Assembly: GCA_903871335.1 (NCBI GenBank) | Contig: CAIQGE010000010.1 | Span: 62,001-126,000, forward strand | DNA from: an uncultured Actinomycetes bacterium | GTDB taxonomy: Bacteria > Actinomycetota > Acidimicrobiia > Acidimicrobiales > RAAP-2 | DNA: 64,000 nt | Reading direction: 5' to 3' | In this document: one piece after another, positions 1-64,000 of the stretch | Position numbering within the stretch: the first letter of the stretch is position 1 | Layout: each line of letters starts with the position of its first letter | The notes under the pieces: model-generated | Databases searched by the model: none | Told to the model about the DNA's origin: nothing | The model's input: only the letters and a program-made list of their open reading frames with translations | Translations under genes and position numbers: made by a program

Positions 1-1927
1 TGGGCAAGTCGCCGAGCACGTCGTAGCTCTGAGAGAGAAAAGCGACTGCCTGCTGTGCGGCTTCCGCTGATACTCCCGGGACGGCACACAGTCGAGCTCG
101 CGCGGCGTTCGCGTCGCGGCGTGCGAGGGGCTCCAGCAATTCGTCATGGAGGTCCGCGACCGCCTCGGACAACTCAATGGTTCGCCCCGGTGATTCGCCG
201 AACCAAAACGGTGCGGTCGGGGCTTGGCCCGTTGCGTCCACCACGCGCACGACGCTCGTTTCCACGCGGGTGACGCGCCAGGCGTGAGTGCCGAGCAAGA
301 AGACGTCACCGGCGGACGACTCGATCGCGAAATCCTCGTCGAGCGACCCCACCGTGACACCTTCGGGATCCAACACGACGCGGTATTCGCCCGTGTCCGG
401 TATGGCGCCCGCGCCGCCGATGGCCGCGAGCGACGCGCCACGGCGCGGACGTAATTTGTTATTGACTGGATCGTGGTGGAGGTGGGCGCCACGTGGTCCG
501 TGGCCCGTCACGATGCCGCGACTGGCGAGTGCGACAACGTCGTCGAAATCTTCCCTCGTCAGGGTGGCAAAAGGTGCGGCGTGACAGAAGGAGGAGTAGA
601 GATCATCCGGCGAATCCTCACCGCGCGCGGCCACTTCAGCGACCAATTGCTGGGCGACAATGTCGAGCGGCGCGATGGGAGGCTCCAGAGTGTCGAGCAC
701 CCCGCGACGAACGGCGTCAAGAAGGGCGATGGATTCAACGAGTTCGTGTCGATTGAGAGGAAAGAGACGCCCCTTGGGAACGCCGCCCACGTGGTGATTG
801 GCACGACCCACGCGCTGCAGAAAGGTGGCGATCGCCTTGGGTGAGCCGATCTGACACACCAACTCCACGGGACCCACGTCGATGCCGAGTTCCAGCGACG
901 CGGTCGCGACGAGGGCGCGCAGGTCACCGGCGCGAAGTCGTCGCTCGACTTCGCGACGCCGGTGGGTCGATAGAGAACCGTGGTGGGATGCGACCACCAA
1001 TTCCGCGTCTTCGAGGATGCCCCCGTTCGAGAGGGCTTCGGTCAGGCGATGAGCCATCCGTTCGGCGAGTCGGCGACTCTGCACGAAGATCAAAGTCGTG
1101 TGATGTTCGCCAATCATGGTGGCGATCCGGTCCAAGATCTCGCCGAATTGTTCTCCCGACAACACTGAATCGAGTTCACCGTCGGGAAGTTCTATCGCGA
1201 TGTCCATGGCGCGTTCGGTCGTACAGTCCACGATGTGCGCCCGCGCGCGGCCTTCGCCCACGCCCGAGAGGAAGTCCGCCACGAGTTCGAGTGGCTTTTG
1301 TGTTGCGGACAAGCCAATGCGTTGCGGCCGGCGTCCACCGGAGTCCCGCACGAGTCGTTCCAGTCGCTCGAGCGACAGGGCCAGGTGGCTGCCGCGCTTA
1401 TCGCGACACAGGGCGTGAATCTCGTCGACGATCACCGTCTCAACGCTGCGCAACATCGCGCGACCCGACGCGCTCGTTAAGAGGAGGTACAACGTCTCCG
1501 GCGTCGTCACGTAGACGTGGGCGGGTGAGCGGCGCTGGGCCGCTCGTTCGGTCTCCGTGGTGTCCCCGGTACGAACATCGATCCGAATGTTCGGGGCGGG
1601 CACTCCTAACTCGGCCGCGACCTCGCGCATTTGGTCGAGTGGCACGAGCAAGTTTTCTCGCACGTCGGTGGCGAGGGCTCGAAGTGGCGAGAGGTAGAGA
1701 ACCCGCGGGCCGGAGACCTTGTCATCGGGTGGGCGCTCGTACATGTCGTTGAGCGCCACGAGAAAGGCGGTGAGGGTCTTGCCACTACCCGTCGGAGAGG
1801 CGACGAGGAGATCCTCGCCCTGTGGTACTAACGGCCAAGCCGCGAGTTGCGGCGGCGTGGGACCGCTCGGGAACCGTCGCTCGAACCAGGTGCGCACGAC
1901 GGGGTGGAATGTCGCGACCGGGTTCAT
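1..1927 (-). CDS. lhr: Lhr-type large ATP-dependent DEAD/DEAH helicase, N-terminal 642 residues (partial)
   Basis: This is the 5' part of a superfamily 2 helicase of the Lhr (large helicase-related) family, involved in nucleic-acid repair or remodelling. The reading frame stays open to the window edge, so the C-terminus is missing. The N-terminus reads FHPVVRTWF, then TPPQLAAWP (Q-motif region), Walker A SPTGSGKT near residue 50, the family box VIVDEIHAL near residue 165, and LSATQ further on. These match Lhr rather than a generic DEAD-box protein. The ATG at 1927 overlaps the TGA of a small upstream membrane-protein gene, which suggests translational coupling. Whether it carries the long Lhr C-terminal domain cannot be seen here. 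Confidence 0.88.
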   Translation of the reverse strand, partial: MNPVATFHPVVRTWFERRFPSGPTPPQLAAWPLVPQGEDLLVASPTGSGKTLTAFLVALNDMYERPPDDKVSGPRVLYLSPLRALATDVRENLLVPLDQMREVAAELGVPAPNIRIDVRTGDTTETERAAQRRSPAHVYVTTPETLYLLLTSASGRAMLRSVETVIVDEIHALCRDKRGSHLALSLERLERLVRDSGGRRPQRIGLSATQKPLELVADFLSGVGEGRARAHIVDCTTERAMDIAIELPDGELDSVLSGEQFGEILDRIATMIGEHHTTLIFVQSRRLAERMAHRLTEALSNGGILEDAELVVASHHGSLSTHRRREVERRLRAGDLRALVATASLELGIDVGPVELVCQIGSPKAIATFLQRVGRANHHVGGVPKGRLFPLNRHELVESIALLDAVRRGVLDTLEPPIAPLDIVAQQLVAEVAARGEDSPDDLYSSFCHAAPFATLTREDFDDVVALASRGIVTGHGPRGAHLHHDPVNNKLRPRRGASLAAIGGAGAIPDTGEYRVVLDPEGVTVGSLDEDFAIESSAGDVFLLGTHAWRVTRVETSVVRVVDATGQAPTAPFWFGESPGRTIELSEAVADLHDELLEPLARRDANAARARLCAVPGVSAEAAQQAVAFLSQSYDVLGDLP

Positions 1928-2055
1928 TCGGTCAGTTGATCAGAACCCTGTGACGCGCGCAGTTGGCGATCACGGCGCACCGCCCAGCGAATGATCACGA
2001 CGGCCAACACCATCACCGCCACCAAAAAGAGAGCGAAAACCACAATGAACGCCAC
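1924..2055 (-). CDS. 43-residue single-pass membrane protein coupled to the helicase
   Basis: This short reading frame starts at GTG 2055; an in-frame TAA lies just upstream, so no earlier start is possible. It encodes about 21 strongly hydrophobic residues (FIVVFALFLVAVMVLAVVII) followed by a basic stretch, WAVRRDRQLR, and a polar tail. That is the layout of a small N-in or N-out membrane anchor with a positive cytoplasmic flank. Its stop overlaps the helicase start (ATGA). I do not recognise a family. The evidence is composition and coupling only, but the clean hydrophobic segment makes a chance frame unlikely. Confidence 0.55.
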   Translation of the reverse strand: MAFIVVFALFLVAVMVLAVVIIRWAVRRDRQLRASQGSDQLTE

Positions 2056-2100
2056 GACGGCAGGTTATGTCGTGTCACACCGGCTTGCCACGCTGGTCCT

Positions 2101-2886
2101 GTGACTACCGCCATTCTTGATGCCGCCACCGTCGTGGCCACCCTCCGCGGGGACCGCTCACTGCGACCATTGACCGATCGACACAGCGCAGCGGGGCTGC
2201 GCGCGCAGTTGGAAGACGGCCTGTTCTCGCTCGTTAGCGACCTCGAGCCTCACGTACCTCTCGTCATCCGCCCTCGTAGTTTTCGTGACGAGCGACCGGA
2301 CGCCAGCTTGGGCGTCGGACTTATTCGAGGACTCCTCGTGCACGAAGTTCTGCGCCTGTTCGTCACCGGCGTGCCGCTGGATGATCCCTACACCGACGGG
2401 CTTGAGGCGTGGCAGAGTCACAACAACTCCACCGAGCTGCGCGCCGCGTTTAATGCTCTCGACGAGAACGACCGTGCTCGCTTGGCGACTGACGTGCGCG
2501 CCCACAGCGCCACCCTCGTGCAACGCCTTGGACCCGTCAGCCCTCTGTGGCGACCTCGCACCGCACAGAACATCATCCAACGACTTGCGGGTGGTCGCCT
2601 GATTTGCCGCGACGTCATTGACGTTGTCGTGGGGACGGGGGCCACCCAACACGCGTCGCTCGCCCTGATCGACGTCACGACGGCGGCGCTGACGACCTCG
2701 CACGAACGACTCATGCGCTACCACGCGTTGATGGAGTCGCTACGCACCCAGGTCGTCCCGCTGCGCATTGCCATGCTGTCGACAGCGACGGGAATGGTCT
2801 GGCGACGAGACGTGGATACCGAGATGTTGCAGCGCGCGGTCGACGACGTTCTCCACGTCGTCCACCACGCCCGGAAGGCGGCGTGA
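2101..2886 (+). CDS. Conserved hypothetical protein, 261 residues
   Basis: The product is a soluble, mainly helical-looking protein with no signal peptide or membrane segment. I chose GTG 2101 because the frame upstream of it gives a His-rich sequence of shadow type, and protein-like sequence begins at VTTAILDAATVVATLRG. I see no known motif. The C-terminal half contains a possible helical pair ending in HHARKAA. The stop codon overlaps the GTG of the next gene (GTGA), so the two are probably translated together. Function unknown; it sits just before typA without an obvious link. Confidence 0.7.
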   Translation: MTTAILDAATVVATLRGDRSLRPLTDRHSAAGLRAQLEDGLFSLVSDLEPHVPLVIRPRSFRDERPDASLGVGLIRGLLVHEVLRLFVTGVPLDDPYTDGLEAWQSHNNSTELRAAFNALDENDRARLATDVRAHSATLVQRLGPVSPLWRPRTAQNIIQRLAGGRLICRDVIDVVVGTGATQHASLALIDVTTAALTTSHERLMRYHALMESLRTQVVPLRIAMLSTATGMVWRRDVDTEMLQRAVDDVLHVVHHARKAA

Positions 2887-3689
2887 GCATGCTGCACCAA
2901 CGACGCCTCACGACGAACGACGTCGACGAACTCATTAACTTGCCGTCAGCCGCGCCCGTTTCCTTGGACGACGACCAGCGTGACGCACTCGCGCGAAGGT
3001 TCCGCAGCGTGTCGGTCATGTCTCGACGACGCCTCGACGCGTGGTCCGTGGAACGAGCCGGCGTGCGTGACGGCGGGTTTGCGTGGAGCGCCCGCACATC
3101 GCGCCGGGCCATTGGCCACGGCGCCTTGTGTCGTTGGCGCCACGAGCCCACCCTGTCGGTCACCGCGGTGGTGCGCGAGGAGATCGACGAACTTCTCGTA
3201 CGAGCCGCCACGGGCTACGCGCGCGCCGGCAGCTTGCCGTGCTGGCTCGCCGATCAGTCTCGGGTGGCCCTCGGAGTCGTCAGCGCAGAAGCCGTGCGCT
3301 GGGTGAGTGACGCTCTCGAGGTTCTCGAGACACTGCCGGTCTCGTGGGTCGTTCCGAACACCGACGCCTTCTACGACATCGCGGGTGCCCAAACGTCCCT
3401 GCGGGCTCGACGCGACGTGATTGTCGCGACCGACGAAGGCCGAATTCTTCTCCGGTTTCGAGGTGGACAGCCGGGAAAGAGTGCCGGACCGGGCCTGCGC
3501 AGCGACCTCGTCATCGATGCTCTCAGTGATCCCGCGGGAACGATCGCCCGTCGCTTCATTGGCCTGTGGCCGGACGCGGGACTGGCTCTCGCGGTCGACG
3601 GCACGCTGGAGGACGCCCGCATGGGCGCTCGTGATCTGGTGCGCACAGCGGTGGTTCAGGCCCGTCGAGACCAGAAGATTGCGGCCTGA
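2883..3689 (+). CDS. Conserved hypothetical protein, 268 residues
   Basis: This is the partner of the preceding unknown gene, joined to it by a 4-bp GTGA overlap. The protein is soluble, with an Arg-rich N-terminal half and a C-terminal region (IVATDEGRILLRFRGG, then FIGLWPDAGLALAVDGTLEDA) that could form an alpha/beta domain. I do not recognise the family. No signal peptide, transmembrane segment or Cys pair is visible. The gene ends 39 bp before typA. Its codon use and base composition match its neighbours, so it looks like a resident chromosomal gene. Confidence 0.7.
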   Translation: MSMLHQRRLTTNDVDELINLPSAAPVSLDDDQRDALARRFRSVSVMSRRRLDAWSVERAGVRDGGFAWSARTSRRAIGHGALCRWRHEPTLSVTAVVREEIDELLVRAATGYARAGSLPCWLADQSRVALGVVSAEAVRWVSDALEVLETLPVSWVVPNTDAFYDIAGAQTSLRARRDVIVATDEGRILLRFRGGQPGKSAGPGLRSDLVIDALSDPAGTIARRFIGLWPDAGLALAVDGTLEDARMGARDLVRTAVVQARRDQKIAA

Positions 3690-3728
3690 GCCAGAGGAGG
3701 CTCGCCACCTGAGTAGCGTAGATAGGTC

Positions 3729-5552
3729 ATGGCTACGCGCAACTCACTTCGAAACATCGCCATCATCGCTCACGTTGACCACGGGAAGACCACCCTCGTG
3801 GACGCGATGTTGCGACAGACCGGCTCCTTCAGTGCCCACGAGGAGGTGACCGAGCGGGTCATGGACTCCGGCGACCTGGAGAAGGAAAAGGGCATCACCA
3901 TCCTCGCCAAGAACACGGCCGTCACGTGGAACGACATCACGATCAACATCATCGACACGCCCGGCCACGCCGACTTCGGTGGAGAAGTTGAGCGTGGTCT
4001 CAACATGGTCGACGCCGTCATTTTGTTGGTCGACGCCGCCGAAGGCCCGCTCCCCCAGACTCGCTTCGTCCTCCGCAAGACCTTGGAGGCTCGCCTCCCG
4101 GTGGTTCTTCTGATCAACAAGGTCGACCGACCCGACGCCCGCATCGCCGAGGTCGTCCACGAAGTCGAAGAACTGTTCTTGGACCTCGACGCCGACGAGG
4201 ATCAGATCTCCTTCCCCGTGCTCTACGCCTCCGCCCGCCAGGGCTGGGCGTCGACGAAGCCCGACGACGTCACGCCGGACTTGACCCCCTTGTTCCAAAC
4301 CATCGTGGACTACGTTCCCGCACCCTCGTACACCGAGGGCGCGGGCCTGCAGGCGCTCGTGTGCAACCTGGACGCGTCGCCGTACCTGGGCCGCCTCGCC
4401 CTCTGCCGCGTGATGAATGGCACCATCGAACGAGGAAGCCACGTCTCCTGGTGCCGCGTGGACGGAACCATCGAGCGCTGCAAGATCACCGAACTCTTCA
4501 TCACCGAAGCGCTCGAGCGCGTGCCGGCGGCCTCCGCCGGACCGGGCGACATCGTGGCCATTGCCGGTATCGAGGAGATCACCATTGGCGAAACCCTCGC
4601 CGACCTCGACAATCCGGTGCCGCTGCCCCCGATCACGGTGGACGAGCCCAGCTTGTCGATGACCATTGGTATCAACACCTCTCCTCTCGCGGGTCGCGAG
4701 GGCAACAAGCTCACCGCGCGCATGGTCAAGACCCGTCTCGAACAGGAACTCATCGGCAACGTGTCGTTGCGCGTCCTGCCGACCGACCGACCCGACGCCT
4801 GGGAAGTCCAGGGTCGTGGCGAATTGCAGTTGGCCATCCTTATCGAGACGATGCGTCGCGAGGGTTTCGAACTGACCGTCGGCAAGCCGCAGGTCGTCAC
4901 CCGTGAGATCGACGGAAAATTGCACGAGCCGATGGAACACGTCACCGTGGACGCGCCCGAAGAATTCGTCGGCGCCGTCACCTCATTGCTGTCGTCCCGC
5001 AAGGGTGCCATGCTCGACCTCGTCAATCACGGCACCGGCTGGGTGCGCTTGGAATGGCGAATTCCCGCTCGCGGACTCGTGGGTGTGCGCACCGAGTTCA
5101 TGACCGAGACGCGCGGAACCGGTATGTTGCACCACGTCTTTGACGGCTATTCACCGTGGATGGGTGAACTGCGACTGCGCCGCAATGGCGTCATGGTCGC
5201 CGACCGTGCCGGCGCAACAACCAACAACGCGCTCACCGCGCTCGAAGAACGCGGCATCTTGTTCGTTGGACCGGCGGTTGAGGTCTACGAAGGAATGATC
5301 GTGGGTGAAAACGCCCGCGCCGACGAGATGGACGTCAATCCCACCAAGGAAAAGAAACTCACCAACATGCGTGCGTCAGGCAGTGACGACACTGTTCGCA
5401 TGACGCCGCCGACGATCATGAGCTTGGAGCAGGCGCTCGAATTCATCGCCGACGACGAGGCGGTTGAAGTGACGCCCCAGTCGGTTCGACTGCGCAAGGT
5501 CGTTCTCGACCAGTCCCTCCGCGGACGTATGCGCAAGAACAAGCAGAGCTAA
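3729..5552 (+). CDS. typA: Translational GTPase TypA/BipA
   Basis: This is a ribosome-associated GTPase of the elongation-factor family, linked to stress and low-temperature growth and late ribosome assembly. The 607-residue length is normal for the family. Visible motifs are the P-loop AHVDHGKTT (residues 14-22), the switch II segment DTPGHADFGGEVER, NKVD (G4), then the beta-barrel, EF-G-like domains and the characteristic C-terminal TypA domain (MDVNPTKEKKLTNMRASGSDD). ATG 3729 gives the family N-terminus MATRNSLRNIAIIAHVDHG. A possible -10 (TAGCGT, 3714-3719) precedes the start closely, with only a weak ribosome-binding site. tRNA-Ser follows 27 bp downstream. Confidence 0.97.
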   Translation: MATRNSLRNIAIIAHVDHGKTTLVDAMLRQTGSFSAHEEVTERVMDSGDLEKEKGITILAKNTAVTWNDITINIIDTPGHADFGGEVERGLNMVDAVILLVDAAEGPLPQTRFVLRKTLEARLPVVLLINKVDRPDARIAEVVHEVEELFLDLDADEDQISFPVLYASARQGWASTKPDDVTPDLTPLFQTIVDYVPAPSYTEGAGLQALVCNLDASPYLGRLALCRVMNGTIERGSHVSWCRVDGTIERCKITELFITEALERVPAASAGPGDIVAIAGIEEITIGETLADLDNPVPLPPITVDEPSLSMTIGINTSPLAGREGNKLTARMVKTRLEQELIGNVSLRVLPTDRPDAWEVQGRGELQLAILIETMRREGFELTVGKPQVVTREIDGKLHEPMEHVTVDAPEEFVGAVTSLLSSRKGAMLDLVNHGTGWVRLEWRIPARGLVGVRTEFMTETRGTGMLHHVFDGYSPWMGELRLRRNGVMVADRAGATTNNALTALEERGILFVGPAVEVYEGMIVGENARADEMDVNPTKEKKLTNMRASGSDDTVRMTPPTIMSLEQALEFIADDEAVEVTPQSVRLRKVVLDQSLRGRMRKNKQS

Positions 5553-5579
5553 AACGGCCGCCGAGTAGCATCTCCCCCC

Positions 5580-5664
5580 GGAGGGATGTCAGAGCGGCCG
5601 AATGATCCGGTCTTGAAAACCGGTGTGGGGCAACCCACCGTGGGTTCAAATCCCACTCCCTCCG
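5580..5664 (+). tRNA. tRNA-Ser (UGA anticodon)
   Basis: The sequence folds as a class II tRNA. A 7-bp acceptor stem (GGAGGGA with TCCCTCC), a D arm, an anticodon loop CTTGAAA with anticodon TGA, a long GC-rich variable arm typical of tRNA-Ser, and the T loop GGTTCAAATCC are all present. The discriminator base is G, as expected for serine. No CCA is encoded. It sits between typA and an accessory patch, a classic place for integration, but I found no duplicated tRNA end. Confidence 0.96.
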
Positions 5665-5800
5665 CTCACAGACGAATACAGAAGTAGGCGGTTCGGAGAT
5701 ACAGAAGTCCGGATGTGATTTGCTCGACGAGGTCTTTTTGGCGGTCACTCGCCGAAGGGCACTTCGGGAGGTGCAACGGCACTTTCGTAGGAGTCGTTAG
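5665..5800. other. Non-coding stretch after tRNA-Ser
   Basis: No convincing gene is present. ATACAGAAGT occurs twice, 23 bp apart (near 5679 and 5700). Frames crossing this region are antisense to the tRNA or lack any protein-like pattern. Confidence 0.5.
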
Positions 5801-5850
5801 ACGAAGAGAACCCCCGCTGGGCCGTGAAAGGTCCAGCGGGGGTTCTTCGT
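5801..5850. terminator. Long GC-rich hairpin, probable terminator or inverted repeat
   Basis: Two arms of about 18 bp pair (left 5801-5820 with a 2-nt bulge, right 5833-5850; core CCCCCGCTGG/CCAGCGGGGG) around a 12-nt loop. Only a short T-containing tail follows. It could end transcription from typA/tRNA-Ser, or be the end of the degraded mobile element just downstream. Confidence 0.6.
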
Positions 5851-5929
5851 TTCTAGGTAGCGAGGTGGAGTTAGGTCGTCAGCGGGTGCACAACGACTTC
5901 TCGGCCCTTCGCGACGTACGAGATCCGGG

Positions 5930-6424
5930 TCAAGCGGTGGTGATAGCGCTTGCGATTGACCAACTTGTGCTTCGGGCGCTTAGCGAACGGACCATTGAAG
6001 CGGTCCACGCCATTGCGAAGCGTCGGTTCGCCGTGGCGCCGTCCGCGGCCACCATCAGTCTGGTCTTGACGATGCCGCGCATACGGACCCTGCCGCGCGA
6101 GAAGCCGGCGACCGACTCGTCCTTCAGTGCGCCGAAGTGCGGCTCGACACTGGTGCCTGGTCGCGCGTCGCTCTTTCGCCGGGCCGTAGATCCATAGACG
6201 TCGCGCTGATGCAGCGGGACATCGGTCGCGATGTCAAAGGTCTCGTAGCGAGACGTGCTGACAGAGCCAGGCGGGGCGACTTGGAGAACTCGAACGGGAT
6301 GCCCCGCGCAGCGGGTTCGAGGCCGGGAAGTGAGATTTGGCCCTCCAGGTTGTTCTGAGGGTCGCTCACGGTGGAGATTTCGTTGTCGCAGTTGCTCTAC
6401 CGGCCACCACGGTGATCTATTCAT
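5930..6424 (-). pseudogene. Transposase-like remnant
   Basis: The minus-strand frame has a stretch (residues about 65-138) resembling the C-terminal end of DDE transposases of the IS1182/IS4 type. A Cys-poor LHQRDVYGST region is followed by an Arg-rich segment, VEPHFGALKDESVAGFSRG, and a downstream 'R-x-R-G-x-V-K-T-R' and 'ATANRRFA' pattern. No N-terminal or catalytic portion is visible, and the upstream half of the frame reads as noise. It is most likely a decayed insertion sequence next to tRNA-Ser. The assignment rests on pattern resemblance only. Confidence 0.35.
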
Positions 6425-6433
6425 CCTCTAGAG

Positions 6434-8032
6434 TTGCTTTCGGTGACCAATAAGCCCTCTACAGTCGCCGGACCGGCACCTAATCGGGTCAATAACGGAA
6501 CGTCCGTTGCTTCGGGCCCGGCCCACCCGGCAGGGAGGCTGGCTGTCGCCTCGGAAACTACGAAGGCGGGCCTGTCACGCCAGGCCAAGGCGGGAAACGC
6601 CTTCCGGGTGGCTCCCAACGTCTACATCGTCGGGTCCGCTCTGGCACCGGAGCAAGCCGTCGCCTACCACCGTCTAGCCATCATCAATGTGTTCTGGCCC
6701 GGAGCCGTTCTGAGCGACCGCAGCGCCTTGACCGGCGGCATTCCCTTCGAAGGCTGGATCTTTGTCACGCATCCGGACCCCGCCCGCCGCTCGGACCTGG
6801 AGCTGACCGGAGTCACCGTGTCACCCCGTGTCGGGCCGGGGCCGCTCCCCGGCGACACTCAGTTGCCGGAGGGTCTCCACGTTTCGGGACTTGCCCGCCG
6901 CCTGGTCGAGAACGTCAGTGTTGCCGGCCGACCCCCGCGGGGGAGGCCGAACCGACAAGCCGGGACCGAGGCCGTCGAGGACGAGATCGACCAACTCGCC
7001 CGTCGCGGCGGGGCGGGGTCGATTCAAAATGTCCTGAACCAGCTCGACATGATTGCCGGTCAGCTCCCTGCGGGTCCGGTCAAGGCAGTGCGACGCCGAC
7101 TCGCCGCTGTGCTGGGCTCGTTCACGGAGGTGAAACCCACGTCGGGGCGGCTCGCCGCACGACTAGCGGGTCAGCCGTACGACGAGCATCGCTTGTCGAT
7201 GTTCCGGGCTCTAGCGGAGTTGCTCGGCGAGACAGCACCGGAGCCCCGTCCTGCGCTCGGTTCGGCGCAGAGGTGGACGTGGGAACCTTTCTTCGAGGCG
7301 TACTTCTCCAATTTCATCGAAGGCACAGAGTTCGGCGTGTACGAAGCCCGGCAAATTGTGGTTGACGGCGTCATTTCTGCTCAGCGTCCCGCCGACGCCC
7401 ATGACGTGTCGGCAACGTTCCGAATCGTCTCGGACCCAGCATCCAATGCGCTCGCACCTGCGAGCGGAGACGATTTCATAAACGAACTCCGTGATCTCCA
7501 CGCCATCCTCATGGATGCGCGTCCCGAGAAGCGACCCGGTGAGTTCAAGGTTCGGCGCAACTATGCCGGTGGCTACGCGTTTGTGGAGCCGGATCTCGTT
7601 GTGGGAACTCTTCGACGGGGGTTCGACATCTTCAGCTCGGTCACGGATCCGCTACAGAGGGCGGTTGCTCTCATGCTGTTGGTGACGGAGTGCCATCCGT
7701 TCGACGACGGAAACGGCCGTCTGGCTCGGATCGTTTCGAACGGGGTGCTCTCGGCCGCTGGCCAAGTTCGGATTGTCGTTCCCACCGTCTACCGCAATAA
7801 CTACCTCGCCGGGCTGGCCGGGGTAAGCAACGGCAATGGTCGTGGTGAATCCCTCATCGCTGTTCTGCGATTCGCGCAAAGGTGGACAGGGGCCATCGAC
7901 TGGACGACATTCGAGGCGGCCGACGAGGAGATGCGCAAACTCGATGCCTACATGGACCCTGGACTCGCAGAAGCGTCGGGAATCCGCCTCCGCCTCCCAG
8001 AGTCATCGTCCTCTTCAATCGTCTCTGCTTGA
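6434..8032 (+). CDS. Fic-domain protein with an AbiEi-antitoxin-like N-terminal domain
   Basis: The 532-residue protein combines two modules. Residues about 40-165 resemble the AbiEi antitoxin-type winged-helix/C-terminal domain (FRVAPNVYIVG, GAVLSDRSAL, GLHVSGLARRLVENV). Residues about 270-500 are a Fic domain with the catalytic motif HPFDDGNGR (421-429), the full set for nucleotidyl transfer such as AMPylation, and an intact inhibitory-helix motif SNFIEG (292-297, [S/T]xxxE[G/N]) before it. That order is typical of self-inhibited class II Fic proteins. The start is TTG 6434; GTG 6443 is an alternative. It lies in an accessory patch after tRNA-Ser. A role in toxin/antitoxin or phage defence is inferred. 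Confidence 0.85.
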   Translation: MLSVTNKPSTVAGPAPNRVNNGTSVASGPAHPAGRLAVASETTKAGLSRQAKAGNAFRVAPNVYIVGSALAPEQAVAYHRLAIINVFWPGAVLSDRSALTGGIPFEGWIFVTHPDPARRSDLELTGVTVSPRVGPGPLPGDTQLPEGLHVSGLARRLVENVSVAGRPPRGRPNRQAGTEAVEDEIDQLARRGGAGSIQNVLNQLDMIAGQLPAGPVKAVRRRLAAVLGSFTEVKPTSGRLAARLAGQPYDEHRLSMFRALAELLGETAPEPRPALGSAQRWTWEPFFEAYFSNFIEGTEFGVYEARQIVVDGVISAQRPADAHDVSATFRIVSDPASNALAPASGDDFINELRDLHAILMDARPEKRPGEFKVRRNYAGGYAFVEPDLVVGTLRRGFDIFSSVTDPLQRAVALMLLVTECHPFDDGNGRLARIVSNGVLSAAGQVRIVVPTVYRNNYLAGLAGVSNGNGRGESLIAVLRFAQRWTGAIDWTTFEAADEEMRKLDAYMDPGLAEASGIRLRLPESSSSSIVSA

Positions 8033-8109
8033 CAACTCGGAAGCTCCGCCGACTCACAGCCTTGTCGCAGGCCGTCATGACGACACCCCCGGTGTTGGGC
8101 AGACTCTCA

Positions 8110-8595
8110 TCAGCGAGCAGTGTGACCGCGGCGGTGAAGATGTGGCGCAGGGTTCTCGCAGGGTTCTTGCCCCGCAAGCCTTCTGAGCTTCAGTCCTACC
8201 TCACGCGTAGATGACTTCCGAAGTTGGAACGGCCGGCTACGAGCGTCGATCTGCTCTGGCTCTTGCTTTTTGACGAAGTTGTCGACGAGCACTGACAAAT
8301 CTGGCGCCTTGCTCTGGAAAATGTAGACCTCGTCTTTGGGAGCCCAAGCGACGAACGAGTCACGGACTTTTGTATCTGGCCCGCTCAGAGTTCGAGTGAC
8401 ATTTGCCAATGCGTGACTGCGATGGCCCTGCGGTGTGTGGATTGCTGCGCGACCTCGCACGTCCGTCCTGGGTTGGCCGCATAGCGGACACGGAAAAGCG
8501 AACGATGTAGAGACTCGGGGCACCTGCGACCTAGTCCACTTCTTGCGTCGCTCTATTTCCGATCCCGCGCCGAACAACCTCGCACGTCGAAACAA
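8110..8595 (-). CDS. Hypothetical protein with a CxxC pair
   Basis: The 161-residue frame has a protein-like middle part: a possible zinc knuckle FPCPLCGQPR, then DSFVAWAPKDEVYIFQS and LSVLVDNFVKK. The C-terminal 30 residues (LAGQEPCENPAPHLHRRG) look less protein-like, so the true gene may be shorter or truncated. No family is recognised. It runs toward the Fic gene and away from the SDR gene, inside the accessory patch. An N-terminal Arg-rich segment suggests the real start may lie further downstream. Confidence 0.4.
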   Translation of the reverse strand: MFRRARLFGAGSEIERRKKWTRSQVPRVSTSFAFPCPLCGQPRTDVRGRAAIHTPQGHRSHALANVTRTLSGPDTKVRDSFVAWAPKDEVYIFQSKAPDLSVLVDNFVKKQEPEQIDARSRPFQLRKSSTREVGLKLRRLAGQEPCENPAPHLHRRGHTAR

Positions 8596-8599
8596 CCTC

Positions 8600-9418
8600 T
8601 CACAAGTTGGCGGGCTTCACCGGGCGCACGACGATGTCCGTGACGTCCACGCTGACGGGCTGACCGACCGCGAAGAGCACCGCCTCGGCGATGTCCTCGG
8701 GACGAATCATGATCTCCGACAGAGCCGCTTGCGCGCTCACGAGCACCTCGTCAGGCAAACGCTCACCGGGCACGACCGGGACGTCGATACCCGACATCGC
8801 GACCAGTCCCGCCAAGATGGCCGGATCCACGTTGCGGCCAATGTTCGTAGCGACCAGTCCCGGCATCACGGAGGTGATCTTGATCGGGTCATTGACCAGT
8901 TCTTGGCGCAAGGTGTTGCTGATTACATTGACGGCGTGCTTTGTCGCTCCGTAGACACCGGAGTTGGGGTCGAGAGCGGCGACGGACGAGATATTGACAA
9001 TGTGGCCCGGGTGGCCACCCTCGCGCATCGCGACGACGGCCGCCTTCGTTCCCGCCAACAGTGCGAGCACGTTGGTCTCCAACATGTTGCGCCACTGGTC
9101 CACGTCGGCGTCGAGAATCGTGCCGAGATAGGAAACACCGGCGTTGTTCACAAAAATGTCCAAACGTCCCGTGGCGTTGACGGCGGCGTCCACGAGGGAC
9201 TGCACCGTGGACGGATCCCGCAGATCAACGACGAGACCCGTCGCTCGCCCACCGGCGGCGGTGATGCGATCCACGACGTCGGTGACGGCCGTCGCGTCAC
9301 GTCCCGATACAACGACGAAGGCGCCGCTCGCCGCCAACTGTTCAGCGATGGCCCGGCCAATTCCGCTCGACGCGCCCGTGACGACCGCGGACTTGCCCTG
9401 TAGATCTACGTGCGACAT
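8600..9418 (-). CDS. Short-chain dehydrogenase/reductase
   Basis: This is a classical NAD(P)-dependent oxidoreductase with a Rossmann fold. It has the cofactor motif TGASSGIG near residue 14, NNAG at about 91, a catalytic Ser in NISSVAAL, and the YxxxK pair in GVYGATKHAV. The 272-residue length and the C-terminal region match the YdfG/NADP-dependent 3-hydroxy acid or serine dehydrogenase-like SDR group. ATG 9418 follows a G-rich ribosome-binding site (GGGGGGA). It diverges from the dioxygenase gene at 9553. The substrate cannot be deduced. Confidence 0.93.
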   Translation of the reverse strand: MSHVDLQGKSAVVTGASSGIGRAIAEQLAASGAFVVVSGRDATAVTDVVDRITAAGGRATGLVVDLRDPSTVQSLVDAAVNATGRLDIFVNNAGVSYLGTILDADVDQWRNMLETNVLALLAGTKAAVVAMREGGHPGHIVNISSVAALDPNSGVYGATKHAVNVISNTLRQELVNDPIKITSVMPGLVATNIGRNVDPAILAGLVAMSGIDVPVVPGERLPDEVLVSAQAALSEIMIRPEDIAEAVLFAVGQPVSVDVTDIVVRPVKPANL

Positions 9419-9540
9419 GGTGTCCCCCCAAGTTGTTGTCGCATCGTTCTACCACCCCGCAGTGGAACTCATACACGGACTGCTGATGCGAGGTTGCGGC
9501 GTTGACACGCTTTCGTCACGCGGTTCTTTCTCCGTACTCC

Positions 9541-9546
9541 TAGGGT
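9541..9546 (+). promoter_or_regulatory. Leaderless -10 element TAGGGT before the dioxygenase gene
   Basis: TAGGGT lies exactly 6 nt before GTG 9553 and no Shine-Dalgarno sequence is present, so transcription probably begins at or next to the start codon. Confidence 0.55.
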
Positions 9547-9552
9547 GCAGGC

Positions 9553-10308
9553 GTGGCCTCTCTCACGGATTCCCAACATTCGCACTACCTCGAGACGGGT
9601 TGGCTCCTTCTCGACGACGTCACCGGCGTGAGCGTCGAAACCATGCAGAACGAGGTCGACGCCATCGCGCGTTGGCCCGAGGACGGCGAGTGGATGCACC
9701 ATTTCGAAATGACCGACCGGGGTCGTCAGCTCGCGCGGACCGAGAATTTCGTTCCCTTCAGCCCGATCATGAACACATTGCTGCGCCAGTCAGCCATCGC
9801 GGACGTAGCGGGCGAACTTCTCGACGACGACGCGTTCTTGTACAAGGAGAAGATCAACTACAAGCTCGTCGGGGGTGCCGGATTCTCACCGCACCAGGAC
9901 AAGCCCGCCTACCCGTTCGTCGATCAGGTGCTCTCGGTCATGGTGGCCGTTGACGACGCGACGGTCGAGAACGGTTGTCTGTTCGTCGCCAGTGCTCGTC
10001 ACGATCGCCTGCTGCCGCAGGACGAGCGTGGGTGCCTGACGAGTGAGGTCGTCGCAGAACTGCAGTGGCAACCGGTCGAGTTGCGAGCCGGCCAAACCCT
10101 ATTTTTCCACGCACTGACGCCGCACCGCAGTGGACCGAACCTGTCGCGTCGTGATCGCCGCGCTCTCTATCCCACCTATAACGGTGCGAGCGAGGGAGAT
10201 TTGCGCGAGGCCTACTACCGCGCCAAGATCGAAGCGTTCGCCGACGCGCCGACCGGTGACCGCGCTCGCATTTCTCTCATCGGCGACTTTGAAGGACGAC
10301 CCGCGTGA
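9553..10308 (+). CDS. PhyH-family Fe(II)/2-oxoglutarate dioxygenase, PhnY/TmpA-like
   Basis: The 251-residue protein is a phytanoyl-CoA-dioxygenase-type oxygenase. The metal site is HQD (His114, Asp116) with distal His191 in TPHRSGPN, followed by an Arg (about 203) for 2-oxoglutarate. The context FLYKEKINYKLVGGAGFSPH and the PTYNGASEGDLR tail resemble the phosphonate alpha-hydroxylases PhnY/TmpA, which make the 1-hydroxy derivative of 2-aminoethyl- or trimethylaminoethyl-phosphonate. The next gene, joined by a GTGA overlap, encodes the matching HD oxygenase, which supports this reading. Substrate choice between the two phosphonates, or a close relative, is not decided by the sequence. Confidence 0.85.
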   Translation: MASLTDSQHSHYLETGWLLLDDVTGVSVETMQNEVDAIARWPEDGEWMHHFEMTDRGRQLARTENFVPFSPIMNTLLRQSAIADVAGELLDDDAFLYKEKINYKLVGGAGFSPHQDKPAYPFVDQVLSVMVAVDDATVENGCLFVASARHDRLLPQDERGCLTSEVVAELQWQPVELRAGQTLFFHALTPHRSGPNLSRRDRRALYPTYNGASEGDLREAYYRAKIEAFADAPTGDRARISLIGDFEGRPA

Positions 10309-10874
10309 GCCCCCTCGAAACCCCAACGTCAGTAGATGAGATCTTCGCCCTGTTCGCGCTGAACGGAACAAAGAGCTATGGCGAAGGCGTCGACATGACC
10401 ACGCACGCCATTCAGACAGCGGTCTTCGCCCAACGTGATGGGGCGAGCGACGCTCTCGTGGCGGCGTCACTTCTGCACGACATTGGGCACCTGATGGCGG
10501 ACCTGCAGGGAACCGAACGGTTCGACCTCGAAGTCGATGACGATGATCACGAGGCCCTGGGCGGACGTGTGCTCTCACCCATCTTCGGACCGCGCGTCGC
10601 ACAACCGGTGGCCCTCCACGTGACCGCCAAGAGATGGCACTGCACCGTGGAGCCGAGTTACCACGACGGACTTTCGCCCACTTCGCAGGCAACTCTGAAA
10701 GCGCAAGGCGGACTTCTCAATTCCGAAGAGGTCGCTCGCTTCGAAGCGCACCCGGGATTCGACGATGCCGTCGCGCTGCGCACGTACGACGATCGCGGCA
10801 AGGACCCCGACATGGAGACGCCGTCCTTGGAGTCCTTCCGTCCGCTCCTCGAGAAGCTCGCGGCTAGTCGCTGA
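10305..10874 (+). CDS. HD-domain mixed-valent diiron oxygenase, PhnZ/TmpB-like
   Basis: This protein probably cleaves the C-P bond of an alpha-hydroxyphosphonate oxidatively, releasing phosphate. The HD ligands are visible: His34, His58-Asp59 in LLHDIGHL, His82, His105 and an Asp at 162/163. Tyr25 and Glu27 (SYGEG) match the substrate-gating Tyr/Glu pair known from PhnZ. The segment LHVTAKRWHC and the QGGLLNSEE and LRTYDD patterns also fit that family. At 189 residues it has the family length. GTG 10305 overlaps the PhyH stop. The last 11 bp overlap convergent pheA. Confidence 0.88.
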   Translation: MSPLETPTSVDEIFALFALNGTKSYGEGVDMTTHAIQTAVFAQRDGASDALVAASLLHDIGHLMADLQGTERFDLEVDDDDHEALGGRVLSPIFGPRVAQPVALHVTAKRWHCTVEPSYHDGLSPTSQATLKAQGGLLNSEEVARFEAHPGFDDAVALRTYDDRGKDPDMETPSLESFRPLLEKLAASR

Positions 10875-11784
10875 CTTTCGAGCGAATCTCGTGAATCCAC
10901 GCCCGCGCTGACGCGCGAGCCGCTCCCACTTCGTCGCGTCGGGTGACGGCCGCTTCGCCGGTGACGGGGTAGGAGCCGAGAAACTTCACGCGCGCCAAGT
11001 GCGCTTGTAGATCCGCGAGACAGTCGGCGATCACGTCGTCGGCGACGTGTCCGTCGAACTCGATCACGAAGCAGTAGTCACCGAGCCCGCGCTTGGTGGG
11101 ACGAGATTCCAATTTGGTGAGGTTCAAGTCACGCGCCGCGAAGCGACCGAGAATGCCGTAGAGGGAGCCGGGTCGGTCGGCGTCTTGGAAGCAGACAATC
11201 GAGGTGCGGTCGTGCCCCGTGGGACGCGGCACGCGACTGCGCCCCACGACGACGAATCGCGTTTCGTTGTCGTCGGCGTCTTCAACGTCCTCGGCGAGAA
11301 TGTGGAGCCCGTACGTGGACGCCGCCGCCCGCGACGCCAGAGCCGCGACCGGTGCGTCACTCTGGGACACGGCCCGCGCGGCGTCGGCCGTGGAGCCGAC
11401 ATTCGCCACCTGAACGCCCGGCAGCGAGCTCATGAACTTGCGGCACTGGGCCAAGGCGTGCGAATAGCTCCACACTTCGGTCACTTCGTCGAGCGCCACG
11501 CCATCTCGAGCCATGAGGTGTAAACGAATGGGAATCACGATCTCGCGTTCGATAAACAGATCGTGGTCGAACAACAGCCCGTCAATGGTGGCCGACACCG
11601 TTCCCTCGATCGCGTTCTCAATCGGCACCACACCGACTTCAACGTCCCCGTTCGCCACTGCGTCGAGCACGTCGGCAATCGTGGGGAAAGGAATCGCGTC
11701 GAGGTCGTCACCCAGGGTGGCGACGGCCTCGTGGGTAAAGGTGCCCACCGGGCCGAAAAAACCCACGCGGCGCACGGTGCTCAT
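10864..11784 (-). CDS. pheA: Prephenate dehydratase
   Basis: The enzyme converts prephenate to phenylpyruvate in phenylalanine synthesis. The 306-residue protein has the catalytic domain (FFGPVGTFTHEA at the N-terminus, VPIENAIEGTV near residue 56, and the conserved Thr-Arg-Phe of DDNETRFVVVG) and then an ACT regulatory domain with the phenylalanine-binding ESRP motif (LTKLESRP). It lacks a chorismate mutase part, the usual state in Actinobacteria. ATG 11784 is preceded by TAACAT and a 6-nt gap (11785-11796), which suggests a leaderless transcript. Confidence 0.96.
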   Translation of the reverse strand: MSTVRRVGFFGPVGTFTHEAVATLGDDLDAIPFPTIADVLDAVANGDVEVGVVPIENAIEGTVSATIDGLLFDHDLFIEREIVIPIRLHLMARDGVALDEVTEVWSYSHALAQCRKFMSSLPGVQVANVGSTADAARAVSQSDAPVAALASRAAASTYGLHILAEDVEDADDNETRFVVVGRSRVPRPTGHDRTSIVCFQDADRPGSLYGILGRFAARDLNLTKLESRPTKRGLGDYCFVIEFDGHVADDVIADCLADLQAHLARVKFLGSYPVTGEAAVTRRDEVGAARASARAWIHEIRSKVSD

Positions 11785-11793
11785 TGAGCAATG

Positions 11794-12546
11794 TTACTTC
11801 GGCTCCGACGCCACCTTCGCGAGACGGTCTCGTAAGAAGTCGGCACTCCGGAGGAAACTCTCCGACGTCACCGCGCCGTGGGCACCGGGGGACATGATCA
11901 GGGTCTTGTCGCTGGCGCCCAGAAGCCCGAAGAGACTGATCGCATCGTCGCGCGCGACGAGTTCGTCGTCGTACTGGACGAGGAAGAGCGTCGGCACGGT
12001 GACTCGTGGCGCATCAGCCACGAGACGCTCGCGTGTGGGGCCGGTCGTCCCCATGAGACCGAGGACCGCGGCGCGCACGCGAGGTTCACTCGCCACGAGC
12101 GGTAGACCGAAAATGGTGCCCATCGACAGTCCCCAGTAACCCACGGGACAGTCCGGTGCGACCCAGTCCGACGCGAGCACCGCGTCAAGAGTTCGTCGCC
12201 AGTCATCAACCATGACGTCGGTCAGATCGGCGTCCGAGGACCAACGTTGGGCGAATTCGAGAAACGGCAACATCGCACCCGCGTCCGCGTCATTGCGACG
12301 TTCGCCATGCACGGGGCCATCAATGGCGACGACTGTGCATCGAGCGGTGCGCACGAGTCCTCGAGCGAGAGCAACGACGTAATCCTCCAACTTCGATCCA
12401 CTAGCTCCGTGCCCGACTAGCACGAGGAACTCACCTGGACCGTCGGCCGGGCTCCACGCCGCTAGCGGTATCGTCCCGCGAGTGCCTACGATGGTGGCTA
12501 CTCGTTCTCGAATTCCGTGCGTGATGTCGTCTTGTCGAATATCCAC
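11794..12546 (-). CDS. Alpha/beta-hydrolase, dienelactone hydrolase-like
   Basis: This is a soluble serine hydrolase. VLVGHGASGSK carries the oxyanion-hole region, GLSMG holds the nucleophile Ser, an Asp follows in LVQYDDELV, and the His is in SPGAHGAV. An upstream ATG at 12594 exists on this strand. I prefer GTG 12546 (VDIRQDDITHGIRERVATI), since the earlier residues are Arg-rich and run back over the start region of the divergent decarboxylase. The substrate is unknown. Its stop lies 10 bp upstream of the pheA start, so the two may form an operon. Confidence 0.8.
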   Translation of the reverse strand: MDIRQDDITHGIRERVATIVGTRGTIPLAAWSPADGPGEFLVLVGHGASGSKLEDYVVALARGLVRTARCTVVAIDGPVHGERRNDADAGAMLPFLEFAQRWSSDADLTDVMVDDWRRTLDAVLASDWVAPDCPVGYWGLSMGTIFGLPLVASEPRVRAAVLGLMGTTGPTRERLVADAPRVTVPTLFLVQYDDELVARDDAISLFGLLGASDKTLIMSPGAHGAVTSESFLRSADFLRDRLAKVASEPK

Positions 12547-12593
12547 GCGCTGAGCGTAGCGAGTGGAATTCTTCCAACGGAAAGGTGGGCGCA

Positions 12594-13964
12594 ATGGGGC
12601 ACCCTATGTTCAACTACGACCCAGTTCTCGGCGACGCCATTTTCGAGTATTGCCGCGAACGGCTCGCGATGGACCCCGTGCCGCTCGACTACGGAAGTCT
12701 CAAAAGCATCCCCGACACGGCTCTCGATGGATTGATCTCGCTCGAGGGTCGTGACCCGAAAGAGATTCTTTCGTTCTTCACCGATCAGCTCGCCCACTCG
12801 GTCGTCTCGATCGACTCGCCTCGCTTTCTCGCCTTTATTCCCAATGCGCCCACCAAGTCATCGCTGCTCTTCGACATGGTCGTCGCCTGTTCGGGTCTCA
12901 ATGGCACGAGCTGGCTCGAATCCGCTGGTGTCGTCGTGGCCGAGAATCAGGCCCTCGAGTTCCTGGCGGACCGCATTGGATTGCCGAAGGGTGCCGGTGG
13001 GTGTTTCGTGTCCGGTGGCTCCATCGGGAACCTCTCCGCGCTCACGGTCGGGCGAGACGTCGGACGCTCGCGTCGGCCGGATCTCGCTCCACACACGTTG
13101 CGCTACGCGATTAGTGCCGACGCCCACTCGAGTGTGGGTTCCGCCCTCCACATCTTGGGCATGGAGGCCCTCCTCATTGAGCCCGACGACCACCGACTCA
13201 CCATCGAGAACGTCCGCGCCGCGCTGGCCGCCGACCCGCACCCGGAAACCGTTATCGGCATCGTCGCGACGTGCGGCACCACGAACGCCGGCATCGTCGA
13301 CGACTTAGAGGGCCTCGGGACATATTGCCGAGAGAACGATCTGTGGTTCCACGTTGACGGTGCCTACGGTGGCGCCGCAATGTTCTCCACGAGCGAGACG
13401 CCCTTGATCCGTGGACTTCGCCATGCAGACAGTTTCATTGTCGATCCGCACAAGTGGCTCTACGCACCGCTCGACTGCGCGGCCCTGATCTACCGCGACC
13501 CGCGACTCGCCCGCGCCGTCCACACGCAACAAGCGGGTTACCTCGACATTCTCCACGAGGGAACGGACGAGTCCTTCGATTGGAATCCCTCCGACTTCGC
13601 CATCCACCTCTCGCGCCGCGCTCGCGGTCTGCCGTTCTGGTTCTCTCTCGTCACCGAAGGCGTACGGAACTACGAAACAGCCGTTCAGACAGCCATCGAC
13701 ATGGCTCACCACACCGCGCAGAGGATCGAGGACGTTGACTACCTCGAGCTCGTGCGTCCGGTGAGTCTGTCGGTGGTGCTGTTTCGCCGCAAGGGTTGGA
13801 CTCCCGAGCAGTACAACGAGTGGAGTCACCAGTTGCTGCGCGATCAAATCGCCTTCGTCACACCCACCAAGTGGGAGGGCGAGACCATTGCCCGCTTCGC
13901 GTTCTTGCACCCCGACACGACCGACGAGATGGTGGACGAGATCTTCGCCTCGATGCGCGACTAG
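12594..13964 (+). CDS. Group II PLP-dependent amino-acid decarboxylase
   Basis: The 456-residue protein belongs to the aromatic-amino-acid/glutamate decarboxylase family (fold type I). It has FVSGGSIGNLSAL for phosphate binding, HVDGAYGGAAM containing the PLP-pairing Asp, and the Schiff-base Lys287 in DPHKWLY. The start is ATG 12594, with AAAGG 8 nt upstream; GTG 12585 is less likely. The amine product cannot be predicted from motifs alone. Its last 4 bp overlap the convergent hydrolase gene. Confidence 0.93.
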   Translation: MGHPMFNYDPVLGDAIFEYCRERLAMDPVPLDYGSLKSIPDTALDGLISLEGRDPKEILSFFTDQLAHSVVSIDSPRFLAFIPNAPTKSSLLFDMVVACSGLNGTSWLESAGVVVAENQALEFLADRIGLPKGAGGCFVSGGSIGNLSALTVGRDVGRSRRPDLAPHTLRYAISADAHSSVGSALHILGMEALLIEPDDHRLTIENVRAALAADPHPETVIGIVATCGTTNAGIVDDLEGLGTYCRENDLWFHVDGAYGGAAMFSTSETPLIRGLRHADSFIVDPHKWLYAPLDCAALIYRDPRLARAVHTQQAGYLDILHEGTDESFDWNPSDFAIHLSRRARGLPFWFSLVTEGVRNYETAVQTAIDMAHHTAQRIEDVDYLELVRPVSLSVVLFRRKGWTPEQYNEWSHQLLRDQIAFVTPTKWEGETIARFAFLHPDTTDEMVDEIFASMRD

Positions 13965-14845
13965 GCGAGGGCGCGCCGAAATGCGGCGAACAGTTCGTCC
14001 TGAAATCTCGACACGATCGATACGTGACCCTCGGCGGGCTGGTGGAATGCCGTCGCGCCGGGGATGTGATCGAGCAAGTATTTCGCGTGGGTGGGTGGCA
14101 CCATCAGGTCCTCGTCGCCGAACCACAGCGCCGTGGGCACCGTGATGTCCGAGAGAGCAAAGCCCCAGTCGTGCACGAACGTCTGGTCGTCGTCGAGAAA
14201 TCCGTAGTGGCCGCTGCGTCCTGCCTCACGACACGCCTCGGCCAGGATCTCGCGCGCGGCGTCGTCGGCGAGCGCGTCTTTGTCCACGGGAGGGAGTAGC
14301 CCGCCAAAGAGTTCAATGACGTTGGCTTCGGTGGCGCCCCGCATCGTCTCACTGATCGATTGGATATGCGCTTCGTACTCCGCACCGCCCTGTTGCGCTA
14401 GGGCGAATTCCTCGACGTTCTCCGGTCCCATTCCCTCGGTCCAATCAAAGTCAACATTCGACGGTGCGACTCCCGCGAGAGACCACGCAGCGCGGCACCG
14501 AGGCGCGTCGAGGGCCGCACACGCCAACGCGTGAGGTCCTCCACCGGACCATCCGGCGACCAGGTAGTCACCACGACCGAAATGATCGAGTGCGTCATTG
14601 GTGTCAGACACGACGTGCGTGGGTGCTCGCCCGGCGAGCCGGTCGGAACGTCCATAGCCGGCGCGCGACATGGTGACGACGAAAAAACCATTCCTGGTGG
14701 CGACCTCGTCGAACACTTTGACCAACGGCGCCGACCCGGGAGTGCCGTGGTGAAACACGACGGTGGCGCCCTGCGGGTCACCGACGGACGCCACCTCGAG
14801 GGCGCGGCCGTCTTTCGTGGTGATGATCGCGTCGTGATAGGCCAT
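13961..14845 (-). CDS. Alpha/beta-hydrolase
   Basis: The protein of 294 residues has the alpha/beta-hydrolase pattern: VVFHHGTPGSAP (oxyanion region), AGWSGGGPHAL with the nucleophile Ser, an acidic residue in WFGDEDLMVPP, and the His in PAEGHVSI. ATG 14845 is chosen because AAAGGAGAA lies 4-5 nt upstream and the residues before it (RSRRPHKGER) are not protein-like. It resembles epoxide-hydrolase or haloperoxidase-like members, but the substrate is unknown. It converges with the decarboxylase gene and diverges from the SRPBCC gene. Confidence 0.88.
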   Translation of the reverse strand: MAYHDAIITTKDGRALEVASVGDPQGATVVFHHGTPGSAPLVKVFDEVATRNGFFVVTMSRAGYGRSDRLAGRAPTHVVSDTNDALDHFGRGDYLVAGWSGGGPHALACAALDAPRCRAAWSLAGVAPSNVDFDWTEGMGPENVEEFALAQQGGAEYEAHIQSISETMRGATEANVIELFGGLLPPVDKDALADDAAREILAEACREAGRSGHYGFLDDDQTFVHDWGFALSDITVPTALWFGDEDLMVPPTHAKYLLDHIPGATAFHQPAEGHVSIVSRFQDELFAAFRRALA

Positions 14846-14880
14846 CCGTTCTCCTTTGTGCGGTCGTCGCGAGCGCAGCA

Positions 14881-14886
14881 TAGGGT
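14881..14886 (+). promoter_or_regulatory. Leaderless -10 element TAGGGT before the SRPBCC gene
   Basis: TAGGGT is 6 nt upstream of ATG 14893, with no ribosome-binding site between them; the same spacing recurs across this window. Confidence 0.55.
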
Positions 14887-14892
14887 GCCTGC

Positions 14893-15336
14893 ATGGCTCA
14901 ACGTATCGTTACAGCAACTCGCGTCATCCCCGCTCCGGCGGAGGCGATCTTCAACCTGCTCGCCGATCCGCGGGCGCACACCCGCATCGATGGCTCGGGC
15001 AGTGTCCTCGAACCAAAAGAAGCGCCCGCACGGCTGTCGCTGGGCGCGACGTTCACGATGGACATGAAGCTCGGTGTGTCGTATTTCACGAAGAACAAAG
15101 TGGTGGCCTTCGAGGAGAACCGGGTCATTGCGTGGCACCACTTCGCCCATTTCGTGTGGCGTTACGAACTCGAGCCCGTCGACGGTGGCACGAAGGTGAC
15201 GGAATCTTTTGACTATTCCAAGCCCTGGGGTCTCCTGCTACTCCCGCAACATATTCCCGCGAAGAATCAGGCGTCGATGGAACGAACCCTCGCGCGCATC
15301 GAAGAGATTCTGACTACACCTGAGCCGACGGCGTAG
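14893..15336 (+). CDS. SRPBCC (START-like) family protein
   Basis: The 147-residue protein has the START/Bet v1-like layout: VIPAPAEAIFNLLADPRAH at the N-terminus, a central beta-sheet region (FTMDMKLGVSYFTKNKVV), NRVIAWHHFAHFVWRYELEPV, and a C-terminal helix with SMERTLARIEEIL. Such proteins bind hydrophobic ligands or act as cyclases; no catalytic site can be assigned. The last 23 bp overlap the convergent double-GNAT gene. It probably has its own leaderless promoter. Confidence 0.85.
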   Translation: MAQRIVTATRVIPAPAEAIFNLLADPRAHTRIDGSGSVLEPKEAPARLSLGATFTMDMKLGVSYFTKNKVVAFEENRVIAWHHFAHFVWRYELEPVDGGTKVTESFDYSKPWGLLLLPQHIPAKNQASMERTLARIEEILTTPEPTA

Positions 15337-16276
15337 GCCCCTCCGCCGCACCTTCGCGCCGCATTTCGGTGCCGCCAGCGCGAACGCTGAAGCCAAAGGA
15401 CTCGTACAAAGGGCGGCCGAGTGGCGTGGCGTGCAGTTCCATGCGGTCGAGTCCACGGGCGTCGAGATTCGGCATCAGCAGTTCCATGAGTGAGTACGAG
15501 ATCCCGCGGCGGCGATAGGCCGGCAGCGTGGAGACGCTGTGGAGATACGCCATGTGACCCATCGGGTACCGCGGGGTCGGCACGACGCGACGCAGTTGCG
15601 CCACCACCGACGCCACTACTCGGCCCTCGGTGTTTCGCGCCACGGTCGCTACGACGCTGCCGTCGCGAATGGTCTCGGCGAAATACTCCGCGCTGCGCGC
15701 AATCCACGGCCCACGCCAGTCGCGCGGATTCACGGAGAAATGCATCTCCTCACGCAGCGTCGCGAGGTCCGCGCCGTCCTCCGGCGTCGCAAAGTCGATC
15801 GTGACCTCGTCACGAACACGCAGGACCTTGTAGATCACCGTGTGAGGCAGCTGCGTGTCAGGGCTGAGGTGAGCGGAGTCGGCCACGCGTTGCCATCCGT
15901 GTGCGTCGTAGAAACCCAACGCCGTGTCACGACCATTGGCCCAGATCTCGTCGACGCCCTCGCTCGTGAGTACGCCCTCGGCGGCACGCAGCAACAGGGC
16001 CCCGGCGCCGGTCCCCTGTACGTCAAAGTCGGTAGCGAGGTACCGCAATTGGTAGGTCACGTGTTCGGGGTGCACGGGAGAAACCGACGGATACAAAGAG
16101 CCGCTGGTGACGAGTCGCTCTCCCAAAAACGTGCCGAAGTGTCGGGTCGTCGCCTCCCGGTCGCGCGCGTCCTCGACCACGGCAGTGGCGAGACCCCCGC
16201 GTAGGACACGTCGCCGTAGATCGAAGAGATCATCGGGCTCGACTACTCGAACGCTCAAGATGTCAGAGTCGGTCAT
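15314..16276 (-). CDS. Tandem GNAT acetyltransferase
   Basis: Two GNAT folds lie in one 320-residue chain. The first (about residues 5-150) has the acetyl-CoA loop VQGTGAGALLL and a C-terminal FYDAHGWQRV strand. The second (about 158-310) has LPAYRRRGISYSLM and YESFGFSV. Both therefore keep the Q/RxxGxG/A-type pyrophosphate-binding region and may bind acetyl-CoA. Similar double-GNAT proteins include mycothiol synthase-like enzymes, but this one lacks clear specific features. Its start overlaps the end of the next upstream GNAT gene by 14 bp, so the three minus-strand genes up to 17383 form one unit. Confidence 0.87.
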   Translation of the reverse strand: MTDSDILSVRVVEPDDLFDLRRRVLRGGLATAVVEDARDREATTRHFGTFLGERLVTSGSLYPSVSPVHPEHVTYQLRYLATDFDVQGTGAGALLLRAAEGVLTSEGVDEIWANGRDTALGFYDAHGWQRVADSAHLSPDTQLPHTVIYKVLRVRDEVTIDFATPEDGADLATLREEMHFSVNPRDWRGPWIARSAEYFAETIRDGSVVATVARNTEGRVVASVVAQLRRVVPTPRYPMGHMAYLHSVSTLPAYRRRGISYSLMELLMPNLDARGLDRMELHATPLGRPLYESFGFSVRAGGTEMRREGAAEGPTPSAQV

Positions 16277-16772
16277 TGGTTCTCACATTCGTGGTCATGA
16301 CCTGTAATAACAAGCGACGGTCACGGTCCATCGGCTCCGGTGGACCTGACTTCACGAACCCGAGGCGCTCGTAGAAGGCCACCGCGCGATGCACCGTGGT
16401 GGTCACGTGGAGACCCAGCTGGTCGCTGCCCTGCTCGCGTGTCCACCTCGCCACCTCCCGCACGAGGTCGTGCGCGACACCAGTGCCCCGATACTCCGGT
16501 CGCACGAACATGCCGTAGAGCCACCTCGCGTACGGATAGGGCGCGTACTCGCCGCCCGAGGCCATGCCGACCGCACGCTCCCCGTCGAAGGCGAGGTAGT
16601 AGTTCATCGACGTGACCATCGTGATCCACTCGGTCGAAGGACGCAGCGACGATTCGGCGAACGTGGAGCCGTAGGCGTCGGGTTCATTCTGAAGAGCGAG
16701 AAGACGAAGGTCGCGAAAGACCTCCGCGTCGCTCGCAACGGCGCGGCGGATGTCCAAGGTCGGCGTACTCAT
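16263..16772 (-). CDS. GNAT-family N-acetyltransferase
   Basis: The product (169 residues) is a single GNAT domain with the acetyl-CoA loop RPEYRGTGVAHDLV and a C-terminal AVAFYERLGFVKSG strand. ATG 16772 gives an ATGA overlap with the PaiB-like gene upstream, so I prefer it to the ATG at 16787. In some bacteria PaiB neighbours the acetyltransferase PaiA, and this pair copies that arrangement; that this GNAT is functionally PaiA-like is inference. The substrate is unknown. Confidence 0.88.
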   Translation of the reverse strand: MSTPTLDIRRAVASDAEVFRDLRLLALQNEPDAYGSTFAESSLRPSTEWITMVTSMNYYLAFDGERAVGMASGGEYAPYPYARWLYGMFVRPEYRGTGVAHDLVREVARWTREQGSDQLGLHVTTTVHRAVAFYERLGFVKSGPPEPMDRDRRLLLQVMTTNVRTNDRL

Positions 16773-17383
16773 TCCCGCCCCATCCATTCGCTCACGTCCC
16801 GCTCACGGCGAGTGCCGTTCGCGAGGTGTTCGGCAATTCCCCATCGGTCGTCCTCGGATTTGTTCTGTGACAACTTGGCCGCCCCGGTAATGGATGTCAC
16901 CGCGATTTCGAATCCCACGATGCCCCGTAGCAGTCGGTCGAGATAGTCCCTGGGCGCGTCATCAACGTGCCACGGCTCCTCTCGTGACTGTTCGAAGCGG
17001 TGGGTCAAGGCGCGAACGATCTCTTCGCACGCCACCACGTCATCGAGAATGCGAACAGTTCCACGGACCTCGGCGGTGACGTAATTCCACGTGGGGGCGA
17101 GCGCCGGATTCTCCGGCTTGCTGCGGTACATGCCGGGAGAGACGTACGAGTCGGCCGCGGTAAAGGACGCGAGAACCTCGTCGCCATCACTGGCGAGCCG
17201 CCACCACTCATTTCCGCGCGCCACGTGTCCGCGCAACGTGCTGGTGGACGAGTCGACGAGCACCGGCGCAAAGACACTCCGCATGCCGGTCGCGGTGGCG
17301 ACCACAATGACGCCCGCGCCTGCACGGGAAACGAAGTCCCAGGCGTCATCTACCTCACGACGAAAAGCTGGCGGAACGTACAT
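16769..17383 (-). CDS. PaiB-like FMN-binding transcriptional regulator
   Basis: The 204-residue protein fits the PaiB/split-barrel flavin family. It begins MYVPPAFRR (PaiB MYIP-type start), has NPALAPTWNYVTAEVRG in the middle, and ends with IVGFEIAVTSITGAAKLSQN, the typical PaiB C-terminal signature. ATG 17383 gives this family start and is preceded by CAGAAT and 6 nt (leaderless spacing). PaiB is known in Bacillus as a negative regulator of sporulation and degradative enzymes, a role that cannot be transferred here. It leads a three-gene unit with two GNAT genes. Confidence 0.88.
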   Translation of the reverse strand: MYVPPAFRREVDDAWDFVSRAGAGVIVVATATGMRSVFAPVLVDSSTSTLRGHVARGNEWWRLASDGDEVLASFTAADSYVSPGMYRSKPENPALAPTWNYVTAEVRGTVRILDDVVACEEIVRALTHRFEQSREEPWHVDDAPRDYLDRLLRGIVGFEIAVTSITGAAKLSQNKSEDDRWGIAEHLANGTRRERDVSEWMGRE

Positions 17384-17425
17384 CAATAAATTCTGACACA
17401 CGCCCTCAAGAGTGCTTCTGTGTGC

Positions 17426-17938
17426 TCAGTAGGGAGCGACGGGCGGCGTGTCCTCGTCGCGCAGTCCGAGTCTCATTGCCGCGGACTGGCCTCGTTGGGC
17501 GGCTGGCACACCCGCCACCGCGTGAGCGAGACCGAAGTCCGGCATGTTCACGTAGACGGATTCCACCGATCCGGGCGTCACCCGGTACGTCTCGTGCCAA
17601 ATGCCGACCGTGCCGTTGGCTTTGATGCGACGGTTGAACGATCGCCACGCGGGGAGATGGGCGGCGTCGCTCGCGCGGGCGTAACGCTCGAGGTCCTCAA
17701 AGGAATTCCAGTACTGGATCACACACACGGTTCGGCCCGACACGAACGTGCGGGGTCGCGCCAGCAACCCTCGGGAGGGATCCTTCATGAGCTCGACGAT
17801 CATGCGCGGCATCGCCGTCATCACGGGGAACCATCGATCCACTCGCCAGAGCTGGTTGACGCGCATCCCAATCAAAAACAGCACGACCTCGCGTTCGCCG
17901 ATGTCTCCGGCGACACGCCTTTTGTTCACTGCACCCAC
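17426..17938 (-). CDS. DUF4188-family protein
   Basis: The 170-residue protein matches the DUF4188 family, a ferredoxin-like dimeric alpha/beta barrel related to monooxygenase-type proteins. Characteristic parts are VVLFLIGMRVNQLWRVDRW, MPRMIVELMKDPSRGLL, VCVIQYWNSFEDLERYARA and AWRSFNRRI. GTG 17938 has AGGAGG 7 nt upstream. A 9-bp-arm palindrome lies 30-50 bp before the start and a TetR gene ends just beyond it, so this gene is likely a TetR-regulated target. Enzyme activity is unknown. Confidence 0.85.
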   Translation of the reverse strand: MGAVNKRRVAGDIGEREVVLFLIGMRVNQLWRVDRWFPVMTAMPRMIVELMKDPSRGLLARPRTFVSGRTVCVIQYWNSFEDLERYARASDAAHLPAWRSFNRRIKANGTVGIWHETYRVTPGSVESVYVNMPDFGLAHAVAGVPAAQRGQSAAMRLGLRDEDTPPVAPY

Positions 17939-17967
17939 GCGACGACCTCCTCGCTCGTTCTTCGGTA

Positions 17968-17988
17968 CTATAGAACATAGTTCTATAG
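17968..17988. promoter_or_regulatory. Palindromic operator before the DUF4188 gene
   Basis: CTATAGAAC and GTTCTATAG form perfect 9-bp arms around ATA. The site is 30 bp upstream of GTG 17938, where a repressor would block transcription. Size and symmetry suit a TetR-family operator. Confidence 0.65.
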
Positions 17989-17994
17989 ACTGCG

Positions 17995-18669
17995 CTAAAG
18001 ATGGAGGAGTTCCTCGAGATCATCGAGCAGGAGCGCAAACAGCGCGTCGGCGTCTCGCACCGATCCGACGAAGTGACCGAATAACTCGAAGCTGAGAAAA
18101 CCAAAGATGTCGCTCCACGCCAGAATCGCCCGCGCAGCCACCGGCCGGGGCACATTGGGAATGAACTCTTCGAGGGACTCCCATTCGAGCACCGAAACGT
18201 AGCGAGGATCGACCGGCGCCGGGGGCGTCGGCTGGTCAACGAAGCGCGCCGCCAAGATGGAACCAAGCGCCAGCGTGACACGTGACGCGGCGGCGATGGT
18301 GTCCTGGGGGGCTTGGTAGTTGGGAACCGGTGAGCCGAAAATGAGCGCGTATTCGTGAGGGTGCTCCTTCGCCCACGACCTGATCGCGTGACACGTGGAG
18401 CGCCACCGGTGACCCGTGTCCTCGTGCGCCGCGGCGGCCGCCTCCGCCGCGGCACCCAGCTCGTTATAGGAGTCCAGAATCAAGGCCGTGAGGAGGTCGT
18501 CGCGGGTCGGGAAATACCGGTAGAGCGCCGAGGAGGTTTGATGCATCTCTCGCGCCACTTCGCGTAATGACAGGGCGCTCGCACCCTTCGCGGCGAGCAA
18601 TTCGCGTGCCGTGGACTTAATGCGTTCCATGTTGGCGTTCCGCGTGGCGAGGCGCTTCGGGCTGTCCAT
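17995..18669 (-). CDS. TetR-family transcriptional regulator
   Basis: The 224-residue protein has an N-terminal TetR helix-turn-helix (about residues 14-60; ALSLREVAREMHQTSSALYRYFPTRDDL) and a ligand-binding C-terminal domain of the WHG type. It diverges from the NAD-dependent epimerase gene, and the 111-bp gap between them carries two copies of AGAGCA-N-TGCTCT, good candidates for its own operators. The ligand is unknown. The gene ends just before a different palindrome in front of the DUF4188 gene, which it may or may not also bind. Confidence 0.92.
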   Translation of the reverse strand: MDSPKRLATRNANMERIKSTARELLAAKGASALSLREVAREMHQTSSALYRYFPTRDDLLTALILDSYNELGAAAEAAAAAHEDTGHRWRSTCHAIRSWAKEHPHEYALIFGSPVPNYQAPQDTIAAASRVTLALGSILAARFVDQPTPPAPVDPRYVSVLEWESLEEFIPNVPRPVAARAILAWSDIFGFLSFELFGHFVGSVRDADALFALLLDDLEELLHL

Positions 18670-18702
18670 AGTTCCTCAGTATTCCACGAATTTCAGAAAA
18701 AA

Positions 18703-18717
18703 GAGCACTGCTCTTGC
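18703..18717. promoter_or_regulatory. TetR-type operator, copy 1
   Basis: AAGAGCA-C-TGCTCTT is a perfect 7-bp-arm palindrome 34 bp before the TetR start. The same core recurs 47 bp downstream. Confidence 0.65.
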
Positions 18718-18750
18718 TTTTTACCTCTCCATCGTCCATACTGGATGAAA

Positions 18751-18763
18751 CAAGAGCAGTGCT
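18751..18763. promoter_or_regulatory. TetR-type operator, copy 2
   Basis: AGAGCAGTGCTCT repeats the core of copy 1 and lies 17 bp before the epimerase start, just upstream of its ribosome-binding site. The pair suggests one repressor controls both divergent genes. Confidence 0.65.
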
Positions 18764-18780
18764 CTCTAAAAGGAGGATGC

Positions 18781-19698
18781 ATGGAGAAGTACCTCGTCAT
18801 CGGTGCCGGGGCGGTCGGGTCTCGGGTCGCGCGGCAAGTGGCGGAACAGGGCCACCGGGCCGTTGTGGTCTCACGTCGAGGTGGTGGTCCCTCCCACCCG
18901 AACATCGAGGCTCACGCCGCCGATGCCGCCGACGTCGCGACCCTGACACGTCTCGCCGAGGGTGCGAGCGCCGTCTTCAATTGCGCCAATCCGGCGTATC
19001 ACAAGTGGCCGACCGACTGGCCACCGATTGCCAATGCCCTCCTCGCCGTCAGCGAGTCATCAGGTGCCACCTTGGTCACCCTGTCGAATCTCTACGCCTA
19101 CGGCCGGCCTCGGGGCCCCATGACACCTCACGACCCGCTGAACGCCGACTACGAAAAGGCCCAGGTACGAGCGACGATGTGGCGTGACGCGTTGTCGCTA
19201 CACGAGCAAGGACACATCCGAGCGGTCGAGGTTCGGGGGTCGGACTTCATTGGTCCCGGTGCCAACGCCGTTCTCGGTGAGCGAGTGATCCCGCGCGTCC
19301 TAGCGGGCAAGAAGGTCTCGGTCCTCGGTGACGTCACGGCGCCGCACAGTTGGACCTTCGTTGACGACGTGGCGACCACATTGGTCGCGTGCGCACAACA
19401 CGAGTCGTCGTGGGGCCGTGCCTGGCACGCACCGACGAATGCCCCACGCTCGGCGGTCGAGGCCGTCAACGACATCGCCGACGTCGCCGGCGTGCCGCAC
19501 GTCAAGGTCGGTGCGGTACCGAAGGCCGTGCTGCGAGTGGGCGGGATCTTTAACCCACTCTTGCGCGAACTCCCGAAGACCATGTACCAATTCGAGGTCC
19601 CGTTCATCATCGACGACACCGAAACACGAAACACGCTGCACCTGTCACCAACGCCGTGGAACGACGTCGTGGCGCAGTCGATCGCGGTCTTCCGTTAA
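18781..19698 (+). CDS. NAD-dependent epimerase/dehydratase
   Basis: The 305-residue protein is an atypical extended SDR: Rossmann motif GAGAVGSRVA at the N-terminus, VVVSRRGG, then FNCANPAYHKW, LSNLYAYGRP (tyrosine of the active-site region), VEVRGSDFIGPGA and SWTFVDDVA. ATG 18781 follows AAGGAGG 4-5 nt upstream. Two TetR-type palindromes lie just before it. The sugar or small-molecule substrate is unknown. Confidence 0.9.
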   Translation: MEKYLVIGAGAVGSRVARQVAEQGHRAVVVSRRGGGPSHPNIEAHAADAADVATLTRLAEGASAVFNCANPAYHKWPTDWPPIANALLAVSESSGATLVTLSNLYAYGRPRGPMTPHDPLNADYEKAQVRATMWRDALSLHEQGHIRAVEVRGSDFIGPGANAVLGERVIPRVLAGKKVSVLGDVTAPHSWTFVDDVATTLVACAQHESSWGRAWHAPTNAPRSAVEAVNDIADVAGVPHVKVGAVPKAVLRVGGIFNPLLRELPKTMYQFEVPFIIDDTETRNTLHLSPTPWNDVVAQSIAVFR

Positions 19699-19699
19699 G

Positions 19700-20149
19700 T
19701 CAGGCTTCGAGAAAAGTCCGAAGGTTCTCGAGTGTCGTGCGAATCGACTCCCGGGTGTAGCTCTCACGGTCATCGATACCGGTGTTGCCAAATTTTTTGG
19801 CGAGCGCCGAGCGGCGATCCACCCACAGTTCGGTCACCCGACACCCGAGCACCGTCGGCTCGAAGCGAAAGGACCAGTGCGACACTTTGACCGGCCCCAC
19901 CGAGACGTCAAAGGCGAAGGCCACCGGCGGCTCGTAGTGGCTCACCTTGGCGGTGGTTGTCCACGTCGTTGATCCCTGCGCGTTAGTGCCCTTGAACTTG
20001 GCCCCGATCGCGGGACCGGTTGCGGAACCGAGCCACTTCCCACCCGTGTTCTCGGGCGAAAACCGCCCCATGAGTTCGAGGTGCGACACCGCCTCGAAGG
20101 CGGCCTCCACTGAGGTAGCGATTTCTAAGGAATCGGAATAACTAGCCAT
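19700..20149 (-). CDS. SRPBCC family protein (polyketide cyclase-like)
   Basis: The 149-residue protein begins MASYSDSLEIATSVEAAFEAV, followed by MGRFSPENTGGKWLG, WTTTAKVSHYEPPVAFAFDVS and WSFRFEPTVLGCRVTELW, the usual START-like strand order. ATG 20149 is preferred; residues before it in the longer frame (from 20284) read over the divergent gene and look like noise. The ATG shares two bases with the divergent DinB-like ATG at 20148. A TACTTT element lies 5 nt upstream, in line with a leaderless start. Ligand unknown. Confidence 0.85.
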   Translation of the reverse strand: MASYSDSLEIATSVEAAFEAVSHLELMGRFSPENTGGKWLGSATGPAIGAKFKGTNAQGSTTWTTTAKVSHYEPPVAFAFDVSVGPVKVSHWSFRFEPTVLGCRVTELWVDRRSALAKKFGNTGIDDRESYTRESIRTTLENLRTFLEA

Positions 20150-20729
20150 GGCGCAAAGTACCATCGCGCCGCGCCACAGGTGGTGGAAGACTGGAAAGGT
20201 GAGCACCGAGGTTCGAGAATCCTGTCCGAGTTGCGGATTCGTGTGGGGCGACATCGACCCGAGCGAAGTGAGCCCACGCCTCACCTCGGCCGTCGCTCAG
20301 ATGGGCGACATTCTCACGAAAAATGGCCTTCCCGTCGCCACGCGTCCGAGCCCGGAACGATGGCCCGTTCTCGAATACGCGGGCCACGTCCGCGACGTCC
20401 TGTGGTCGATTCGTGAGCGGATCATTCTCGCGTCGGTGCTCGACACGCCAGCCCCCTTCGGCATCTACCGGGACGAGAGAATCGATCTCGGCTTCCAGTC
20501 GCTTGACGAGCCATCGACGGTGCGAGCAGAGTTGGACGCTGCTCGCGGGATATTTGTACGCACCTACGCCGCCCTGCCGGAAGGTTTCGGACAGCGAACG
20601 ATGATCTATACGTATCCGGTGGAGTCGCACCGCACGATTGACTGGTCCGCCGCCCAAGCTCTGCACGAGTGCGAACACCACCTCGCCGATGTTCGCGACA
20701 ACGTCGACCTCGTGAACGCACGACCGTAG
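20148..20729 (+). CDS. DinB-like protein with an N-terminal CxxC
   Basis: The 193-residue protein has an N-terminal Cys pair (ESCPSCGFVWG) followed by a DinB/MDMPI-type four-helix region with LEYAGHVRDVLWSIRERI, and a C-terminal helix ALHECEHHLADV. The conserved His residues (Gly-His near 85 and the C-terminal HHLADV) fit a DinB-fold metal site. ATG 20148 overlaps the divergent ATG at 20149. GTG 20199 is a possible shorter start. Such proteins often act as thiol-dependent transferases or isomerases; activity is not assignable. Confidence 0.82.
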   Translation: MAQSTIAPRHRWWKTGKVSTEVRESCPSCGFVWGDIDPSEVSPRLTSAVAQMGDILTKNGLPVATRPSPERWPVLEYAGHVRDVLWSIRERIILASVLDTPAPFGIYRDERIDLGFQSLDEPSTVRAELDAARGIFVRTYAALPEGFGQRTMIYTYPVESHRTIDWSAAQALHECEHHLADVRDNVDLVNARP

Positions 20730-20836
20730 CGCGGTGGCCCCCGATCGACATCCTCCGGCGTACGCCGCGATGCCACATTCGTCGGACTTTCACCAATGAA
20801 TCAGAGCGCACCCTCGACAGTTATTAGATTTTGATT

Positions 20837-21328
20837 ATGAAATCTTCGACGGCGATCGCACTCAGCATTGGCGTGCTCCTCGTCGTCGTCGCGCTCTCGG
20901 GCGTGCTTCTTACTTCGCTGCGCGCGAATCAGCTCCGAAAAATTGAACACATTCAACAATTCCTGGCTGACGTCAATGCCCACCGCCGGCACCGTGCGGA
21001 GAACCCCGAACTCGAACGCGCCTTGTTTCCCCAACATCAGTCCTGGTCCGACGCCGGTATCAAGGCCCACCTCGCCGCGTGTGAATTCACGAGCGAATTG
21101 GAGTTGGCCTACGTGGCACGCCGAGCGGGCGCGCTCACCAAGTCCGAGTGGATCGCCGCCATCCATCGATGGCAGAAAGTCGCTCTCGTCGACGAACGGT
21201 CTCGCTACTTGTTCACGGTCGGCACCTGGACGATGGGTACCAATGGCGTGATGCATCACGACCTCAGCTCCATCGTCAGCGGCGACAGCACGGCAGACCC
21301 GCGCTCGCTGTGGAGCGTGTTGTTCTAA
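20837..21328 (+). CDS. Membrane-anchored hypothetical protein
   Basis: The 163-residue protein has one N-terminal membrane segment (ALSIGVLLVVVALSGVLLTS) and a polar helical remainder with no known motif. ATG 20837 follows TAGATT plus 6 nt, the leaderless spacing used elsewhere here; the TTG at 20831 is less likely. It ends in a 4-bp convergent overlap with the chloride-channel gene. Function unknown. Confidence 0.7.
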   Translation: MKSSTAIALSIGVLLVVVALSGVLLTSLRANQLRKIEHIQQFLADVNAHRRHRAENPELERALFPQHQSWSDAGIKAHLAACEFTSELELAYVARRAGALTKSEWIAAIHRWQKVALVDERSRYLFTVGTWTMGTNGVMHHDLSSIVSGDSTADPRSLWSVLF

Positions 21329-22737
21329 CGAGACGTCGTCACACTGGGTAGTCGAGCGGAATAGATCGAGTACCCGTCGATGTGACGAACGAGCGTGGTC
21401 GCGATCACCGTGGCCGCCAACATGGGCATGACAATCGCGAAGCCCGAATGCGTGAGTTCCATCACAATGACGACGCCCGCCATCGGTGCCTGCATGGATG
21501 ATCCGATCATGGCCGCCGCACCCACGATGGCGAACGCGCCCACGGGTGCTCCGGGCCACAAGTGCAACCAGGTGGAGCCCAAGAACGCGCCGAGCATGGC
21601 ACCGGTCGACAGAAAGGGGGTGAAGAGACCACCCGCCGCTCCACTGCGCAGACACAGTGAGGTGACGAGTGGTTTGAGGGCGAACAGAGCGAAAAAGAGT
21701 GTGGGCGTACCAATCCCGAGGAACGCGTCATGCGCCATGTCCATGCCGTTACCGAAAAGTTGGGGATACCAAATACCGATCACACCGAGAATGGCGAAAC
21801 CCGCGGGCATCATCCATAACAGAGTGGTTCCCGAGGCACGGTGGTGGGACACCCACCCAATCAATCGGACATAGAGAACCGACAGACCCCCAATCAGGAC
21901 ACCGGCGACCAGTGACCACACCATGAGCGACCCGCTGAATCGATAGGACGGGACGTCGGCGTAGGTCGCGTGGTCGGGGAGATAAAGCCACGACACGAAC
22001 GTGCCGATGGACGACGCCGCCACGGCCGGCAACACCGTCGGCAGGGCGAGAGATCCCATCAACACCTCAGCCGTAAAGAGGGCCCCGCCCAACGGCACGT
22101 TGTAGACCGCGGCGAAGCCGGCTCCGCCACCGCAGGCCACGAGGAGACGACGTTGCGCCGGGGTGAGGCGAAACCATCCCGCCACCACCGATCCGGACGC
22201 GCCGCCCATGACTTTCGGCGCCGCTTCGCGACCAACCGAGGCTCCCATGCCGACGACAAATTCCGAGATGACCGCCGTCAATGAGCTGCGGCGAATGGAC
22301 AATTCCCCGGTGCCGTTCCAGACTGATTCGTCGATCTCGGACTTCTCGTCAGCGAGGTATTTGCGCACCAAGTACCACGACACTCCACCGATCACGCCCG
22401 CGACTACGAGGGACGTCACGCGCCGCACACGTGACGCGGCCGCGACGGCATCTTGGTAGCTGGCGTAGTGCTGCGAATGAAACGCCGCGTGTTCCACAGT
22501 CGCGAGCAACCACATGAGCGCGTCCCCGAACAGACCGGCCACGACGGCCGTGAGAACGAGCGCGATCCAGAACCGCACAGTCAATGCGGCATCACCGTCG
22601 TGCGTCGCGTTGGGCTGATCCATCGCGGCTCGGCCCGAAGGAATGCGTGACCGGATCAAGGGTGCGGGAACGCGTTGGCGTTCGCTCTCACCGTTTCGCT
22701 TACGCACCGTGAGCCTCTCGTCGATAGCGCGGACCAA
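21325..22737 (-). CDS. ClC-family chloride channel/transporter
   Basis: The 470-residue membrane protein has the ClC fold: ten or more hydrophobic helices with the anion-selectivity motifs ASVGREAAPK (GREGP-like), a Gly-rich FAAVYNVPLGGALFTAEV segment and GGLFTPFLS (GxFxP). The first 38 residues are Arg-rich and may be an untranslated or cytosolic extension; ATG 22623 (MDQPNATHDG) is a good alternative start. Whether it is a channel or a proton antiporter cannot be told from these motifs. Confidence 0.92.
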   Translation of the reverse strand: MVRAIDERLTVRKRNGESERQRVPAPLIRSRIPSGRAAMDQPNATHDGDAALTVRFWIALVLTAVVAGLFGDALMWLLATVEHAAFHSQHYASYQDAVAAASRVRRVTSLVVAGVIGGVSWYLVRKYLADEKSEIDESVWNGTGELSIRRSSLTAVISEFVVGMGASVGREAAPKVMGGASGSVVAGWFRLTPAQRRLLVACGGGAGFAAVYNVPLGGALFTAEVLMGSLALPTVLPAVAASSIGTFVSWLYLPDHATYADVPSYRFSGSLMVWSLVAGVLIGGLSVLYVRLIGWVSHHRASGTTLLWMMPAGFAILGVIGIWYPQLFGNGMDMAHDAFLGIGTPTLFFALFALKPLVTSLCLRSGAAGGLFTPFLSTGAMLGAFLGSTWLHLWPGAPVGAFAIVGAAAMIGSSMQAPMAGVVIVMELTHSGFAIVMPMLAATVIATTLVRHIDGYSIYSARLPSVTTSR

Positions 22738-22824
22738 TCATGCACACCCAGTCTGGTCGTTTTGTCAGGGTGGCGCCGCGCGAAATTACCAGCATTACTA
22801 GTGAATTGACAGTGGTTCGTCGCC

Positions 22825-23574
22825 TCAGTCCGTCGAGGTGAACTCTCGGAAGCGCCGGACGATGGGCTCACCATCCACCTCCAGGGTGACGCGTTCATAG
22901 AGCCAGAGGAGAAGGATCGGCGACGGAGCGCTCGCTCGAATGGCGTTCGAGGCGTCACCCCGCCGCCAGACCAGCGCGTCAGGACCACGGTCCCGCAAGG
23001 TCCAGGTAGATGACGAGATGGGGTCGTGAAGAACAAGAGGCCCACCCAGAGGAGCTCGAGACGACGCACGGCGCGTGCGCGAAGAGACGGAATACGTGAA
23101 GAACTCTTCGATAGCGTCGTCGGCGAGGTCCCTCGGCATTCGCCATTCATCGCTGCGCCCCGCGACGGCCGCGGCGTCGTACGCGTGAACGGCGGCCTCC
23201 TGCACCTGGTGACGAGTAATGAAGGACACCGTCGGCAACATCGACCAAGTCCACACGGGCTGTTGCTGTCGTGCGTGCGTAAGCACATCCGCCAGACTCG
23301 TGGCACCCGCGAGGTAGGTCGCGATGAGATCACCGTCGTGCGGCCGCACCGGACGGCGCTCCGCCGCCGGGGGTGCGGTGAGTTCCTCTTCGACAATGGT
23401 GCGCCAAAACCAGTGCACGTCGATCAAGTGGGTGATCAGATCTGCAGCACGCCACGTCGGGCACGTCGGCACGATGGCGTCCAATCGTCCGGACACCCAC
23501 GTCGCAGTCTTTTCACTCTGCTCGAGGATCTCGTCGGTGTAGCGACGAACGGTAGAGAATCCGAGTTCATGCAC
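22825..23574 (-). CDS. Maleylpyruvate isomerase-family mycothiol-dependent enzyme
   Basis: The 249-residue protein shows the MDMPI N-terminal DinB-like four-helix domain with its metal His/Glu set: THLIDVHWFW near residue 50, and FITRHQVQEAAVHAYDAA near 120-137 (His, Glu, His). A C-terminal SCP2-like region follows. ATG 23574 has AAAGG upstream. Members use mycothiol as cofactor in Actinobacteria, but the substrate of this one is unknown. It diverges from the RimJ-type acetyltransferase. Confidence 0.88.
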   Translation of the reverse strand: MHELGFSTVRRYTDEILEQSEKTATWVSGRLDAIVPTCPTWRAADLITHLIDVHWFWRTIVEEELTAPPAAERRPVRPHDGDLIATYLAGATSLADVLTHARQQQPVWTWSMLPTVSFITRHQVQEAAVHAYDAAAVAGRSDEWRMPRDLADDAIEEFFTYSVSSRTRRASSRAPLGGPLVLHDPISSSTWTLRDRGPDALVWRRGDASNAIRASAPSPILLLWLYERVTLEVDGEPIVRRFREFTSTD

Positions 23575-23638
23575 CTTTGCAGTGTCGCACAGGTATTTCG
23601 ACGACGCGACGGTCCGGTATTGGTGATACGACTTCTAG

Positions 23639-24271
23639 GTGCACTTCGCCACCGAAACACCCGCTCCCGTCCTTCTCACGGCTCGCGTGCGACTTCGACC
23701 CCTCGTCGCGTCTGATCGCGACCAGCACTTCGCGCTCTTCCGTGATCCCGAGACGGTCCGGTATCTCTACGATGAGCCACTCACTGAGGACCGAATCGAC
23801 GAACACATGGTGCGACGTATCCGCACCACGCTGCCGGGCGAGGGTGAATGGATTTCGTACGCCGCGGAGGGTCGCGACGACGGAAGGTACCTGGGTGAAG
23901 TTGCCTTCACGCTCGTGTCCGCGACCCACGGCTACGTGGAAGTGGGATACGTGTTCACGCAGAACGGACGCGGCCACGGACTAGCCACCGAGGCCACCGG
24001 CGCGGTCGTGGACTTCGCCTTTTCTCACTACAACGCTCACCGCGTCGGTGGGCGTTTGGATGCTCGCAATGATCGCTCGGCGCGCGTTCTCGAAAGATTG
24101 GGCTTTCGACGCGAGGCTCATTTCCGAGAAAACGAATTCGTCAAGGGTGAATGGTGTGACGAGCTCGCCTACGCGGTTCTCGCGACCGAGTGGCGTTCGC
24201 GGTTACCGAACGGCCACGAGTGGATCGTCCGCGACGCTGCTCTCGACACCGGAGATTCCCACGGGGCGTGA
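23639..24271 (+). CDS. RimJ/RimL-type GNAT acetyltransferase
   Basis: The 210-residue protein has the RimJ/RimL pattern: LLTARVRLRPLVASDRDQHFAL at the N-terminus, GEVAFTLVSATHGYVEVGYVF, the CoA loop QNGRGHGLATEA, NAHRVGGRLDARNDRSARVLERLGF and a final Trp-rich tail. Proteins like this acetylate protein N-termini or antibiotics; the target is unknown. GTG 23639 is the first codon of the protein-like sequence. The last 69 bp overlap the convergent TauD gene. Confidence 0.9.
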   Translation: MHFATETPAPVLLTARVRLRPLVASDRDQHFALFRDPETVRYLYDEPLTEDRIDEHMVRRIRTTLPGEGEWISYAAEGRDDGRYLGEVAFTLVSATHGYVEVGYVFTQNGRGHGLATEATGAVVDFAFSHYNAHRVGGRLDARNDRSARVLERLGFRREAHFRENEFVKGEWCDELAYAVLATEWRSRLPNGHEWIVRDAALDTGDSHGA

Positions 24272-25099
24272 TCCGCGCAACGTGATGCGACGCATGCGCC
24301 GCCCCGCGGTGGCGTAATCGTCAGTCGCGTAGTGCAGAGTCGCCCGGTTGTCCCACATCACGACGTCGCCGAGTTGCCACCGGTGCCGCAAGGTGAGTTC
24401 CGGCTGCGACAAGTGTTCATAGAGGAGTCGTAGTAGGTGGTCACTCTCGATGCGTGAGAGATCTACCAGGTGCGTCGTAAATCCGGGGTTCACGAACAAG
24501 GAAGGCTTGCCCGTCGACGGGTGCACGCGCACCACGGGGTGTAGGACGGGCGGCACTTTGGCCGCTTCCTCGAACAAGTACTGCGCGTCGCTGCGACCGA
24601 GCGCGGTGTCAAAGGGTTCCCCCCAAAACGCGAGCGGAGAAATACGGTGTACGGCCACGAGCTGGTCGACGGCGTCGCGTAGCGGTGCCGCGAGTCGTGC
24701 GTAGGCGGTACGCGCGTCGCACCACAACGTGTCGCCGCCGTACGGGGGCACTTCGTCGGCGACGAGCACGGACGCCGCGGGTGGCGTCTCGACAAAGGTG
24801 ACGTCGGTGTGCCACCGGGCGTTCTTCCCGCCCTGCTGTGCGTTGAGTTCCAGGATCTCGGGGAAATCGGGATGGCCGGGGACAACGGGGTGTGCCGGCG
24901 TCACCTCACCCATCAGTCGCGCGACGCGCGACTGCTCGGCGTGCGTGAGGAACTGATCCCGAAAGACGAGAACAAGATGCTCTTCCAGCACGTTCATCAG
25001 CCACGCCCCGTCCTCGACGTCGCGCAACAACACGCCGCGAACCTCAGCGCCAAAGGTGCCGGTGATGGGAGTGATGTCCGGGGTGGGCGTCGTGGTCAT
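24203..25099 (-). CDS. TauD/TfdA-family 2-oxoglutarate dioxygenase
   Basis: The 298-residue protein has the TauD motifs: the WHTDVTF HxD metal pair near residue 97, and a distal His in WDNRATLHYATDDY with the 2-OG Arg in GRRMRRITLRG. RHRWQLGDVVMWDN is also typical. Substrates in this family include taurine, alkylsulfates and 2,4-D-like compounds; no nearby sulfonate gene narrows this. ATG 25099 has GGGAGA upstream. Residues after the RRMRRITLRG motif are an extension overlapping the GNAT gene. Confidence 0.93.
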   Translation of the reverse strand: MTTTPTPDITPITGTFGAEVRGVLLRDVEDGAWLMNVLEEHLVLVFRDQFLTHAEQSRVARLMGEVTPAHPVVPGHPDFPEILELNAQQGGKNARWHTDVTFVETPPAASVLVADEVPPYGGDTLWCDARTAYARLAAPLRDAVDQLVAVHRISPLAFWGEPFDTALGRSDAQYLFEEAAKVPPVLHPVVRVHPSTGKPSLFVNPGFTTHLVDLSRIESDHLLRLLYEHLSQPELTLRHRWQLGDVVMWDNRATLHYATDDYATAGRRMRRITLRGSRPVGISGVESSVADDPLVAVR

Positions 25100-25268
25100 T
25101 GGATCTCCCTTGCTGCAACAAACTGCTTCAAAAATACCTTGGCTCGTATCGAGTTACTCGACGACGACGTATGCGGGAACCCCGTGAATACGGTAATTAT
25201 CGAGTTGCCATCCAATTGTCACGCGGCCAACTCCTTCGTGGGCGTCAGTAGCGGCGGTAATTTGCGAC

Positions 25269-25901
25269 ATGGATTACTTTGCTCCTATTGCCGAGCAACG
25301 CCGTCGTGTCGCCGACGCCCTCGTTGACCTCACACCCGCACAGTGGTCAACGCCAAGTCTCTGCCACGCGTGGACGGTTCACGACGTCGTCGCGCATCTC
25401 GCCATGGTCCACATCACACCACTTCCCCGCGTCGTATGGGAGATGACCAAAGCTCGAGGGAATTTCACTGTGGCGAACCAGGCTCTCACGGCTCGCGTAG
25501 CGACGAAGTCGTCGACCGAATTGGTGGACCTCTTACGTGAGCACGCTGAGGGTCGCTTCACGCCACCTGGACATAATTCGGTGGCGCCACTCACCGACCT
25601 CTTCGTCCACACGTACGACATCTTCCTTCCCCTCGGGATCCCCGCGCCTGACGATGAATACCAATGGCCCACCATCCTGGAGTTCCTCTTATCTCCGCGT
25701 GGCCGCCGGGGATTCGTGGTGAAGGAACCACCAGCGTTGACCTACACCACCGCCGACGGACACTTCACTCACGGCGCGGGCGAGGTCGTCACGGGTTCGG
25801 GGCCTGCTCTCGCGCTCGCGCTGATGGGTCGACGCGCGCTCGTGAGCGATCTGAGTGGGCCGGGCGCTGGGTCGTTGAGCGCGTGGCTCGCAACCTTCTA
25901 G
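25269..25901 (+). CDS. Maleylpyruvate isomerase/DinB-family protein
   Basis: The 210-residue protein begins MDYFAPIAEQRRRVADALVDLTPAQWSTPSLC, and the HAWTVHDVVAHLAMVH stretch (His at about 47) together with LTDLFVHTYDIFLPLG matches the MDMPI N-terminal fold. It lacks some of the metal ligands of the larger sister gene at 22825-23574, so activity is unproven. ATG 25269 is preceded by TAATTT and a short gap. It ends in a 4-bp convergent overlap with the CYTH gene. Confidence 0.82.
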   Translation: MDYFAPIAEQRRRVADALVDLTPAQWSTPSLCHAWTVHDVVAHLAMVHITPLPRVVWEMTKARGNFTVANQALTARVATKSSTELVDLLREHAEGRFTPPGHNSVAPLTDLFVHTYDIFLPLGIPAPDDEYQWPTILEFLLSPRGRRGFVVKEPPALTYTTADGHFTHGAGEVVTGSGPALALALMGRRALVSDLSGPGAGSLSAWLATF

Positions 25902-26425
25902 CGACGGGTGAGGAGCTCAGCCAATTCGCTGCTCGAACAGGCCGCGAGTCGACCGCCCGAGTATCGGTCATCGTGCGTGACGTCACGCACCACGTCAAAA
26001 GGAGCGTTGCCCAATGCATCGCTGCCTATGTCACGCTCGGCGAGAATGAGGCCCTCGTGGGTTCCCGTGAACTGGTCCACCGCGTACGAAGCCTCACCGT
26101 TGGTCCATTGCCACCTCGTCTTGGTGAGTACGTCTGCGGCCAGAGTCGACAAGATCGCGAACTCGTCCTTCGTGAGATACATGTTCGTTATTCGAACGGT
26201 TGTCGGATCAGCGACGTCGTCGCGGACCTTCTGCGTCCATTTGTAGAGGTGCTCTATGCCGTCATCCACCGAACGCAGACGCAACGTCGTCCCCGCTATG
26301 TAGCGATCGACAATGATCCGTGGCGCCGTGACACCCGCTGGTACAGCGTTGAGAAGCCACCGTTGCTCACGTTCAACGTGCGAGTAGCGACCGCGTCCGG
26401 GCCGCCGCGTCGTCTCGTCATTCAC
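25898..26425 (-). CDS. CYTH-domain (triphosphate tunnel) protein
   Basis: The 175-residue protein resembles CYTH/triphosphate-tunnel enzymes, which bind inorganic triphosphate or similar polyphosphates. It has VEREQRWLL near residue 17, YIAGTTLRLR with the two basic residues, and paired acidic strands, VDQFTGTHEGLILAERDIG. The usual ExExK signature is ExExR here (EREQR), an unusual but conservative change. GTG 26425 overlaps the VOC-like gene by 8 bp. Whether it hydrolyses triphosphate or only binds it is unknown. Confidence 0.75.
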   Translation of the reverse strand: MNDETTRRPGRGRYSHVEREQRWLLNAVPAGVTAPRIIVDRYIAGTTLRLRSVDDGIEHLYKWTQKVRDDVADPTTVRITNMYLTKDEFAILSTLAADVLTKTRWQWTNGEASYAVDQFTGTHEGLILAERDIGSDALGNAPFDVVRDVTHDDRYSGGRLAACSSSELAELLTRR

Positions 26426-26891
26426 CGTCGTAGGCGGCCTGGAGCGCCGAACACTCCAATTTCGACATACCCATCATCGCCTCAAAGACGCGGCGGGAAC
26501 GCTCCGGGTCAGGATCGCCCATCAACGTTCCGAGCAGGGTTGGAACGACCTGCCAGGACACCCCGAAACGATCCTTCAACCAACCACATCGGCCGGGTTC
26601 GCCACCCTCGGTGAGTGCGTTCCAGTAGTGATCAACCTCCTCGGCGGTGCCGCACGAAATGAAGAGTGACTGGGATTCGTTGAAGCGGAAGTCGACGCCG
26701 TCGCCACCGTCAAACAAGATGAACGTGAGGTCGCCGAGGGTGAGTCGAGCGAAGTTCGAAATGGCGCCCGCGGCGTCCGTGGCACTCCACGGCGCACCAT
26801 CCACGAGGGCGTTCGGAAAGATGGCGGTATAGAGCGCGAGAGGCTCGGCGATTCCGTGCGGGAACCACAAGAAGGGAGTAACGGACACCAC
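26418..26891 (-). CDS. VOC-superfamily (PhnB-like) protein
   Basis: The 157-residue protein has the '3-demethylubiquinone methyltransferase/PhnB-like' VOC pattern: VTPFLWFPHGIAEPLALYTAIFP, FARLTLGDLTFILFDGG, ESQSLFISCGTAEEVDHYW, GWLKDRFGVSWQVVP. The name comes from old annotation and does not imply phosphonate chemistry. It is part of a minus-strand unit with YciI upstream (5-bp gap) and the CYTH gene downstream. Confidence 0.88.
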   Translation of the reverse strand: MVSVTPFLWFPHGIAEPLALYTAIFPNALVDGAPWSATDAAGAISNFARLTLGDLTFILFDGGDGVDFRFNESQSLFISCGTAEEVDHYWNALTEGGEPGRCGWLKDRFGVSWQVVPTLLGTLMGDPDPERSRRVFEAMMGMSKLECSALQAAYDGE

Positions 26892-26896
26892 GTGTA

Positions 26897-27193
26897 CTAC
26901 TGACCTTTCAATAGGGAAACGCGAAATTCACGAAGCTCGCCACGAGCGAAACCTTCAAGTAGCACCGGGTCTTCAGCCATAATCTGCGCGGCCGCTTCTT
27001 CAGTGGGAGCTTCAAAGATCACCACGCCCGTGTTGATCGTCCCCAGGGTCGGACCCGCCAGCACCAGGACGCCGTCACGATGCAGTGCCTTCAGTCGATC
27101 GAAGTGTCGGCCCCACACCTCTTCTTCCGCGGGCGTCATCGTGGACGCAAAGTTCTCGCGGGGAGAGTGAATGAAATAGATCCAATCGGCCAC
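26897..27193 (-). CDS. YciI-like protein
   Basis: The 98-residue protein fits the YciI/YCII family: WIYFIHSPRENF, MTPAEEEVWGRHFDRL, VLVLAGPTLGT, then IFEAPTEEAAAQIMAEDP. This fold is related to muconolactone isomerases, but biological function is unknown. GTG 27193 starts the first protein-like stretch, with a CATAAT element 5 nt upstream. It leads the YciI-VOC-CYTH unit. Confidence 0.87.
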   Translation of the reverse strand: MADWIYFIHSPRENFASTMTPAEEEVWGRHFDRLKALHRDGVLVLAGPTLGTINTGVVIFEAPTEEAAAQIMAEDPVLLEGFARGELREFRVSLLKGQ

Positions 27194-27238
27194 GACGCAT
27201 TATGACAGTTCGCCCCCCGGCCGTGACAGACTAGCCGC

Positions 27239-27655
27239 ATGCGGGCCCAGTACAACTTCTGGCCGGGGGCGAGAGGCCTCGATGCGTGGGACGTGCGACG
27301 ACTCATTCGCCTGAGCTCGTCACTGCCGGTCCGCATGATTCCATTGGCGGATCTCGCGGAGATTGATGACGCGTACTGGTACAACTTTGGCGAGAAACCG
27401 ACGGTGCGTTCGGTGGCCGAACACGCGAAGCTCATCAGCGAGGTTGATCCGTCCTATCCGATCATCTTGGCCACGAGCGGACGGGTGATGGACGGCATGC
27501 ACCGAGTTGCTCGCGCCCTCCTCCACGACGAGCTCGAGATCGTCGCCGTCCAATTTGATGTCGATCCCACACCCGACTTTCGTGATTGTCGACCGGAGGA
27601 CCTACCGTACGACGACGAATATTCGATCAGCGAAGATCCCGGGCCGCCGCCGTGA
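27239..27655 (+). CDS. Conserved protein with a ParB-like DGMHR motif
   Basis: The 138-residue protein carries GRVMDGMHRVARALL near residue 80, which resembles the ParB/sulfiredoxin-type nucleotide-binding motif (DGxHR). An N-terminal ARGLDAWDVRRLIRLSSSLPVR precedes it, and an acidic C-terminal tail follows. No DNA-binding helix-turn-helix of true ParB is present. ATG 27239 follows CAGACT and 6 nt. It overlaps the convergent Gfo/Idh gene by 29 bp. I would not call it ParB. Confidence 0.65.
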   Translation: MRAQYNFWPGARGLDAWDVRRLIRLSSSLPVRMIPLADLAEIDDAYWYNFGEKPTVRSVAEHAKLISEVDPSYPIILATSGRVMDGMHRVARALLHDELEIVAVQFDVDPTPDFRDCRPEDLPYDDEYSISEDPGPPP

Positions 27656-28523
27656 GAAGTTCCTGAAGGTAGAGCCCGCGTCGAACGTCCAGAGAATGTG
27701 CGCGACCGGAGCGGACCACCGCGGCGAACTCGGACGCCACCGTACTCGCCGCGCTCACCGACAGATTGGTCGTGTCGATGGTGCCCACGCCGTCGTCGAA
27801 ATAGACCTCCGCGCCCGCACGAACTTCATCGAGCGCACATGTCGCCGTAATCGCAGCTTGACTCACCGCGCCACTCTCGTGTCGAAGCGACAAATTCACC
27901 CAGTCGCTGCGGGAACCACGTGCGCTGATATCGACCACGGGCCCGAGGGCCGCGTCGAGAAGATCGATGACGTGAGGACCGAGATCCATAAGCGCACCGT
28001 GTTCGAGGCGCCAGGGCGTCGCGAAGGGTCCGCCCAGTAAGCCCCCGGTCATGAATCGAGCCTGGGCCCCGAGTGCACGACGACCCGTGATCTCGTCGAG
28101 AAACTGCCGAACTCGTGGGGAGTAGCGCCACGTAAGAAGAAGTTGCGTCGGCACTCCTGTTTCGTCAACAACTCGAGCGAGCGATCGAGCGGACTCGAGA
28201 TCCAGTGCGAGAGGTTTCTCGAGAAGTAGTGCCTTGCCCGATCTCGCCCCGCGTTCGGCAAGCGACGCTTGGACGGGTGGAGGCACGGCGAAGCTCAATG
28301 CATCCACGTTGTCGAGCAAATCATCAAAGGACGTATACGCGCGCGCGTCGTGGGCCTCGGCCAACGTCGCCGCGGCGTCGCTGCGACGCGCCCACACACC
28401 CGCGACGACGGTGTCGGAGCAGGCAGAAAAGATAGGAGCGTGGTACAAGGTCGCCCAAGGGCCAGCTCCCACGATGCCGACACGCACCGGTGCTTCGTTG
28501 TGATCTGAAGTCGTGATCGCCAT
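27627..28523 (-). CDS. Gfo/Idh/MocA-family oxidoreductase
   Basis: The protein of about 298 residues has an N-terminal Rossmann domain (RVGIVGAGPWATLYHAP), an EKPLALD segment (LLLEKPLAL) with the conserved Lys, and a C-terminal domain with DLGPHVIDLLDAALG. These are standard for the Gfo/Idh/MocA group, which oxidises sugars or inositols. I prefer ATG 28523 (MAITTSDHNEA); a longer TTG start at 28562 is possible. It has a close divergent partner, the DUF664 gene. Confidence 0.88.
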   Translation of the reverse strand: MAITTSDHNEAPVRVGIVGAGPWATLYHAPIFSACSDTVVAGVWARRSDAAATLAEAHDARAYTSFDDLLDNVDALSFAVPPPVQASLAERGARSGKALLLEKPLALDLESARSLARVVDETGVPTQLLLTWRYSPRVRQFLDEITGRRALGAQARFMTGGLLGGPFATPWRLEHGALMDLGPHVIDLLDAALGPVVDISARGSRSDWVNLSLRHESGAVSQAAITATCALDEVRAGAEVYFDDGVGTIDTTNLSVSAASTVASEFAAVVRSGRAHSLDVRRGLYLQELLTAAARDLR

Positions 28524-28579
28524 GTGGGTCAGTTTGTCACCGGTCATCACTTCGTCCGACAACTCATGGTGGGAGTTCC

Positions 28580-28585
28580 TACAGT
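28580..28585 (+). promoter_or_regulatory. Leaderless -10 element TACAGT before the DUF664 gene
   Basis: TACAGT lies exactly 6 nt before GTG 28592 with no Shine-Dalgarno sequence. Confidence 0.5.
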
Positions 28586-28591
28586 GGTGAG

Positions 28592-29056
28592 GTGCCCGAC
28601 CACAAGCCGCCTCGCGACATCCTCGACGAAAGAGGAACGCTCCTCCTGCTGCTCAACTACCACCGCTCTTCTCTCGCCGCCAAACTCGATGGATTGAGCG
28701 AGGATCAGATCAACTGGAGCCCCGTCGCTTCGGGAACATCACTGCGATGGCTGGTGGAACACCTCACGCGCACCGAGCGCCTCTGGATTCTTCAGCGGTA
28801 CCGCGGACAACCCGGCATCGTTCACCGCGATACTCCCGATGTCAGCGATCTGCTCGCGGCGTATCGCGAGGTCGCCCACGACGTCGACGAAGTGGTGCTC
28901 CACGCCGCCAACTTGGACGGTCTCACCGTCACCGACGCCGGCGGCTCTCCGGTCACCTTGAGATGGATCGTTATGCACCTGCTCGAAGAGACGGCCCGAC
29001 ACGCGGGACACGCCGACCTCATCCGAGAGCTGATCGATGGTTCAACCGGTCGTTAA
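28592..29056 (+). CDS. DinB/DUF664-family protein
   Basis: The 154-residue protein is a DUF664-type DinB fold: LLLLNYHRSSLAAKLDGLSEDQINW, SLRWLVEHLTRTERLW and a C-terminal LRWIVMHLLEETARHAGHADLIRELIDG, whose His and Glu residues form the usual metal triad. Such proteins are putative thiol-dependent transferases. GTG 28592 starts the family N-terminus. It overlaps the convergent methyltransferase gene by 4 bp. Confidence 0.88.
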   Translation: MPDHKPPRDILDERGTLLLLLNYHRSSLAAKLDGLSEDQINWSPVASGTSLRWLVEHLTRTERLWILQRYRGQPGIVHRDTPDVSDLLAAYREVAHDVDEVVLHAANLDGLTVTDAGGSPVTLRWIVMHLLEETARHAGHADLIRELIDGSTGR

Positions 29057-29880
29057 CCCACCGACGTCAGACGTTCTCCCGGGCGCGCCAAGATTTCCCC
29101 GTTGACCACGATAAACACTGCATCGGGTGAGGTGGCCCACCGACGAAATGCGTCAGCGTAACGGCGAAGATCATTCGTCGTCGCGATTCCCTCATCAACT
29201 GCCTGACGGGCGAAGTCACTCTCCAACACGCGGTCCGCCCACAGTTCACCCCACCACAGCCGATCCTCATCGGAACTAAAGGTCCAATTCGACGAGGACA
29301 CCTCCACGTTGGTCAAGCCCGCTGCCAATGCCCAGCCTTTCAATCGGCGTCCGGCATCCGCGTTCGCGCTATTGCTGCGGGTGACGAGGAGGTATGTCGT
29401 CAACCATTCGTCGAGAACGCCGTCGTCCGGTGACCACGCAAAGGCTCGAAAGTCCGCTTCGCGCACAGCGATCAGACCATCGTCACGGACCACTCGAGCC
29501 ATTTCTCGAAGTGCGCTGACCGGGTCGCTGAGATGTTGCAGGACCTGGTGAGCGAACACCACGTCAAAGGTGTGGTCGGGGAATCGAAGTGAGTACACGT
29601 CGCCCACTTCGAAGGACACATTGGGATGTTCATGCGGCGCGTACATCCCGCGAGCGCGATCAATGATCATCGCGGCGGTGTCGATGCCGATGACGGGGCC
29701 AGCGCCCACGAACCGTGCGAGGTCAGCAGTAATGGTTCCAGGACCGCACCCCACGTCCAGCAGCGCTTGGCCACCGCGAAGATGGGGTAAGAGAAATGAC
29801 GCCGAGTTTTCGGCAGTTCTCCACAGATGACTTCGAAGCACTGATTCGTGATGTCCGTGGGTATAGCGGTCGTTGCTCAT
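29053..29880 (-). CDS. Class I SAM-dependent methyltransferase
   Basis: The 275-residue protein has the SAM-binding loop DVGCGPGTITADLARFV near residue 42, the acidic residue of VIGIDTA, and motif II-III segments VVFAHQVLQHLSDPV and LREMARVVRDDG. ATG 29880 is preceded by TAATCT and 6 nt (leaderless pattern). The C-terminal half contains a long helical region that might bind a small substrate. Substrate unknown. Confidence 0.92.
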   Translation of the reverse strand: MSNDRYTHGHHESVLRSHLWRTAENSASFLLPHLRGGQALLDVGCGPGTITADLARFVGAGPVIGIDTAAMIIDRARGMYAPHEHPNVSFEVGDVYSLRFPDHTFDVVFAHQVLQHLSDPVSALREMARVVRDDGLIAVREADFRAFAWSPDDGVLDEWLTTYLLVTRSNSANADAGRRLKGWALAAGLTNVEVSSSNWTFSSDEDRLWWGELWADRVLESDFARQAVDEGIATTNDLRRYADAFRRWATSPDAVFIVVNGEILARPGERLTSVG

Positions 29881-30017
29881 TTCTCAAGATTACGAAGCCG
29901 TCATCGTCAGCCGATCTTCGACGTCCTGCACAGAAGCAGATAGGTGGTCGCTAGCGGTTGGCGTGTCGAGAAATCAAGCTGACGACCAACAATGAGTTCG
30001 ATGTTCGCCTATCCCCG

Positions 30018-30593
30018 TTACTGCATGACGTCATAGATCATCTTGGTCACTCCGTTGGAATAACTCTCCGATTCCCGAAGTGCGAGTTGTCTCTTGTCAC
30101 GATCACTGCGACTGAAGATGCTCTTTCCCGCACCCAGCAAGACCGGGAAGACCAGCAAGTTGTACCGGTCAATGAGATCGTCGTCAGCGAGTTGGCGTGC
30201 CAATTCTGCGCTGCCGTGGATGAAAATTCCGCCACCGTCACTCTTTTTCAGCGCGGCCACATCGGCACTCGAGCGAAGAATTTCCGTGTCGCCCCAACCG
30301 TCGAACAGATCGTCGTCGGCGATGGTCGTGGACACGACGTACTTCGGCAAGTCCTGATACGCCGCATGGTCCTCCGAATCACGCCACACGGGTGCGAAGG
30401 CTTCATAACTGCGACGTCCGAACATGAGCGCTGTCGTCTCGGCGAGTTCCTCGCCCTTGATCGCGAACGCTTCGGGGAGAAACGGAGTGCTCATAACCCA
30501 GCCACCACTTCGGTGGCTTTCCGCCACTCCACCAGGAGAATCAACAATCCCATCAAGCGACATAAATCCCGTGTAGACCAGTTCGCGCGTCAT
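30018..30593 (-). CDS. Dihydrofolate reductase/RibD C-terminal-domain protein
   Basis: The 191-residue protein is a reductase of the RibD-C/DHFR-like family: MSLDGIVDSPGG near residue 10, ALMFGRRSYEAFAPVW, KYVVSTTIADDD and GGGIFIHGSAELARQL. Such proteins are NADPH-binding, with varied substrates. ATG 30593 follows TAGGCT and 6 nt. No fused deaminase domain is present, so it is not a complete RibD. Confidence 0.9.
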   Translation of the reverse strand: MTRELVYTGFMSLDGIVDSPGGVAESHRSGGWVMSTPFLPEAFAIKGEELAETTALMFGRRSYEAFAPVWRDSEDHAAYQDLPKYVVSTTIADDDLFDGWGDTEILRSSADVAALKKSDGGGIFIHGSAELARQLADDDLIDRYNLLVFPVLLGAGKSIFSRSDRDKRQLALRESESYSNGVTKMIYDVMQ

Positions 30594-30876
30594 GGCGTGA
30601 GCCTAGAAGGGCCACATCCTTCGCGAAGGAGGAAGCACGCGATCTATATATTCGCGACCCCTTACATGACCCTCCACGTTGGCCTCACATCGGGTGACTC
30701 CCAAGATTTATTGCGTACGGAAACACTTTTGAAGCAGTGTCTCACCGCGACAACGTTCTTATGTCCGGGTGCCCACGACTCAAGATCACTGTGGTCGTGT
30801 CCGAAATCCCTCAACCGACCGATGACCTCACGGAGCCGAGACGGCGTGGGGTCTCGTGCGATTGACGAGTGCTCTT
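30594..30876. other. Non-coding gap
   Basis: The gap holds the promoter of the reductase gene (its -10 lies at 30600-30605). I see no gene. Frames crossing it, including a 403-residue plus-strand one, lack any family pattern and run through both neighbouring genes. Confidence 0.5.
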
Positions 30877-31113
30877 CTACTGACAGTCGTGGCGAGCCGG
30901 CGTACGCTCGGTCGCCGCCGGGAACGCCGCCAGCAACGAAGCATCTCTCGGGGGTCGCTGAACCAGTGAACCTCCGCAGTTGGGGCATGTGTGGGACAGA
31001 TGTTCCGCGCACGAGGCACACCAGGTGCATTCAAAGGAACAGATACGGGCGTCATTTCCCGAGGGATTTACGTCGCGGTCGCAACACTCACAATTTGGTT
31101 TCATCGTCAGCAT
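30877..31113 (-). CDS. DUF1272 zinc-binding protein
   Basis: The 78-residue protein has the DUF1272 Cys pattern: MKPNCECCDRDV near residue 4, ICSFECTWCASCAE and CPNCGGSLV, eight or more Cys residues that would bind zinc. ATG 31113 has GGGGGA upstream. Family function is unknown. A Pro/Arg-rich tail follows the zinc part. Confidence 0.88.
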   Translation of the reverse strand: MLTMKPNCECCDRDVNPSGNDARICSFECTWCASCAEHLSHTCPNCGGSLVQRPPRDASLLAAFPAATERTPARHDCQ

Positions 31114-31359
31114 GTATATCCCCCAGCACTTTCAACGTCGCGCAACAGCCCGTTCGCCACCGCGACTAGTTATTTTGGCGAGTCTTACAGTGACGCTCCC
31201 TCCATCTTTTCACGTCGTTCGACGAGGACGTAGAAGATACTCACTGCTCAAAGTTGGTCCACGTACACGTCCACATAGTGACGAAACAAGACGAGGTAGG
31301 AAAGAGGCGTGGAGCCTCGATATGAGGTTCGACGTCAGATGTCGAAATTGTTGGACAAC
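31114..31359. other. Non-coding gap between DUF1272 and a methyltransferase
   Basis: I see no supported gene, RNA or repeat in this AT-richer stretch. Confidence 0.45.
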
Positions 31360-32124
31360 CTACGGCAGAGCAGTGATCAACCGGAGAGCCCCGTGGTATT
31401 CGTGTTGGCGTCGTAGGTGGCCATGCCTCGCATCCCACGAACCATCGTCAAGTCCTGTTTGAAGTGCGCGTACCGCTGCTATTTCATCTTCATTGCTAAG
31501 AAATCCCCAGGCGGACTGTGACCGGCGAACCCGCTCATCGAGAAACGCTTCGGGGCGTCCGAAATATGACTCAGCAAAACCATCTTCGCAGTCGAACGGA
31601 ATCGGCAAGTTCTTCACGTGCGACGTTCCTCCGAGCAACTCCGTGACCTTCGCGAGTGCGGGCATACGTCCCGCTTCGTATGTCATGAGAGCCGGGCTGA
31701 ACTCACCAAGCCAGAATTTTTCGAGTTCCTCGGGATCAAAAGTCATGATCACCACGTTGCCTCGAGTTACGCGACGCAGCTCAGCGAGTCCTGTGGCGAG
31801 ATCGCGCCATTGGTGAATCGTGACGGTAGCGAGCGCGGCATCGAAGACTTTGTCAGCGAATGGCAGCTCCTCGGCTACCGCGTCAATCGCCGGTGTCAGG
31901 TGTGACGGGCGTTGCGCGCGCATGGACGCCGAGGGCTCGATGGGTGTGACGTCCATGTCGGTTGGTTCGTAGGAACCCGCACCGGCGCCGACATTGATCA
32001 GTGACCTCGCGTCACCGAGTGCTCGGCGGATCTCGTCTGCAAATCGAGGTTCGGGGCGTCGGATGCTGGAATAGCCCTGACCACCTATCTCGTAGTCAAA
32101 GTCGCCTGCGGGTTCCTTGCGCAC
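31360..32124 (-). CDS. SAM-dependent methyltransferase
   Basis: The protein of about 254 residues has a degenerate SAM motif: SLINVGAGAGSYEP (motif I), VTPIEPSASM (acidic residue replaced by Glu), and TVTIHQWRDLATGLAELRRVTRG. YSSIRRPEPRF near the start marks this family. GTG 32124 lies four bases beyond the stop of the upstream HicB-like gene; a longer start at ATG 32184 would overlap that gene. Substrate unknown. Confidence 0.82.
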   Translation of the reverse strand: MRKEPAGDFDYEIGGQGYSSIRRPEPRFADEIRRALGDARSLINVGAGAGSYEPTDMDVTPIEPSASMRAQRPSHLTPAIDAVAEELPFADKVFDAALATVTIHQWRDLATGLAELRRVTRGNVVIMTFDPEELEKFWLGEFSPALMTYEAGRMPALAKVTELLGGTSHVKNLPIPFDCEDGFAESYFGRPEAFLDERVRRSQSAWGFLSNEDEIAAVRALQTGLDDGSWDARHGHLRRQHEYHGALRLITALP

Positions 32125-32128
32125 GCTT

Positions 32129-32326
32129 CTAACCACCAACTTTGATTTTCTCAGCTCGTGCGTGCGATGCCGGAATCGGATCACCCGAGTCGCGCAACAT
32201 CTCTAGGTAAAGGGTCAACGCGTCCTCCATCAATGTGCACGCTCCTTCCCAAGTGTCAGCCCCTGCGAGCACCCAAGCGAAGACTCCAATAGTTGCCCTC
32301 GAGATGTCATTGAGAGGGGCCGCCAT
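32129..32326 (-). CDS. HicB-like antitoxin fragment (orphan)
   Basis: The 65-residue protein resembles the HicB RNase-H-like half: VLAGADTWEGACTLMEDALTLYLEMLRDSGDPIPAS has the HicB pattern of a Trp/Asp-Glu-Ala helix followed by YLE-x-L and GxPIP. The usual N-terminal strand with YxA is shortened or lost. No HicA gene lies next to it, so it is probably an orphan or decayed antitoxin. It is too short for most gene callers. Confidence 0.55.
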   Translation of the reverse strand: MAAPLNDISRATIGVFAWVLAGADTWEGACTLMEDALTLYLEMLRDSGDPIPASHARAEKIKVGG

Positions 32327-32352
32327 TTCGATTTTGCGGCGGGGCCGCGACG

Positions 32353-32790
32353 TCAGCCTTCCAACGAGAATCGATAGACATTCGTCTCACGTAATTCAAA
32401 TCCGGCGCGAACGTAGAGTCGATTCGCCGCTTCGCGCGTTGGTCGAGACGTCAGGTCCACGCTTTTCGCCCCACGCTCTTGTGCCCTCGTGATCGCAAAG
32501 TTAGTGAGAAGCTCCCCCACGCCTTGACCTCGAACACTCTCGTCGACGATCACGTCTTCAATCCACGCGCGCACGCCCGTCGGGATAGGAAAGAGAACCA
32601 ACGTGAGAGTGCCAACGATACGATCGCCCTCGACAGCTACTAACAAAGTGGTGGCGTCGGCATCCAGAATTGCTCGTAGTTCCGCTTCAGTCACGGGCGA
32701 CGCCGTCGATGACAATTGCGGCACTAGGTGATGCAACGCCGCGAGCAGTTCGGGCGAGAACTCGGTGGCAATGTGGACCGAGACGCTCAC
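32353..32790 (-). CDS. GNAT acetyltransferase
   Basis: The product of about 145 residues has one GNAT domain: IEDVIVDESVRGQGVGELLTNFA (acetyl-CoA loop RGQGVG), VDLTSRPTREAANRLYVRAGFEL, and a C-terminal strand YRFSLEG. GTG 32790 gives a GTGA overlap with the NUDIX stop, so translation is likely coupled. Substrate unknown. Confidence 0.88.
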   Translation of the reverse strand: MSVSVHIATEFSPELLAALHHLVPQLSSTASPVTEAELRAILDADATTLLVAVEGDRIVGTLTLVLFPIPTGVRAWIEDVIVDESVRGQGVGELLTNFAITRAQERGAKSVDLTSRPTREAANRLYVRAGFELRETNVYRFSLEG

Positions 32791-33476
32791 TGTGCGTTCT
32801 TCCACACTGGTCGTCGCAGCGCGTCATAGAAGACGTCGCGCACTTCACCGTCAATCGCCGCGAAAATCGGCTCCGCCCAGCGCTCGGCTCCGAGAATCGG
32901 GGAGGGCAAGTTGTCGCGCGTAAACCAACCTGCGTCAGAACACTCGAGTGGGTGAAGATTGAGTTCACCACCGACCTGGCGACAGAAGAACAACAGGGAG
33001 TAGAGAGGAATGCGAGAGACGCCTAACCGGAGTCCGTCAAGGACGCCTATCAACCGAATCGGCTCGACCTCAATTCCTGTTTCTTCCTCGACTTCTTTGA
33101 CGACGACCTCAGGGGCGGAATATCCAATGTCGCACCATCCGGTGGGGTAGAGCCACACGCCGGAATCAGCTCGTTGAATGAGAAGCAATTCGCCTCGCTC
33201 GTTGGTCACCGCGGCTCCCACGGCCACCTTAGGAGTGGCGTAACCGGGAACGCCCGAGCCAATCTGTTTCATCCATTCTTCGACGTGTCCAGTTGCGTCG
33301 GGCACGTCGGCAATACCGTCATCGGCGGCAGCCTTGATATCGCCGGCGATATGGAGAATTTCTTCGAACCGCTCGCGTTCGTACTGACTTTGCGTGAACC
33401 CGAGCCCGGTACGCGCGACGCCGGCGAGGGACTCCGCCCAGCGGCGAAGGGTTTTTTCGTTGACGGGTTCGCTCAC
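32787..33476 (-). CDS. NUDIX hydrolase
   Basis: The 229-residue protein has an N-terminal helical region and a C-terminal Nudix fold (PKVAVGAAVTNERGELLLIQRADSG). The Nudix box is EVVVKEVEEETGIEV, but the early Glu of G-x5-E is Tyr (DIGYSAPEV), a feature I cannot place with certainty as a subfamily mark or a loss. GTG 33476 is the first codon of protein-like sequence, preceded by TAGCGT and 7 nt. It lies just downstream of hemQ. Confidence 0.85.
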   Translation of the reverse strand: MSEPVNEKTLRRWAESLAGVARTGLGFTQSQYERERFEEILHIAGDIKAAADDGIADVPDATGHVEEWMKQIGSGVPGYATPKVAVGAAVTNERGELLLIQRADSGVWLYPTGWCDIGYSAPEVVVKEVEEETGIEVEPIRLIGVLDGLRLGVSRIPLYSLLFFCRQVGGELNLHPLECSDAGWFTRDNLPSPILGAERWAEPIFAAIDGEVRDVFYDALRRPVWKNAQ

Positions 33477-33498
33477 GAGTTCGACGCTACCAAGTGGG

Positions 33499-34185
33499 TT
33501 AAATGACCGTGCTGTCCAGGACTTCGTCGACGGAACCGACGAGGCCGGTATAGAACGCTCCGAACTCGCCGTAGAGAGTGGAGGCTTCGTCGAAGCGCAT
33601 GGTGTAGACGCACTCCTTGATGTCGTCGACGTGCGCACCGAACAACGTCACACCCCACTCCCAGTCGTCCAAGCCCGTCGACCCCGTCACCACTTGCAAA
33701 ATGCGACCTTTGAATTCCCGACCCGACGCACCGTGTTGGCGCATGAGAGCCTCGCGCTCCTCGTAGGGAAGCGAGTACCAATTGTTCTGTTCCCCGCGAC
33801 GCTTGGACATCGGGTAGAAGCAAAAGGCGCGCAATCCCTCGGGTGGCAACACGGGGAAGAGGCGGTCGTTGAGCATTTTTTCCGGCATGCCCATGGCGTA
33901 TTCGGAGACTTCCGTGACCGAGACGTAGCTCTCGACCACCTCCAGACCCGCGGCCTGGATCCGAGTTTGGAATTTGCGAAGGTCCCACAAGTTGTCGCCC
34001 AGCACCATAAAACAAAGGTCAGCCTTAGCCCCGATGATGGCGGCGGTGACGACCTGAAGACCGGCGTCGATCGATTCCTGGACCGCCGTCGCCACGGCCG
34101 CACGGTCGACGTCCGCGAAGGGTCGACAGAACAGGTGGACAACATTGACGCCCCGAGCGGGGCCGAGCGGTGCGGGTGTAGTCAT
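33499..34185 (-). CDS. hemQ: Coproheme decarboxylase (HemQ/ChdC)
   Basis: The 228-residue protein belongs to the chlorite dismutase-like family and completes heme synthesis by the coproporphyrin route. It has FYPMSKRRGEQNNWYSLPY and FKGRILQVVTGSTGLDDWEWGVTLF, with the catalytic Tyr in NWYSLPY and a Trp in the heme pocket. ATG 34185 removes 42 residues of Arg/Ser-rich sequence found in the longer frame. A TAGTCT element lies 7 nt before it. It lies between a NUDIX gene and ctaG, in a haem/copper neighbourhood. Confidence 0.95.
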   Translation of the reverse strand: MTTPAPLGPARGVNVVHLFCRPFADVDRAAVATAVQESIDAGLQVVTAAIIGAKADLCFMVLGDNLWDLRKFQTRIQAAGLEVVESYVSVTEVSEYAMGMPEKMLNDRLFPVLPPEGLRAFCFYPMSKRRGEQNNWYSLPYEEREALMRQHGASGREFKGRILQVVTGSTGLDDWEWGVTLFGAHVDDIKECVYTMRFDEASTLYGEFGAFYTGLVGSVDEVLDSTVI

Positions 34186-34195
34186 AACCGCCAGA

Positions 34196-35020
34196 CTACG
34201 TGGCCGAAACCACCAATCGACCTCTACCGAGTGGGTCGACACGACGGGCTCGCCCCGACATCCACCACGCGGCAAAGAGTCCGATGGCGTAGAAACTGAG
34301 GAGTCCGTCACCGACGACGATCATCACCAGGCCCGCTTGATGCACGTCGTGCACGGCTTGGGAAGATGACAGGTTTCCCATCGTGGCCAAGGGGTGATCC
34401 ATCGACATCATGGCGACACCCGCGAAGAAGATGACGGGGATGGCGAGAGTGACGTACGCCACTCGTTGTCCGTACGTGGGCAAGTGAATCTCGGATGAAA
34501 CCGAGAGAACGAGGCGCCAATAGAAAAGCCCCACGAGGCCGAAGAAGGCCAGTTCCACGGCGTGGAGAGCGTTGTACTCCATGACCTTCGCGCCGAAGAG
34601 CGTGAGATGAAACGCCGGAATCAAGATGGCCAACATCAAAAAACATACGACAGGATTTCGCAACGCTCGAAGCGGAGTCCAAGAGGACACCCGGGCGTAC
34701 GAAGAGGTGGACACGGCCAGCACCGCGAGGGGAGCAATGACGAGCATCACCACGAGATGCGACGCCATGTGCACGGATTCGTAGCGCATGGCGTCACGTT
34801 GGAGAAAGGAACCAGCGAACCAGATGGACACCACCAAGGTGCCGAGAGCGCCGGTATTCGCTCGTCGCTGCCACCCAGGTTCCGCCGGCTGCAGCATGCG
34901 CCACGTGCAGTAACCGCCCACGGCGAGAATAATGAGACCCCACGCGGCCGGAGCGACGTGCCAGATCCCCACGTCGTGCTGCACGTCGGTTGGGAACACC
35001 AGACCTCCTCGTCGCGACAC
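34196..35020 (-). CDS. ctaG: Cytochrome c oxidase assembly protein, Caa3/CtaG type
   Basis: The 274-residue membrane protein has seven or so helices and matches the caa3-type CtaG family, which helps assemble cytochrome c oxidase and its copper. Key parts are LQRDAMRYESVHMASHLVVML, RNPVVCFLMLAILIPAFHLTL and MSMDHPLATMGNLSSSQAVHDVHQAG, with several His/Met. GTG 35020 gives a full-length start; GTG 34999, with an AGGAGG 4 nt upstream, is an alternative. It diverges from blaI, and both promoters share a long palindrome. Confidence 0.9.
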   Translation of the reverse strand: MSRRGGLVFPTDVQHDVGIWHVAPAAWGLIILAVGGYCTWRMLQPAEPGWQRRANTGALGTLVVSIWFAGSFLQRDAMRYESVHMASHLVVMLVIAPLAVLAVSTSSYARVSSWTPLRALRNPVVCFLMLAILIPAFHLTLFGAKVMEYNALHAVELAFFGLVGLFYWRLVLSVSSEIHLPTYGQRVAYVTLAIPVIFFAGVAMMSMDHPLATMGNLSSSQAVHDVHQAGLVMIVVGDGLLSFYAIGLFAAWWMSGRARRVDPLGRGRLVVSAT

Positions 35021-35024
35021 TGCG

Positions 35025-35055
35025 CATAATCAACGACGAATCGTAGTTGATTATG
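35025..35055. promoter_or_regulatory. Long palindrome between ctaG and blaI, probable BlaI operator
   Basis: CATAATCAAC and GTTGATTATG are perfect arms, with inner arms ACGA/TCGT around one central A; only one pair (positions 35035/35045) mismatches. It covers the region before both divergent starts, so one repressor could control both genes. Confidence 0.75.
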
Positions 35056-35057
35056 CT
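35052..35057 (+). promoter_or_regulatory. Leaderless -10 element TATGCT before blaI
   Basis: TATGCT is 6 nt upstream of ATG 35064 and overlaps the right arm of the palindrome, so bound repressor would cover it. Confidence 0.55.
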
Positions 35058-35063
35058 GTCGGC

Positions 35064-35426
35064 ATGAAGCGTGGACGCATGGGGCAGATGGGCGACCTCG
35101 AACGGGCCGTCATGAACAAGCTGTGGGCGACCGACGAGGCGCTGTCGGTTCGTCAGATCGCCGAGGGTTTTCCCGATCACGCGTACACCACGATTCTCAC
35201 CGTCTGTGACCGGCTGACGAAGAAGAATTTCGTCACGCGGCGCCTCGAAGGACGTTCGCACGTGTATCGACCGCGAGCGTCGCAAGAGGAGTACGTGGCA
35301 CACCTCATGGACGTTGCCCTCGACGGCAGTAGTGATCGGGCGGCGGCATTGGTGCGATTCGCCAACGTCGTCGACGACGATGAAGCCGCCATTCTTCGAG
35401 CGGCACTCCGACGACGCTCCAAATGA
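35064..35426 (+). CDS. blaI: BlaI/MecI/CopY-family repressor
   Basis: The 120-residue protein has the BlaI winged helix: MGDLERAVMNKLWATDEALSVRQI, AYTTILTVCDRLTKKNFVTR and the wing EGRSHVYRP. A C-terminal dimerisation helix follows. It overlaps the M56 gene (ATGA), the usual BlaI-BlaR pairing. Family members respond to beta-lactams through a sensor protease or to copper (CopY). Copper genes with TACTAC...GTAGTA palindromes surround it, so a role in copper/oxidase control is inferred. No CopY-type C-terminal Cys motif is present. Confidence 0.92.
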   Translation: MKRGRMGQMGDLERAVMNKLWATDEALSVRQIAEGFPDHAYTTILTVCDRLTKKNFVTRRLEGRSHVYRPRASQEEYVAHLMDVALDGSSDRAAALVRFANVVDDDEAAILRAALRRRSK

Positions 35427-36322
35427 TCACCGCCGTCGCACTCACGGGTCTCGCGCTTCTCGCCGCCGGTCCGGCAAGTTCGTCTCTGGCGCACGGTGAC
35501 TGGACACGGAGATACCCGCGTGCGGGGGTGGCGACCTGGTTCTCCCTGGCCATCCTCATTCTCACATCGCTGGTGGGCGCGGGCCTGTCGCTCACGTCGG
35601 AGAGTGCCGCACCCACCGCCAGTGGCGCAATAGGTTCGCTGATGTCCTCTCTGAGCGGGCCTCGACCGCTGGCACACCTGGATTTCGTGGGCGCTGTCGG
35701 CCTGTCGATTGCCTTCAATGTGCTGGCGGCGTCGTTCGTGATCGTTCTCCTCACGGCGCTGCGACTTCGTTCAGAGCGCGCACACCACCGGCGTATTCTG
35801 GCCGTGGTCGGCCAGCACGTCGAAGGGCGCACAGTGCTCGTGGAATACCCGGAGCCCCTCGCCTACTTCGTTCCGGGTCACGGCGGTCGCATCGTAATGA
35901 GCACTGGCATGACGCAGTCCTTTGATATCGACGAGGTCGCTGCCGTGCTCGCCCACGAGGAAGGTCACCGACGGGGCCATCACAGCTCTCTCGTTCTCCC
36001 GTTTCATTCGCTCGGCGTCCACTTTCGATGGCTCCCCTTCGCGCGTCACGCGAGCGGATGCGTCGCCGAGCTCATTGAATTCGTGGCGGATGACCGAGCC
36101 ATTCAGACGAGTGGACGCGAATCGCTCCTTCGTGCACTTCTCGCCATGGTCACGACGACTACGGCAGCACCGTCGTGCGCGCTGGGTGTCGGGGGAAGCA
36201 AAATTGGGGATCGCATCGAACGCCTTTCTTCGCCCACACCCGTTCGTCACTGGCAGTTGACGTCCCAACTAGGTGTTCTGGGAATTGCGGCTCTGTGCGC
36301 CGGCGTGTTGTGGTGCGGCTAG
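35423..36322 (+). CDS. M56-family membrane metallopeptidase (BlaR1-like without sensor domain)
   Basis: The 299-residue protein has hydrophobic helices at both ends of the chain and a zinc-protease core, VAAVLAHEEGHRRGHHS, with HExxH at 178-182. EFVADDRAI further on supplies the third ligand. It is the usual partner of BlaI, and would cleave the repressor after a signal. Unlike BlaR1 it lacks the penicillin-binding sensor domain, so the signal is not a beta-lactam by this route. It shares a 4-bp overlap with blaI. Confidence 0.9.
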   Translation: MITAVALTGLALLAAGPASSSLAHGDWTRRYPRAGVATWFSLAILILTSLVGAGLSLTSESAAPTASGAIGSLMSSLSGPRPLAHLDFVGAVGLSIAFNVLAASFVIVLLTALRLRSERAHHRRILAVVGQHVEGRTVLVEYPEPLAYFVPGHGGRIVMSTGMTQSFDIDEVAAVLAHEEGHRRGHHSSLVLPFHSLGVHFRWLPFARHASGCVAELIEFVADDRAIQTSGRESLLRALLAMVTTTTAAPSCALGVGGSKIGDRIERLSSPTPVRHWQLTSQLGVLGIAALCAGVLWCG

Positions 36323-36329
36323 GAGCCAT

Positions 36330-36896
36330 TCACATCTTCATTCCCGACATTCCGCCCCCCGGTTTCCCAAAGTAAAGGTGCGTAGGTCGAATAACGACGT
36401 GGGCGAGAAACGGTGTCAGGTGCGTCACGCCGGAGGCGTCTTGCCAGGTCAAAGTGGCCATCACGTTGCTCCCGGGCGTGAGTGACGTGCGCGATGCCAT
36501 GACCATCGCACCGAGTCCCTTGGTGGAAAGTACGGCGACCTGATGTGCGCCAAGTGGCAGAAGGGGAAGCCCGGACATCGTGGCGTTCGGATCCGTCATG
36601 TCGGGATCAACGTGGAGATACGCCGTTCCGAAACGCGGCGCGTCGACGTGCAGCAAGGTCACTGCGACATTTGTTCCATTCTCAATGCGCAGCGTGATGT
36701 CCGCCGGTTTGCCTTGCTCCGCTTGGGTGACCGTGGCGTTCACGACACGAAATTCGGTGATCGTTCGGCTGAGCGGTTGCACGAGAGGAAGGCTGGGTGC
36801 TGACGACGGTCGCGTCGCGTACACGCCCACACCGATCGCTACAAGAACGATGGCGAGCATGAGGGGAACCCAGGGACCGAGACGACGTGATGACAC
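36330..36896 (-). CDS. PCuAC-like copper chaperone, membrane-anchored
   Basis: The 188-residue protein has an N-terminal membrane anchor (PLMLAIVLVAIGVGVYAT) and a PCuAC-type beta-sandwich: ITLRIENGTNVAVTLLHVDAPRF, HVDPDMTD, LPLGAHQVAVLSTKGLGAMVMASR. It ends in a Met-rich tail, GGGMSGMKM. The His/Met set is close to the PCuAC copper site but less regular, so binding is inferred. GTG 36896 lies 6 nt after TAGTTT and 24 nt after a TACTAC box. Confidence 0.8.
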   Translation of the reverse strand: MSSRRLGPWVPLMLAIVLVAIGVGVYATRPSSAPSLPLVQPLSRTITEFRVVNATVTQAEQGKPADITLRIENGTNVAVTLLHVDAPRFGTAYLHVDPDMTDPNATMSGLPLLPLGAHQVAVLSTKGLGAMVMASRTSLTPGSNVMATLTWQDASGVTHLTPFLAHVVIRPTHLYFGKPGGGMSGMKM

Positions 36897-36906
36897 GAGA
36901 AAAAAC

Positions 36907-36920
36907 TACTCCACGTAGTA
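36907..36920. promoter_or_regulatory. BlaI-type operator before the PCuAC-like gene (36896)
   Basis: TACTAC-GT-GGAGTA on the minus strand (TACTCC-AC-GTAGTA on plus) is a near-palindrome with one mismatch. Its first base is exactly 24 nt before GTG 36896, as at the other two copper genes. Confidence 0.65.
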
Positions 36921-36982
36921 GGAGTGATCGTCGTCAGGTTGCTGGGGTGATACCGCTACCGCCCCACCGACCTGGAGACTCC

Positions 36983-37816
36983 CTAGAGCGATTCGCCGGC
37001 GACCCAGGACATGGCGTTGAGCGCGTCCGTCGGCGTCCATCCACCCTTAGTCGGGTGTTTGGCGGTGTACTTGCCGTCGCTATTGAGGAACTTGTAGAGC
37101 TGGTGGACGAGGTCGCCGTGGAATTGCGGTGCGTGTGTTCCGACAAATCGCAAGGTCCCCGCGGAGTTCACAACGAAGAAGCCGTCGGAGTGGGAAACGT
37201 CATACGTCAGTTTCTTGTGCGGCGCCATCCAATCCACACTCGCGGGAGTGTCTTCCTTGACAATTTGTGCCTGCCAGCCAAGGAAGCTCTCGACCGCGGC
37301 GGTGTTGGCATTTACGTCACCGGTTCCGACGCTGTCCGCCCCGCTCGCGTTCTTCGGCGGCACAGGGACAGTCGTCGCACCTTGTCCCGTCCAGATGGCG
37401 AAATTGCCCTTGATCATTGATCGGTAGGCCTTGATACGCGCGACGCCGTCACGGTAAGGGTCGACCGAGATTGCGACGACCCAGACGTTCTTCGCCTTGT
37501 CTTTGGTCAACCGCGATTGCAGTTGCAGCAAGTTGCCAGCGGTAAATGGACACGTGTCGGGACAGAGCGTGAGGAACGGAACAATAATGACCGTTTGCCC
37601 GAGAAGGTTGCGCAGCGACACGACGTTGCCCTGCTGATCAAGAAATTTCGCGTCCAATACCGACGCCGGTAGTGGACCGTTCACCGCCACACCCACCTTC
37701 GTTGACGGCTGGGTCGGACCACCACTTGCCCCCGCGGGGACGGCAAGTAGACCGAAGCACATGGCGGCGGCGACGCCGACCGCACTCTTCTTGAAATTGC
37801 GAGTGATGAATGTCAT
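36983..37816 (-). CDS. SCO1/SenC-family copper chaperone
   Basis: The 277-residue protein is exported (signal peptide AAAMCFGLLAVPAGASG) and has a thioredoxin-like fold with the copper-binding CPDTC (85-89) and His209 in DVSHSDGFFV, the SCO1 set that delivers copper to the CuA site of cytochrome oxidase. It carries an insertion of about 40 residues (150-190) not usual in SCO1. ATG 37816 follows TAGTAT and 6 nt, and a TACTAC box lies 24 nt upstream. Confidence 0.92.
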   Translation of the reverse strand: MTFITRNFKKSAVGVAAAMCFGLLAVPAGASGGPTQPSTKVGVAVNGPLPASVLDAKFLDQQGNVVSLRNLLGQTVIIVPFLTLCPDTCPFTAGNLLQLQSRLTKDKAKNVWVVAISVDPYRDGVARIKAYRSMIKGNFAIWTGQGATTVPVPPKNASGADSVGTGDVNANTAAVESFLGWQAQIVKEDTPASVDWMAPHKKLTYDVSHSDGFFVVNSAGTLRFVGTHAPQFHGDLVHQLYKFLNSDGKYTAKHPTKGGWTPTDALNAMSWVAGESL

Positions 37817-37823
37817 GACTTAA

Positions 37824-37840
37824 TACTACAGTCAGTAGTA
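37824..37840. promoter_or_regulatory. BlaI-type operator before SCO1
   Basis: TACTAC and GTAGTA form perfect 6-bp arms around a 5-nt spacer. On the minus strand the first base is exactly 24 nt before ATG 37816. The second arm overlaps the -10 TAGTAT. Confidence 0.75.
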
Positions 37841-37857
37841 GATAGCGTCAACTCATT

Positions 37858-38367
37858 TCATTGACGTGGTGCCGACATTCTCATGACCGAGGTCTGAAGT
37901 CCTCGCGGTTGAGGAACGACCGTGGCGGACACGGATTCGGTCCGTGTGTGCGTGTCGAGCCCCACCTGGCCAACCACGCGCAAAGTGACCACATCACCGG
38001 GTCGCAGATTGCCACGGGACCGCATCAACATGGCACCAACACCGGACGTCGTCCATCGCATCTCTTGGTGTGCACCAATTTCAATGTTCGGCAACGGAGA
38101 AACGATGGTTCCTCCGCGACACATGTCGGCGTCGTATTCGAGCATTGACGTGCGTGTCGACGGAGACGACACCGACAAGATCACCACCGGCGAACTTGTC
38201 CGATTTCGTAACTGCAGCGACACCACCGAGGCCTCACCTTTCGCCGTCGCCGTCACCGTGACTCCGGAAATTTGCAGTGGGCTCGAGGACGTCGAGGACG
38301 ACACCAGCCGGTAGGCGATTGTCGTCGCAATGAGGACCGCAACGAGTACAACTATCTTGCGCCCCAT
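37858..38367 (-). CDS. PCuAC-like copper chaperone
   Basis: The 169-residue protein has an N-terminal anchor (KIVVLVAVLIATTIAYRLV) and a PCuAC-type sandwich: VVSLQLRNRTSSPVVILSVSS, MLEYDADMCRGGT, IEIGAHQEMRW, GVGAMLMRSRG. It resembles the gene at 36330-36896 in layout, so the two are probably paralogues. The Met/His ligands are degenerate. ATG 38367 follows TACAGT and 6 nt, and lies 24 nt after a perfect TACTAC-N2-GTAGTA operator. Confidence 0.78.
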   Translation of the reverse strand: MGRKIVVLVAVLIATTIAYRLVSSSTSSSPLQISGVTVTATAKGEASVVSLQLRNRTSSPVVILSVSSPSTRTSMLEYDADMCRGGTIVSPLPNIEIGAHQEMRWTTSGVGAMLMRSRGNLRPGDVVTLRVVGQVGLDTHTRTESVSATVVPQPRGLQTSVMRMSAPRQ

Positions 38368-38377
38368 ACCGGCACTG

Positions 38378-38391
38378 TACTACGAGTAGTA
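38378..38391. promoter_or_regulatory. BlaI-type operator before the PCuAC-like gene (38367)
   Basis: TACTAC-GA-GTAGTA has perfect 6-bp arms and a 2-nt spacer; its first minus-strand base is exactly 24 nt before the start codon. Confidence 0.8.
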
Positions 38392-38415
38392 GGAGATGTA
38401 TTTCTCTACGAGACA

Positions 38416-38449
38416 CAACAAAGGCGGGGCTTTCGCCCCGCCTTTGTTG
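38416..38449. terminator. Strong terminator after groEL
   Basis: A perfect 15-bp stem (AAAGGCGGGGC core) closes a TTTC loop between the groEL stop and the copper-gene promoter. A/T-rich arm ends flank the GC core on both sides, so it may work in both directions. Confidence 0.85.
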
Positions 38450-38467
38450 CTGCTGACAGATAGCGGA

Positions 38468-40138
<1,671 letters not shown>

Positions 40139-40165
40139 CTAGCACTCACCTCGTGAGAGTGCTAG
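40139..40165. promoter_or_regulatory. CIRCE element (HrcA operator)
   Basis: CTAGCACTC and GAGTGCTAG are perfect inverted arms around a 9-nt spacer, the standard CIRCE geometry. Bound HrcA repressor would shut off groEL at normal temperature. Confidence 0.92.
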
Positions 40166-40179
40166 CAGACGCCATACGG

Positions 40180-40188
40180 GAGTGCTAG
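40180..40188 (-). promoter_or_regulatory. Extra CIRCE half-site over the moaD stop codon
   Basis: CTAGCACTC appears again in direct orientation, 14 bp upstream of the CIRCE element; its TAG is the stop codon of the MoaD-like gene. Confidence 0.6.
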
Positions 40189-40466
40189 CAGCAACCACCG
40201 GCCACGGCGGGAACCAGCGAGACGGTCTGACCGGGGCTGAGTGCCGTGTCGAGCCCGTCGAGGAATCGCACGTCTTCGTCGGCCACGAAAACGTTGACAA
40301 ACCGGCGAATCTGTCCGGCGTCGTCGAGCACACGCGTGGCGAGACCCGGGAATTTCTCCTCCACTGCCCATATCGCCGTGCGAACGTCGGTGGCCTCCAC
40401 CTGGACCTCAGCGTCGCCGCCGACAAGATTGCGCAATTGACTCGGAAGTCGGACGATGACACTCAC
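40185..40466 (-). CDS. MoaD/ThiS-like sulfur carrier with a GGCC tail
   Basis: The 93-residue protein has the ubiquitin-like MoaD/ThiS/CysO fold: VIVRLPSQLRNLVGG, WAVEEKFPGLATRVL, FVNVFVADEDVRFLDGLDTAL and LVPAVAGG. The conserved Gly-Gly (90-91) is followed by Cys-Cys, so the active C-terminal GG would only be exposed after removal of two residues, as known for some carriers with masked tails. It overlaps thrC by 4 bp (ATGA). A CysO-like role in sulfur transfer to cysteine/homocysteine is inferred from that neighbour. Confidence 0.88.
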   Translation of the reverse strand: MSVIVRLPSQLRNLVGGDAEVQVEATDVRTAIWAVEEKFPGLATRVLDDAGQIRRFVNVFVADEDVRFLDGLDTALSPGQTVSLVPAVAGGCC

Positions 40467-41713
40467 AGGGAAACCTCCTGGTTCGAAAGGGATGCGAGAA
40501 CTGCTTCGGCGTCGGCCAGCGACGGCGAGATGGTGGCAGTGACCCGTGCGGTATCCACGACTGCGTCCAGGGTCTTGAGCCCGTGACCAGAAATGATTGC
40601 CACAACGGGTCGATTCACGTCAATGGATCCACGTTGCACCAATTGGCGAAGCGACGCAATGGTCACGCCGCCCGCCGTCTCCGCGAAAATTCCTTCGGTG
40701 CGAGCGAGCAGACCAATGCATTCGAGAATCTCTTCGTCGCTCACCGAGCCAATGTCGCCACCACCACGGTGCACTTCGTCCAGCACGTAGGGGCCGTCGG
40801 CGGGATTCCCAATGGCCAGTGAGCGAGCAATGGTGTTGGGTCGTACCGGACGCACCACGTTGGTGCCGTCACGGAACGCGGTGGCGACGGGTGAGCAGCC
40901 GGACGCTTGGGCGCCGAAGAGCCGAGGAGTGGGTCCTTCCGTCAGTCCGAGTTCTTCGAATTCGCGAAAGCCCTTAGCGATTTTCGTGAGCTGGCTGCCC
41001 GAGGCGACCGGCACGACCACTTGATCGGGTGTGCGCCACCCGAGTTGTTCGGCAATCTCGAAGGCGAGTGTCTTAGAGCCTTCCGCGTAGTACGCCCGAA
41101 GGTTCACGTTCACGAAAGCCCAGTCGGGATGCTCGGACACCAGTTCCGCGCACAGCCGGTTGACGTCGTCGTAGCTTCCTTCGACGCCGAGAACGATGCC
41201 ACCGAAGATGGCCGTCATCGCGACCTTGGAACTCTCGAGATCCGAAGGAATCACGGTCACGCTGGGCCACCCGATGGCGGCCGCGTGAGCGGCAACCGAG
41301 GTCGCCAAATTACCGGTCGACGCGCACGCGGCCGTCGTGAACCCGAGTCGACGAGCGCTCGAGAGGGCCACGGAGACAACGCGGTCCTTGAATGAACCGG
41401 TGGGATTGCGGGTGTCGTCTTTGAGATACAAATCCTTGATGCCGAGCAACGCACCCAGACGGTCGGCGCGGTGCAACGGTGTCCACCCAGCCCCGAGGTC
41501 GACCGGTGCCGCACCCGGGTCGGGCAGCAAGTCGTGATACCTCCAGATGGATGGCGGCCCCGCCGCAATCGATTCACGCGTGACGTGACCTTTGGCCGCC
41601 ACGAGGTCGTAGTCCACCTCGAGAGGCCCAAAGCACACGTCGCACACAAAGCGCGCTTCCGTGGCGTAGGACTCACCGCATTCTCGGCACTTGAGGCCAA
41701 TGGCAAAACTCAT
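40463..41713 (-). CDS. thrC: Threonine synthase
   Basis: The PLP enzyme (416 residues) makes threonine from O-phosphohomoserine. It has an N-terminal zinc ribbon, LKCRECG and FVCDVC, a PLP Lys109 in NPTGSFKDR, and the Ser/Asn-rich TGNLATSVAAHAA. ATG 41713 has GAGGGAG upstream. Homologues with an N-terminal zinc ribbon are common in Actinobacteria. The gene leads a thrC-moaD unit; a homocysteine/cysteine-like side role through the carrier is a possibility only. Confidence 0.94.
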   Translation of the reverse strand: MSFAIGLKCRECGESYATEARFVCDVCFGPLEVDYDLVAAKGHVTRESIAAGPPSIWRYHDLLPDPGAAPVDLGAGWTPLHRADRLGALLGIKDLYLKDDTRNPTGSFKDRVVSVALSSARRLGFTTAACASTGNLATSVAAHAAAIGWPSVTVIPSDLESSKVAMTAIFGGIVLGVEGSYDDVNRLCAELVSEHPDWAFVNVNLRAYYAEGSKTLAFEIAEQLGWRTPDQVVVPVASGSQLTKIAKGFREFEELGLTEGPTPRLFGAQASGCSPVATAFRDGTNVVRPVRPNTIARSLAIGNPADGPYVLDEVHRGGGDIGSVSDEEILECIGLLARTEGIFAETAGGVTIASLRQLVQRGSIDVNRPVVAIISGHGLKTLDAVVDTARVTATISPSLADAEAVLASLSNQEVSL

Positions 41714-41888
41714 GATCTCCCTCTTCATCGCACGGGCTTTGGCACCTGGTGTGATGAGCGGGAAGCTCTTGGATCACTCTGGTTGCCGCGACTTCACAGG
41801 GCCCGTCCCTCAGTCGCTCTTGATGTTGGGCTCCATTCTGCTCGCTGCCCGATCACTCTGTCAAGAGCAGTCGCGCTCGTCGACCCCC

Positions 41889-41894
41889 TAGCCT
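41889..41894 (+). promoter_or_regulatory. Leaderless -10 element TAGCCT before gpgS
   Basis: TAGCCT is 6 nt upstream of GTG 41901 with no Shine-Dalgarno sequence in between. Confidence 0.55.
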
Positions 41895-41900
41895 GAGTTC

Positions 41901-42686
41901 GTGTCCGTTTCCGACGTCCCCCTGTCGCTCAACGCTGCCGACTACGACGCGCTGCGTGTACTGAGCGCCAAAGGCGATGAAACGATCTCCGTGATCATTC
42001 CGGCGCAGAACGAGTCCCTCACGATTGGCGCCGTCCTCGACGCCGTACGCCACTATCGCGTCGGGAACGCGCCATTTGTGGATGAAGTCATCGTCGTCAA
42101 CGACCACTCGCGCGACGACACCGCCACCGTTGCTGAGCGCCACGGAGCCCGCGTCATCGACCTCGAGGGGCCGGGGGGCAAGGGCGAGGCCATGGCCTAC
42201 GGACTCGAGCGTTCGCACGGCTCGCTCGTGGTCTTCCTCGACGCCGATGTGACCAACACGACGATCGATTTCGTACCCCGCTTGGTCCAGCCGCTGCTGG
42301 AATTGCCACACATTCAGTTGGTCAAGGCCTACTACGAGCGCCCTCTGCACAACATGCCCACGGGTGGTGGTCGCGTGACCGAACTCGCCGCGCGCCCCAT
42401 TTTGTCCCTGCTATTTCCGGGTCTCGGAGAGATTCGACAGCCCCTCGCGGGAGAGACCGCGGGACGTCGTGAACTGTTCACCAAAGTTGGTTTCGAATCC
42501 GCCTACGGCGTGGAAATTGCACTCCTCATCGACGTGGCGCGCACCTTTGGAGTCTCCACGATCGCCCAAGTCGACCTCGGAATTCGACGACACCGAAACC
42601 GACCGATTGAGGAATTGCGTCCCATGTCGGTGGAGGTGCTGCGTGCGGCACTGACCCGGTTCGGGATCACGCTCCCCGACAACTAA
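41901..42686 (+). CDS. gpgS: Glucosyl-3-phosphoglycerate synthase (GT81)
   Basis: The 261-residue GT-A glycosyltransferase makes glucosyl-3-phosphoglycerate, the first step to glucosylglycerate and methylglucose lipopolysaccharide. It has SVIIPAQNESLTIGAVLD, VVFLDADVTNT (DXD-like), GGGRVTELAARPILS, IRQPLAGETAGRRE and YGVEIALLIDVA, all family marks. It is shorter than many family members, with a short C-terminal tail. GTG 41901 is probably a leaderless start. It diverges from thrC and converges with the LytR_C gene. Confidence 0.93.
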   Translation: MSVSDVPLSLNAADYDALRVLSAKGDETISVIIPAQNESLTIGAVLDAVRHYRVGNAPFVDEVIVVNDHSRDDTATVAERHGARVIDLEGPGGKGEAMAYGLERSHGSLVVFLDADVTNTTIDFVPRLVQPLLELPHIQLVKAYYERPLHNMPTGGGRVTELAARPILSLLFPGLGEIRQPLAGETAGRRELFTKVGFESAYGVEIALLIDVARTFGVSTIAQVDLGIRRHRNRPIEELRPMSVEVLRAALTRFGITLPDN

Positions 42687-43223
42687 TTAGTTCTTGACCG
42701 CGTCCGGACCGAGGATGACAATGACGTCGTCTCCCGCGATGTTCGCAATAGGAGCTGCGGAGCCGAGTGGTCGTAGCGCGGACGTGGTCGCGTTGACGGG
42801 ACCAGCGATCTCGGCGGCGGCCCACTCAAATCCGGGTCGGTAGTAGATCTCGGTGGCGACGACACGAGGACCGTTGGCCGGTGGCAGCACGTTCCAATTC
42901 AGCGTTTGAAGGTTGTCGGAATAGGTCTTCGCAAGACCCGGGACACTGGTGCCGTTGGCGACCTGAACCCGAACGGATTGACGCGGTACGTGTTGTGGCG
43001 GCAAGGTCGTTGTCGGCAGAGTCGAGGTCACGCCGGGGGGTAGTTGTCCCGCCACACTCACCGGAGAGACGTAGTGGGCAACAAGGATGAGCGAACCCAC
43101 GAACAGGACCAGCAAGAGAAGGGCGATCTGCGGGCGCGGCTGGTAATGCGATCCGCCGCCACGCGTGCGAGGAGACTCGTCGGCGGTATCGAAGAAATCA
43201 CCCTCGGCGGTGCCATCAGTCAT
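42687..43223 (-). CDS. LytR C-terminal domain membrane protein
   Basis: The 178-residue protein has a short cytosolic N-terminus, one membrane helix (ALLLLVLFVGSLILVAHYV), a Thr/Pro linker and a LytR_C domain (VRVQVANGTSVPGLAKTYSDNL, VVATEIYYRPGF). The domain occurs alone here, without the LytR-CpsA-Psr catalytic part. ATG 43223 is preferred over an earlier in-frame start. It ends next to the gpgS stop. A cell-wall role is inferred. Confidence 0.88.
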   Translation of the reverse strand: MTDGTAEGDFFDTADESPRTRGGGSHYQPRPQIALLLLVLFVGSLILVAHYVSPVSVAGQLPPGVTSTLPTTTLPPQHVPRQSVRVQVANGTSVPGLAKTYSDNLQTLNWNVLPPANGPRVVATEIYYRPGFEWAAAEIAGPVNATTSALRPLGSAAPIANIAGDDVIVILGPDAVKN

Positions 43224-43411
43224 CCGAAACAGCCTAGGTCTCACGAGTAGTCCGCGACGGGCGTTGCTCGATGATTATGCGACCTCGGCGCCGACTCGTA
43301 CGAGGAACCCAGCGATAACCACGACTTCGAAAGTCGCGATGCGGACCTTCGCCCGTGCCCCGTACCGGTTGCGGAAACGCCGGCAAAAGTGAGCCCACGG
43401 GAGGTCCGTCG

Positions 43412-43417
43412 TATAAT
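43412..43417 (+). promoter_or_regulatory. Consensus -10 TATAAT upstream of tRNA-Thr
   Basis: A perfect TATAAT lies 82 bp before the tRNA; no good -35 is visible. Confidence 0.4.
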
Positions 43418-43498
43418 TGACACCCAACGGAGTTGTGAGTGCATTTCCGTCTGGAACCGGCTCACGCGGGCTTCACGCTCAACACGCACTCCAATGAC

Positions 43499-43572
43499 GC
43501 CGGTGTGGCGCAGTCTGGCAGCGCAGGCGATTTGTAATCGTCAGGTCGTGGGTTCGAATCCCTCCACCGGCT
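43499..43572 (+). tRNA. tRNA-Thr (UGU anticodon)
   Basis: A complete cloverleaf is visible: acceptor stem GCCGGTG/CACCGGC, a D arm, the anticodon loop TTTGTAA with anticodon TGT, and the T arm with GGTTCGAATCC. No CCA is encoded. Confidence 0.96.
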
Positions 43573-43834
43573 CTCATAGTTCAGGTCCACATCATTGGGG
43601 CTCTTCTGCCAACCACGTCGGTGCTCACCATCACAGCGGATCTCCTAACCCAGCCTGATCTACATCGCCGTGAGAAGTGTGTTGAGCAGAAACATCTCAA
43701 GGGCATTCGATCGAGCCAGCCACGTGGCCAACGAGTTCATAAGTTCTCTGAGTCCTCGAAGAAACGGAGGAAGTTCGAGGACTCGCTGGTATTTTGAGTA
43801 TGAAGCATTCGTCTTCGCACCAAGGGAGAAGCCT
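43573..43834 (+). other. Leader before the YVTN protein, with a hairpin at 43750-43784
   Basis: No gene is visible. GAGTCCTCGAA and TTCGAGGACTC form a perfect 11-bp stem with a 13-nt loop, 51 bp before the start codon. It could be a tRNA-Thr terminator, or an mRNA leader structure. Confidence 0.6.
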
Positions 43835-45970
43835 ATGAAGCGCAGCAGACATGGGCTCGTCGCCCGCGGATGTTCCGTCGTTACGGCACTTGTCGTGAGC
43901 GTGAGCGCTCTTCCCTTGCTCGTGTCGGGGCCAGCCGATGCCGCCACGATCACGCTCACGGGCACCACGACGGGCATCGCCTTTGACTCGTCGGTCGGTC
44001 TGGCGTTCGCCATCAATCAACACAGCCGCCTCGTCAACGTCGTCAACGAATCAGCCAACACCGTGTTCACGCACATTCGTGTTGGCGCGTACCCGGTCGC
44101 CGTCGCGAGCAATCCCACGACGAGAACCGAATATGTGGCCATTGGCGCCCAGAAATTGTTGGACGTCATCAACGGCACCTCGTTGACCGTGACCCGCGCT
44201 CTTCATTTGACGTCGCGCCCCAGTGCTCTCACGGTGGACACTGCCACCAACACCGTCGTGGTGGCGAGCGCAACGGGCCGCACTCTGACCTTGATCAATG
44301 GCGCGACCAAGCGCGTCCTGCGTACGGTGAAGGTCCCCGCCGGCATGACTGGTCTTGCCATTAACACCGCGACGTCAACTATCTACGCCACCTTCGGTGG
44401 CTCCAATGCTCTCGAGGTCTTCGACGAGAATTCCGGGGCGCTCGAGTCGACACTCACCGTCGGTAGTGATCCCGTCGCCGTGGGCGTCAACGACAGTAGC
44501 AACACGGTTTACGTCGTGAATCATGTGTCACGCACCCTGTCGGTTATCAATGGCGTCACGCGCACCCTCACCGCGACGGTGACCGTGGGCAATAACCCCA
44601 TTGCGATGGTGGTCGATCAGACGGGCAACCACGTCTACGTGATTTCGAAGAACGTGGCCCAGATCACAGAGATTGACAGTATGACGAATGCGCTTCGCGG
44701 CACGATCGTTACGCCCTTTGCTCCCACCGCCGTAGATATCGACGAGTCCGATGGACTTCTCTACGCCGGTGGTGCGACGAGCTCAACCTTGTTTTCGGTC
44801 AGCACCGTGGCCGGAACAATTCGTGGGGCGATCACGGTCGGCTCGCACCCTTCCGCGGTCGCGGTGGACAGGGCGACCAACCAAATGTACGTCGCCAACC
44901 TCGCCGACGACACCGTGTCCCAAATCGACCTCGCGACCAACGCGGTGGTGGCCACCATCGGCGTGGGCAGTGGGCCGATTGCCCTGGCCGTCAACGACTC
45001 GTCAGATCAGATCTACGTCGCGAACCGGACTGACGCATCCGTCTCGGTGATTAACGGCGCGACCGGGGTAGTTTCCGCCACGGTGCGACTACCGGGAACT
45101 CCCTCGGGTGTTGCTGTCGACCACACGAGTGGTGCGCTCTACGTCACCGATACCAGCAATGGTGCGCTGGACGTGATTGACCCGCACACCGATTCGGTCA
45201 CGGCGAGCATCCGCGTCGGGAATCAACCCTCTGCCGTCGCGGTGAGCGACCACCCGCACGCGGTCTACGTCGCCAATTCCACCGACGATACGGTGAGCGT
45301 CGTTAATCCGACCGCGGACACGGTGACAACCACCGTGAACGTCGGTAACGATCCCGTGTCGATCGCCGCCAGTCCGGACAGCAACCAGGTCTACGTCGCG
45401 AACGCATCATCCGGCACAGTCTCGGTCGTGGACACACAAACGAATCTCGTCACCAACGTCGTCAACGTTGCCGCCACTCCCACCGCGGTGGTGGTGAACA
45501 GTACCGATCACACCGTCGACGTGATTGATCACAATGGCAACCTCGTCACGATCGACGCCACTACCAACAACGTCCTGACCGCGTACCTGGAAAACGGCGA
45601 CGACGTGGCCCTGGCCGCGGTGCCGGCCAGCGGCAATTTCTACGTCATTGATGGCACCGCCGGCATCGTTCGTCTCATTGGTGACGGTATGTTCCCCGGC
45701 ACCCCCGTGGTCACCCGAGTGACGCGCACGAACTCGTCGGTGACGGTGAACTGGACCGCGCCCACTTCAGGCCCGGTCGCGACCGCGTATCTCGTCATCG
45801 CGCGTTCGGCCCGCGGGTACCGGACGACCGCGGTCCCCGGATCGATCGTGAACGCCACCGTCAGCGGACTGCGTGCCGGCACCAAATATCAGATCACGGT
45901 GGTGGCGCAATCGTCCCGAGATTCCGGCACACCCTCGACGCCCGTGAGCGTCACGACCCGAACGCACTAG
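43835..45970 (+). CDS. Secreted YVTN beta-propeller protein with a C-terminal fibronectin III domain
   Basis: The 711-residue protein has a signal peptide (VVTALVVSVSALPLLVSGPADA) and about twelve copies of a 40-residue 'YVAN...D-VSVI...T-VGxxPxAVA' YncE/YVTN-type repeat, followed by a fibronectin type III domain (PVVTRVTRTNSSVTVNWTAP). ATG 43835 follows AGGGAGAAG. Such exported propellers bind surfaces or proteins. No catalytic site is visible. Repeats are well conserved in spacing but variable in sequence. Confidence 0.9.
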   Translation: MKRSRHGLVARGCSVVTALVVSVSALPLLVSGPADAATITLTGTTTGIAFDSSVGLAFAINQHSRLVNVVNESANTVFTHIRVGAYPVAVASNPTTRTEYVAIGAQKLLDVINGTSLTVTRALHLTSRPSALTVDTATNTVVVASATGRTLTLINGATKRVLRTVKVPAGMTGLAINTATSTIYATFGGSNALEVFDENSGALESTLTVGSDPVAVGVNDSSNTVYVVNHVSRTLSVINGVTRTLTATVTVGNNPIAMVVDQTGNHVYVISKNVAQITEIDSMTNALRGTIVTPFAPTAVDIDESDGLLYAGGATSSTLFSVSTVAGTIRGAITVGSHPSAVAVDRATNQMYVANLADDTVSQIDLATNAVVATIGVGSGPIALAVNDSSDQIYVANRTDASVSVINGATGVVSATVRLPGTPSGVAVDHTSGALYVTDTSNGALDVIDPHTDSVTASIRVGNQPSAVAVSDHPHAVYVANSTDDTVSVVNPTADTVTTTVNVGNDPVSIAASPDSNQVYVANASSGTVSVVDTQTNLVTNVVNVAATPTAVVVNSTDHTVDVIDHNGNLVTIDATTNNVLTAYLENGDDVALAAVPASGNFYVIDGTAGIVRLIGDGMFPGTPVVTRVTRTNSSVTVNWTAPTSGPVATAYLVIARSARGYRTTAVPGSIVNATVSGLRAGTKYQITVVAQSSRDSGTPSTPVSVTTRTH

Positions 45971-45975
45971 TCCCA

Positions 45976-46004
45976 CCCATCTGCGGCCACTTTCCGCAGA
46001 TGGG
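45976..46004. terminator. Hairpin after the YVTN gene
   Basis: CCCATCTGCGG pairs perfectly with CCGCAGATGGG (11 bp) around a 7-nt loop, just past the stop codon; no T-run follows. Confidence 0.65.
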
Positions 46005-46108
46005 ACCCGGAGCCTCTGCCCCTTGAGGCGTGCGTTGATCTCGACCCGACGAGCAGCCCACCGGTCCACGACCGTGAGGACCATCTCGCCGTCGGTCAGA
46101 ATGGACGC

Positions 46109-46564
46109 ATGCGTCTTCCCAAAGGTCCCTCTAGTTCCCTCAAGGAATTCCGAGAGTTCGCCCTGCGCGCCAACGCCGTCGATCTGGCCATTGCGGTCGC
46201 ACTCGGTGCGGCGTTCACGGCGGTCGTGAATTCGGTAGTCAAGAACCTCTTCACGCCGATCATCGGCGCCATCCTCAAGGTGGACTTCTCCAGCCTGAAG
46301 TTCACGATCAACGGCAGCGACTTTGTCTACGGCGAAGTCATCAACGCGTTGATTTCATTTCTCGTGGTCGCCTTCGCGCTGTTTTATTTTGTGGTCAAGC
46401 CCATGAACGCGCTGCGTCGCCGCTTCGGACTCGGCGGTGACGCCTCACCCGCGGTGGCGCCGTGCCCGGCCTGTCGCACGGCCATCGTGATCGAGGCGCG
46501 CCGCTGTCCCGCGTGCACCGAAGTCCTCAGCGAACAATGGTCGGTCGACGCGGACGCGTCATAG
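46109..46564 (+). CDS. mscL: Large-conductance mechanosensitive channel with a C-terminal zinc ribbon
   Basis: The 151-residue protein has the MscL fold: FREFALRANAVDLAIAVALGAAFTAVV (first helix, family motif), LFTPIIGAIL, and a second helix VINALISFLVVAFALFYFVV, then a Cys-pair extension, CPACRTA plus CPACTEV. The extension is an added zinc ribbon not found in E. coli MscL. CAGAAT lies 6 nt before ATG 46109. It protects the cell against osmotic downshift. Confidence 0.92.
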   Translation: MRLPKGPSSSLKEFREFALRANAVDLAIAVALGAAFTAVVNSVVKNLFTPIIGAILKVDFSSLKFTINGSDFVYGEVINALISFLVVAFALFYFVVKPMNALRRRFGLGGDASPAVAPCPACRTAIVIEARRCPACTEVLSEQWSVDADAS

Positions 46565-46595
46565 TGCCGTGCGGTAGGCGCGTGGTCGACGTTGT

Positions 46596-47435
46596 TCAGC
46601 GAGAGCGTTCGCGGCGCTGACGCGCTACCTCGAAAGCCGCCACCGACGCCGCGACGCCCGCGTTGAGCGACGAGATTGCACCGATTTGTGGGATCGACAC
46701 GATGGCCTGGCAACGCTTACGAGTGAGAGGCGTCAGACCACTCTGTTCGCCACCCACGACCAGCGCCACCGGCACGCTGCCGAGATCGAGGTCGTAGAGA
46801 GAATCCGTCGCTTCGCCGGCGAGTCCCACCGTCAAAATCCCTGCCTTGTTCAGCCGGTCAATGGCCGTCGGCACACCGCCCACTTCCGCGAAGGTCAGGT
46901 ACTCAACTGCGCCCGCCGCCGTCTTGGTGACCGCGGGGGTGATGCGCGCGGAGCGGTGGCGGGGAAGGACGACCGAGGTCACGCCCGCGCCGTCGGCACT
47001 CCGCAAAATCGCCCCGAGATTGCGAGGGTCGGTGACGCCGTCGGCGACGAGCAAGAAGGGGTGGCCCTCAATGACGTCTTCGAGCGCGACGGAACGCAAC
47101 TTTTCGGCGAAGGCCACGACTCCCTGGTGACCTTCGGTACGAGCCTCGCGGTCGAGTCGCGCGTGTGAGACGAATTGCACCGGCACGCGCACGCGACGAG
47201 CGAGATCTTCAATTTCGTCCAAGATGGCCGCCGGATCCAGCATTTCGGCGATCAGAATGCGGCGAACGTTGCGCCTCTTGGCGCGCAACAGCTCGAGGAC
47301 CGCCTGACGACCCTCCACTTGTTCACCACCTAAACCTTCGGGGGTGTTGCGACGTGGAGCATCGGGACGAGCGCCGCGAGCGGGCGGACGCCGCGGCGGA
47401 ACACCCTTCGAGCGAGGAGCGGGTCGCGGGGTCAT
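46596..47435 (-). CDS. rlmB: 23S rRNA (guanosine-2'-O-) methyltransferase, RlmB/TrmH family
   Basis: The 279-residue protein is a SPOUT methyltransferase with an N-terminal ribosomal-L30-like substrate domain (GEQVEGRQAVLELLRAKRR) and a C-terminal knot: LVADGVTDPRNLGAILRSADG, VPVALVVGGEQSGLTPLT and SLNAGVAASVAAFEVAR. An Arg/Pro-rich basic leader of about 30 residues precedes it. It overlaps ispF by 4 bp (ATGA). Commonly cysS lies between ispF and rlmB in Actinobacteria; here it is absent. Confidence 0.94.
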   Translation of the reverse strand: MTPRPAPRSKGVPPRRPPARGARPDAPRRNTPEGLGGEQVEGRQAVLELLRAKRRNVRRILIAEMLDPAAILDEIEDLARRVRVPVQFVSHARLDREARTEGHQGVVAFAEKLRSVALEDVIEGHPFLLVADGVTDPRNLGAILRSADGAGVTSVVLPRHRSARITPAVTKTAAGAVEYLTFAEVGGVPTAIDRLNKAGILTVGLAGEATDSLYDLDLGSVPVALVVGGEQSGLTPLTRKRCQAIVSIPQIGAISSLNAGVAASVAAFEVARQRRERSR

Positions 47436-47905
47436 GAGATTTCCTCCAACAGGATGACGGCACTGGCGCCGATTCCCTCGCCGCGGCCGATGGCGCCGAG
47501 ACCTTCGGTCGTCGTCGCCTTGACCGAGATGGGCGCACCCACCACCATGCTCAGGCTGCTCGCCATCGAGGACATAAAAGGTGCGAGCTTGGGTTGCTCG
47601 GCGATGATGGTGACGTCGCCCGAGACGGGACGAAGCCCTTCTTCATTGACGAGAATCAGCGTCTGCTCGAGAAGTCGCAGCGACGGCACGTCCTTGTGCG
47701 CGGGGTCGCGATCAGAAAAGTGACGACCAAGGTCACCCAGTCCGGCGGCACCCAGGAGTGCGTCACACAGCGCGTGAGTGGCCGCGTCCGCGTCGGAGTG
47801 ACCCTCCAGACCTCGTTCACCGGCCAGATGCACCAAACCCAGCCACAGCGGGCGCTGAGGATCGCTGCTGAAGCGGTGGACGTCGATACCCTGACCGATT
47901 CTCAC
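47432..47905 (-). CDS. ispF: 2-C-methyl-D-erythritol 2,4-cyclodiphosphate synthase
   Basis: The 157-residue protein catalyses the fifth step of the MEP isoprenoid pathway. It shows RIGQGIDVHRFS (metal Asp/His), GHSDADAATHALCDALLGAA and GDLGRHFSDRDPAHKD, and the C-terminal ATTTEGLGAIGRGEGIGA. It overlaps both rlmB and ispD by 4 bp. Confidence 0.97.
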   Translation of the reverse strand: MRIGQGIDVHRFSSDPQRPLWLGLVHLAGERGLEGHSDADAATHALCDALLGAAGLGDLGRHFSDRDPAHKDVPSLRLLEQTLILVNEEGLRPVSGDVTIIAEQPKLAPFMSSMASSLSMVVGAPISVKATTTEGLGAIGRGEGIGASAVILLEEIS

Positions 47906-48543
47906 TCGACACCGTCCGCGAGTCGCAGAAGGCGGTCGAGATCTTGGGGTTCGGTGACCTTCAGGTTTGAGGCTTCCCCCGGCACGATCACCACTTTGGC
48001 GCCGCGCTCTTCGAGGAGAGCCGCGTCGTCGGTCGCTTCACCCTCCGCGGCGTGCGCGGCGAGCAGAGCCTCAGAGCGGAAGGCCTGGGGGGTTTGCACG
48101 GTGACCAAATCATCGCGCGGCACGGTCGCCGCGACGCGCCACGGACGGTCGTGATCCACCCGCTTGACGGTGTCGGTAATGGCGAGTCCCGGAATAGCCG
48201 CGTCGGCACCGTTGGCGACGGCGTCCACGACCGAGCGAAAGAGTTCGGGGGACGCCAACGGTCGGGCGGCGTCGTGAACCACGACGATGTCCGCGTCGCC
48301 ACAGTGCGCGAGGCCCGCGCGCACGGACGCGGAACGGGTGTCGCCTCCGGTCACCACGAGATCAGCGCCCTCGCCGCTGCCGTCGTAGCTAGAAGGCACG
48401 ACGAGCACAACCAGTTCAGCCACGTGGTGAGCATTCGCGACGCTGTGCGCCGCGATCGTCGCACCCGCGAAGGGTGCGAACTGCTTCGGACCACCGAAGC
48501 GAACGCCTCGACCGCCCGCCACAACGACGGCGGCGACACGCAT
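47902..48543 (-). CDS. ispD: 2-C-methyl-D-erythritol 4-phosphate cytidylyltransferase
   Basis: The 213-residue protein makes CDP-methylerythritol. It has the nucleotide-binding VVVAGGRGVRFGGPKQF, VVVHDAARPL, and VQTPQAFRSEALLAAH, with EATDDAALLEERGAKV. It is only 2 bp from carD and overlaps ispF, forming carD-ispD-ispF-rlmB, a well-known actinobacterial order. Confidence 0.96.
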   Translation of the reverse strand: MRVAAVVVAGGRGVRFGGPKQFAPFAGATIAAHSVANAHHVAELVVLVVPSSYDGSGEGADLVVTGGDTRSASVRAGLAHCGDADIVVVHDAARPLASPELFRSVVDAVANGADAAIPGLAITDTVKRVDHDRPWRVAATVPRDDLVTVQTPQAFRSEALLAAHAAEGEATDDAALLEERGAKVVIVPGEASNLKVTEPQDLDRLLRLADGVE

Positions 48544-48545
48544 CG

Positions 48546-49034
48546 CTACGGAAGGACGGAGGCGAGCTTTTCCTCGGCCGCCTGTTCGTCCACGTTCAAC
48601 GCGAAGGTCAACTCGGACACCAAAATCTGCCGAGCGCGCGTCAGCATGCGCTTCTCTCCCGCCGACAGTCCCTTGTCCTTGTCACGGATCGACAGGTTCC
48701 GCACGACTTCGGCGACTTGATAGATGTCGCCGCTGCGCAGCTTCTCGGAGTGGTTCTTAAAGCGGCGCGACCAGTTGGTCGGCATGCGCGCTTCCTTCTT
48801 GCGCAACACGGCGAAGACTTCTTCGACTTCCTCGTCGTTGATCACATCACGAAGACCCACGGACTCCGCGTTGGCGACGGGGACCATCAATGTGAGATCG
48901 GTGTAGGCGACCTTGAGCTTCAGGTAGTCCTGCTTTTGGCCGAAGGCTTCCTTCTTTTCAACCTTCTCGACGACGCAGGCTCCGTGGTGCGGGTAGACCA
49001 AACGGTCACCCTTCTTGTACTTCCGAGCGGTCAT
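48546..49034 (-). CDS. carD: CarD transcription regulator
   Basis: The 162-residue RNA-polymerase-binding protein stabilises open complexes at rRNA and other promoters. It has the Tudor-like RNAP-interaction domain, KKGDRLVYPHHGACVVEKVEKK, and a helical C-terminal DNA-binding part with NWSRRFKNHSEKLRSGDIYQVAEV. ATG 49034 starts the known family N-terminus. It lies directly after radA. Confidence 0.96.
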   Translation of the reverse strand: MTARKYKKGDRLVYPHHGACVVEKVEKKEAFGQKQDYLKLKVAYTDLTLMVPVANAESVGLRDVINDEEVEEVFAVLRKKEARMPTNWSRRFKNHSEKLRSGDIYQVAEVVRNLSIRDKDKGLSAGEKRMLTRARQILVSELTFALNVDEQAAEEKLASVLP

Positions 49035-49127
49035 GAACCAGTGCTCCTAGAAAGGGGAAAACGCCGATGTTGGCGCTTGGGGGTTTCCCATTCTACCGCA
49101 CTTTTTGACTTTTCGTTTGGAGCGCCT

Positions 49128-50468
49128 TTATCCAGCCGTGACAACGGCTAACGCCTCGGATAAAGACTGGCAACGGCGCACCACAATTCCGTCAACATCG
49201 TCGATGTCGCCACTCGACGGCACGAGAACCGTGGTCACGCCGAGACGCGCCAATTCCCTCACTCGGCGCGTGAGGCCACCCACGCTTCTCAGTTCGCCCG
49301 CGAGACCCACTTCCCCGAGCGCCGCCCACTCCCGGGGAACAGAAAAACCTTTCGCGACTGACGCGACGGCTAACGCAATGGCGAGATCCGCCGCCGGCTC
49401 CACGGCGGGGAGACCACCGGCCGTTGTCGCGAACACGTCGCTGCCGCTCACGTCCACGTTGCAGCGTGCCTCGAGCACCGCGAGAAGCAGCGAGAGTCGT
49501 TGGGACGAGACCGCGTGGGCAACCCGGCGAGGCGACCCGGATCCCGTGGCCACGAGAGCCTGGATCTCCACGACCATGGAACGCGACCCGTCCGTGATGA
49601 CCGTCGAGACGACACCCGGCACGTCGAGAGCGGGGCCGCGCATGGAGACCGACGGGTCCGGCACCTCTCGCAGCCCGTCGCCCGCCATTTCCAAGAGACC
49701 AACTTCGCCGGTCGGACCGAAGCGGTGCTTGAGTGCGCGAATGAGTCGCAAGGGACCATTGCGGTCCCCGTCGACTCGAATCACCGTGTCCACCAGGTGC
49801 TCCAACGCGCGTGGTCCGCTGAGCTCGCCGTCCTTGGTGACGTGGCCGACCAGGATCAGGGCAACCCCCGTGCGTTTCGCAATTCCACAGAGAACTTCGG
49901 CGGCGTTGCGCACTTGGGTGACCGAACCAGCGACCGAGCCGAGGGAGTCATCCACCATCGCGGAGACGGAGTCCACGACGCAGAGCGCGGGCGACTGCTT
50001 CGTCAACGTGGCCGCGGCCGCCGCGACGTCCGACGTGGCGACCACGTTGAGACCAGTTGGAACGTCGCCGAGTCGGCGAGCTCGCTGCGCGACCTGTTCC
50101 GCAGATTCCTCGGCCGCGACGAGTAATACGTTCTCACCACGTTGCGCGTGGGCGCGAAGAGCCATCAACGCGAGGGTGGACTTTCCGATTCCCGGTTCAC
50201 CGAACAGCAAAGTCGTCGATCCTGGAACCAACCCGCCGCCGAGCACGCGATCGAGCTCGCCGACGCCCGACGAACGGTGACCGCTCGCGTGGTCGCCGAC
50301 TTCGTGAAGTGCCGTGACGTCCATGGGTGACGACGCCTTGCGGGTGGCTTGCACCACCGCACTTTCGCTAATGGAATTCCACGCTCCACACGACGGGCAG
50401 CGACCCGCCCATCGAGGGGACGTGGCGCCGCACTCCGCGCATAGGAAACTCGACGACGTGCGACTCAC
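49128..50468 (-). CDS. radA: DNA repair protein RadA
   Basis: The 446-residue RecA-like ATPase processes branched DNA. It shows the N-terminal zinc finger CAECG...CPSCGAWNS, Walker A GEPGIGKSTLA, the Walker B region ALCVVDSVSAM and the family motif KxRFG, here KHRFG where Asn is usual. A Lon-like C-terminal domain follows. GTG/ATG at 50468 gives a full family N-terminus. disA often lies between radA and carD but is absent here. Confidence 0.95.
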   Translation of the reverse strand: MSRTSSSFLCAECGATSPRWAGRCPSCGAWNSISESAVVQATRKASSPMDVTALHEVGDHASGHRSSGVGELDRVLGGGLVPGSTTLLFGEPGIGKSTLALMALRAHAQRGENVLLVAAEESAEQVAQRARRLGDVPTGLNVVATSDVAAAAATLTKQSPALCVVDSVSAMVDDSLGSVAGSVTQVRNAAEVLCGIAKRTGVALILVGHVTKDGELSGPRALEHLVDTVIRVDGDRNGPLRLIRALKHRFGPTGEVGLLEMAGDGLREVPDPSVSMRGPALDVPGVVSTVITDGSRSMVVEIQALVATGSGSPRRVAHAVSSQRLSLLLAVLEARCNVDVSGSDVFATTAGGLPAVEPAADLAIALAVASVAKGFSVPREWAALGEVGLAGELRSVGGLTRRVRELARLGVTTVLVPSSGDIDDVDGIVVRRCQSLSEALAVVTAG

Positions 50469-50497
50469 ATCGACACGCTAAAGCGAGCGTGTGACGA

Positions 50498-52996
50498 CTA
50501 CGCGCTGGGCGCGGCGTCGAAGTCAACCGACGGGGGAAGTCCCTCGACGGCATCGAACGACAGTGCCGGACCGTCATCGCCTTCGATGACGTCCACCACG
50601 ATCGTCTGGCCCGCGCGGAATTCCTTAAACAGAATCTTCTCGCTGAGCACGTCTTCGACGTAGGTCTGAATCGCCCGACGCAGCGGTCGCGCACCCAGTT
50701 CGGGGTCGTAGCCCTTATCCGCAAGGAAACTCTGGGCGCCCGCCGACAACTCGAGTCCGAGTCCCTGCACCGAGAGCTGCTCGCGCAGACGCTGGATGAA
50801 GAGGTCGGCGATCAAGATCACTTCAGGCTTGGTCAGTTCGTGGAAGACGATCGTGTCGTCGATGCGGTTCAAGAACTCCGGACGGAAGTGCGCCTTCAAA
50901 GCGGCGTGCACCTTCTCCTTCATGCGTTCGTGCGTCGCCGCCTCGCTGCCCTTGGCGAAACCAATGGACGCGCGACGCAGGTCGGCCGTGCCGAGGTTCG
51001 AGGTCATGATCAGAATCGTGTTCTTGAAGTCCACGACGCGACCCTGCGCGTCGGTCAAGCGACCGTCTTCGAGAATCTGCAGCAACGTGTTGAAGACGTC
51101 GGGGTGCGCCTTTTCGACTTCGTCGAAGAGAACCACCGAGAACGGCTTGCGGCGGACGGCTTCGGTCAACTGACCACCTTCGTCGTACCCGACGTAGCCC
51201 GGGGGCGAACCGACCAAGCGACTCACGGTGTGCTTTTCCATGTACTCGGACATGTCGAGCTGGATCAACGCGTCCTCGTCGTCAAAGAGGAACTCGGCCA
51301 GCGTCTTGGCGAGTTCGGTCTTACCGACACCGGTCGGACCGAGGAAGATGAACGATCCCGCCGGGCGCTTCGGGTCTTTGAGGCCCGCTCGCGTGCGACG
51401 AATCGCGCGACTCAGAGCCTTGATGGCCTCTTCTTGTCCCACGATGCGCTTGTGGAGTTCTTCTTCCATACGAAGCAACTTCGACGTCTCTTCCTCGGTG
51501 AGGCGATAGACGGGAATACCGGTCCAGTTCGCCAGGACTTCGGCGATGGTCTCTTCATCGACTACGTCGAAGGTCTTGGCTCCGGCGGCCTTGGCGGTCG
51601 CGTCGAGCTCTTCCTTCTTCGCGATGGCCTCGCGCTCCTGCTCTTCGAGACGCTTGGCCTGTTCGAGGGCACCCTTTTCGAGCGCGGACTCCTTGTCCGC
51701 TCGCAAGCGGAGAATCTCTTCGTCCAACTTGCGCTGAGCCGGGGGCGCGTCCATGCGACGAATTCGTAGACGGCTACCCGCTTCGTCAATGAGGTCAATG
51801 GCCTTGTCCGGTAGGAAACGGTCCGCGATGTAGCGATCGGCCAAGTTCGCCGCGGCGATTAGAGCCTGATCGGTGATGGTGACCGCGTGGAACTCCTCGT
51901 AGACCTCGCGCAGACCCTTCAGGATCTCAATGGTCATGGCCACCGACGGCTGCTCCACCTTGACGGGCTGGAATCGGCGCTCGAGGGCGGCGTCCTTTTC
52001 GATGTGCTTACGGTATTCGTCGATCGTGGTAGCGCCCACGGTCTGCAGTTCGCCGCGCGCCAGCATGGGCTTCAAGATCGAGGCGGCGTCAATGGCACCC
52101 TCGGCGGCACCCGCGCCCACCAGCGTGTGGATCTCGTCAATGAACAAGATGATGTCGCCGCGGGTGCGGATTTCCTTGAGCACCTTCTTCAGGCGCTCTT
52201 CGAAATCACCTCGGTAGCGACTACCGGCGACGAGAGCTCCGAGGTCGAGGGTGTAGATCTGCTTGTCGGCCAACGTGACGGGCACCTGATTGGCCACGAC
52301 ACGCTGCGCCAAGCCCTCAACGATGGCGGTCTTGCCGACGCCGGGTTCACCAATGAGCACCGGGTTGTTCTTGGTGCGACGCGAGAGCACCTGCATCACG
52401 CGCTCGATTTCCTTTTCGCGTCCGACCAGCGGGTCGAGCTTGCCCTCGCGAGCGAGCTGCGTGAGGTTGCGGCCGAACTGATCGAGCACCGCCGAACCGT
52501 TTGACGCGTCGCCTTCGGTCTTGCCCTGGGGGCCGGCCGCGGCGTTGGCGTCCTTGCCGGGCTGACCCGACATCATTTGAATCACTTGCTGGCGCACGCG
52601 GGCCAGATCGGCCCCGCTTTGCACCAGGACCTGAGCGGCCACGCCGTCACCCTCGCGAACGAGGCCGAGGAGCATGTGCTCGGTGCCGATGTAGGAGTGA
52701 CCGAGTTGCAGCGCTTCGCGCAGCGACAATTCGAGGACCTTCTTCGCCCGAGGGGTGAAGGGGGGAGATCCGGGCGAGGGGTTGGTGTTGGTGCCAATCG
52801 CTTCTTCGACCTTTTCGCGGACGGCCTCAAACGTGATGCCCAGGGCATCGAGCGCCTTCGCGGCGACTCCTTCACCTTCACGGATGAGCCCGAGCAGGAT
52901 GTGCTCGGTTCCGATGAAGGCGTGATTGAGCTCACGAGCTTCTTCCTGCGCGAGGACGAGCACTCGGCGGGCACGGTCTGTAAAGCGTTCGAACAA
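50498..52996 (-). CDS. clpC: ATP-dependent Clp protease ATPase subunit ClpC
   Basis: The 832-residue unfoldase works with ClpP. It has two N-terminal Clp repeats, two AAA+ domains ([15 protein letters not shown] and [14 protein letters not shown]) and, between them, a coiled-coil/UVR region. I take TTG 52996 ([11 protein letters not shown], the family start) rather than the TTG two codons earlier, because GGGAGG lies 6 nt before it and abuts the other. TACACT upstream is a likely -10. Confidence 0.96.
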
Positions 52997-53083
52997 GGCC
53001 AACCTCCCGTTGGTTCAATCCTGAGTGTAACGGTGAAGAGCGCGCTTTCCTTCTCGGCCGCCTGACCACGTATTACGGCGTTC

Positions 53084-53089
53084 TAGGGT
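53084..53089 (+). promoter_or_regulatory. Leaderless -10 element TAGGGT before the prenyl synthase
   Basis: TAGGGT is 6 nt upstream of GTG 53096, identical to the element before genes at 9553 and 14893. Confidence 0.55.
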
Positions 53090-53095
53090 GGTGGA

Positions 53096-54073
53096 GTGAA
53101 TCCGCACGATCACCTCCGGCTGCCCCTTGTAGAAAAAGACCTTGCGCGTCTCGAAACCCTTTTGGCGGATTCCGTCATCATTGGTGACGAATACCTCGAT
53201 CAAGTCACGACACATTTGATCTACGCGGGCGGTAAGCGTCTTCGACCATTACTCGCCGTCTCCTCGGCCACGGGTGGTGCGCACGCCGCGACGCAAGATG
53301 ATCTGCTCGGCGGTGTCGCGCTCGAACTGATGCACCTCGCGTCGCTCTACCACGACGACGTCATGGACGAAGCGGAAATTCGACGCAATGTCGACTCCGT
53401 GAACGCTCGCTACGGCAACTTGGTCGCGATTGTCGCCGGTGACTACTTGATGGCCCGCTCCGCCGCCATCGCCGCCGACCTCGGCACCGAGATCGCGGGA
53501 CTCTTGGCCCGCACGCTCGCGTGGTTAACGCGCGGACAGGTCTCCGAAGTGCGCACGTCGTTTTCCATTGAGCGCAACGAGGCCGACTACTACGAGGCCA
53601 TCGAGGGCAAGACCGCCTCATTAATGGCCTCGAGTTGTCGCGTCGGCGCGCTCACCGCGCAGCGGCCCGCCAGCGAAGTCGAAGCCCTCACCGAGTTCGG
53701 TCGCCGGTTCGGCATGATCTACCAATTACGCGACGACGTCCTCGACATCGTGGCCACCGACGGTCAACTCGGTAAGCCCGCCGGCCAGGACCTCGCCGAG
53801 GGGATCTACACCCTTCCCGTACTCGTTGCTCTGCGCGACGGTGACATCGGCAACGAGCTTCGCGACATCCTGGGCTCACCGCTCGATGACGAAGACCGCG
53901 AGCGAGCGCGCAAGATGGTGGTGGCGACCGACGGTGTGGCCGCCACGTTGCGCGCCACCCACGAACACCTCGTTGAGGCGCACCGCACGTTGGAAGAACT
54001 CCCCGAGGCGGACTTGCGCACTGGCCTGGGTGCCCTCGTGTCCTCTCTCGTCGAGGATCTGCCGGTCGCTTAG
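53096..54073 (+). CDS. Polyprenyl diphosphate synthase
   Basis: The 325-residue trans-prenyltransferase chain-extends isoprenoids, probably for the menaquinone side chain. It has GGKRLRPLLAV, the first Asp-rich motif YHDDVMDEAEIRR, and the second, QLRDDVLDIVATD. The residues before the first motif suit a medium-to-long product, but exact length cannot be read. GTG 53096 is likely leaderless and diverges from clpC. Confidence 0.93.
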   Translation: MNPHDHLRLPLVEKDLARLETLLADSVIIGDEYLDQVTTHLIYAGGKRLRPLLAVSSATGGAHAATQDDLLGGVALELMHLASLYHDDVMDEAEIRRNVDSVNARYGNLVAIVAGDYLMARSAAIAADLGTEIAGLLARTLAWLTRGQVSEVRTSFSIERNEADYYEAIEGKTASLMASSCRVGALTAQRPASEVEALTEFGRRFGMIYQLRDDVLDIVATDGQLGKPAGQDLAEGIYTLPVLVALRDGDIGNELRDILGSPLDDEDRERARKMVVATDGVAATLRATHEHLVEAHRTLEELPEADLRTGLGALVSSLVEDLPVA

Positions 54074-54129
54074 AGCGCCCTCTCGGTTTCAGGAAGGCTG
54101 TTCACAACTTCCGCGACACCGCGTTCTCG

Positions 54130-56412
54130 CTACTTCACGAGCGAGTTCAACGTAGGAGCCGAAACCTCGAATACACCCGCGTCCGAACTCCCCATCACGA
54201 TAAAAGTGCCACCGACCTCGTTTACGACAAGACTGCTGACACCCGACATTGTCTTCTCCCACGATGGCGTAACCATCTGCGCCGACGTCCAAGTGGCGGG
54301 ATTCCCGGCCGATATCCAAACATTTTCTGACGTCGTGCTTCCGACGGCGATACAGGAGCTGAGTGTGGCGCACGCCAGAGACTTCACAAATAACGATTGA
54401 CCCAGCGGTGCGAAGTGAATAAATCGAATGTGACTCAAAGTCCACGTCGCAGGATTCCCGGTAGTCGAGAACTCGCTACCTTGAACCGACCCACCGACAA
54501 TCGCGCAATTCGACGTGCTCACGCACGTTACTTGCGTTGACTCAGCGCCGCCTGCGCTCGATGGAAATGCGATGCTGCGCACGTCCGCTTTCGTCCAGGT
54601 TGCGGGATTGCCACTTACCACCGCGAGTCCATTTTGAGTTCCGCCGACAGCAACACACCACGTGAGGCTCGCGCAATCGACGGACGAAAGAAACAAAGAC
54701 CCCGCGTTGGAGGGAGCAACAATTTGACGAATTCGCGATGCACTGAAGGAAGTCGGATTGCCGGCGTACACAACCCCATTTCCATTCCCGGCGTATCCCA
54801 CGACAACGCACATCGTCGCCGAAACACACGATGATCCCCCGAGCTGCACATTGCTCCCGAACGCCGGACCAAAGGTGATCTTCTTCCACGTAGAGCCCGA
54901 GATCGTATTTGGCGAACCACTCTGCACGAGAAGACCGTTGTCGGCAGAACTTCCGACGAAGAGACAAGACGTCGCCGCACCGCACGATATTGACGCGATC
55001 CAATTATTGGTAGCAACAGAGGTCGGAATGCTCCGAGCCGTTGCTGCCGCCCAGCCCTTCGGATTACCGGTCACTTCGGCATATTCACCTTGATCGTCAA
55101 AGCCCAAAGTGGAACACGAGGTCGAGTTGAAACAACTCAACGACATCGTTCCAAGCGCCGCTCCATATCGTCCCGGTAGGACTATTTCATTGGCAATCGC
55201 CTGGCTCCAGCGCGACGGAGCGCCCGCAAGGACGAGGGGTTCCGCTGTGCCGCTAAAGCCGCTGGCGGCACACATCGTCGAGTCGGCGCACGAAACATCC
55301 GCCATCTGCCAATTTCCGCTCCCGATCGGTGCTTTGATCGACTCCAACGACACAGTCGAACTTTCCCAATGTGTGGGATCACCCGAAACGAAGAACCTTT
55401 GATAGTTGTTTCCACTCCCGATACCTGCGCAAAAATTCATTGTCGGGCACATTGCGGAGTCGAGCAAGGCTCCCCCGCCCAGTGACGATACGAGCGCGGT
55501 CGATTGAACAGTTCCACTCGACCAACTCGAGGGGTCGCCCGAAAAAGAAGCAAAGCCACTCCCCGCCGTACCGAAAGCCACGCAGTCCATCGCGCTGGTG
55601 CACTTGACCGCTTGTAAATCCATCCCGCCCAGGTTCGTCGAAGTCAGGTCGACAACTCGAGATCCCGTGGTGGGCCACGTCATCGGATCGCCTTGCAGCA
55701 CGAGTGGTTGATAGTTCGAGTCGGTCCCCACCGCCACACACGATGTTTGTGACACACACGACACGCTTCGCAGAGCGCCTTGAAAATGAGCGGACAATGG
55801 CGTATTGGGCGCCGCGTAACGAAAGTCTTGATAGTCCCAATTCGCTGGATTTCCTACGATGGCAATTGTTTCGTCGACCAATGGGTCGTAGTAGCCAACC
55901 GCCACGCAGAAGGTCTGCGTCACACAAGAGATACCCGTGATGACGGCATTTTCAGTGGCTTGGCCACTCAACAATCGGAGGCTCGATGATTTCCACTGCG
56001 TGGGGTCGCCTTCGATCGTGACGAGATGTTGGTTCCCATCTCGACCGAAGCCCACACAAAAACTCGATGTCAAGCATTCCAACGTCGTCAAAGTCAAAGT
56101 TGACCCCGACGCCACGTCGATCGGAAAGTATCGCAGTTGAGCCAGAGTCCACTTTGAAGGATTCCCGATCGCTACGAACGCGCCTCTAGTTGCTGATCCG
56201 ACCGCGACACAGTTTGTTGCCGTTAGACACGACATGGTCGTTAGCCTGCCGTGCGCGATCAACCCATTCAGTGCGTTCGTCGACATCGTCGGCGCTGGCG
56301 TTGGTGACGACGTCTGAATGCTTGCATGTGCCGTCGAAGTACTCACCGACCATGCGCTTAAGATCACGAGTACGCCGATTAGACACCTAGTGCTTCTTGT
56401 ACGCAGATTCAA
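54130..56412 (-). CDS. Large secreted protein with C-x6-C repeats
   Basis: The 760-residue protein has a signal peptide (LIGVLVILSAWSVSTSTAHAS) and 13 repeats of about 50 residues, each with SCxxxxxxC-hydrophobic-G (for example ISCVTQTFCVAVG) followed by G(N/D)PxxW. A fourteenth repeat lacks the Cys pair. Fourteen units suit two seven-bladed propellers, but that is inference. Each Cys pair probably forms a disulfide outside the cell. Base composition is more AT-rich than in its neighbours. Function unknown; possibly adhesion or matrix. Confidence 0.85.
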   Translation of the reverse strand: MNLRTRSTRCLIGVLVILSAWSVSTSTAHASIQTSSPTPAPTMSTNALNGLIAHGRLTTMSCLTATNCVAVGSATRGAFVAIGNPSKWTLAQLRYFPIDVASGSTLTLTTLECLTSSFCVGFGRDGNQHLVTIEGDPTQWKSSSLRLLSGQATENAVITGISCVTQTFCVAVGYYDPLVDETIAIVGNPANWDYQDFRYAAPNTPLSAHFQGALRSVSCVSQTSCVAVGTDSNYQPLVLQGDPMTWPTTGSRVVDLTSTNLGGMDLQAVKCTSAMDCVAFGTAGSGFASFSGDPSSWSSGTVQSTALVSSLGGGALLDSAMCPTMNFCAGIGSGNNYQRFFVSGDPTHWESSTVSLESIKAPIGSGNWQMADVSCADSTMCAASGFSGTAEPLVLAGAPSRWSQAIANEIVLPGRYGAALGTMSLSCFNSTSCSTLGFDDQGEYAEVTGNPKGWAAATARSIPTSVATNNWIASISCGAATSCLFVGSSADNGLLVQSGSPNTISGSTWKKITFGPAFGSNVQLGGSSCVSATMCVVVGYAGNGNGVVYAGNPTSFSASRIRQIVAPSNAGSLFLSSVDCASLTWCVAVGGTQNGLAVVSGNPATWTKADVRSIAFPSSAGGAESTQVTCVSTSNCAIVGGSVQGSEFSTTGNPATWTLSHIRFIHFAPLGQSLFVKSLACATLSSCIAVGSTTSENVWISAGNPATWTSAQMVTPSWEKTMSGVSSLVVNEVGGTFIVMGSSDAGVFEVSAPTLNSLVK

Positions 56413-56517
56413 GAGCAGCTCCTCGCGAAGTTCGCAACCTCGTTGGTAGACGCATCCTAACTACGCGTGCTTTAGGTCCATGAGAGGCATTCGAAAGCAG
56501 AAGATCGAATTGATACG

Positions 56518-57921
56518 TCAGCCTCGCAAAGGCTTCAACGTCGGGAACGCAATGATCTCTCGAATATTTGGGGCGTCCGCGATCAACATCGCTAAGCGAT
56601 CAACCCCGATTCCGAGTCCCGCCGTCGGAGGCAAACCCCACTCCAGCGCCTTTATGTAGTCCTCGTCGATCTCCATCGTCTCGTCCTCACCGGCGGCCTT
56701 GAGTCGCGCCTGATCTTCAAAGCGCTTGCGCTGTTCGTCCGGATTGGTGAGCTCGGAGAATCCATTCGCCAATTCGCGGCCCGCGCAGTAGACCTCGAAG
56801 CGTTCGGTCAAGAGATCGTCGTCGCGGTGACGTCGAGCGAGCGGGGAGACCTCAAGCGGGAAGTCCGTCACGAAAATGGGTTCCCAGAGGTCCGCTTCGC
56901 ACGCCACTTCAAAGAGTTCGCTAAGGAGACGTCCGGTGCCCCACGCCTCATTCGCCTCGCCACCGCGCTCCGAGAGCAAGGTCACCAGCCGCTCGCGCGG
57001 GGTGTGGACCGAGACGTCTTCACCGACGGCTTCGGACACGAGGTCCGCCATCGAGCGCCGAGCCCACGGTGTCGCGAAGGACAAAGGACGTTCCTGATAG
57101 GTGAGGGTCGTCGATGCGAGAACGCTTTCGGCCGCACCGGCGCAGATCTCTTCGGTGAGACGCATCATGTCGTAGACGTCCCAGTACGCGACGTACAACT
57201 CGATCATCGTGAATTCGGGATTGTGTCGCGGACTGACACCCTCGTTGCGGAACACACGCCCGATTTCGAAGATCCGCTCGAAGCCGCCGACCACCAGTCG
57301 CTTGAGCCACAGTTCGGGAGCGATGCGCAGGGAGAAATCAACGTCAAAGGCGTTGTGATGGGTAACGAAGGGTCGTGCGGCGGCCCCGGACGGAACGGAG
57401 TTGAGCATGGGGGTCTCGACCTCCATGAAACCGCGGGACCAGAGCTGTTCGCGCAGTGAGCGGATCACCCCGCTGCGACTGGCGAGAGCGGTACGGCTCT
57501 CCGGGTTGGCCCACAGGTCGGCCTCGCGGTGGCGGTATCGGACGTCGAAGTCATTGATGCCCGCCCACTTGTCGCCGAAGTTATGACGCGCCTCGGCGAG
57601 CACCTGCCACGTCGCGACCTTGACCGACAGTTCCCCCTTGCGGGTTCGCACGACTTCACCGGTCACTCCCACCCAGTCGCCCAGGTGCAGCTTGGTGAAA
57701 TCCTCAAAACTTTCGGTCACCGCGCTGAGGGCAAAGAGTTGGATTTCTCCACTCGAATCGCGCAGCGTGCCGAAGGACAACTTGCCCTGCACGCGCAACA
57801 ACATGACGCGTCCCGCCACGGCGACCGTGACCCCCGTCTCGCCGCCCGCTTCGAGGTCCGTGAATCGCTGGTGAATCTCGTCCGCGAAGGTGTCGTGCGG
57901 AAAGTTGTACGGCGTGGTCAC
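56518..57921 (-). CDS. lysS: Lysyl-tRNA synthetase (class II)
   Basis: The 467-residue enzyme charges tRNA-Lys. It has the N-terminal OB-fold (VAVAGRVMLLRVQGKLSFG), class II motif 2 (FRNEGVSPRHNPEFTMIE) and motif 3 (GLGIGVDRLAMLIAD). It is somewhat shorter than usual because the N-terminal extension is brief. GTG 57921 has AGGAGA upstream and overlaps the coaX stop (GTGA), so it closes the long vitamin operon. Confidence 0.96.
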   Translation of the reverse strand: MTTPYNFPHDTFADEIHQRFTDLEAGGETGVTVAVAGRVMLLRVQGKLSFGTLRDSSGEIQLFALSAVTESFEDFTKLHLGDWVGVTGEVVRTRKGELSVKVATWQVLAEARHNFGDKWAGINDFDVRYRHREADLWANPESRTALASRSGVIRSLREQLWSRGFMEVETPMLNSVPSGAAARPFVTHHNAFDVDFSLRIAPELWLKRLVVGGFERIFEIGRVFRNEGVSPRHNPEFTMIELYVAYWDVYDMMRLTEEICAGAAESVLASTTLTYQERPLSFATPWARRSMADLVSEAVGEDVSVHTPRERLVTLLSERGGEANEAWGTGRLLSELFEVACEADLWEPIFVTDFPLEVSPLARRHRDDDLLTERFEVYCAGRELANGFSELTNPDEQRKRFEDQARLKAAGEDETMEIDEDYIKALEWGLPPTAGLGIGVDRLAMLIADAPNIREIIAFPTLKPLRG

Positions 57922-58748
57922 GAAGCGTCTCCTGAATGGTTTCGCTCATGAACGATACGCAATCCGTGGAGAGTGAGCCACGGGGCGACGTGTTGGACGT
58001 ACTTGGTGTGCGGGGCGACGAGAGATGCGAGTCCCCCCGTCGCGATCACCGTCGCTGGACCAATCTCGGCGACGATGCGCTCGGTGAGACCGTCCACTTG
58101 GGCCGCGAAGCCGTAGAGAACACCCGACTGAATGGATTCGACGGTCGATCGTCCAATCACCGAACGAGGCTCCACGAGTTCCACCGACCGCAGAGCGGCG
58201 GCCTGGCTGTAGAGCGCTTCCAGACTGATGGCGACTCCCGGCGCAATGGCTCCGCCGAGGTACTCGCCATTCGCACTAATCACATCGAAGGTCGTCGCGG
58301 TCCCCAGGTCCACCACGATGGCGGGGCCGCCGTACAGGTCGTAGGCGCCGACGGAATTGGCGATGCGGTCGGCTCCGACTTCGCGGGGATTGTCGTAGAG
58401 GATCGCCATGCCGGACTTCACGCCCGGTCCGAGCACCGTGATCGGCAGCGCGGAGAACCAGCGACCAGCCATTCGTCGTAGTTGCGTCGTCACGGTCGGG
58501 ACCGACGACGAGATGGCGATCCCGGTGACCGCCGTGCGCAGATCAATGCCCTCGAGGTCCAAGAGCTGGGTGATGTTCATGGCGTGCTCGTCCGGCGTGC
58601 GTTCGGGCACGGTCGACAGACGCCAGTGGTACGCGAGACCGTGCTCGCCGTGGGCACGGCCGAAACCCGGGCCGCCGTCGTCCTCGTTGACCTCGCCGAA
58701 TAGTCCGATCACCGTTTCGGTGTTTCCCACGTCAATGGCCAACAACAT
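57918..58748 (-). CDS. coaX: Type III pantothenate kinase
   Basis: The 276-residue ASKHA-fold kinase phosphorylates pantothenate, the first step of CoA synthesis. It has the phosphate-1 motif LAIDVGNTETVIGLF, NPREVGADRIANSVGA and VVDLGTATTFDVIS. ATG 58748 gives the family start and has AGGGAG upstream. It overlaps panC by 17 bp, so the pathway's genes lie together. Confidence 0.95.
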   Translation of the reverse strand: MLLAIDVGNTETVIGLFGEVNEDDGGPGFGRAHGEHGLAYHWRLSTVPERTPDEHAMNITQLLDLEGIDLRTAVTGIAISSSVPTVTTQLRRMAGRWFSALPITVLGPGVKSGMAILYDNPREVGADRIANSVGAYDLYGGPAIVVDLGTATTFDVISANGEYLGGAIAPGVAISLEALYSQAAALRSVELVEPRSVIGRSTVESIQSGVLYGFAAQVDGLTERIVAEIGPATVIATGGLASLVAPHTKYVQHVAPWLTLHGLRIVHERNHSGDAS

Positions 58749-59613
58749 TGGTGGCTCCCTTCGCTGCGTGCACCCGCACGGTTCCATTATCTAAGAGTCG
58801 TACCCCGTCGACGAATCCCGCAAGGAGCAGACGGCTCTCGCCCTCTTCGTCGGCGCGTCGTCGCCGCAAGGTCGCCGGCTCCACGACGTCGGCGTAGGCC
58901 ACGTCAATGCCCGCGTCGTAGAGCACCGCCCGCGCGTCGCGCCGCACGGCGTCGGCGTCGCGTGGCGTTCCGTCGTTCACGAGTTGCAAGGCGCGCGAGA
59001 ACCCCGTCGCCACGACGCGGCCTTCGTCCGAGAGTCGGACATTTCGACTCGATAGCGCGAGACCCGAGCTTTCGCGCACGATGGAGCATCCAATGACCGT
59101 GACGTCGAAAGCGAGATCGCTGACCATCTGTCGCACCACGGCGAGCTGTTGAAAGTCCTTTTCTCCGAAATACGCCACACAGGGGCCCGTAATCGTGAAC
59201 AGTTTCGCGACCACCGAGGCGACCCCGTCGAAATGACCAGGTCGGCCGGCGCCCTCAAAGTCGTCACTCAAACCCGACACCGAGATCGTGGTCGCGGTAG
59301 CACCCGGGTACGCCGGCCACATTTCTTCCGTCGACGGTGTCGCGACCGCGTCGATACTGAGGGCGGCGCAGCGAGCGAGATCGTCACTGAGGGGCCGAGG
59401 GTACCGGCGAAGATCCTCCGGGTCGTTGAACTGACGAGGGTTGACGAACACCGTCGCGATCACGACGTCACAATCGCGCTGGGCGCGTTCCATCAACGAC
59501 ACGTGACCTTCGTGCAGTGCGCCCATCGTCGGCACGAGACCGACCGTGGCGCCACGATCGCGCGCGTCGCGCGCGAAGGCGCGCCACGACGCGACCGAAG
59601 TGAGTTGTTCCAC
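58732..59613 (-). CDS. panC: Pantothenate synthetase
   Basis: The 293-residue ligase joins pantoate and beta-alanine. It shows VPTMGALHEGHVSLM (HIGH-type motif), VFVNPRQFNDPEDLRRYPR, and YFGEKDFQQLAVVRQMV with the KMSKS-like Ser region SSRNVRLS. GTG 59613 lies 3 bp after the upstream DUF2520 gene. Confidence 0.95.
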   Translation of the reverse strand: MEQLTSVASWRAFARDARDRGATVGLVPTMGALHEGHVSLMERAQRDCDVVIATVFVNPRQFNDPEDLRRYPRPLSDDLARCAALSIDAVATPSTEEMWPAYPGATATTISVSGLSDDFEGAGRPGHFDGVASVVAKLFTITGPCVAYFGEKDFQQLAVVRQMVSDLAFDVTVIGCSIVRESSGLALSSRNVRLSDEGRVVATGFSRALQLVNDGTPRDADAVRRDARAVLYDAGIDVAYADVVEPATLRRRRADEEGESRLLLAGFVDGVRLLDNGTVRVHAAKGATNVVGH

Positions 59614-59616
59614 GGT

Positions 59617-60333
59617 TCAGTGCAGCGGAGCCGTGGCGCGTCGTTCCGCCAGCGAGAAGGCGGCATCGGCGAGGGCCACGTAGGTGGCTCGCTCGGACTC
59701 AGGAATTGCCGTCAGGTGCGCGTCAATGGTGACGACGTCGCCACGCGACGCGGGACCGGTCAACGCCGCGGCCGGTCCGTGTTCCTTCACGTCGGCCAGC
59801 GCCGCGGTGGTGAGGGAGAGAAAATCCGAGAGTTCGAGACCCGCCGCCTCCGCCAATCGCTCCACGTGTCCAAGGAGAGCAACCACGTGATTCGCGGCCA
59901 CGCACGCGGCCGCGTGATACGCCGCACGTCGATCATCGTCAATCGAGAACGAACGTCCACCGAGCGAGTCGACGACCGCGCGCACCACGTCATCGCCCGC
60001 GACGCAGTAGACGGCGCCGCGAAGACGACGAGCTCCCTCTTCGACCGTCGAGAGCGGAACGAGGGGGTGGAGAGAACCAACACGGGTGTGCGGGGCGAGC
60101 ACGTCCAGGGTTCGCGAACCCGCGCAGTGCGCGACCACATAGCGATCGCTTCTTGGTAGCGATGCGGCGATTGAAGCCAAGGCGTCGTCGGGAACACAGA
60201 GAAGGACGAGTTCGGTCGCGTCCGCGATGACGAGATCGTCGTGGTGTTGCAGGCTCACGTCATGTCCGACGTCGGAGAGAGCGACGGCAAAGGATCCGCC
60301 CGCGCGACCAGCACCCACAATGGTGATTTTCAT
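59617..60333 (-). CDS. Rossmann-like protein with DUF2520 domain
   Basis: The 238-residue protein has an N-terminal NAD(P)-binding domain (MKITIVGAGRAGGSFAVAL) and a C-terminal DUF2520 helical domain with HPLVPLSTVEEGA and AAYHAAACVAANHVVALLGHV. This arrangement resembles ketopantoate reductase/6-phosphogluconate dehydrogenase-type enzymes. Homologues often lie beside panC, and a ketopantoate-reductase-like role is a fair inference only. ATG 60333 removes a Trp/Arg-rich leader in the longer frame. Confidence 0.85.
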   Translation of the reverse strand: MKITIVGAGRAGGSFAVALSDVGHDVSLQHHDDLVIADATELVLLCVPDDALASIAASLPRSDRYVVAHCAGSRTLDVLAPHTRVGSLHPLVPLSTVEEGARRLRGAVYCVAGDDVVRAVVDSLGGRSFSIDDDRRAAYHAAACVAANHVVALLGHVERLAEAAGLELSDFLSLTTAALADVKEHGPAAALTGPASRGDVVTIDAHLTAIPESERATYVALADAAFSLAERRATAPLH

Positions 60334-60376
60334 AACAGCCCCGTTTCGTTCCGGCCCACTCGGGTGCCGGTCGTCG

Positions 60377-60850
60377 TTAGCCCAACGAGCCGAGTGTATC
60401 CAACGCGCGCACCGCACCGACCGCAGCCGTCAACATGTCGTCCGTCACGAGGTCGGGTGCCAACTCCCGCAAGGGAATTAGGACGAAGAGTCGTTCGTAC
60501 ATTCTCGCGTGGGGCACGAGAATCTCGGGGTCGTCACTGACGAGATCGCCGACGAGGAGAACATCAACGTCGAGGGTGCGAGGACCCCAGCGCACTTCGC
60601 GCGTTCTCTGGGCGGCACTCTCCGCCAACTGGGCGCGCTGGAGCAGTTCGCGGGGCGGGGCGGTGGTGGTGAGTTCCATAACCAGATTCCAGTAATCGTC
60701 CTGAGGAACGCCGCCCACGGGTTCGGTCTCGTAAACCCGTGACACGCGGTAGGGGTCCTCACCCGCGACGAGAGTCACTCCCGTGCGCAAGTGGGCCGCC
60801 CGATCACCCATGTTGGATCCGAGCGAGAGAAACGCGCGGCGCACCGTCAC
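60377..60850 (-). CDS. folK: 6-hydroxymethyl-dihydropterin pyrophosphokinase
   Basis: The 157-residue HPPK enzyme pyrophosphorylates hydroxymethyl-dihydropterin for folate synthesis. It has FLSLGSNMGDRAAHL, YETEPVGGVPQDDYWN and the signature RWGPRTLDVDVLLVGD. GTG 60850 overlaps folB (GTGA). Confidence 0.95.
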   Translation of the reverse strand: MTVRRAFLSLGSNMGDRAAHLRTGVTLVAGEDPYRVSRVYETEPVGGVPQDDYWNLVMELTTTAPPRELLQRAQLAESAAQRTREVRWGPRTLDVDVLLVGDLVSDDPEILVPHARMYERLFVLIPLRELAPDLVTDDMLTAAVGAVRALDTLGSLG

Positions 60851-61209
60851 CGTTCGAGAGTGCAGCGCACGCCGACCGTGGCGACGTCTTCGGGGACCGG
60901 CGGGCGCAATTTGCGCACGGCCACAGTCACGCGCGTGATGTCGCCGTCGGCCGTCAAGATGTCATTGGCCACCCGGTACGCCAAGGTCTCTAGTAGGAGG
61001 AAATGTCCGACGGACGCAATCTGGCAGGTGAGCGTGATGATCGCGGCGTAGTTCGTTGTTTTGGTCAAGTCGTCGTTCAGCGCCGCGGACTCGAAGGGAC
61101 GTTCGATATCGATATCGAAGCTGAGCGGCTGTTCGCGGTCGCGCTCCTCGGTGAGAACGCCGACGATCGCGCTGCAGCGAAGACCCCGGATCTCCACGAC
61201 GTCGTTCAA
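60847..61209 (-). CDS. folB: Dihydroneopterin aldolase
   Basis: The protein of about 120 residues converts dihydroneopterin to hydroxymethyl-dihydropterin. It has VVEIRGLRCSAIVGVLTEER, TTNYAAIITLTCQI and LETLAYRVANDILT. TTG 61209 makes a TTGA overlap with the upstream gene; GTG 61197 is a shorter alternative. The 39 earlier residues of the long frame are antisense-like and rejected. Confidence 0.93.
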   Translation of the reverse strand: MNDVVEIRGLRCSAIVGVLTEERDREQPLSFDIDIERPFESAALNDDLTKTTNYAAIITLTCQIASVGHFLLLETLAYRVANDILTADGDITRVTVAVRKLRPPVPEDVATVGVRCTLER

Positions 61210-61706
61210 GCGTGATTCTCCGGCAACTCGAGCAACAGGGTGCGGCCGTCGGGACCGATGGAACGACGAAAGAGTCGTTCGGTCATCGCGAGCGCCGTCG
61301 TCGGGGACGCAATGCGTCCCGCCCACACCAAATAACCCGCCACGAGACCCAGTAGTCGGTCGGAGACCTCATCCCCGTGAAGCAAAATCACGTCCTCGCC
61401 CGCGAGCGCCTGGTGGAGATCCTCGTAACAGGCGAGTAGGACCGCACGTTGGTCGGGACCCTGACGTAGCGCGTAGTGACCCGCGGCGATGCCGTGGTCG
61501 TTGTACGACGCCAAGTTCTGCATGGCCGGCAAGATCGAGATGATGCGAGTGAAGCCCTGATGTTTGAGCCACAGCAGTTCTTCGTCGCGACGAACGCGTC
61601 GGTGGACCAGCGTGGAGCCACCGGGTCGCTCCGAGACCGCGAGACGACCTCGGAAGACCCACGTGAAACTGCGCGGCTCAATGCCCGCCGCCCATTTCCC
61701 CCTCAC
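61206..61706 (-). CDS. Dual-specificity-phosphatase-like protein lacking the catalytic Cys
   Basis: The 166-residue protein lies inside the folate operon, with GTG 61706 overlapping folP and TGA overlapping folB. It resembles a small PTP/DSP fold: SFTWVFRGRLAVSERPGG at the start, EELLWLKHQGFTRIISIL in the middle, then VILLHGDEVSDRLLGLVAGYLV where phosphatases have HCx5R. Here the sequence is HG-x5-R (110-117): His and Arg remain but the nucleophilic Cys is Gly. If the fold call is right, it is catalytically dead. Function is unknown. Confidence 0.72.
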   Translation of the reverse strand: MRGKWAAGIEPRSFTWVFRGRLAVSERPGGSTLVHRRVRRDEELLWLKHQGFTRIISILPAMQNLASYNDHGIAAGHYALRQGPDQRAVLLACYEDLHQALAGEDVILLHGDEVSDRLLGLVAGYLVWAGRIASPTTALAMTERLFRRSIGPDGRTLLLELPENHA

Positions 61707-62503
61707 GCTGTTACCTCCTCGACTGGACGTTGCAGTAAATCTCGCAGCTGTACCGCTACGCCCACATCGTGTACTCGGACCATACTTGCACCCCGAGCGA
61801 GGGCCCACGCCGCCGTTGCGACGGAACCTTCTAAACGTTCTTGCACCGGCAGCGATTCCGGGGCGAGTTCACCTAAGAAACGTTTGCGGCTCGTACCAAT
61901 GAGTAACCCCGCTCCGTGCTCCGTGGCGAGGGCGGCAAATCGGTCGGTGTGAGCGAGCAGCGTCAGATTGTGCTCGGAGGTCTTCCCGAACCCAATACCC
62001 GGATCGAGCCAGAGTCGCTCGACACCAACCGCTCGCGCGCTGCGCGCGGCCTCGTCCAAAAAGGTGAGGACCTCGGCGACCACATCGTCGTAGTGGGGAG
62101 CAATCTGCATGGTGCGGCTGTCGCCCTGTCGGTGCATCGCCACGTAGCCAACGCCTAATTCGCCAGCGACGGCTGCGAGGGAGCACGACACGTCGTTGAT
62201 GATGGTCGCACCCGCGTCCACCGCGCGGCGCGCGACGATGGCTTTCTGGGTGTCCACGGATACCTCTCCTCGCGCTGAGAGAGTCGCAATGACGTCCAGA
62301 ATTCGGTCGCACTCTTCGTCGGCCGCGACATCGTCAGCGCCGGGACGTGTCGATTCACCCCCGACGTCGACCACGTCGACCCCGACGTCAAAGAGCTCCT
62401 GGCCGCGCGCGATGGCGTCCGCGATGCTTTCGGTGCGAGCATCCGGGAAAAACGAATCGGGCGTCACGTTGACGATGCCCATGACCTGGACGGACGAGGT
62501 CAT
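61703..62503 (-). CDS. folP: Dihydropteroate synthase
   Basis: The 266-residue TIM-barrel enzyme joins pterin and p-aminobenzoate, and is the sulfonamide target. It has [37 protein letters not shown] and [11 protein letters not shown]. It overlaps both folE and the PTP-like gene by 4 bp. Confidence 0.96.
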
Positions 62504-63075
62504 CGAACTCGACGCTGATGAATGAATTCGAGTGCTTCGGCGCGCGACACGGCGTCGGTGCGAAATAGTCCGCGTACGGCCGAAGTGACGGTCGTCGCGC
62601 CGGCCTTCTTGATGCCCCGCATCGACATGCAGAAGTGCTCCGCTTCGATCACCACGATCGAACCTCGCGGGTGCAGCTCGCGTTCCATGGCTTCGACAAT
62701 CTGAGTGGTCATGCGTTCTTGCACCTGTAGACGACGCGCGTAGCCCTCAACGAGACGAGCCAATTTCGACAGACCCGTGATGCGTCCTTCCGTCGACGGC
62801 AGGTACGCGACGTGCGCGTACCCCATGAAGGGAACCAGGTGATGCTCGCACAACGAGGTGAAGGGAATGTCGCGCACCATCACCATCTCGTCGTGACCGG
62901 CTTCGAAGGTCACGCGCAAGTGTTCACCCGGTTCGGCTTCGATTCCCTCAAACAACTCGGCGTACATATCCGCAACCCGCCGTGGGGTTTCCACGAGACC
63001 GTCACGTTGAGGATCTTCGCCAATCGCTTCGAGGAGTTCGCGTACGGCGCGTTGGACGCGCTCGCGGTCCACCAC
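62500..63075 (-). CDS. folE: GTP cyclohydrolase I
   Basis: The 191-residue zinc enzyme makes dihydroneopterin triphosphate, the first folate step. It has [39 protein letters not shown] with the Cys/His zinc ligands, [19 protein letters not shown] and MSMRGIKK. It lies 2 bp after hpt. Confidence 0.97.
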
Positions 63076-63077
63076 GA

Positions 63078-63647
63078 CTACGCCTCACCCGTGAACTTGT
63101 AGACACCACCAAGATTCCGGTAGCGCTCGTTGACGTCGAGTCCGTAACCCACCACGAAATCGGCGGGAATCGAAAATCCGATGTACCGAATGTCCTGTTC
63201 GACACGCTGAATCTCTTCTTTGAACAACAACGCACACACTTCGAGGCTGAGAGGCTTTCGCGCGCCGAGATATTTACGTAAGTAATTGAGGGTGAGTCCC
63301 GTGTCGACGACGTCCTCGACGATCAGCACGTGTCGATTCGACAATTCGGCGTCCAGATCCTTGACAATGCGCACCACCCCGCTCGACTTCGTCGATGCCC
63401 CGTACGAGGACACGGCCATAAAGTCCACGTCGACGGGCAGCTCAATAGCACGAATGAGATCGCTCATGAAGACCATGGCGCCCTTCAACACTCCGACGAG
63501 CAGCGGCGGATTGTCCGCGTAGTCACGCGTAATGTCCGCACCCAGTTCCCGTACCCGGGAGGAAACCTGATCGGGGGAAATGATCGTCTCGCCGATCTCG
63601 TGGGCGGCCCACGACGGAACGACGTGGGCGGAGTTGTCGGCAGTCAT
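63078..63647 (-). CDS. hpt: Hypoxanthine phosphoribosyltransferase
   Basis: The 189-residue purine-salvage enzyme has [18 protein letters not shown] near residue 50, and the PRPP motif [17 protein letters not shown], plus [14 protein letters not shown]. It lies 18 bp after tilS, the common tilS-hpt pair. Confidence 0.96.
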
Positions 63648-63665
63648 CGAGGCCAGCGTAGTGGG

Positions 63666-64000
63666 TCACTCCGAGATTAATGAGAGGTGCTGATCGCGAC
63701 GTTGCAGCCGGCGACCCCCCGACAACTGCGTGGCGACGACGTCACCGTGGACGACCGCGAGTGCCCGATCGATCTCGTCAGCCGACGGTGGGTGTTCACC
63801 GTCGCCGGCGTCGACGGAGCGCAAATGGAATCGCAGCCAACGGCGTAACAGCGCCGGGGGCCAGGTGCGCAAGTCACGACAGCTGACCTCGTCAATCGAC
63901 ATCTCACGAAGAGGTGCGGTCAGTTCGTCGAGGTAGGCGCGGTCGTCCCCGGCCACGTGTGCGAGGCGCGCAAGGAGGGGAACCAGGTCGCGACGAGCGG
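63666..64000 (-). CDS. tilS: tRNA(Ile)-lysidine synthase, C-terminal part (partial)
   Basis: Only the last 110 residues are in the window; the gene runs past the edge. The sequence PLLARLAHVAGDDRAYLDEL, ALLRRWLRFHLRSV and PSADEIDRALAVVHGDVVATQLSGGRRLQRRDQHL matches the middle/C-terminal TilS domain in Actinobacteria, and the hpt neighbour supports it. The N-terminal ATP-pyrophosphatase part cannot be checked. Confidence 0.85.
   Translation of the reverse strand, partial: ARRDLVPLLARLAHVAGDDRAYLDELTAPLREMSIDEVSCRDLRTWPPALLRRWLRFHLRSVDAGDGEHPPSADEIDRALAVVHGDVVATQLSGGRRLQRRDQHLSLISE

Follow-up and report, generated by a model that had tools for sequence, protein, structure and literature searches.

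The window analysed here, the whole stretch of 64,000 nucleotides, carries a pair of overlapping oxygenase genes on the forward strand. The upstream gene (9553..10308, 251 aa, GTG start) encodes a PhyH-family 2-oxoglutarate/Fe(II) oxygenase and the downstream gene (10305..10874, 189 aa, GTG start) an HD-domain diiron oxygenase, which we propose to act as first and second enzyme, respectively. The 4 bp shared by the two genes read GTGA in the sequence (10305..10308), which suggests that their translation may be coupled. Both ORFs, their coordinates and the overlap bear out the preliminary description of this DNA, which had reported a PhyH dioxygenase and an HD diiron oxygenase overlapping by 4 bp. 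Upstream of the pair, a divergent SDR gene (8600-9418, reverse strand) lies 134 bp away, and downstream the HD gene shares its last stretch (10864-10874) with a convergent prephenate dehydratase gene (10864-11784, reverse strand). Judged by Pfam and NCBIfam profiles, neither of these looks phosphonate-linked. The other genes called near the pair encode a Fic protein, TypA (named by eye) and a PLP decarboxylase; none of the neighbours called in the window is a gene for a phosphonate transporter, an aminotransferase or C-P metabolism, in line with the earlier statement. The nearest regulator-like ORF (17995-18669) is TetR-like by eye only. A TauD-family dioxygenase gene (24203-25099, reverse strand; Pfam 221.8 bits) is found 14 kb from the pair, and no HD gene was seen adjoining it.

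The PhyH protein scores 88.9 bits against Pfam PhyH (cut-off 22) and is the sole PhyH match in this genome. Together with this match, an HxD...H triad places it among the PhyH-type Fe(II)/2OG oxygenases. The triad consists of His114 and Asp116 in the motif His114-Gln-Asp116 (9892..9900, forward strand, as are all residue positions below) and of His191 (10123..10125) as third proposed iron ligand, and it is kept in all 41 paired PhyH rows. We take these residues to be the iron ligands from general knowledge of the family. Arg202-Arg203 (10156..10161), one of which is proposed to bind 2-oxoglutarate, are each also present in 41/41 rows. The top NCBIfam model is methylphosphonate hydroxylase NF052437, with 238.2 bits over residues 3-251, below its cut-off of 500. 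On the same model, the range is 204-277 for five PhyH proteins that are paired in relatives and 130-172 for three unpaired ones from plasmids. The predicted PhyH structure had a pLDDT of 36.8, based on a three-row alignment, and was left out of the structural comparison.

The PhnZ/TmpB group is marked by an H...HD...H...H...D diiron motif, as described in the accessible passages of PMC8177086. All six ligands are present in the HD protein, namely His34 (10404..10406), His58-Asp59 (10476..10481), His82 (10548..10550), His105 (10617..10619) and Asp162 (10788..10790). His34 is kept in 100 of 101 rows, the remaining row being a gap, and the others in 101/101. The preliminary description had listed the first five, all of which are kept, and Asp162 is added here as the sixth. 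Furthermore, Lys109, Arg110, Ser127, Gln134, Arg159 and Lys166 agree with PhnZ and TmpB, and at least 100/101 rows keep them. A phmmer search against solved structures gave four matches at E<=0.001, TmpB at 115 bits and three PhnZ sequences at 92-94 bits, and none of the matches at this threshold was MIOX. The AlphaFold model of the protein (pLDDT 89.7) aligns over 175 residues with TmpB (Z 26.1) and with PhnZ (Z 25.8), and MIOX comes next at Z 11.4. The HD protein is not MIOX by closest fold or by closest sequence match, and a grouping with MIOX types, which had been named beforehand as the outcome that would speak against a phosphonate role, did not occur. The best NCBIfam model is TIGR03276 (Phn-HD) with 194.3 bits, under the cut-off of 214.6. 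The methylphosphonate PhnZ1 model NF052439 gives 151.3 bits and the TmpB model NF049941 151.2 bits, both below cut-offs of 300. The top NCBIfam names of both proteins of the pair are phosphonate enzymes, and no characterised subfamily (equivalog) cut-off is reached by either.

The accessible text of PMC8177086 also describes a YxxE loop in the PhnZ/TmpB group, in which Tyr covers the iron as long as no substrate is bound and Glu receives the amino group of the substrate. The window protein has a shorter loop, Tyr25-Gly26-Glu27 (YxE; 10377..10385). The earlier reading of Tyr25/Glu27 as the PhnZ gating pair stands in that both residues align with PhnZ Tyr24 and Glu27, but the loop itself is YxE and not YxxE, with one residue missing. 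Glu27 is kept in 97/101 rows. Among the 40 PhyH-paired HD proteins, 38 have YxE, none has YxxE and two have no recognisable loop. TauD-paired HD proteins show YxE in 21 cases and YxxE in five (L038-L040, L044 and L045, all proteobacterial), and those linked to C-P lyase show YxE in three and YxxE in four. These counts indicate that the short loop is not peculiar to this gene but characterises a large and mainly actinobacterial section of the family. Adding one residue to the loop costs 1.6 bits (window protein) and 5.2 bits (Rhodococcus protein) on the PhnZ1 model, and a TmpB-type protein gains 3.7 bits when one is taken out. On the TmpB model, the same edits act in the opposite direction (+9.4, +7.5 and -9.4 bits). 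The loop-edit scores suggest that the methylphosphonate PhnZ1 model also has a short loop. The short-loop HD clade offers a handle for testing the role of the gating loop in this enzyme family.

Within the order, the HD protein has matches in 178 of 298 genomes at E<=0.001. Only 84 matches, counted by hand, reach at least 60 bits, and many of those under 60 bits are short HD stretches. The 100 other loci compared here comprise 5/7 of one match set, 7/28 plasmid records, 83/84 order matches of at least 60 bits, 4/49 further matching genomes, and the locus L100. The 83 are all such order matches save the window itself, as counted by hand from the listing. Two loci were left out of the counts, L036, which lies at a contig end and whose genome has a PhyH match on another contig, and L035, which is the same stretch as L100. 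The order PhyH-HD is seen in 38 of the 100 other loci and HD-PhyH in two more; with 40/100 loci paired, the pairing is not due to chance. Five of the nine genomes of the genus have a PhnZ-like match (G000, G074, G256, G275 and G293), so the gene is patchy. In three loci (L057:7174-8586, L110:4878-6797 and L113:6269-7927), PhyH and HD lie in one ORF, as bacterial PhnY-PhnZ-like fusions resembling the fungal PhoF. A conserved cluster on Rhodococcus and Dietzia plasmids (L041, L042) combines PhyH-HD with genes for a YaaH-type transporter, a MurR/RpiR regulator, a second 2OG oxygenase, a beta-propeller protein and a protein resembling cobalamin-independent methionine synthase.

In the tree, the window HD protein belongs to a nine-row clade with support 100/99, and its sister is L034, where the pair is flanked by the same SDR, PheA and further neighbours as in the window. 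The contig of L034 is recorded as uncultured actinobacterium isolate AlinenLipids, and records such as this one point to a lake setting for the window's actinobacterium as well. Elsewhere, the pair lies between typA and pheA (L050) or near a GABA-transaminase-family gene (L048, L051). The TmpB clade (100/100) does not include the window HD protein. PhnZ, which forms a long branch and entered the tree with residues 24-183 only, falls outside a 92-row group (96/93) that holds both the window HD protein and the TmpB clade.

Phosphonate-linked neighbours are found in 11 of the 40 PhyH-HD loci, as PehA/PMH-type ester hydrolase genes in nine and PhnD/PhnE transporter genes in two; the other 29 have neither. 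A PehA-type hydrolase gene lies within 1.5 kb in 9/40 PhyH-paired loci vs 0/60 other HD loci (Fisher p 1.4e-4, a value that overstates independence because six of the nine loci come from one family, f53). In these six (L063, L112, L117, L122, L129 and L137), the PehA-type gene is divergent beside PhyH-HD. Two loci of family f45 (L159, L163) have the same-strand order PehA-HD-PhyH, and their HD proteins have no recognisable gating loop. The ninth, L100 (G299), comes from a close relative and is a same-strand run of seven genes for PhyH, HD, a PehA-type hydrolase, a solute-binding protein, two permeases and an ATPase, with 68% (PhyH) and 61% (HD) identity to the window pair. This stretch is the same as contig CAIKFN010000037.1, and its hydrolase and ATPase were scored in L035. 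The ATPase scores best on PhnT2 and the binding protein weakly on PhnS. On NF045661, the PehA-type hydrolases of two relatives score 381 and 378 (cut-off 900). PhnD and PhnE adjoin the pair in L113, whose PhnD gives 153 bits on Pfam, and in L132. In the same genus as the window, the HD gene of L052 has no PhyH gene beside it, and a PhnX-like gene and a transporter of the L100 kind lie convergent to it. HD relatives adjoin C-P lyase, PhnD/PhnE or PehA-type genes, which provides the phosphonate link that the window itself lacks. Related bacteria keep the pair beside an enzyme that is likely to free phosphonates from esters.

The genome itself (2.23 Mb, 97.5% complete) encodes an orthologue of the PehA-type hydrolase on another contig (C25:122417-123847), with 61% identity to the L035/L100 hydrolase. 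Its best matches among solved structures are 4UPH, a sulfatase of this group, at 343 bits and three phosphonate monoester hydrolase entries (PDB 2W8S, 2VQR and 4UPK) at 250-232 bits; choline sulfatase scores 124 bits. By eye, the domain starts directly without a visible signal peptide, and the enzyme is therefore taken as cytoplasmic. On the same contig (L099:8971-11357), the hydrolase gene overlaps an upstream LipP1-like esterase gene by 4 bp, and the same kind of esterase/hydrolase gene overlap is seen in L107 and L109. Three members of the genus (G110, G142 and G168) have the hydrolase without the pair, so that co-occurrence of pair and hydrolase is weak. A formate-tetrahydrofolate ligase is encoded in this genome. 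The C-P lyase marker PhnJ was not found in it, in a search whose control matched in E. coli; nor was a phosphonate transporter, with no PhnD over the cut-off, or a relative of the L052 binding protein, in a search run without positive control. Three candidates in this genome were rejected: the PEP mutase match reads by eye as ketopantoate hydroxymethyltransferase, the PhnD candidate is NMT1-like, and the PhnX-like protein reaches 22 bits against a cut-off of 218.9.

Four versions of the oxidative pathway, for AEP, methylphosphonate, trimethyl-AEP and PhoF, are on record in the accessible text of PMC10574752. The methylphosphonate PhnY-PhnZ1 of Gimesia maris and Prochlorococcus (PMC6581173, accessible passages) shares the PhyH + HD pairing and gives the best NCBIfam model for our PhyH protein. 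However, the window pair is far below the NF052437 and NF052439 cut-offs and has no adjoining transporter, and by these NCBIfam models the HD protein is no closer to PhnZ1 than to TmpB. The AEP enzymes PhnY*/PhnZ (HF130_AEPn_1; PDB 4MLM, 4MLN, 4N6W and 4N71), compared for the PhnZ half only, resemble the window HD protein in fold and active site (33-34% identity, Z 24-25.8), but differ in the YxxE loop and stand apart in the tree. TmpA/TmpB of Leisingera caerulea (PDB 6NPA) likewise resembles it in both respects (36% identity, Z 26.1), whereas the TmpB-type genes examined have partners of the TauD and not the PhyH family, and TmpB has the YxxE loop and belongs to a separate clade. PhoF, compared by its description in PMC10574752 (accessible text), has the same two domains, which are fused as in L057, L110 and L113, while the window has two separate overlapping genes. 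The Phn-HD proteins of C-P lyase operons (TIGR03276) provide the top HD model, but the score is below the cut-off and the genome lacks the C-P lyase marker. As for PehA/PMH, the C25 hydrolase is similar to the solved enzymes, but its gene does not adjoin the pair in this genome. The pair is a little-studied relative of the known enzyme pairs, very probably phosphonate-degrading. Of the preliminary proposal of a PhnY/TmpA-PhnZ/TmpB-like operon, the oxidative phosphonate part is well supported by the closest solved structures, by the NCBIfam names and by the neighbours of the pair in relatives, while the genes are not a TmpA/TmpB pair and not necessarily an AEP PhnY/PhnZ pair.

Family, active sites, pairing and the phosphonate-linked context in relatives can be read from the sequences, and from these we infer which reactions the pair catalyses and on what substrate, what the hydrolase does and how uptake proceeds. 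We estimate a probability of about three in four that the pair carries out PhnY/PhnZ-like oxidative C-P cleavage, a figure that applies to some phosphonate and not to a given substrate. Weighing against this reading are the equivalog cut-offs that neither protein reaches, the 29 paired loci with neither kind of neighbour, the origin of six of the nine hydrolase-linked loci in one family, the genus members that have the hydrolase but lack the pair, and the negative search for a phosphonate transporter in this genome. The PhyH protein would hydroxylate the carbon next to the phosphorus of a small phosphonate with O2, 2-oxoglutarate and Fe(II), and the HD diiron protein would then use O2 to break the C-P bond in the resulting 1-hydroxyphosphonate, which would yield phosphate and a carboxylate. 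With methylphosphonate, the products would be phosphate and formate and no methane. The PehA-type hydrolase, whose gene lies on another contig of this genome, might release the methylphosphonate intracellularly from an ester. The substrate ranking is a matter of judgement, and methylphosphonate comes first, at somewhat less than even odds, based on the PhyH model, the loop and the formate ligase. The nearly equal HD scores on the methylphosphonate and TmpB models count against it.

Second in rank, at roughly one in four, is 2-aminoethylphosphonate or another aminophosphonate, which the pair would convert in the manner of the original PhnY*/PhnZ, with glycine and phosphate as products in the case of 2-aminoethylphosphonate; another compound takes the remainder. 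Glu27 holds the amino group in PhnZ and its conservation here favours an aminophosphonate, as do the transporters beside the pair in L100 and beside the HD gene in L052, which are of a type named for 2-aminoethylphosphonate, and the PhnX-like gene near an HD gene of the genus. Nevertheless, the best PhyH model is a methylphosphonate hydroxylase, the loop is shorter than that of PhnZ and the HD protein is apart from PhnZ in the tree, so that the methylphosphonate type is slightly better supported than the AEP type.

That the PhyH and HD folds have been reused for the oxidative cleavage of a non-phosphonate would fit the window neighbours and the plasmid pairs, with their methionine-synthase-like gene, second 2OG oxygenase and YaaH-type transporter. 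We consider this improbable, since all PhnZ active-site positions checked are kept and HD relatives adjoin C-P lyase, PhnD/PhnE or PehA-type genes. Far less probable still is a MIOX-type oxygenase or HD phosphohydrolase placed beside PhyH by chance. The HD and PhyH superfamilies are indeed large, and the pair is flanked by unrelated genes, but the Z score of MIOX is less than half those of TmpB and PhnZ, 40 of the 100 other loci are paired, and three loci fuse PhyH and HD in a single ORF.

If oxidative cleavage of a phosphonate by this pair is correct, freshwater actinobacteria have an O2-dependent, methane-free route from phosphonate to phosphate. In the accessible passages of PMC10734540, methylphosphonate use in a lake was followed through phnJ carriers and phnJ was reported in lake Ilumatobacteraceae, and these passages contain no 'PhnZ'. 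As the present genome has no phnJ, phnJ-based counts would miss such phosphonate use. The link to the hydrolase suggests how esterified phosphonates could be reached. Alkaline-phosphatase-like enzymes have been postulated for this, and phosphonate monoester hydrolase is mentioned, in the accessible text of PMC5649143; among the literature matches listed, from which subscription papers were mostly out of scope, nothing joined PhnZ with 'phosphonate monoester hydrolase'. We tentatively suggest, as a possibility we rate well below even, a widespread actinobacterial module for ester salvage, in which a cytoplasmic PehA/PMH hydrolase would free methylphosphonate or a similar phosphonate from imported esters and the PhyH/short-loop HD pair would oxidise the product, methylphosphonate giving phosphate and formate. 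Such a module would let lake actinobacteria draw on dissolved phosphonate esters with no release of methane, and its short loop might be a gate suited to small substrates.

In L152 and L153, a divergent HD protein with FGE instead of the Tyr loop is encoded beside a PhnT2-type ATPase, permeases and a binding protein. A match to P0002 was also seen in one phage record.

Follow-up and report, generated by a model that had tools for sequence, protein, structure and literature searches.

A predicted BlaI regulon over copper-delivery and oxidase-assembly genes in an actinobacterial genome

The predicted regulon

The window, that is the whole 64-kb stretch of DNA analysed, very probably holds a BlaI-box regulon over copper and oxidase-assembly genes; this is read from the sequence, and the binding of BlaI to the boxes is inferred. 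The reading had been proposed in an earlier note on the same DNA, and was supported by the genome itself, by its relatives and by the boxes of named actinobacteria.

In the proposed mechanism, BlaI dimers would occupy TACTAC-N5-GTAGTA palindromes in promoters that are mostly leaderless, either over the -10 region or between -35 and -10. Bound BlaI would block SCO, two PCuAC genes, ctaG and blaI itself, a second ctaG and an SCO-CtaG-COX2-COX1 operon. Should the oxidase receive too little copper, or its function fall short, the membrane protease whose gene accompanies blaI would cut the repressor before the conserved Phe99, and with BlaI cut the copper-insertion genes would come on. Elsewhere among actinobacteria, the genes for cytochrome bd (which is copper-free), heme A synthase and ATP synthase may be controlled by this box and protein pair. 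The M56 partner probably performs the cleavage, an inference made without cleavage data. That the signal is copper or oxidase shortage is likewise inferred, and could as easily prove wrong as right. Repression by BlaI, cleavage by M56 and a shortage signal together form the best explanation, and a reasonably likely one, in the absence of binding, expression or cleavage data for the organism.

Genes of the cluster

The gene identities claimed earlier (blaI, M56, ctaG, SCO1 and two PCuAC) were borne out by Pfam, and the SCO, PCuAC and CtaG oxidase copper-delivery proteins passed the Pfam cut-offs:

34196-34999, minus strand: ctaG, caa3-type oxidase assembly factor (PF09678 Caa3_CtaG, E 9.6e-23)
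35064-35426, plus strand: blaI, BlaI/MecI/CopY-family repressor of 120 aa (PF03965 Penicillinase_R/BlaI, E 1.5e-20)
35423-36322, plus strand: M56/M48-type membrane metalloprotease of 299 aa (PF01435)
36330-36896, minus strand: PCuAC-type copper chaperone A (PF04314, E 2.7e-12)
36983-37816, minus strand: SCO1-family copper-insertion protein with a CPDTC motif (PF02630, E 2.9e-16)
37858-38367, minus strand: PCuAC-type copper chaperone B (PF04314, E 3.6e-10)

The blaI and M56 genes overlap by 4 bp, and ctaG and blaI have one intergenic box in common. As read from the sequence, ctaG starts with GTG and is leadered, with the Shine-Dalgarno sequence GAGGAGG. Also PCuAC-A has a GTG start, and its C-terminus is Met-rich (GGGMSGMKM). 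The SCO gene was the sole SCO match of the protein search in the genome, with an SCO fusion additionally on contig C25.

Predicted operators and promoters in the window

The true form of the box is a 17-bp palindrome, TACTAC-N5-GTAGTA; a spacer of two to five nucleotides, as first suggested, did not stand, the spacer being 5. With at most one mismatch, boxes were found in the window at 36904-36920 (one mismatch), 37824-37840 (none) and 38378-38394 (one), and nowhere else. In one hundred dinucleotide shuffles of the window no box ever appeared (mean 0.00, maximum 0). The boxes of the window are genuine, chance being excluded. The predicted operators and promoter elements are:

35032-35048, no strand: weak box AACGACGAATCGTAGTT, 3 mismatches, between ctaG and blaI (putative auto-regulatory operator)
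35052-35057, plus strand: -10-like TATGCT, 6 nt 5' of the blaI ATG, leaderless layout, same in relative L113
36903-36908, minus strand: -10-like TAGTTT, 6 nt 5' of the PCuAC-A start
36904-36920, minus strand: BlaI box TACTACGTGGAGTAGTT, 1 mismatch, at -24 of PCuAC-A (predicted operator)
37823-37828, minus strand: -10-like TAGTAT, 6 nt 5' of the SCO ATG
37824-37840, minus strand: BlaI box TACTACTGACTGTAGTA, perfect, at -24 of SCO (predicted operator)
37846-37851, minus strand: -35-like TTGACG, 17 nt 5' of TAGTAT (SCO promoter), read from the sequence
38374-38379, minus strand: -10-like TACAGT, 6 nt 5' of the PCuAC-B ATG
38378-38394, minus strand: BlaI box TCCTACTACTCGTAGTA, 1 mismatch, N5 register at -27 of PCuAC-B

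The earlier note placed the start of every box exactly 24 nt before the start codon. This position applies to SCO and PCuAC-A, the latter with an identical box position in L113, but not to PCuAC-B, where the best 17-bp register lies at -27 and an overlapping N2 form (TACTACTCGTAGTA) has its TACTAC starting at -24. The three -10-like hexamers were rightly described as set 6 nt before each start, in a leaderless layout. As TTGACG lies 17 nt upstream of TAGTAT, the SCO box is situated inside a near-consensus promoter.

The weak box between ctaG and blaI, which the first reading had overlooked, lies within a longer inverted repeat (CATAATCAAC...GTTGATTATG), and its half-sites are unchanged in L113 (AACGACAAATCGTAGTT). 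Because this box is weak, autoregulation of blaI is less certain here.

Predicted operators elsewhere in the genome

The 2.23-Mb genome, a draft of 39 contigs, contained seven distinct sites with at most one mismatch, against an expectation of about 0.13 under a dinucleotide/Markov model and 1.5 from base composition. The genome-wide catalogue leaves out sites with three mismatches. A reversed-pattern control (166 matches with at most two mismatches) was judged an unfair background, and shuffles, permuted half-sites and the Markov estimate were used.

Five of the seven sites precede copper or oxidase genes, and the SCO match and both PCuAC copies of the genome carry a box. Two of the five, before a second ctaG (C35) and before the SCO-CtaG-COX2-COX1 operon (C25), are on other contigs and therefore constitute an independent test of the regulon hypothesis. 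Dismissal of the C25 site (L006) as a chance match overlapping the end of nusB was considered and rejected, as a wider stretch puts the site directly before the operon. The remaining two sites, one inside gatA and one before a TetR gene, fit no copper or oxidase gene. None of the seven has a beta-lactamase or PBP gene behind it, and the N4 form TACTAC-N4-GTAGTA was absent from the genome; N4 is the half-site spacing of the staphylococcal and CopY operators. Among the respiratory genes, a second COX1 (C11) and one ctaG (C1) lack a box. So does the genome's own cydA (C30), although a box was expected there, and the oxidase-swap logic of other actinobacteria is thus not visible in this genome.

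Conservation in relatives and other actinobacteria

The SCO and PCuAC boxes were retained in relatives G239, G142/G661, G648 and G210, with proteins 30-60% identical and the gene order rearranged. Most BlaI loci at the level of the order (L048-L082) lack a copper cluster; they were taken for other BlaI subfamilies and left out. A contig scan with the M56 protein alone gave no matches; the BlaI alignment as query did. The M. tuberculosis BlaI row of the seed alignment is approximate, differing from 2g9w by at least one residue, and served only as a search seed.

Named actinobacterial loci were chosen solely by BlaI similarity. In 80 of them around BlaI relatives, M56 adjoins BlaI in 74 and cydA in 37. 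Boxes precede blaI and cydABCD, 106 of the 116 sites with at most one mismatch being located at blaI, M56 or cyd starts. In the spacing test, 68 of 79 loci held the N5 form, at 113 sites in all; the N4 form was found at none, and 24 permuted half-sites gave zero or one each. Whole-genome scans of mycobacteria, Nocardia and Rhodococcus placed the box at cydA, ctaA (heme A synthase), ATP synthase I and a CopZ-like HMA protein; in other mycobacteria the same box stands before blaI, cydA, ctaA and ATP synthase I genes. The box-bearing genes of deep branches include a DsbD-cupredoxin fusion with a heavy-metal P-type ATPase, as well as FtrD-like and Ccm operons, and in Phytohabitans a box is present at a copper-storage-like DUF326 gene.

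A palindrome occurring at random or before unrelated genes in relatives would have refuted the regulon, and this was not the case: the boxes of the genome and its relatives belong mainly to copper and oxidase genes. As the box recurs across actinobacteria before respiratory-oxidase and copper genes, this BlaI branch probably watches respiration rather than antibiotics.

The repressor and the protease

BlaI scored 74.1 bits against PF03965 (cut-off 22.6) and is the sole BlaI-family repressor in the genome. Its closest solved relative is 2g9w, the BlaI of M. tuberculosis. F99 aligns with the S. aureus cleavage Phe (N101-F102), and the Phe is kept in 80 of 81 BlaIs. Against the CopY/TcrY model TIGR02698, BlaI reached only 32.1 bits (cut-off 121.95); it has a single Cys and no C-terminal CxCxxxxCxC.

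The M56 protein has an HEEGH motif plus E219 and D223, and H178, E179, H182, E219 and D223 are invariant in 32 sequences. PF05569 was matched by 27 of 32 M56 relatives, while the window protein matches M48 only. That the protease has no beta-lactam sensor domain, as noted from the outset, agreed with both the alignment and the structure model: a C-terminal penicillin-binding sensor is absent from the window protein, which ends after the last predicted helix, and from 32 aligned relatives, and the model (pLDDT 91.5) has no extra domain. A fold search with the model placed Ste24p and BlaR1 near the top with probability 1.00 but E > 0.001, a weak result. Cys-rich variants of BlaI and M56 occur in relatives.

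Alternative explanations

The same regulon might respond not to copper but to the overall state of respiration or redox (oxygen, quinone pool or proton motive force), with induction of the copper genes whenever oxidase capacity falls short, whatever the cause. This is possible, if rather doubtful. The cydABCD, atp and cytochrome c maturation targets of other actinobacteria handle no copper, and a link of M. tuberculosis BlaI/BlaR to redox via WhiB4 has been proposed (PMC5473688); in this genome, however, cyd carries no box, the boxes at copper or oxidase genes are confined to copper insertion and the heme-copper oxidase, and the Cys-rich variants of relatives hint at metal sensing. A response to copper excess, a detoxification as with CopY or CsoR, is unlikely. 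The window targets deliver copper to the oxidase and include no efflux ATPase, the relatives' regulon includes copper-free cytochrome bd, and the lone Cys of BlaI does not make the CopY-type motif, even though the BlaI family includes CopY, some box-bearing clusters hold a heavy-metal P-type ATPase (G244, G465) or a CsoR-type gene (G437), and the copper-storage-like DUF326 gene of Phytohabitans carries a box.

An ordinary beta-lactam or cell-wall response of the BlaI-BlaR1 kind, with the copper genes merely adjacent, is disfavoured and very improbable: the family membership of BlaI (PF03965) and the repression of blaC by M. tuberculosis BlaI (PMC12565901) are set against 32 aligned M56 relatives without a penicillin-binding sensor, boxes examined without a beta-lactamase or PBP gene behind them, and an operator spacing unlike the staphylococcal type. 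It is just as hard to credit that another regulator binds the boxes and BlaI is a bystander. Direct binding data are lacking, but the box tracks BlaI across the phylum, also before blaI and in loci picked by BlaI similarity alone, and no other family member exists in the genome.

Relation to known systems

The M. tuberculosis pair BlaI (Rv1846c)/BlaR (Rv1845c) resembles the window pair in its sensor-less M56 partner and in having the solved BlaI nearest to that of the window. A respiratory BlaI as such is not wholly new, because binding of M. tuberculosis BlaI to the promoters of cytochrome bd and ATP synthase has already been reported (Sala 2009, cited in PMC5473688). It is mainly described as a blaC repressor, whereas the predicted targets of the window BlaI are copper-insertion genes. 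The BlaI, the sensor-less M56 and the box of the mycobacterial-type respiratory regulon are present, with orthology resting on the solved relative and context, not on a tree; control of cydAB as in mycobacteria is not seen, cydA having no box, and unlike the mycobacterial regulon the box is at copper-insertion genes. Among the papers available to it, the literature search found none linking BlaI to PCuAC, SCO or CtaG, and the papers found name neither a copper chaperone nor SCO nor an oxidase operon as a target of M. tuberculosis BlaI. New are BlaI control of copper chaperones and of a copper-oxidase operon, and the phylum-wide operator code, with binding inferred and without a letter-for-letter comparison with the published M. 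tuberculosis operator.

The case is clean in that hardly any predicted target of the pair lies outside copper-oxidase assembly; the 17-bp operator code can be read in any actinobacterial genome, and the cleavage site is predicted. How M. tuberculosis BlaR is activated without a beta-lactam sensor is stated to be unknown (PMC5473688). An oxidase-state sensor, if true, would name the missing physiological signal, and one switch would join mycobacterial cytochrome bd induction by respiratory inhibitors, copper starvation and beta-lactam susceptibility. Tentatively, with slightly less than even confidence, the sensor-less BlaI-M56 pair may sense the condition of the copper-dependent terminal oxidase throughout the Actinobacteria, failed copper loading derepressing copper-delivery genes, a copper-free oxidase or both, with mycobacterial beta-lactamase control as a side branch.

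The cop box of CopY/TcrY is TACANNTGTA. These repressors share the Pfam family, a weak TIGR02698 match and copper gene targets with the window BlaI, which differs in falling far under the cut-off, in lacking a Cys metal motif and in having a protease partner and an N5 box. The staphylococcal BlaI/MecI-BlaR1/MecR1 systems likewise combine a winged-helix repressor, with Phe at the cleavage site, and an adjacent HExxH membrane protease; in the window pair the protease is without the penicillin-binding sensor, the targets are respiratory and the half-sites N5. SigC of M. tuberculosis is alike in concerning copper supply to the aa3 oxidase and in that BlaI-regulon genes shift when copper is short, and unlike in that a sigma factor, which drives a metallophore operon, takes the place of the repressor/protease pair. 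In a sigC mutant under copper starvation the expression of cyd and rv1303-rv1305 was up, and copper abolished the difference (PMC7924339).

Boxes in the copper gene cluster

The window (contig C10, 62001-126000) belongs to a 2.23-Mb draft genome that is 97.5% complete. The families of the cluster genes were confirmed by Pfam, and the genes follow each other in this order:

ctaG, minus strand
blaI, plus strand
M56-type membrane protease, plus strand
PCuAC-A, copper chaperone, minus strand
SCO, SCO1-family copper-insertion protein, minus strand
PCuAC-B, copper chaperone, minus strand
groEL

The three boxes pointed out in the earlier note were the only matches to the 17-bp palindrome TACTAC-N5-GTAGTA, the proposed BlaI operator, with at most one mismatch in the 64 kb, and 100 dinucleotide-preserving shuffles produced none. 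Their position exactly 24 nt before the start codon held for SCO and PCuAC-A; in PCuAC-B two registers overlap, the N2 form at -24 and the N5 form at -27. Each of the three starts is indeed preceded at 6 nt by one of the hexamers TAGTTT, TAGTAT and TACAGT, and in the SCO promoter TTGACG is present a further 17 nt upstream of the -10-like hexamer. As a hexamer 6 nt before the start is a leaderless promoter layout, box and -10 element overlap, and we infer that a protein bound at the box would block polymerase.

A weaker box, AACGACGAATCGTAGTT (35032-35048), lies between ctaG and blaI and was missed in the earlier note; it departs from the 17-mer at three positions. L113, whose BlaI is 87% identical, is the closest relative that has the cluster; there the half-sites of this box are unchanged and the spacer and one flank differ. 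TATGCT precedes the blaI ATG by 6 nt in both genomes.

A chlorite-dismutase-family gene (33499-34185, minus strand; PF06778 E 1.6e-46; HemQ-like) adjoins ctaG, apparently also in L113 (~13081 onward), so that heme and copper genes are neighbours. Upstream of groEL (38468-40096) there is a CIRCE-like inverted repeat, CTAGCACTC-N9-GAGTGCTAG (40139-40165), with a further GAGTGCTAG copy just past it; this is ordinary HrcA control.

Boxes in the rest of the genome and in relatives

The genome has one BlaI-family gene and boxes with at most one mismatch in seven distinct places, including the three in the window, while the expected number was ~0.13 (first-order Markov, window composition) or ~1.5 (plain base composition). 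The box on contig C35 precedes a second caa3-CtaG gene; a small membrane gene and a DUF3817 gene share this divergent promoter. On C25 an operon follows directly behind the box, and its genes encode a membrane-SCO fusion, CtaG, a 235-aa protein, COX2, COX1 and another protein of 236 aa. Of the last two sites, one is within gatA and the other ahead of a TetR gene. Both PCuAC genes carry boxes, as does the only SCO match (the C25 fusion holds a further SCO domain); two of the four CtaG genes are behind a strong box, directly or via an operon, and the window ctaG is behind the weak one. No box was found at CtaG on C1, COX1 on C11 or cydA on C30.

Within the genus, the cluster is syntenic with adjoining groEL in G239, rearranged in the near-identical G142 and G661, and also present in G648; in G210, of another genus, it has the form ctaG-SCO-blaI-M56. 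SCO and/or PCuAC are box-preceded in all these genomes, often again at -24, and the boxes are kept although identity between their copper proteins and the window ones is only 30-60%. In G666 and G658 a one-mismatch box precedes a DUF3105-blaI gene pair (family checked in G666 only); genes for M56, a DsbD-type protein, thioredoxin-like proteins and SCO come next in the G666 cluster. One contig labelled Candidatus Saccharibacteria (CAJCJA010000041.1) matches contig C41 of G142 in length (23,865 bases) and in its boxes; the label is very probably wrong.

Phylum-wide survey

In 80 named actinobacterial loci gathered with a BlaI alignment, M56 was adjacent in 74, cydA was present in 37 and cydB in 36, and 106 of the 116 boxes with at most one mismatch were at blaI, M56 or cyd ORF starts. 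When half-site spacing was varied in 79 of these loci (1.06 Mb), spacing 5 gave 113 sites in 68 loci and spacings 0, 1, 3, 4, 6, 7, 9 and 10 gave none; matches at 2 and 8 were three-base register echoes of a TAC repeat. Twenty-four permuted half-sites had no matches in these loci, except for one permutation with a single match.

Whole-genome scans of 12 named genomes located boxes before blaI and before cydA (Micromonospora, Phytohabitans, Aeromicrobium, Nocardia, Rhodococcus and two mycobacteria), as well as before heme A synthase ctaA and ATP synthase chain I (each in two mycobacteria), a CopZ-like HMA protein (Nocardia), a DUF326 protein (Phytohabitans), and DUF3817, DUF4383 and small membrane proteins. 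The remaining boxes were intragenic or before genes without evident link. An independent sample of 397 genomes, with only perfect matches accepted, included 28 positive genomes and added cydABCD clusters, a DsbD-cupredoxin gene adjoining a heavy-metal P-type ATPase, and operons of the FtrD-like/FtsX kind and for cytochrome c maturation; several of these targets lie beside blaI-M56. For the ATPase, CsoR and Ccm genes, the assignment rests on reading the sequences by eye, without a profile.

A DUF4383 membrane protein (MKWSFAQ...) recurs behind the box, both in mycobacteria (L275, M. lehmannii) and in other actinobacterial genomes (L139, L142, L170); DUF3817 follows a box in M. tusciae (L306) and, together with ctaG2, in the window genome. 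Membrane proteins of ~115 aa directly behind a box (L267, L268, L277, L293 and L305; Prauserella, Nocardia, mycobacteria), two of which had no match in a Pfam scan, are candidates for so far unknown members of this oxidase/copper regulon.

Proposed mechanism and known systems

The window M56 protein has retained HEEGH, E219 and D223, which are invariant in 32 relatives. Its structural model (pLDDT 91.5) consists of helices and a protease core with nothing past the last predicted helix, and the best-ranked fold matches, with weak E-values, were Ste24p, an M48-type peptidase and BlaR1. Staphylococcus aureus BlaR1 cleaves BlaI between N101 and a nearly invariant F102 (PMC9834060). The window F99 aligns with this Phe, kept in 80 of 81 BlaIs. 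On the basis of these active-site residues, the S. aureus cleavage site and the conserved F99, we propose that BlaI represses its targets and that its cleavage before F99 would relieve the repression.

A beta-lactam BlaI-BlaR1 system was ruled out, as tests for its sensor domain and its targets were both negative, and CopY likewise, as the family cut-off was not reached and the Cys motif is absent. The closest solved relative of the window BlaI is that of Mycobacterium tuberculosis. That it binds the promoters of cytochrome bd and of ATP synthase is published, as is its BlaR without sensor domain (cited in PMC5473688), so a respiratory BlaI is already known there. New are the targets copper chaperones, SCO, CtaG and the heme-copper oxidase operon, the N5 operator code, the BlaI-M56-cydABCD linkage across the phylum, and a prediction of what the hitherto unknown signal is.

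For the BlaI-M56 switch proposed here, copper or oxidase shortage is the favoured signal, although not shown, since copper delivery to the oxidase, heme A synthesis, the copper-free cytochrome bd and ATP synthase all come together in a single regulon. In a copper-starved M. tuberculosis sigC mutant, expression of cyd and rv1303-rv1305 was increased, and after copper addition only 1 of 40 changed genes was still different (PMC7924339).

BlaI-family proteins whose N-terminus has a Cys-rich segment (TCGNPMCSCDPCTCENCTCG...) are encoded at L334:7914-8360 and in L335 and L336 of the same genus, with no M56 relative found near them; it looks as if this BlaI is itself metal-binding, which would be in line with copper sensing. 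Here the same box, TACTACCATCAGTAGGA, stands before a facing operon that encodes a membrane protein and DUF5134. In deep-branching genomes, BlaI-adjacent M56 proteins (L178:4691-5707 and L176:6294-7271) have short Cys-rich tails in place of the BlaR1 sensor domain and are possibly metal sensors.
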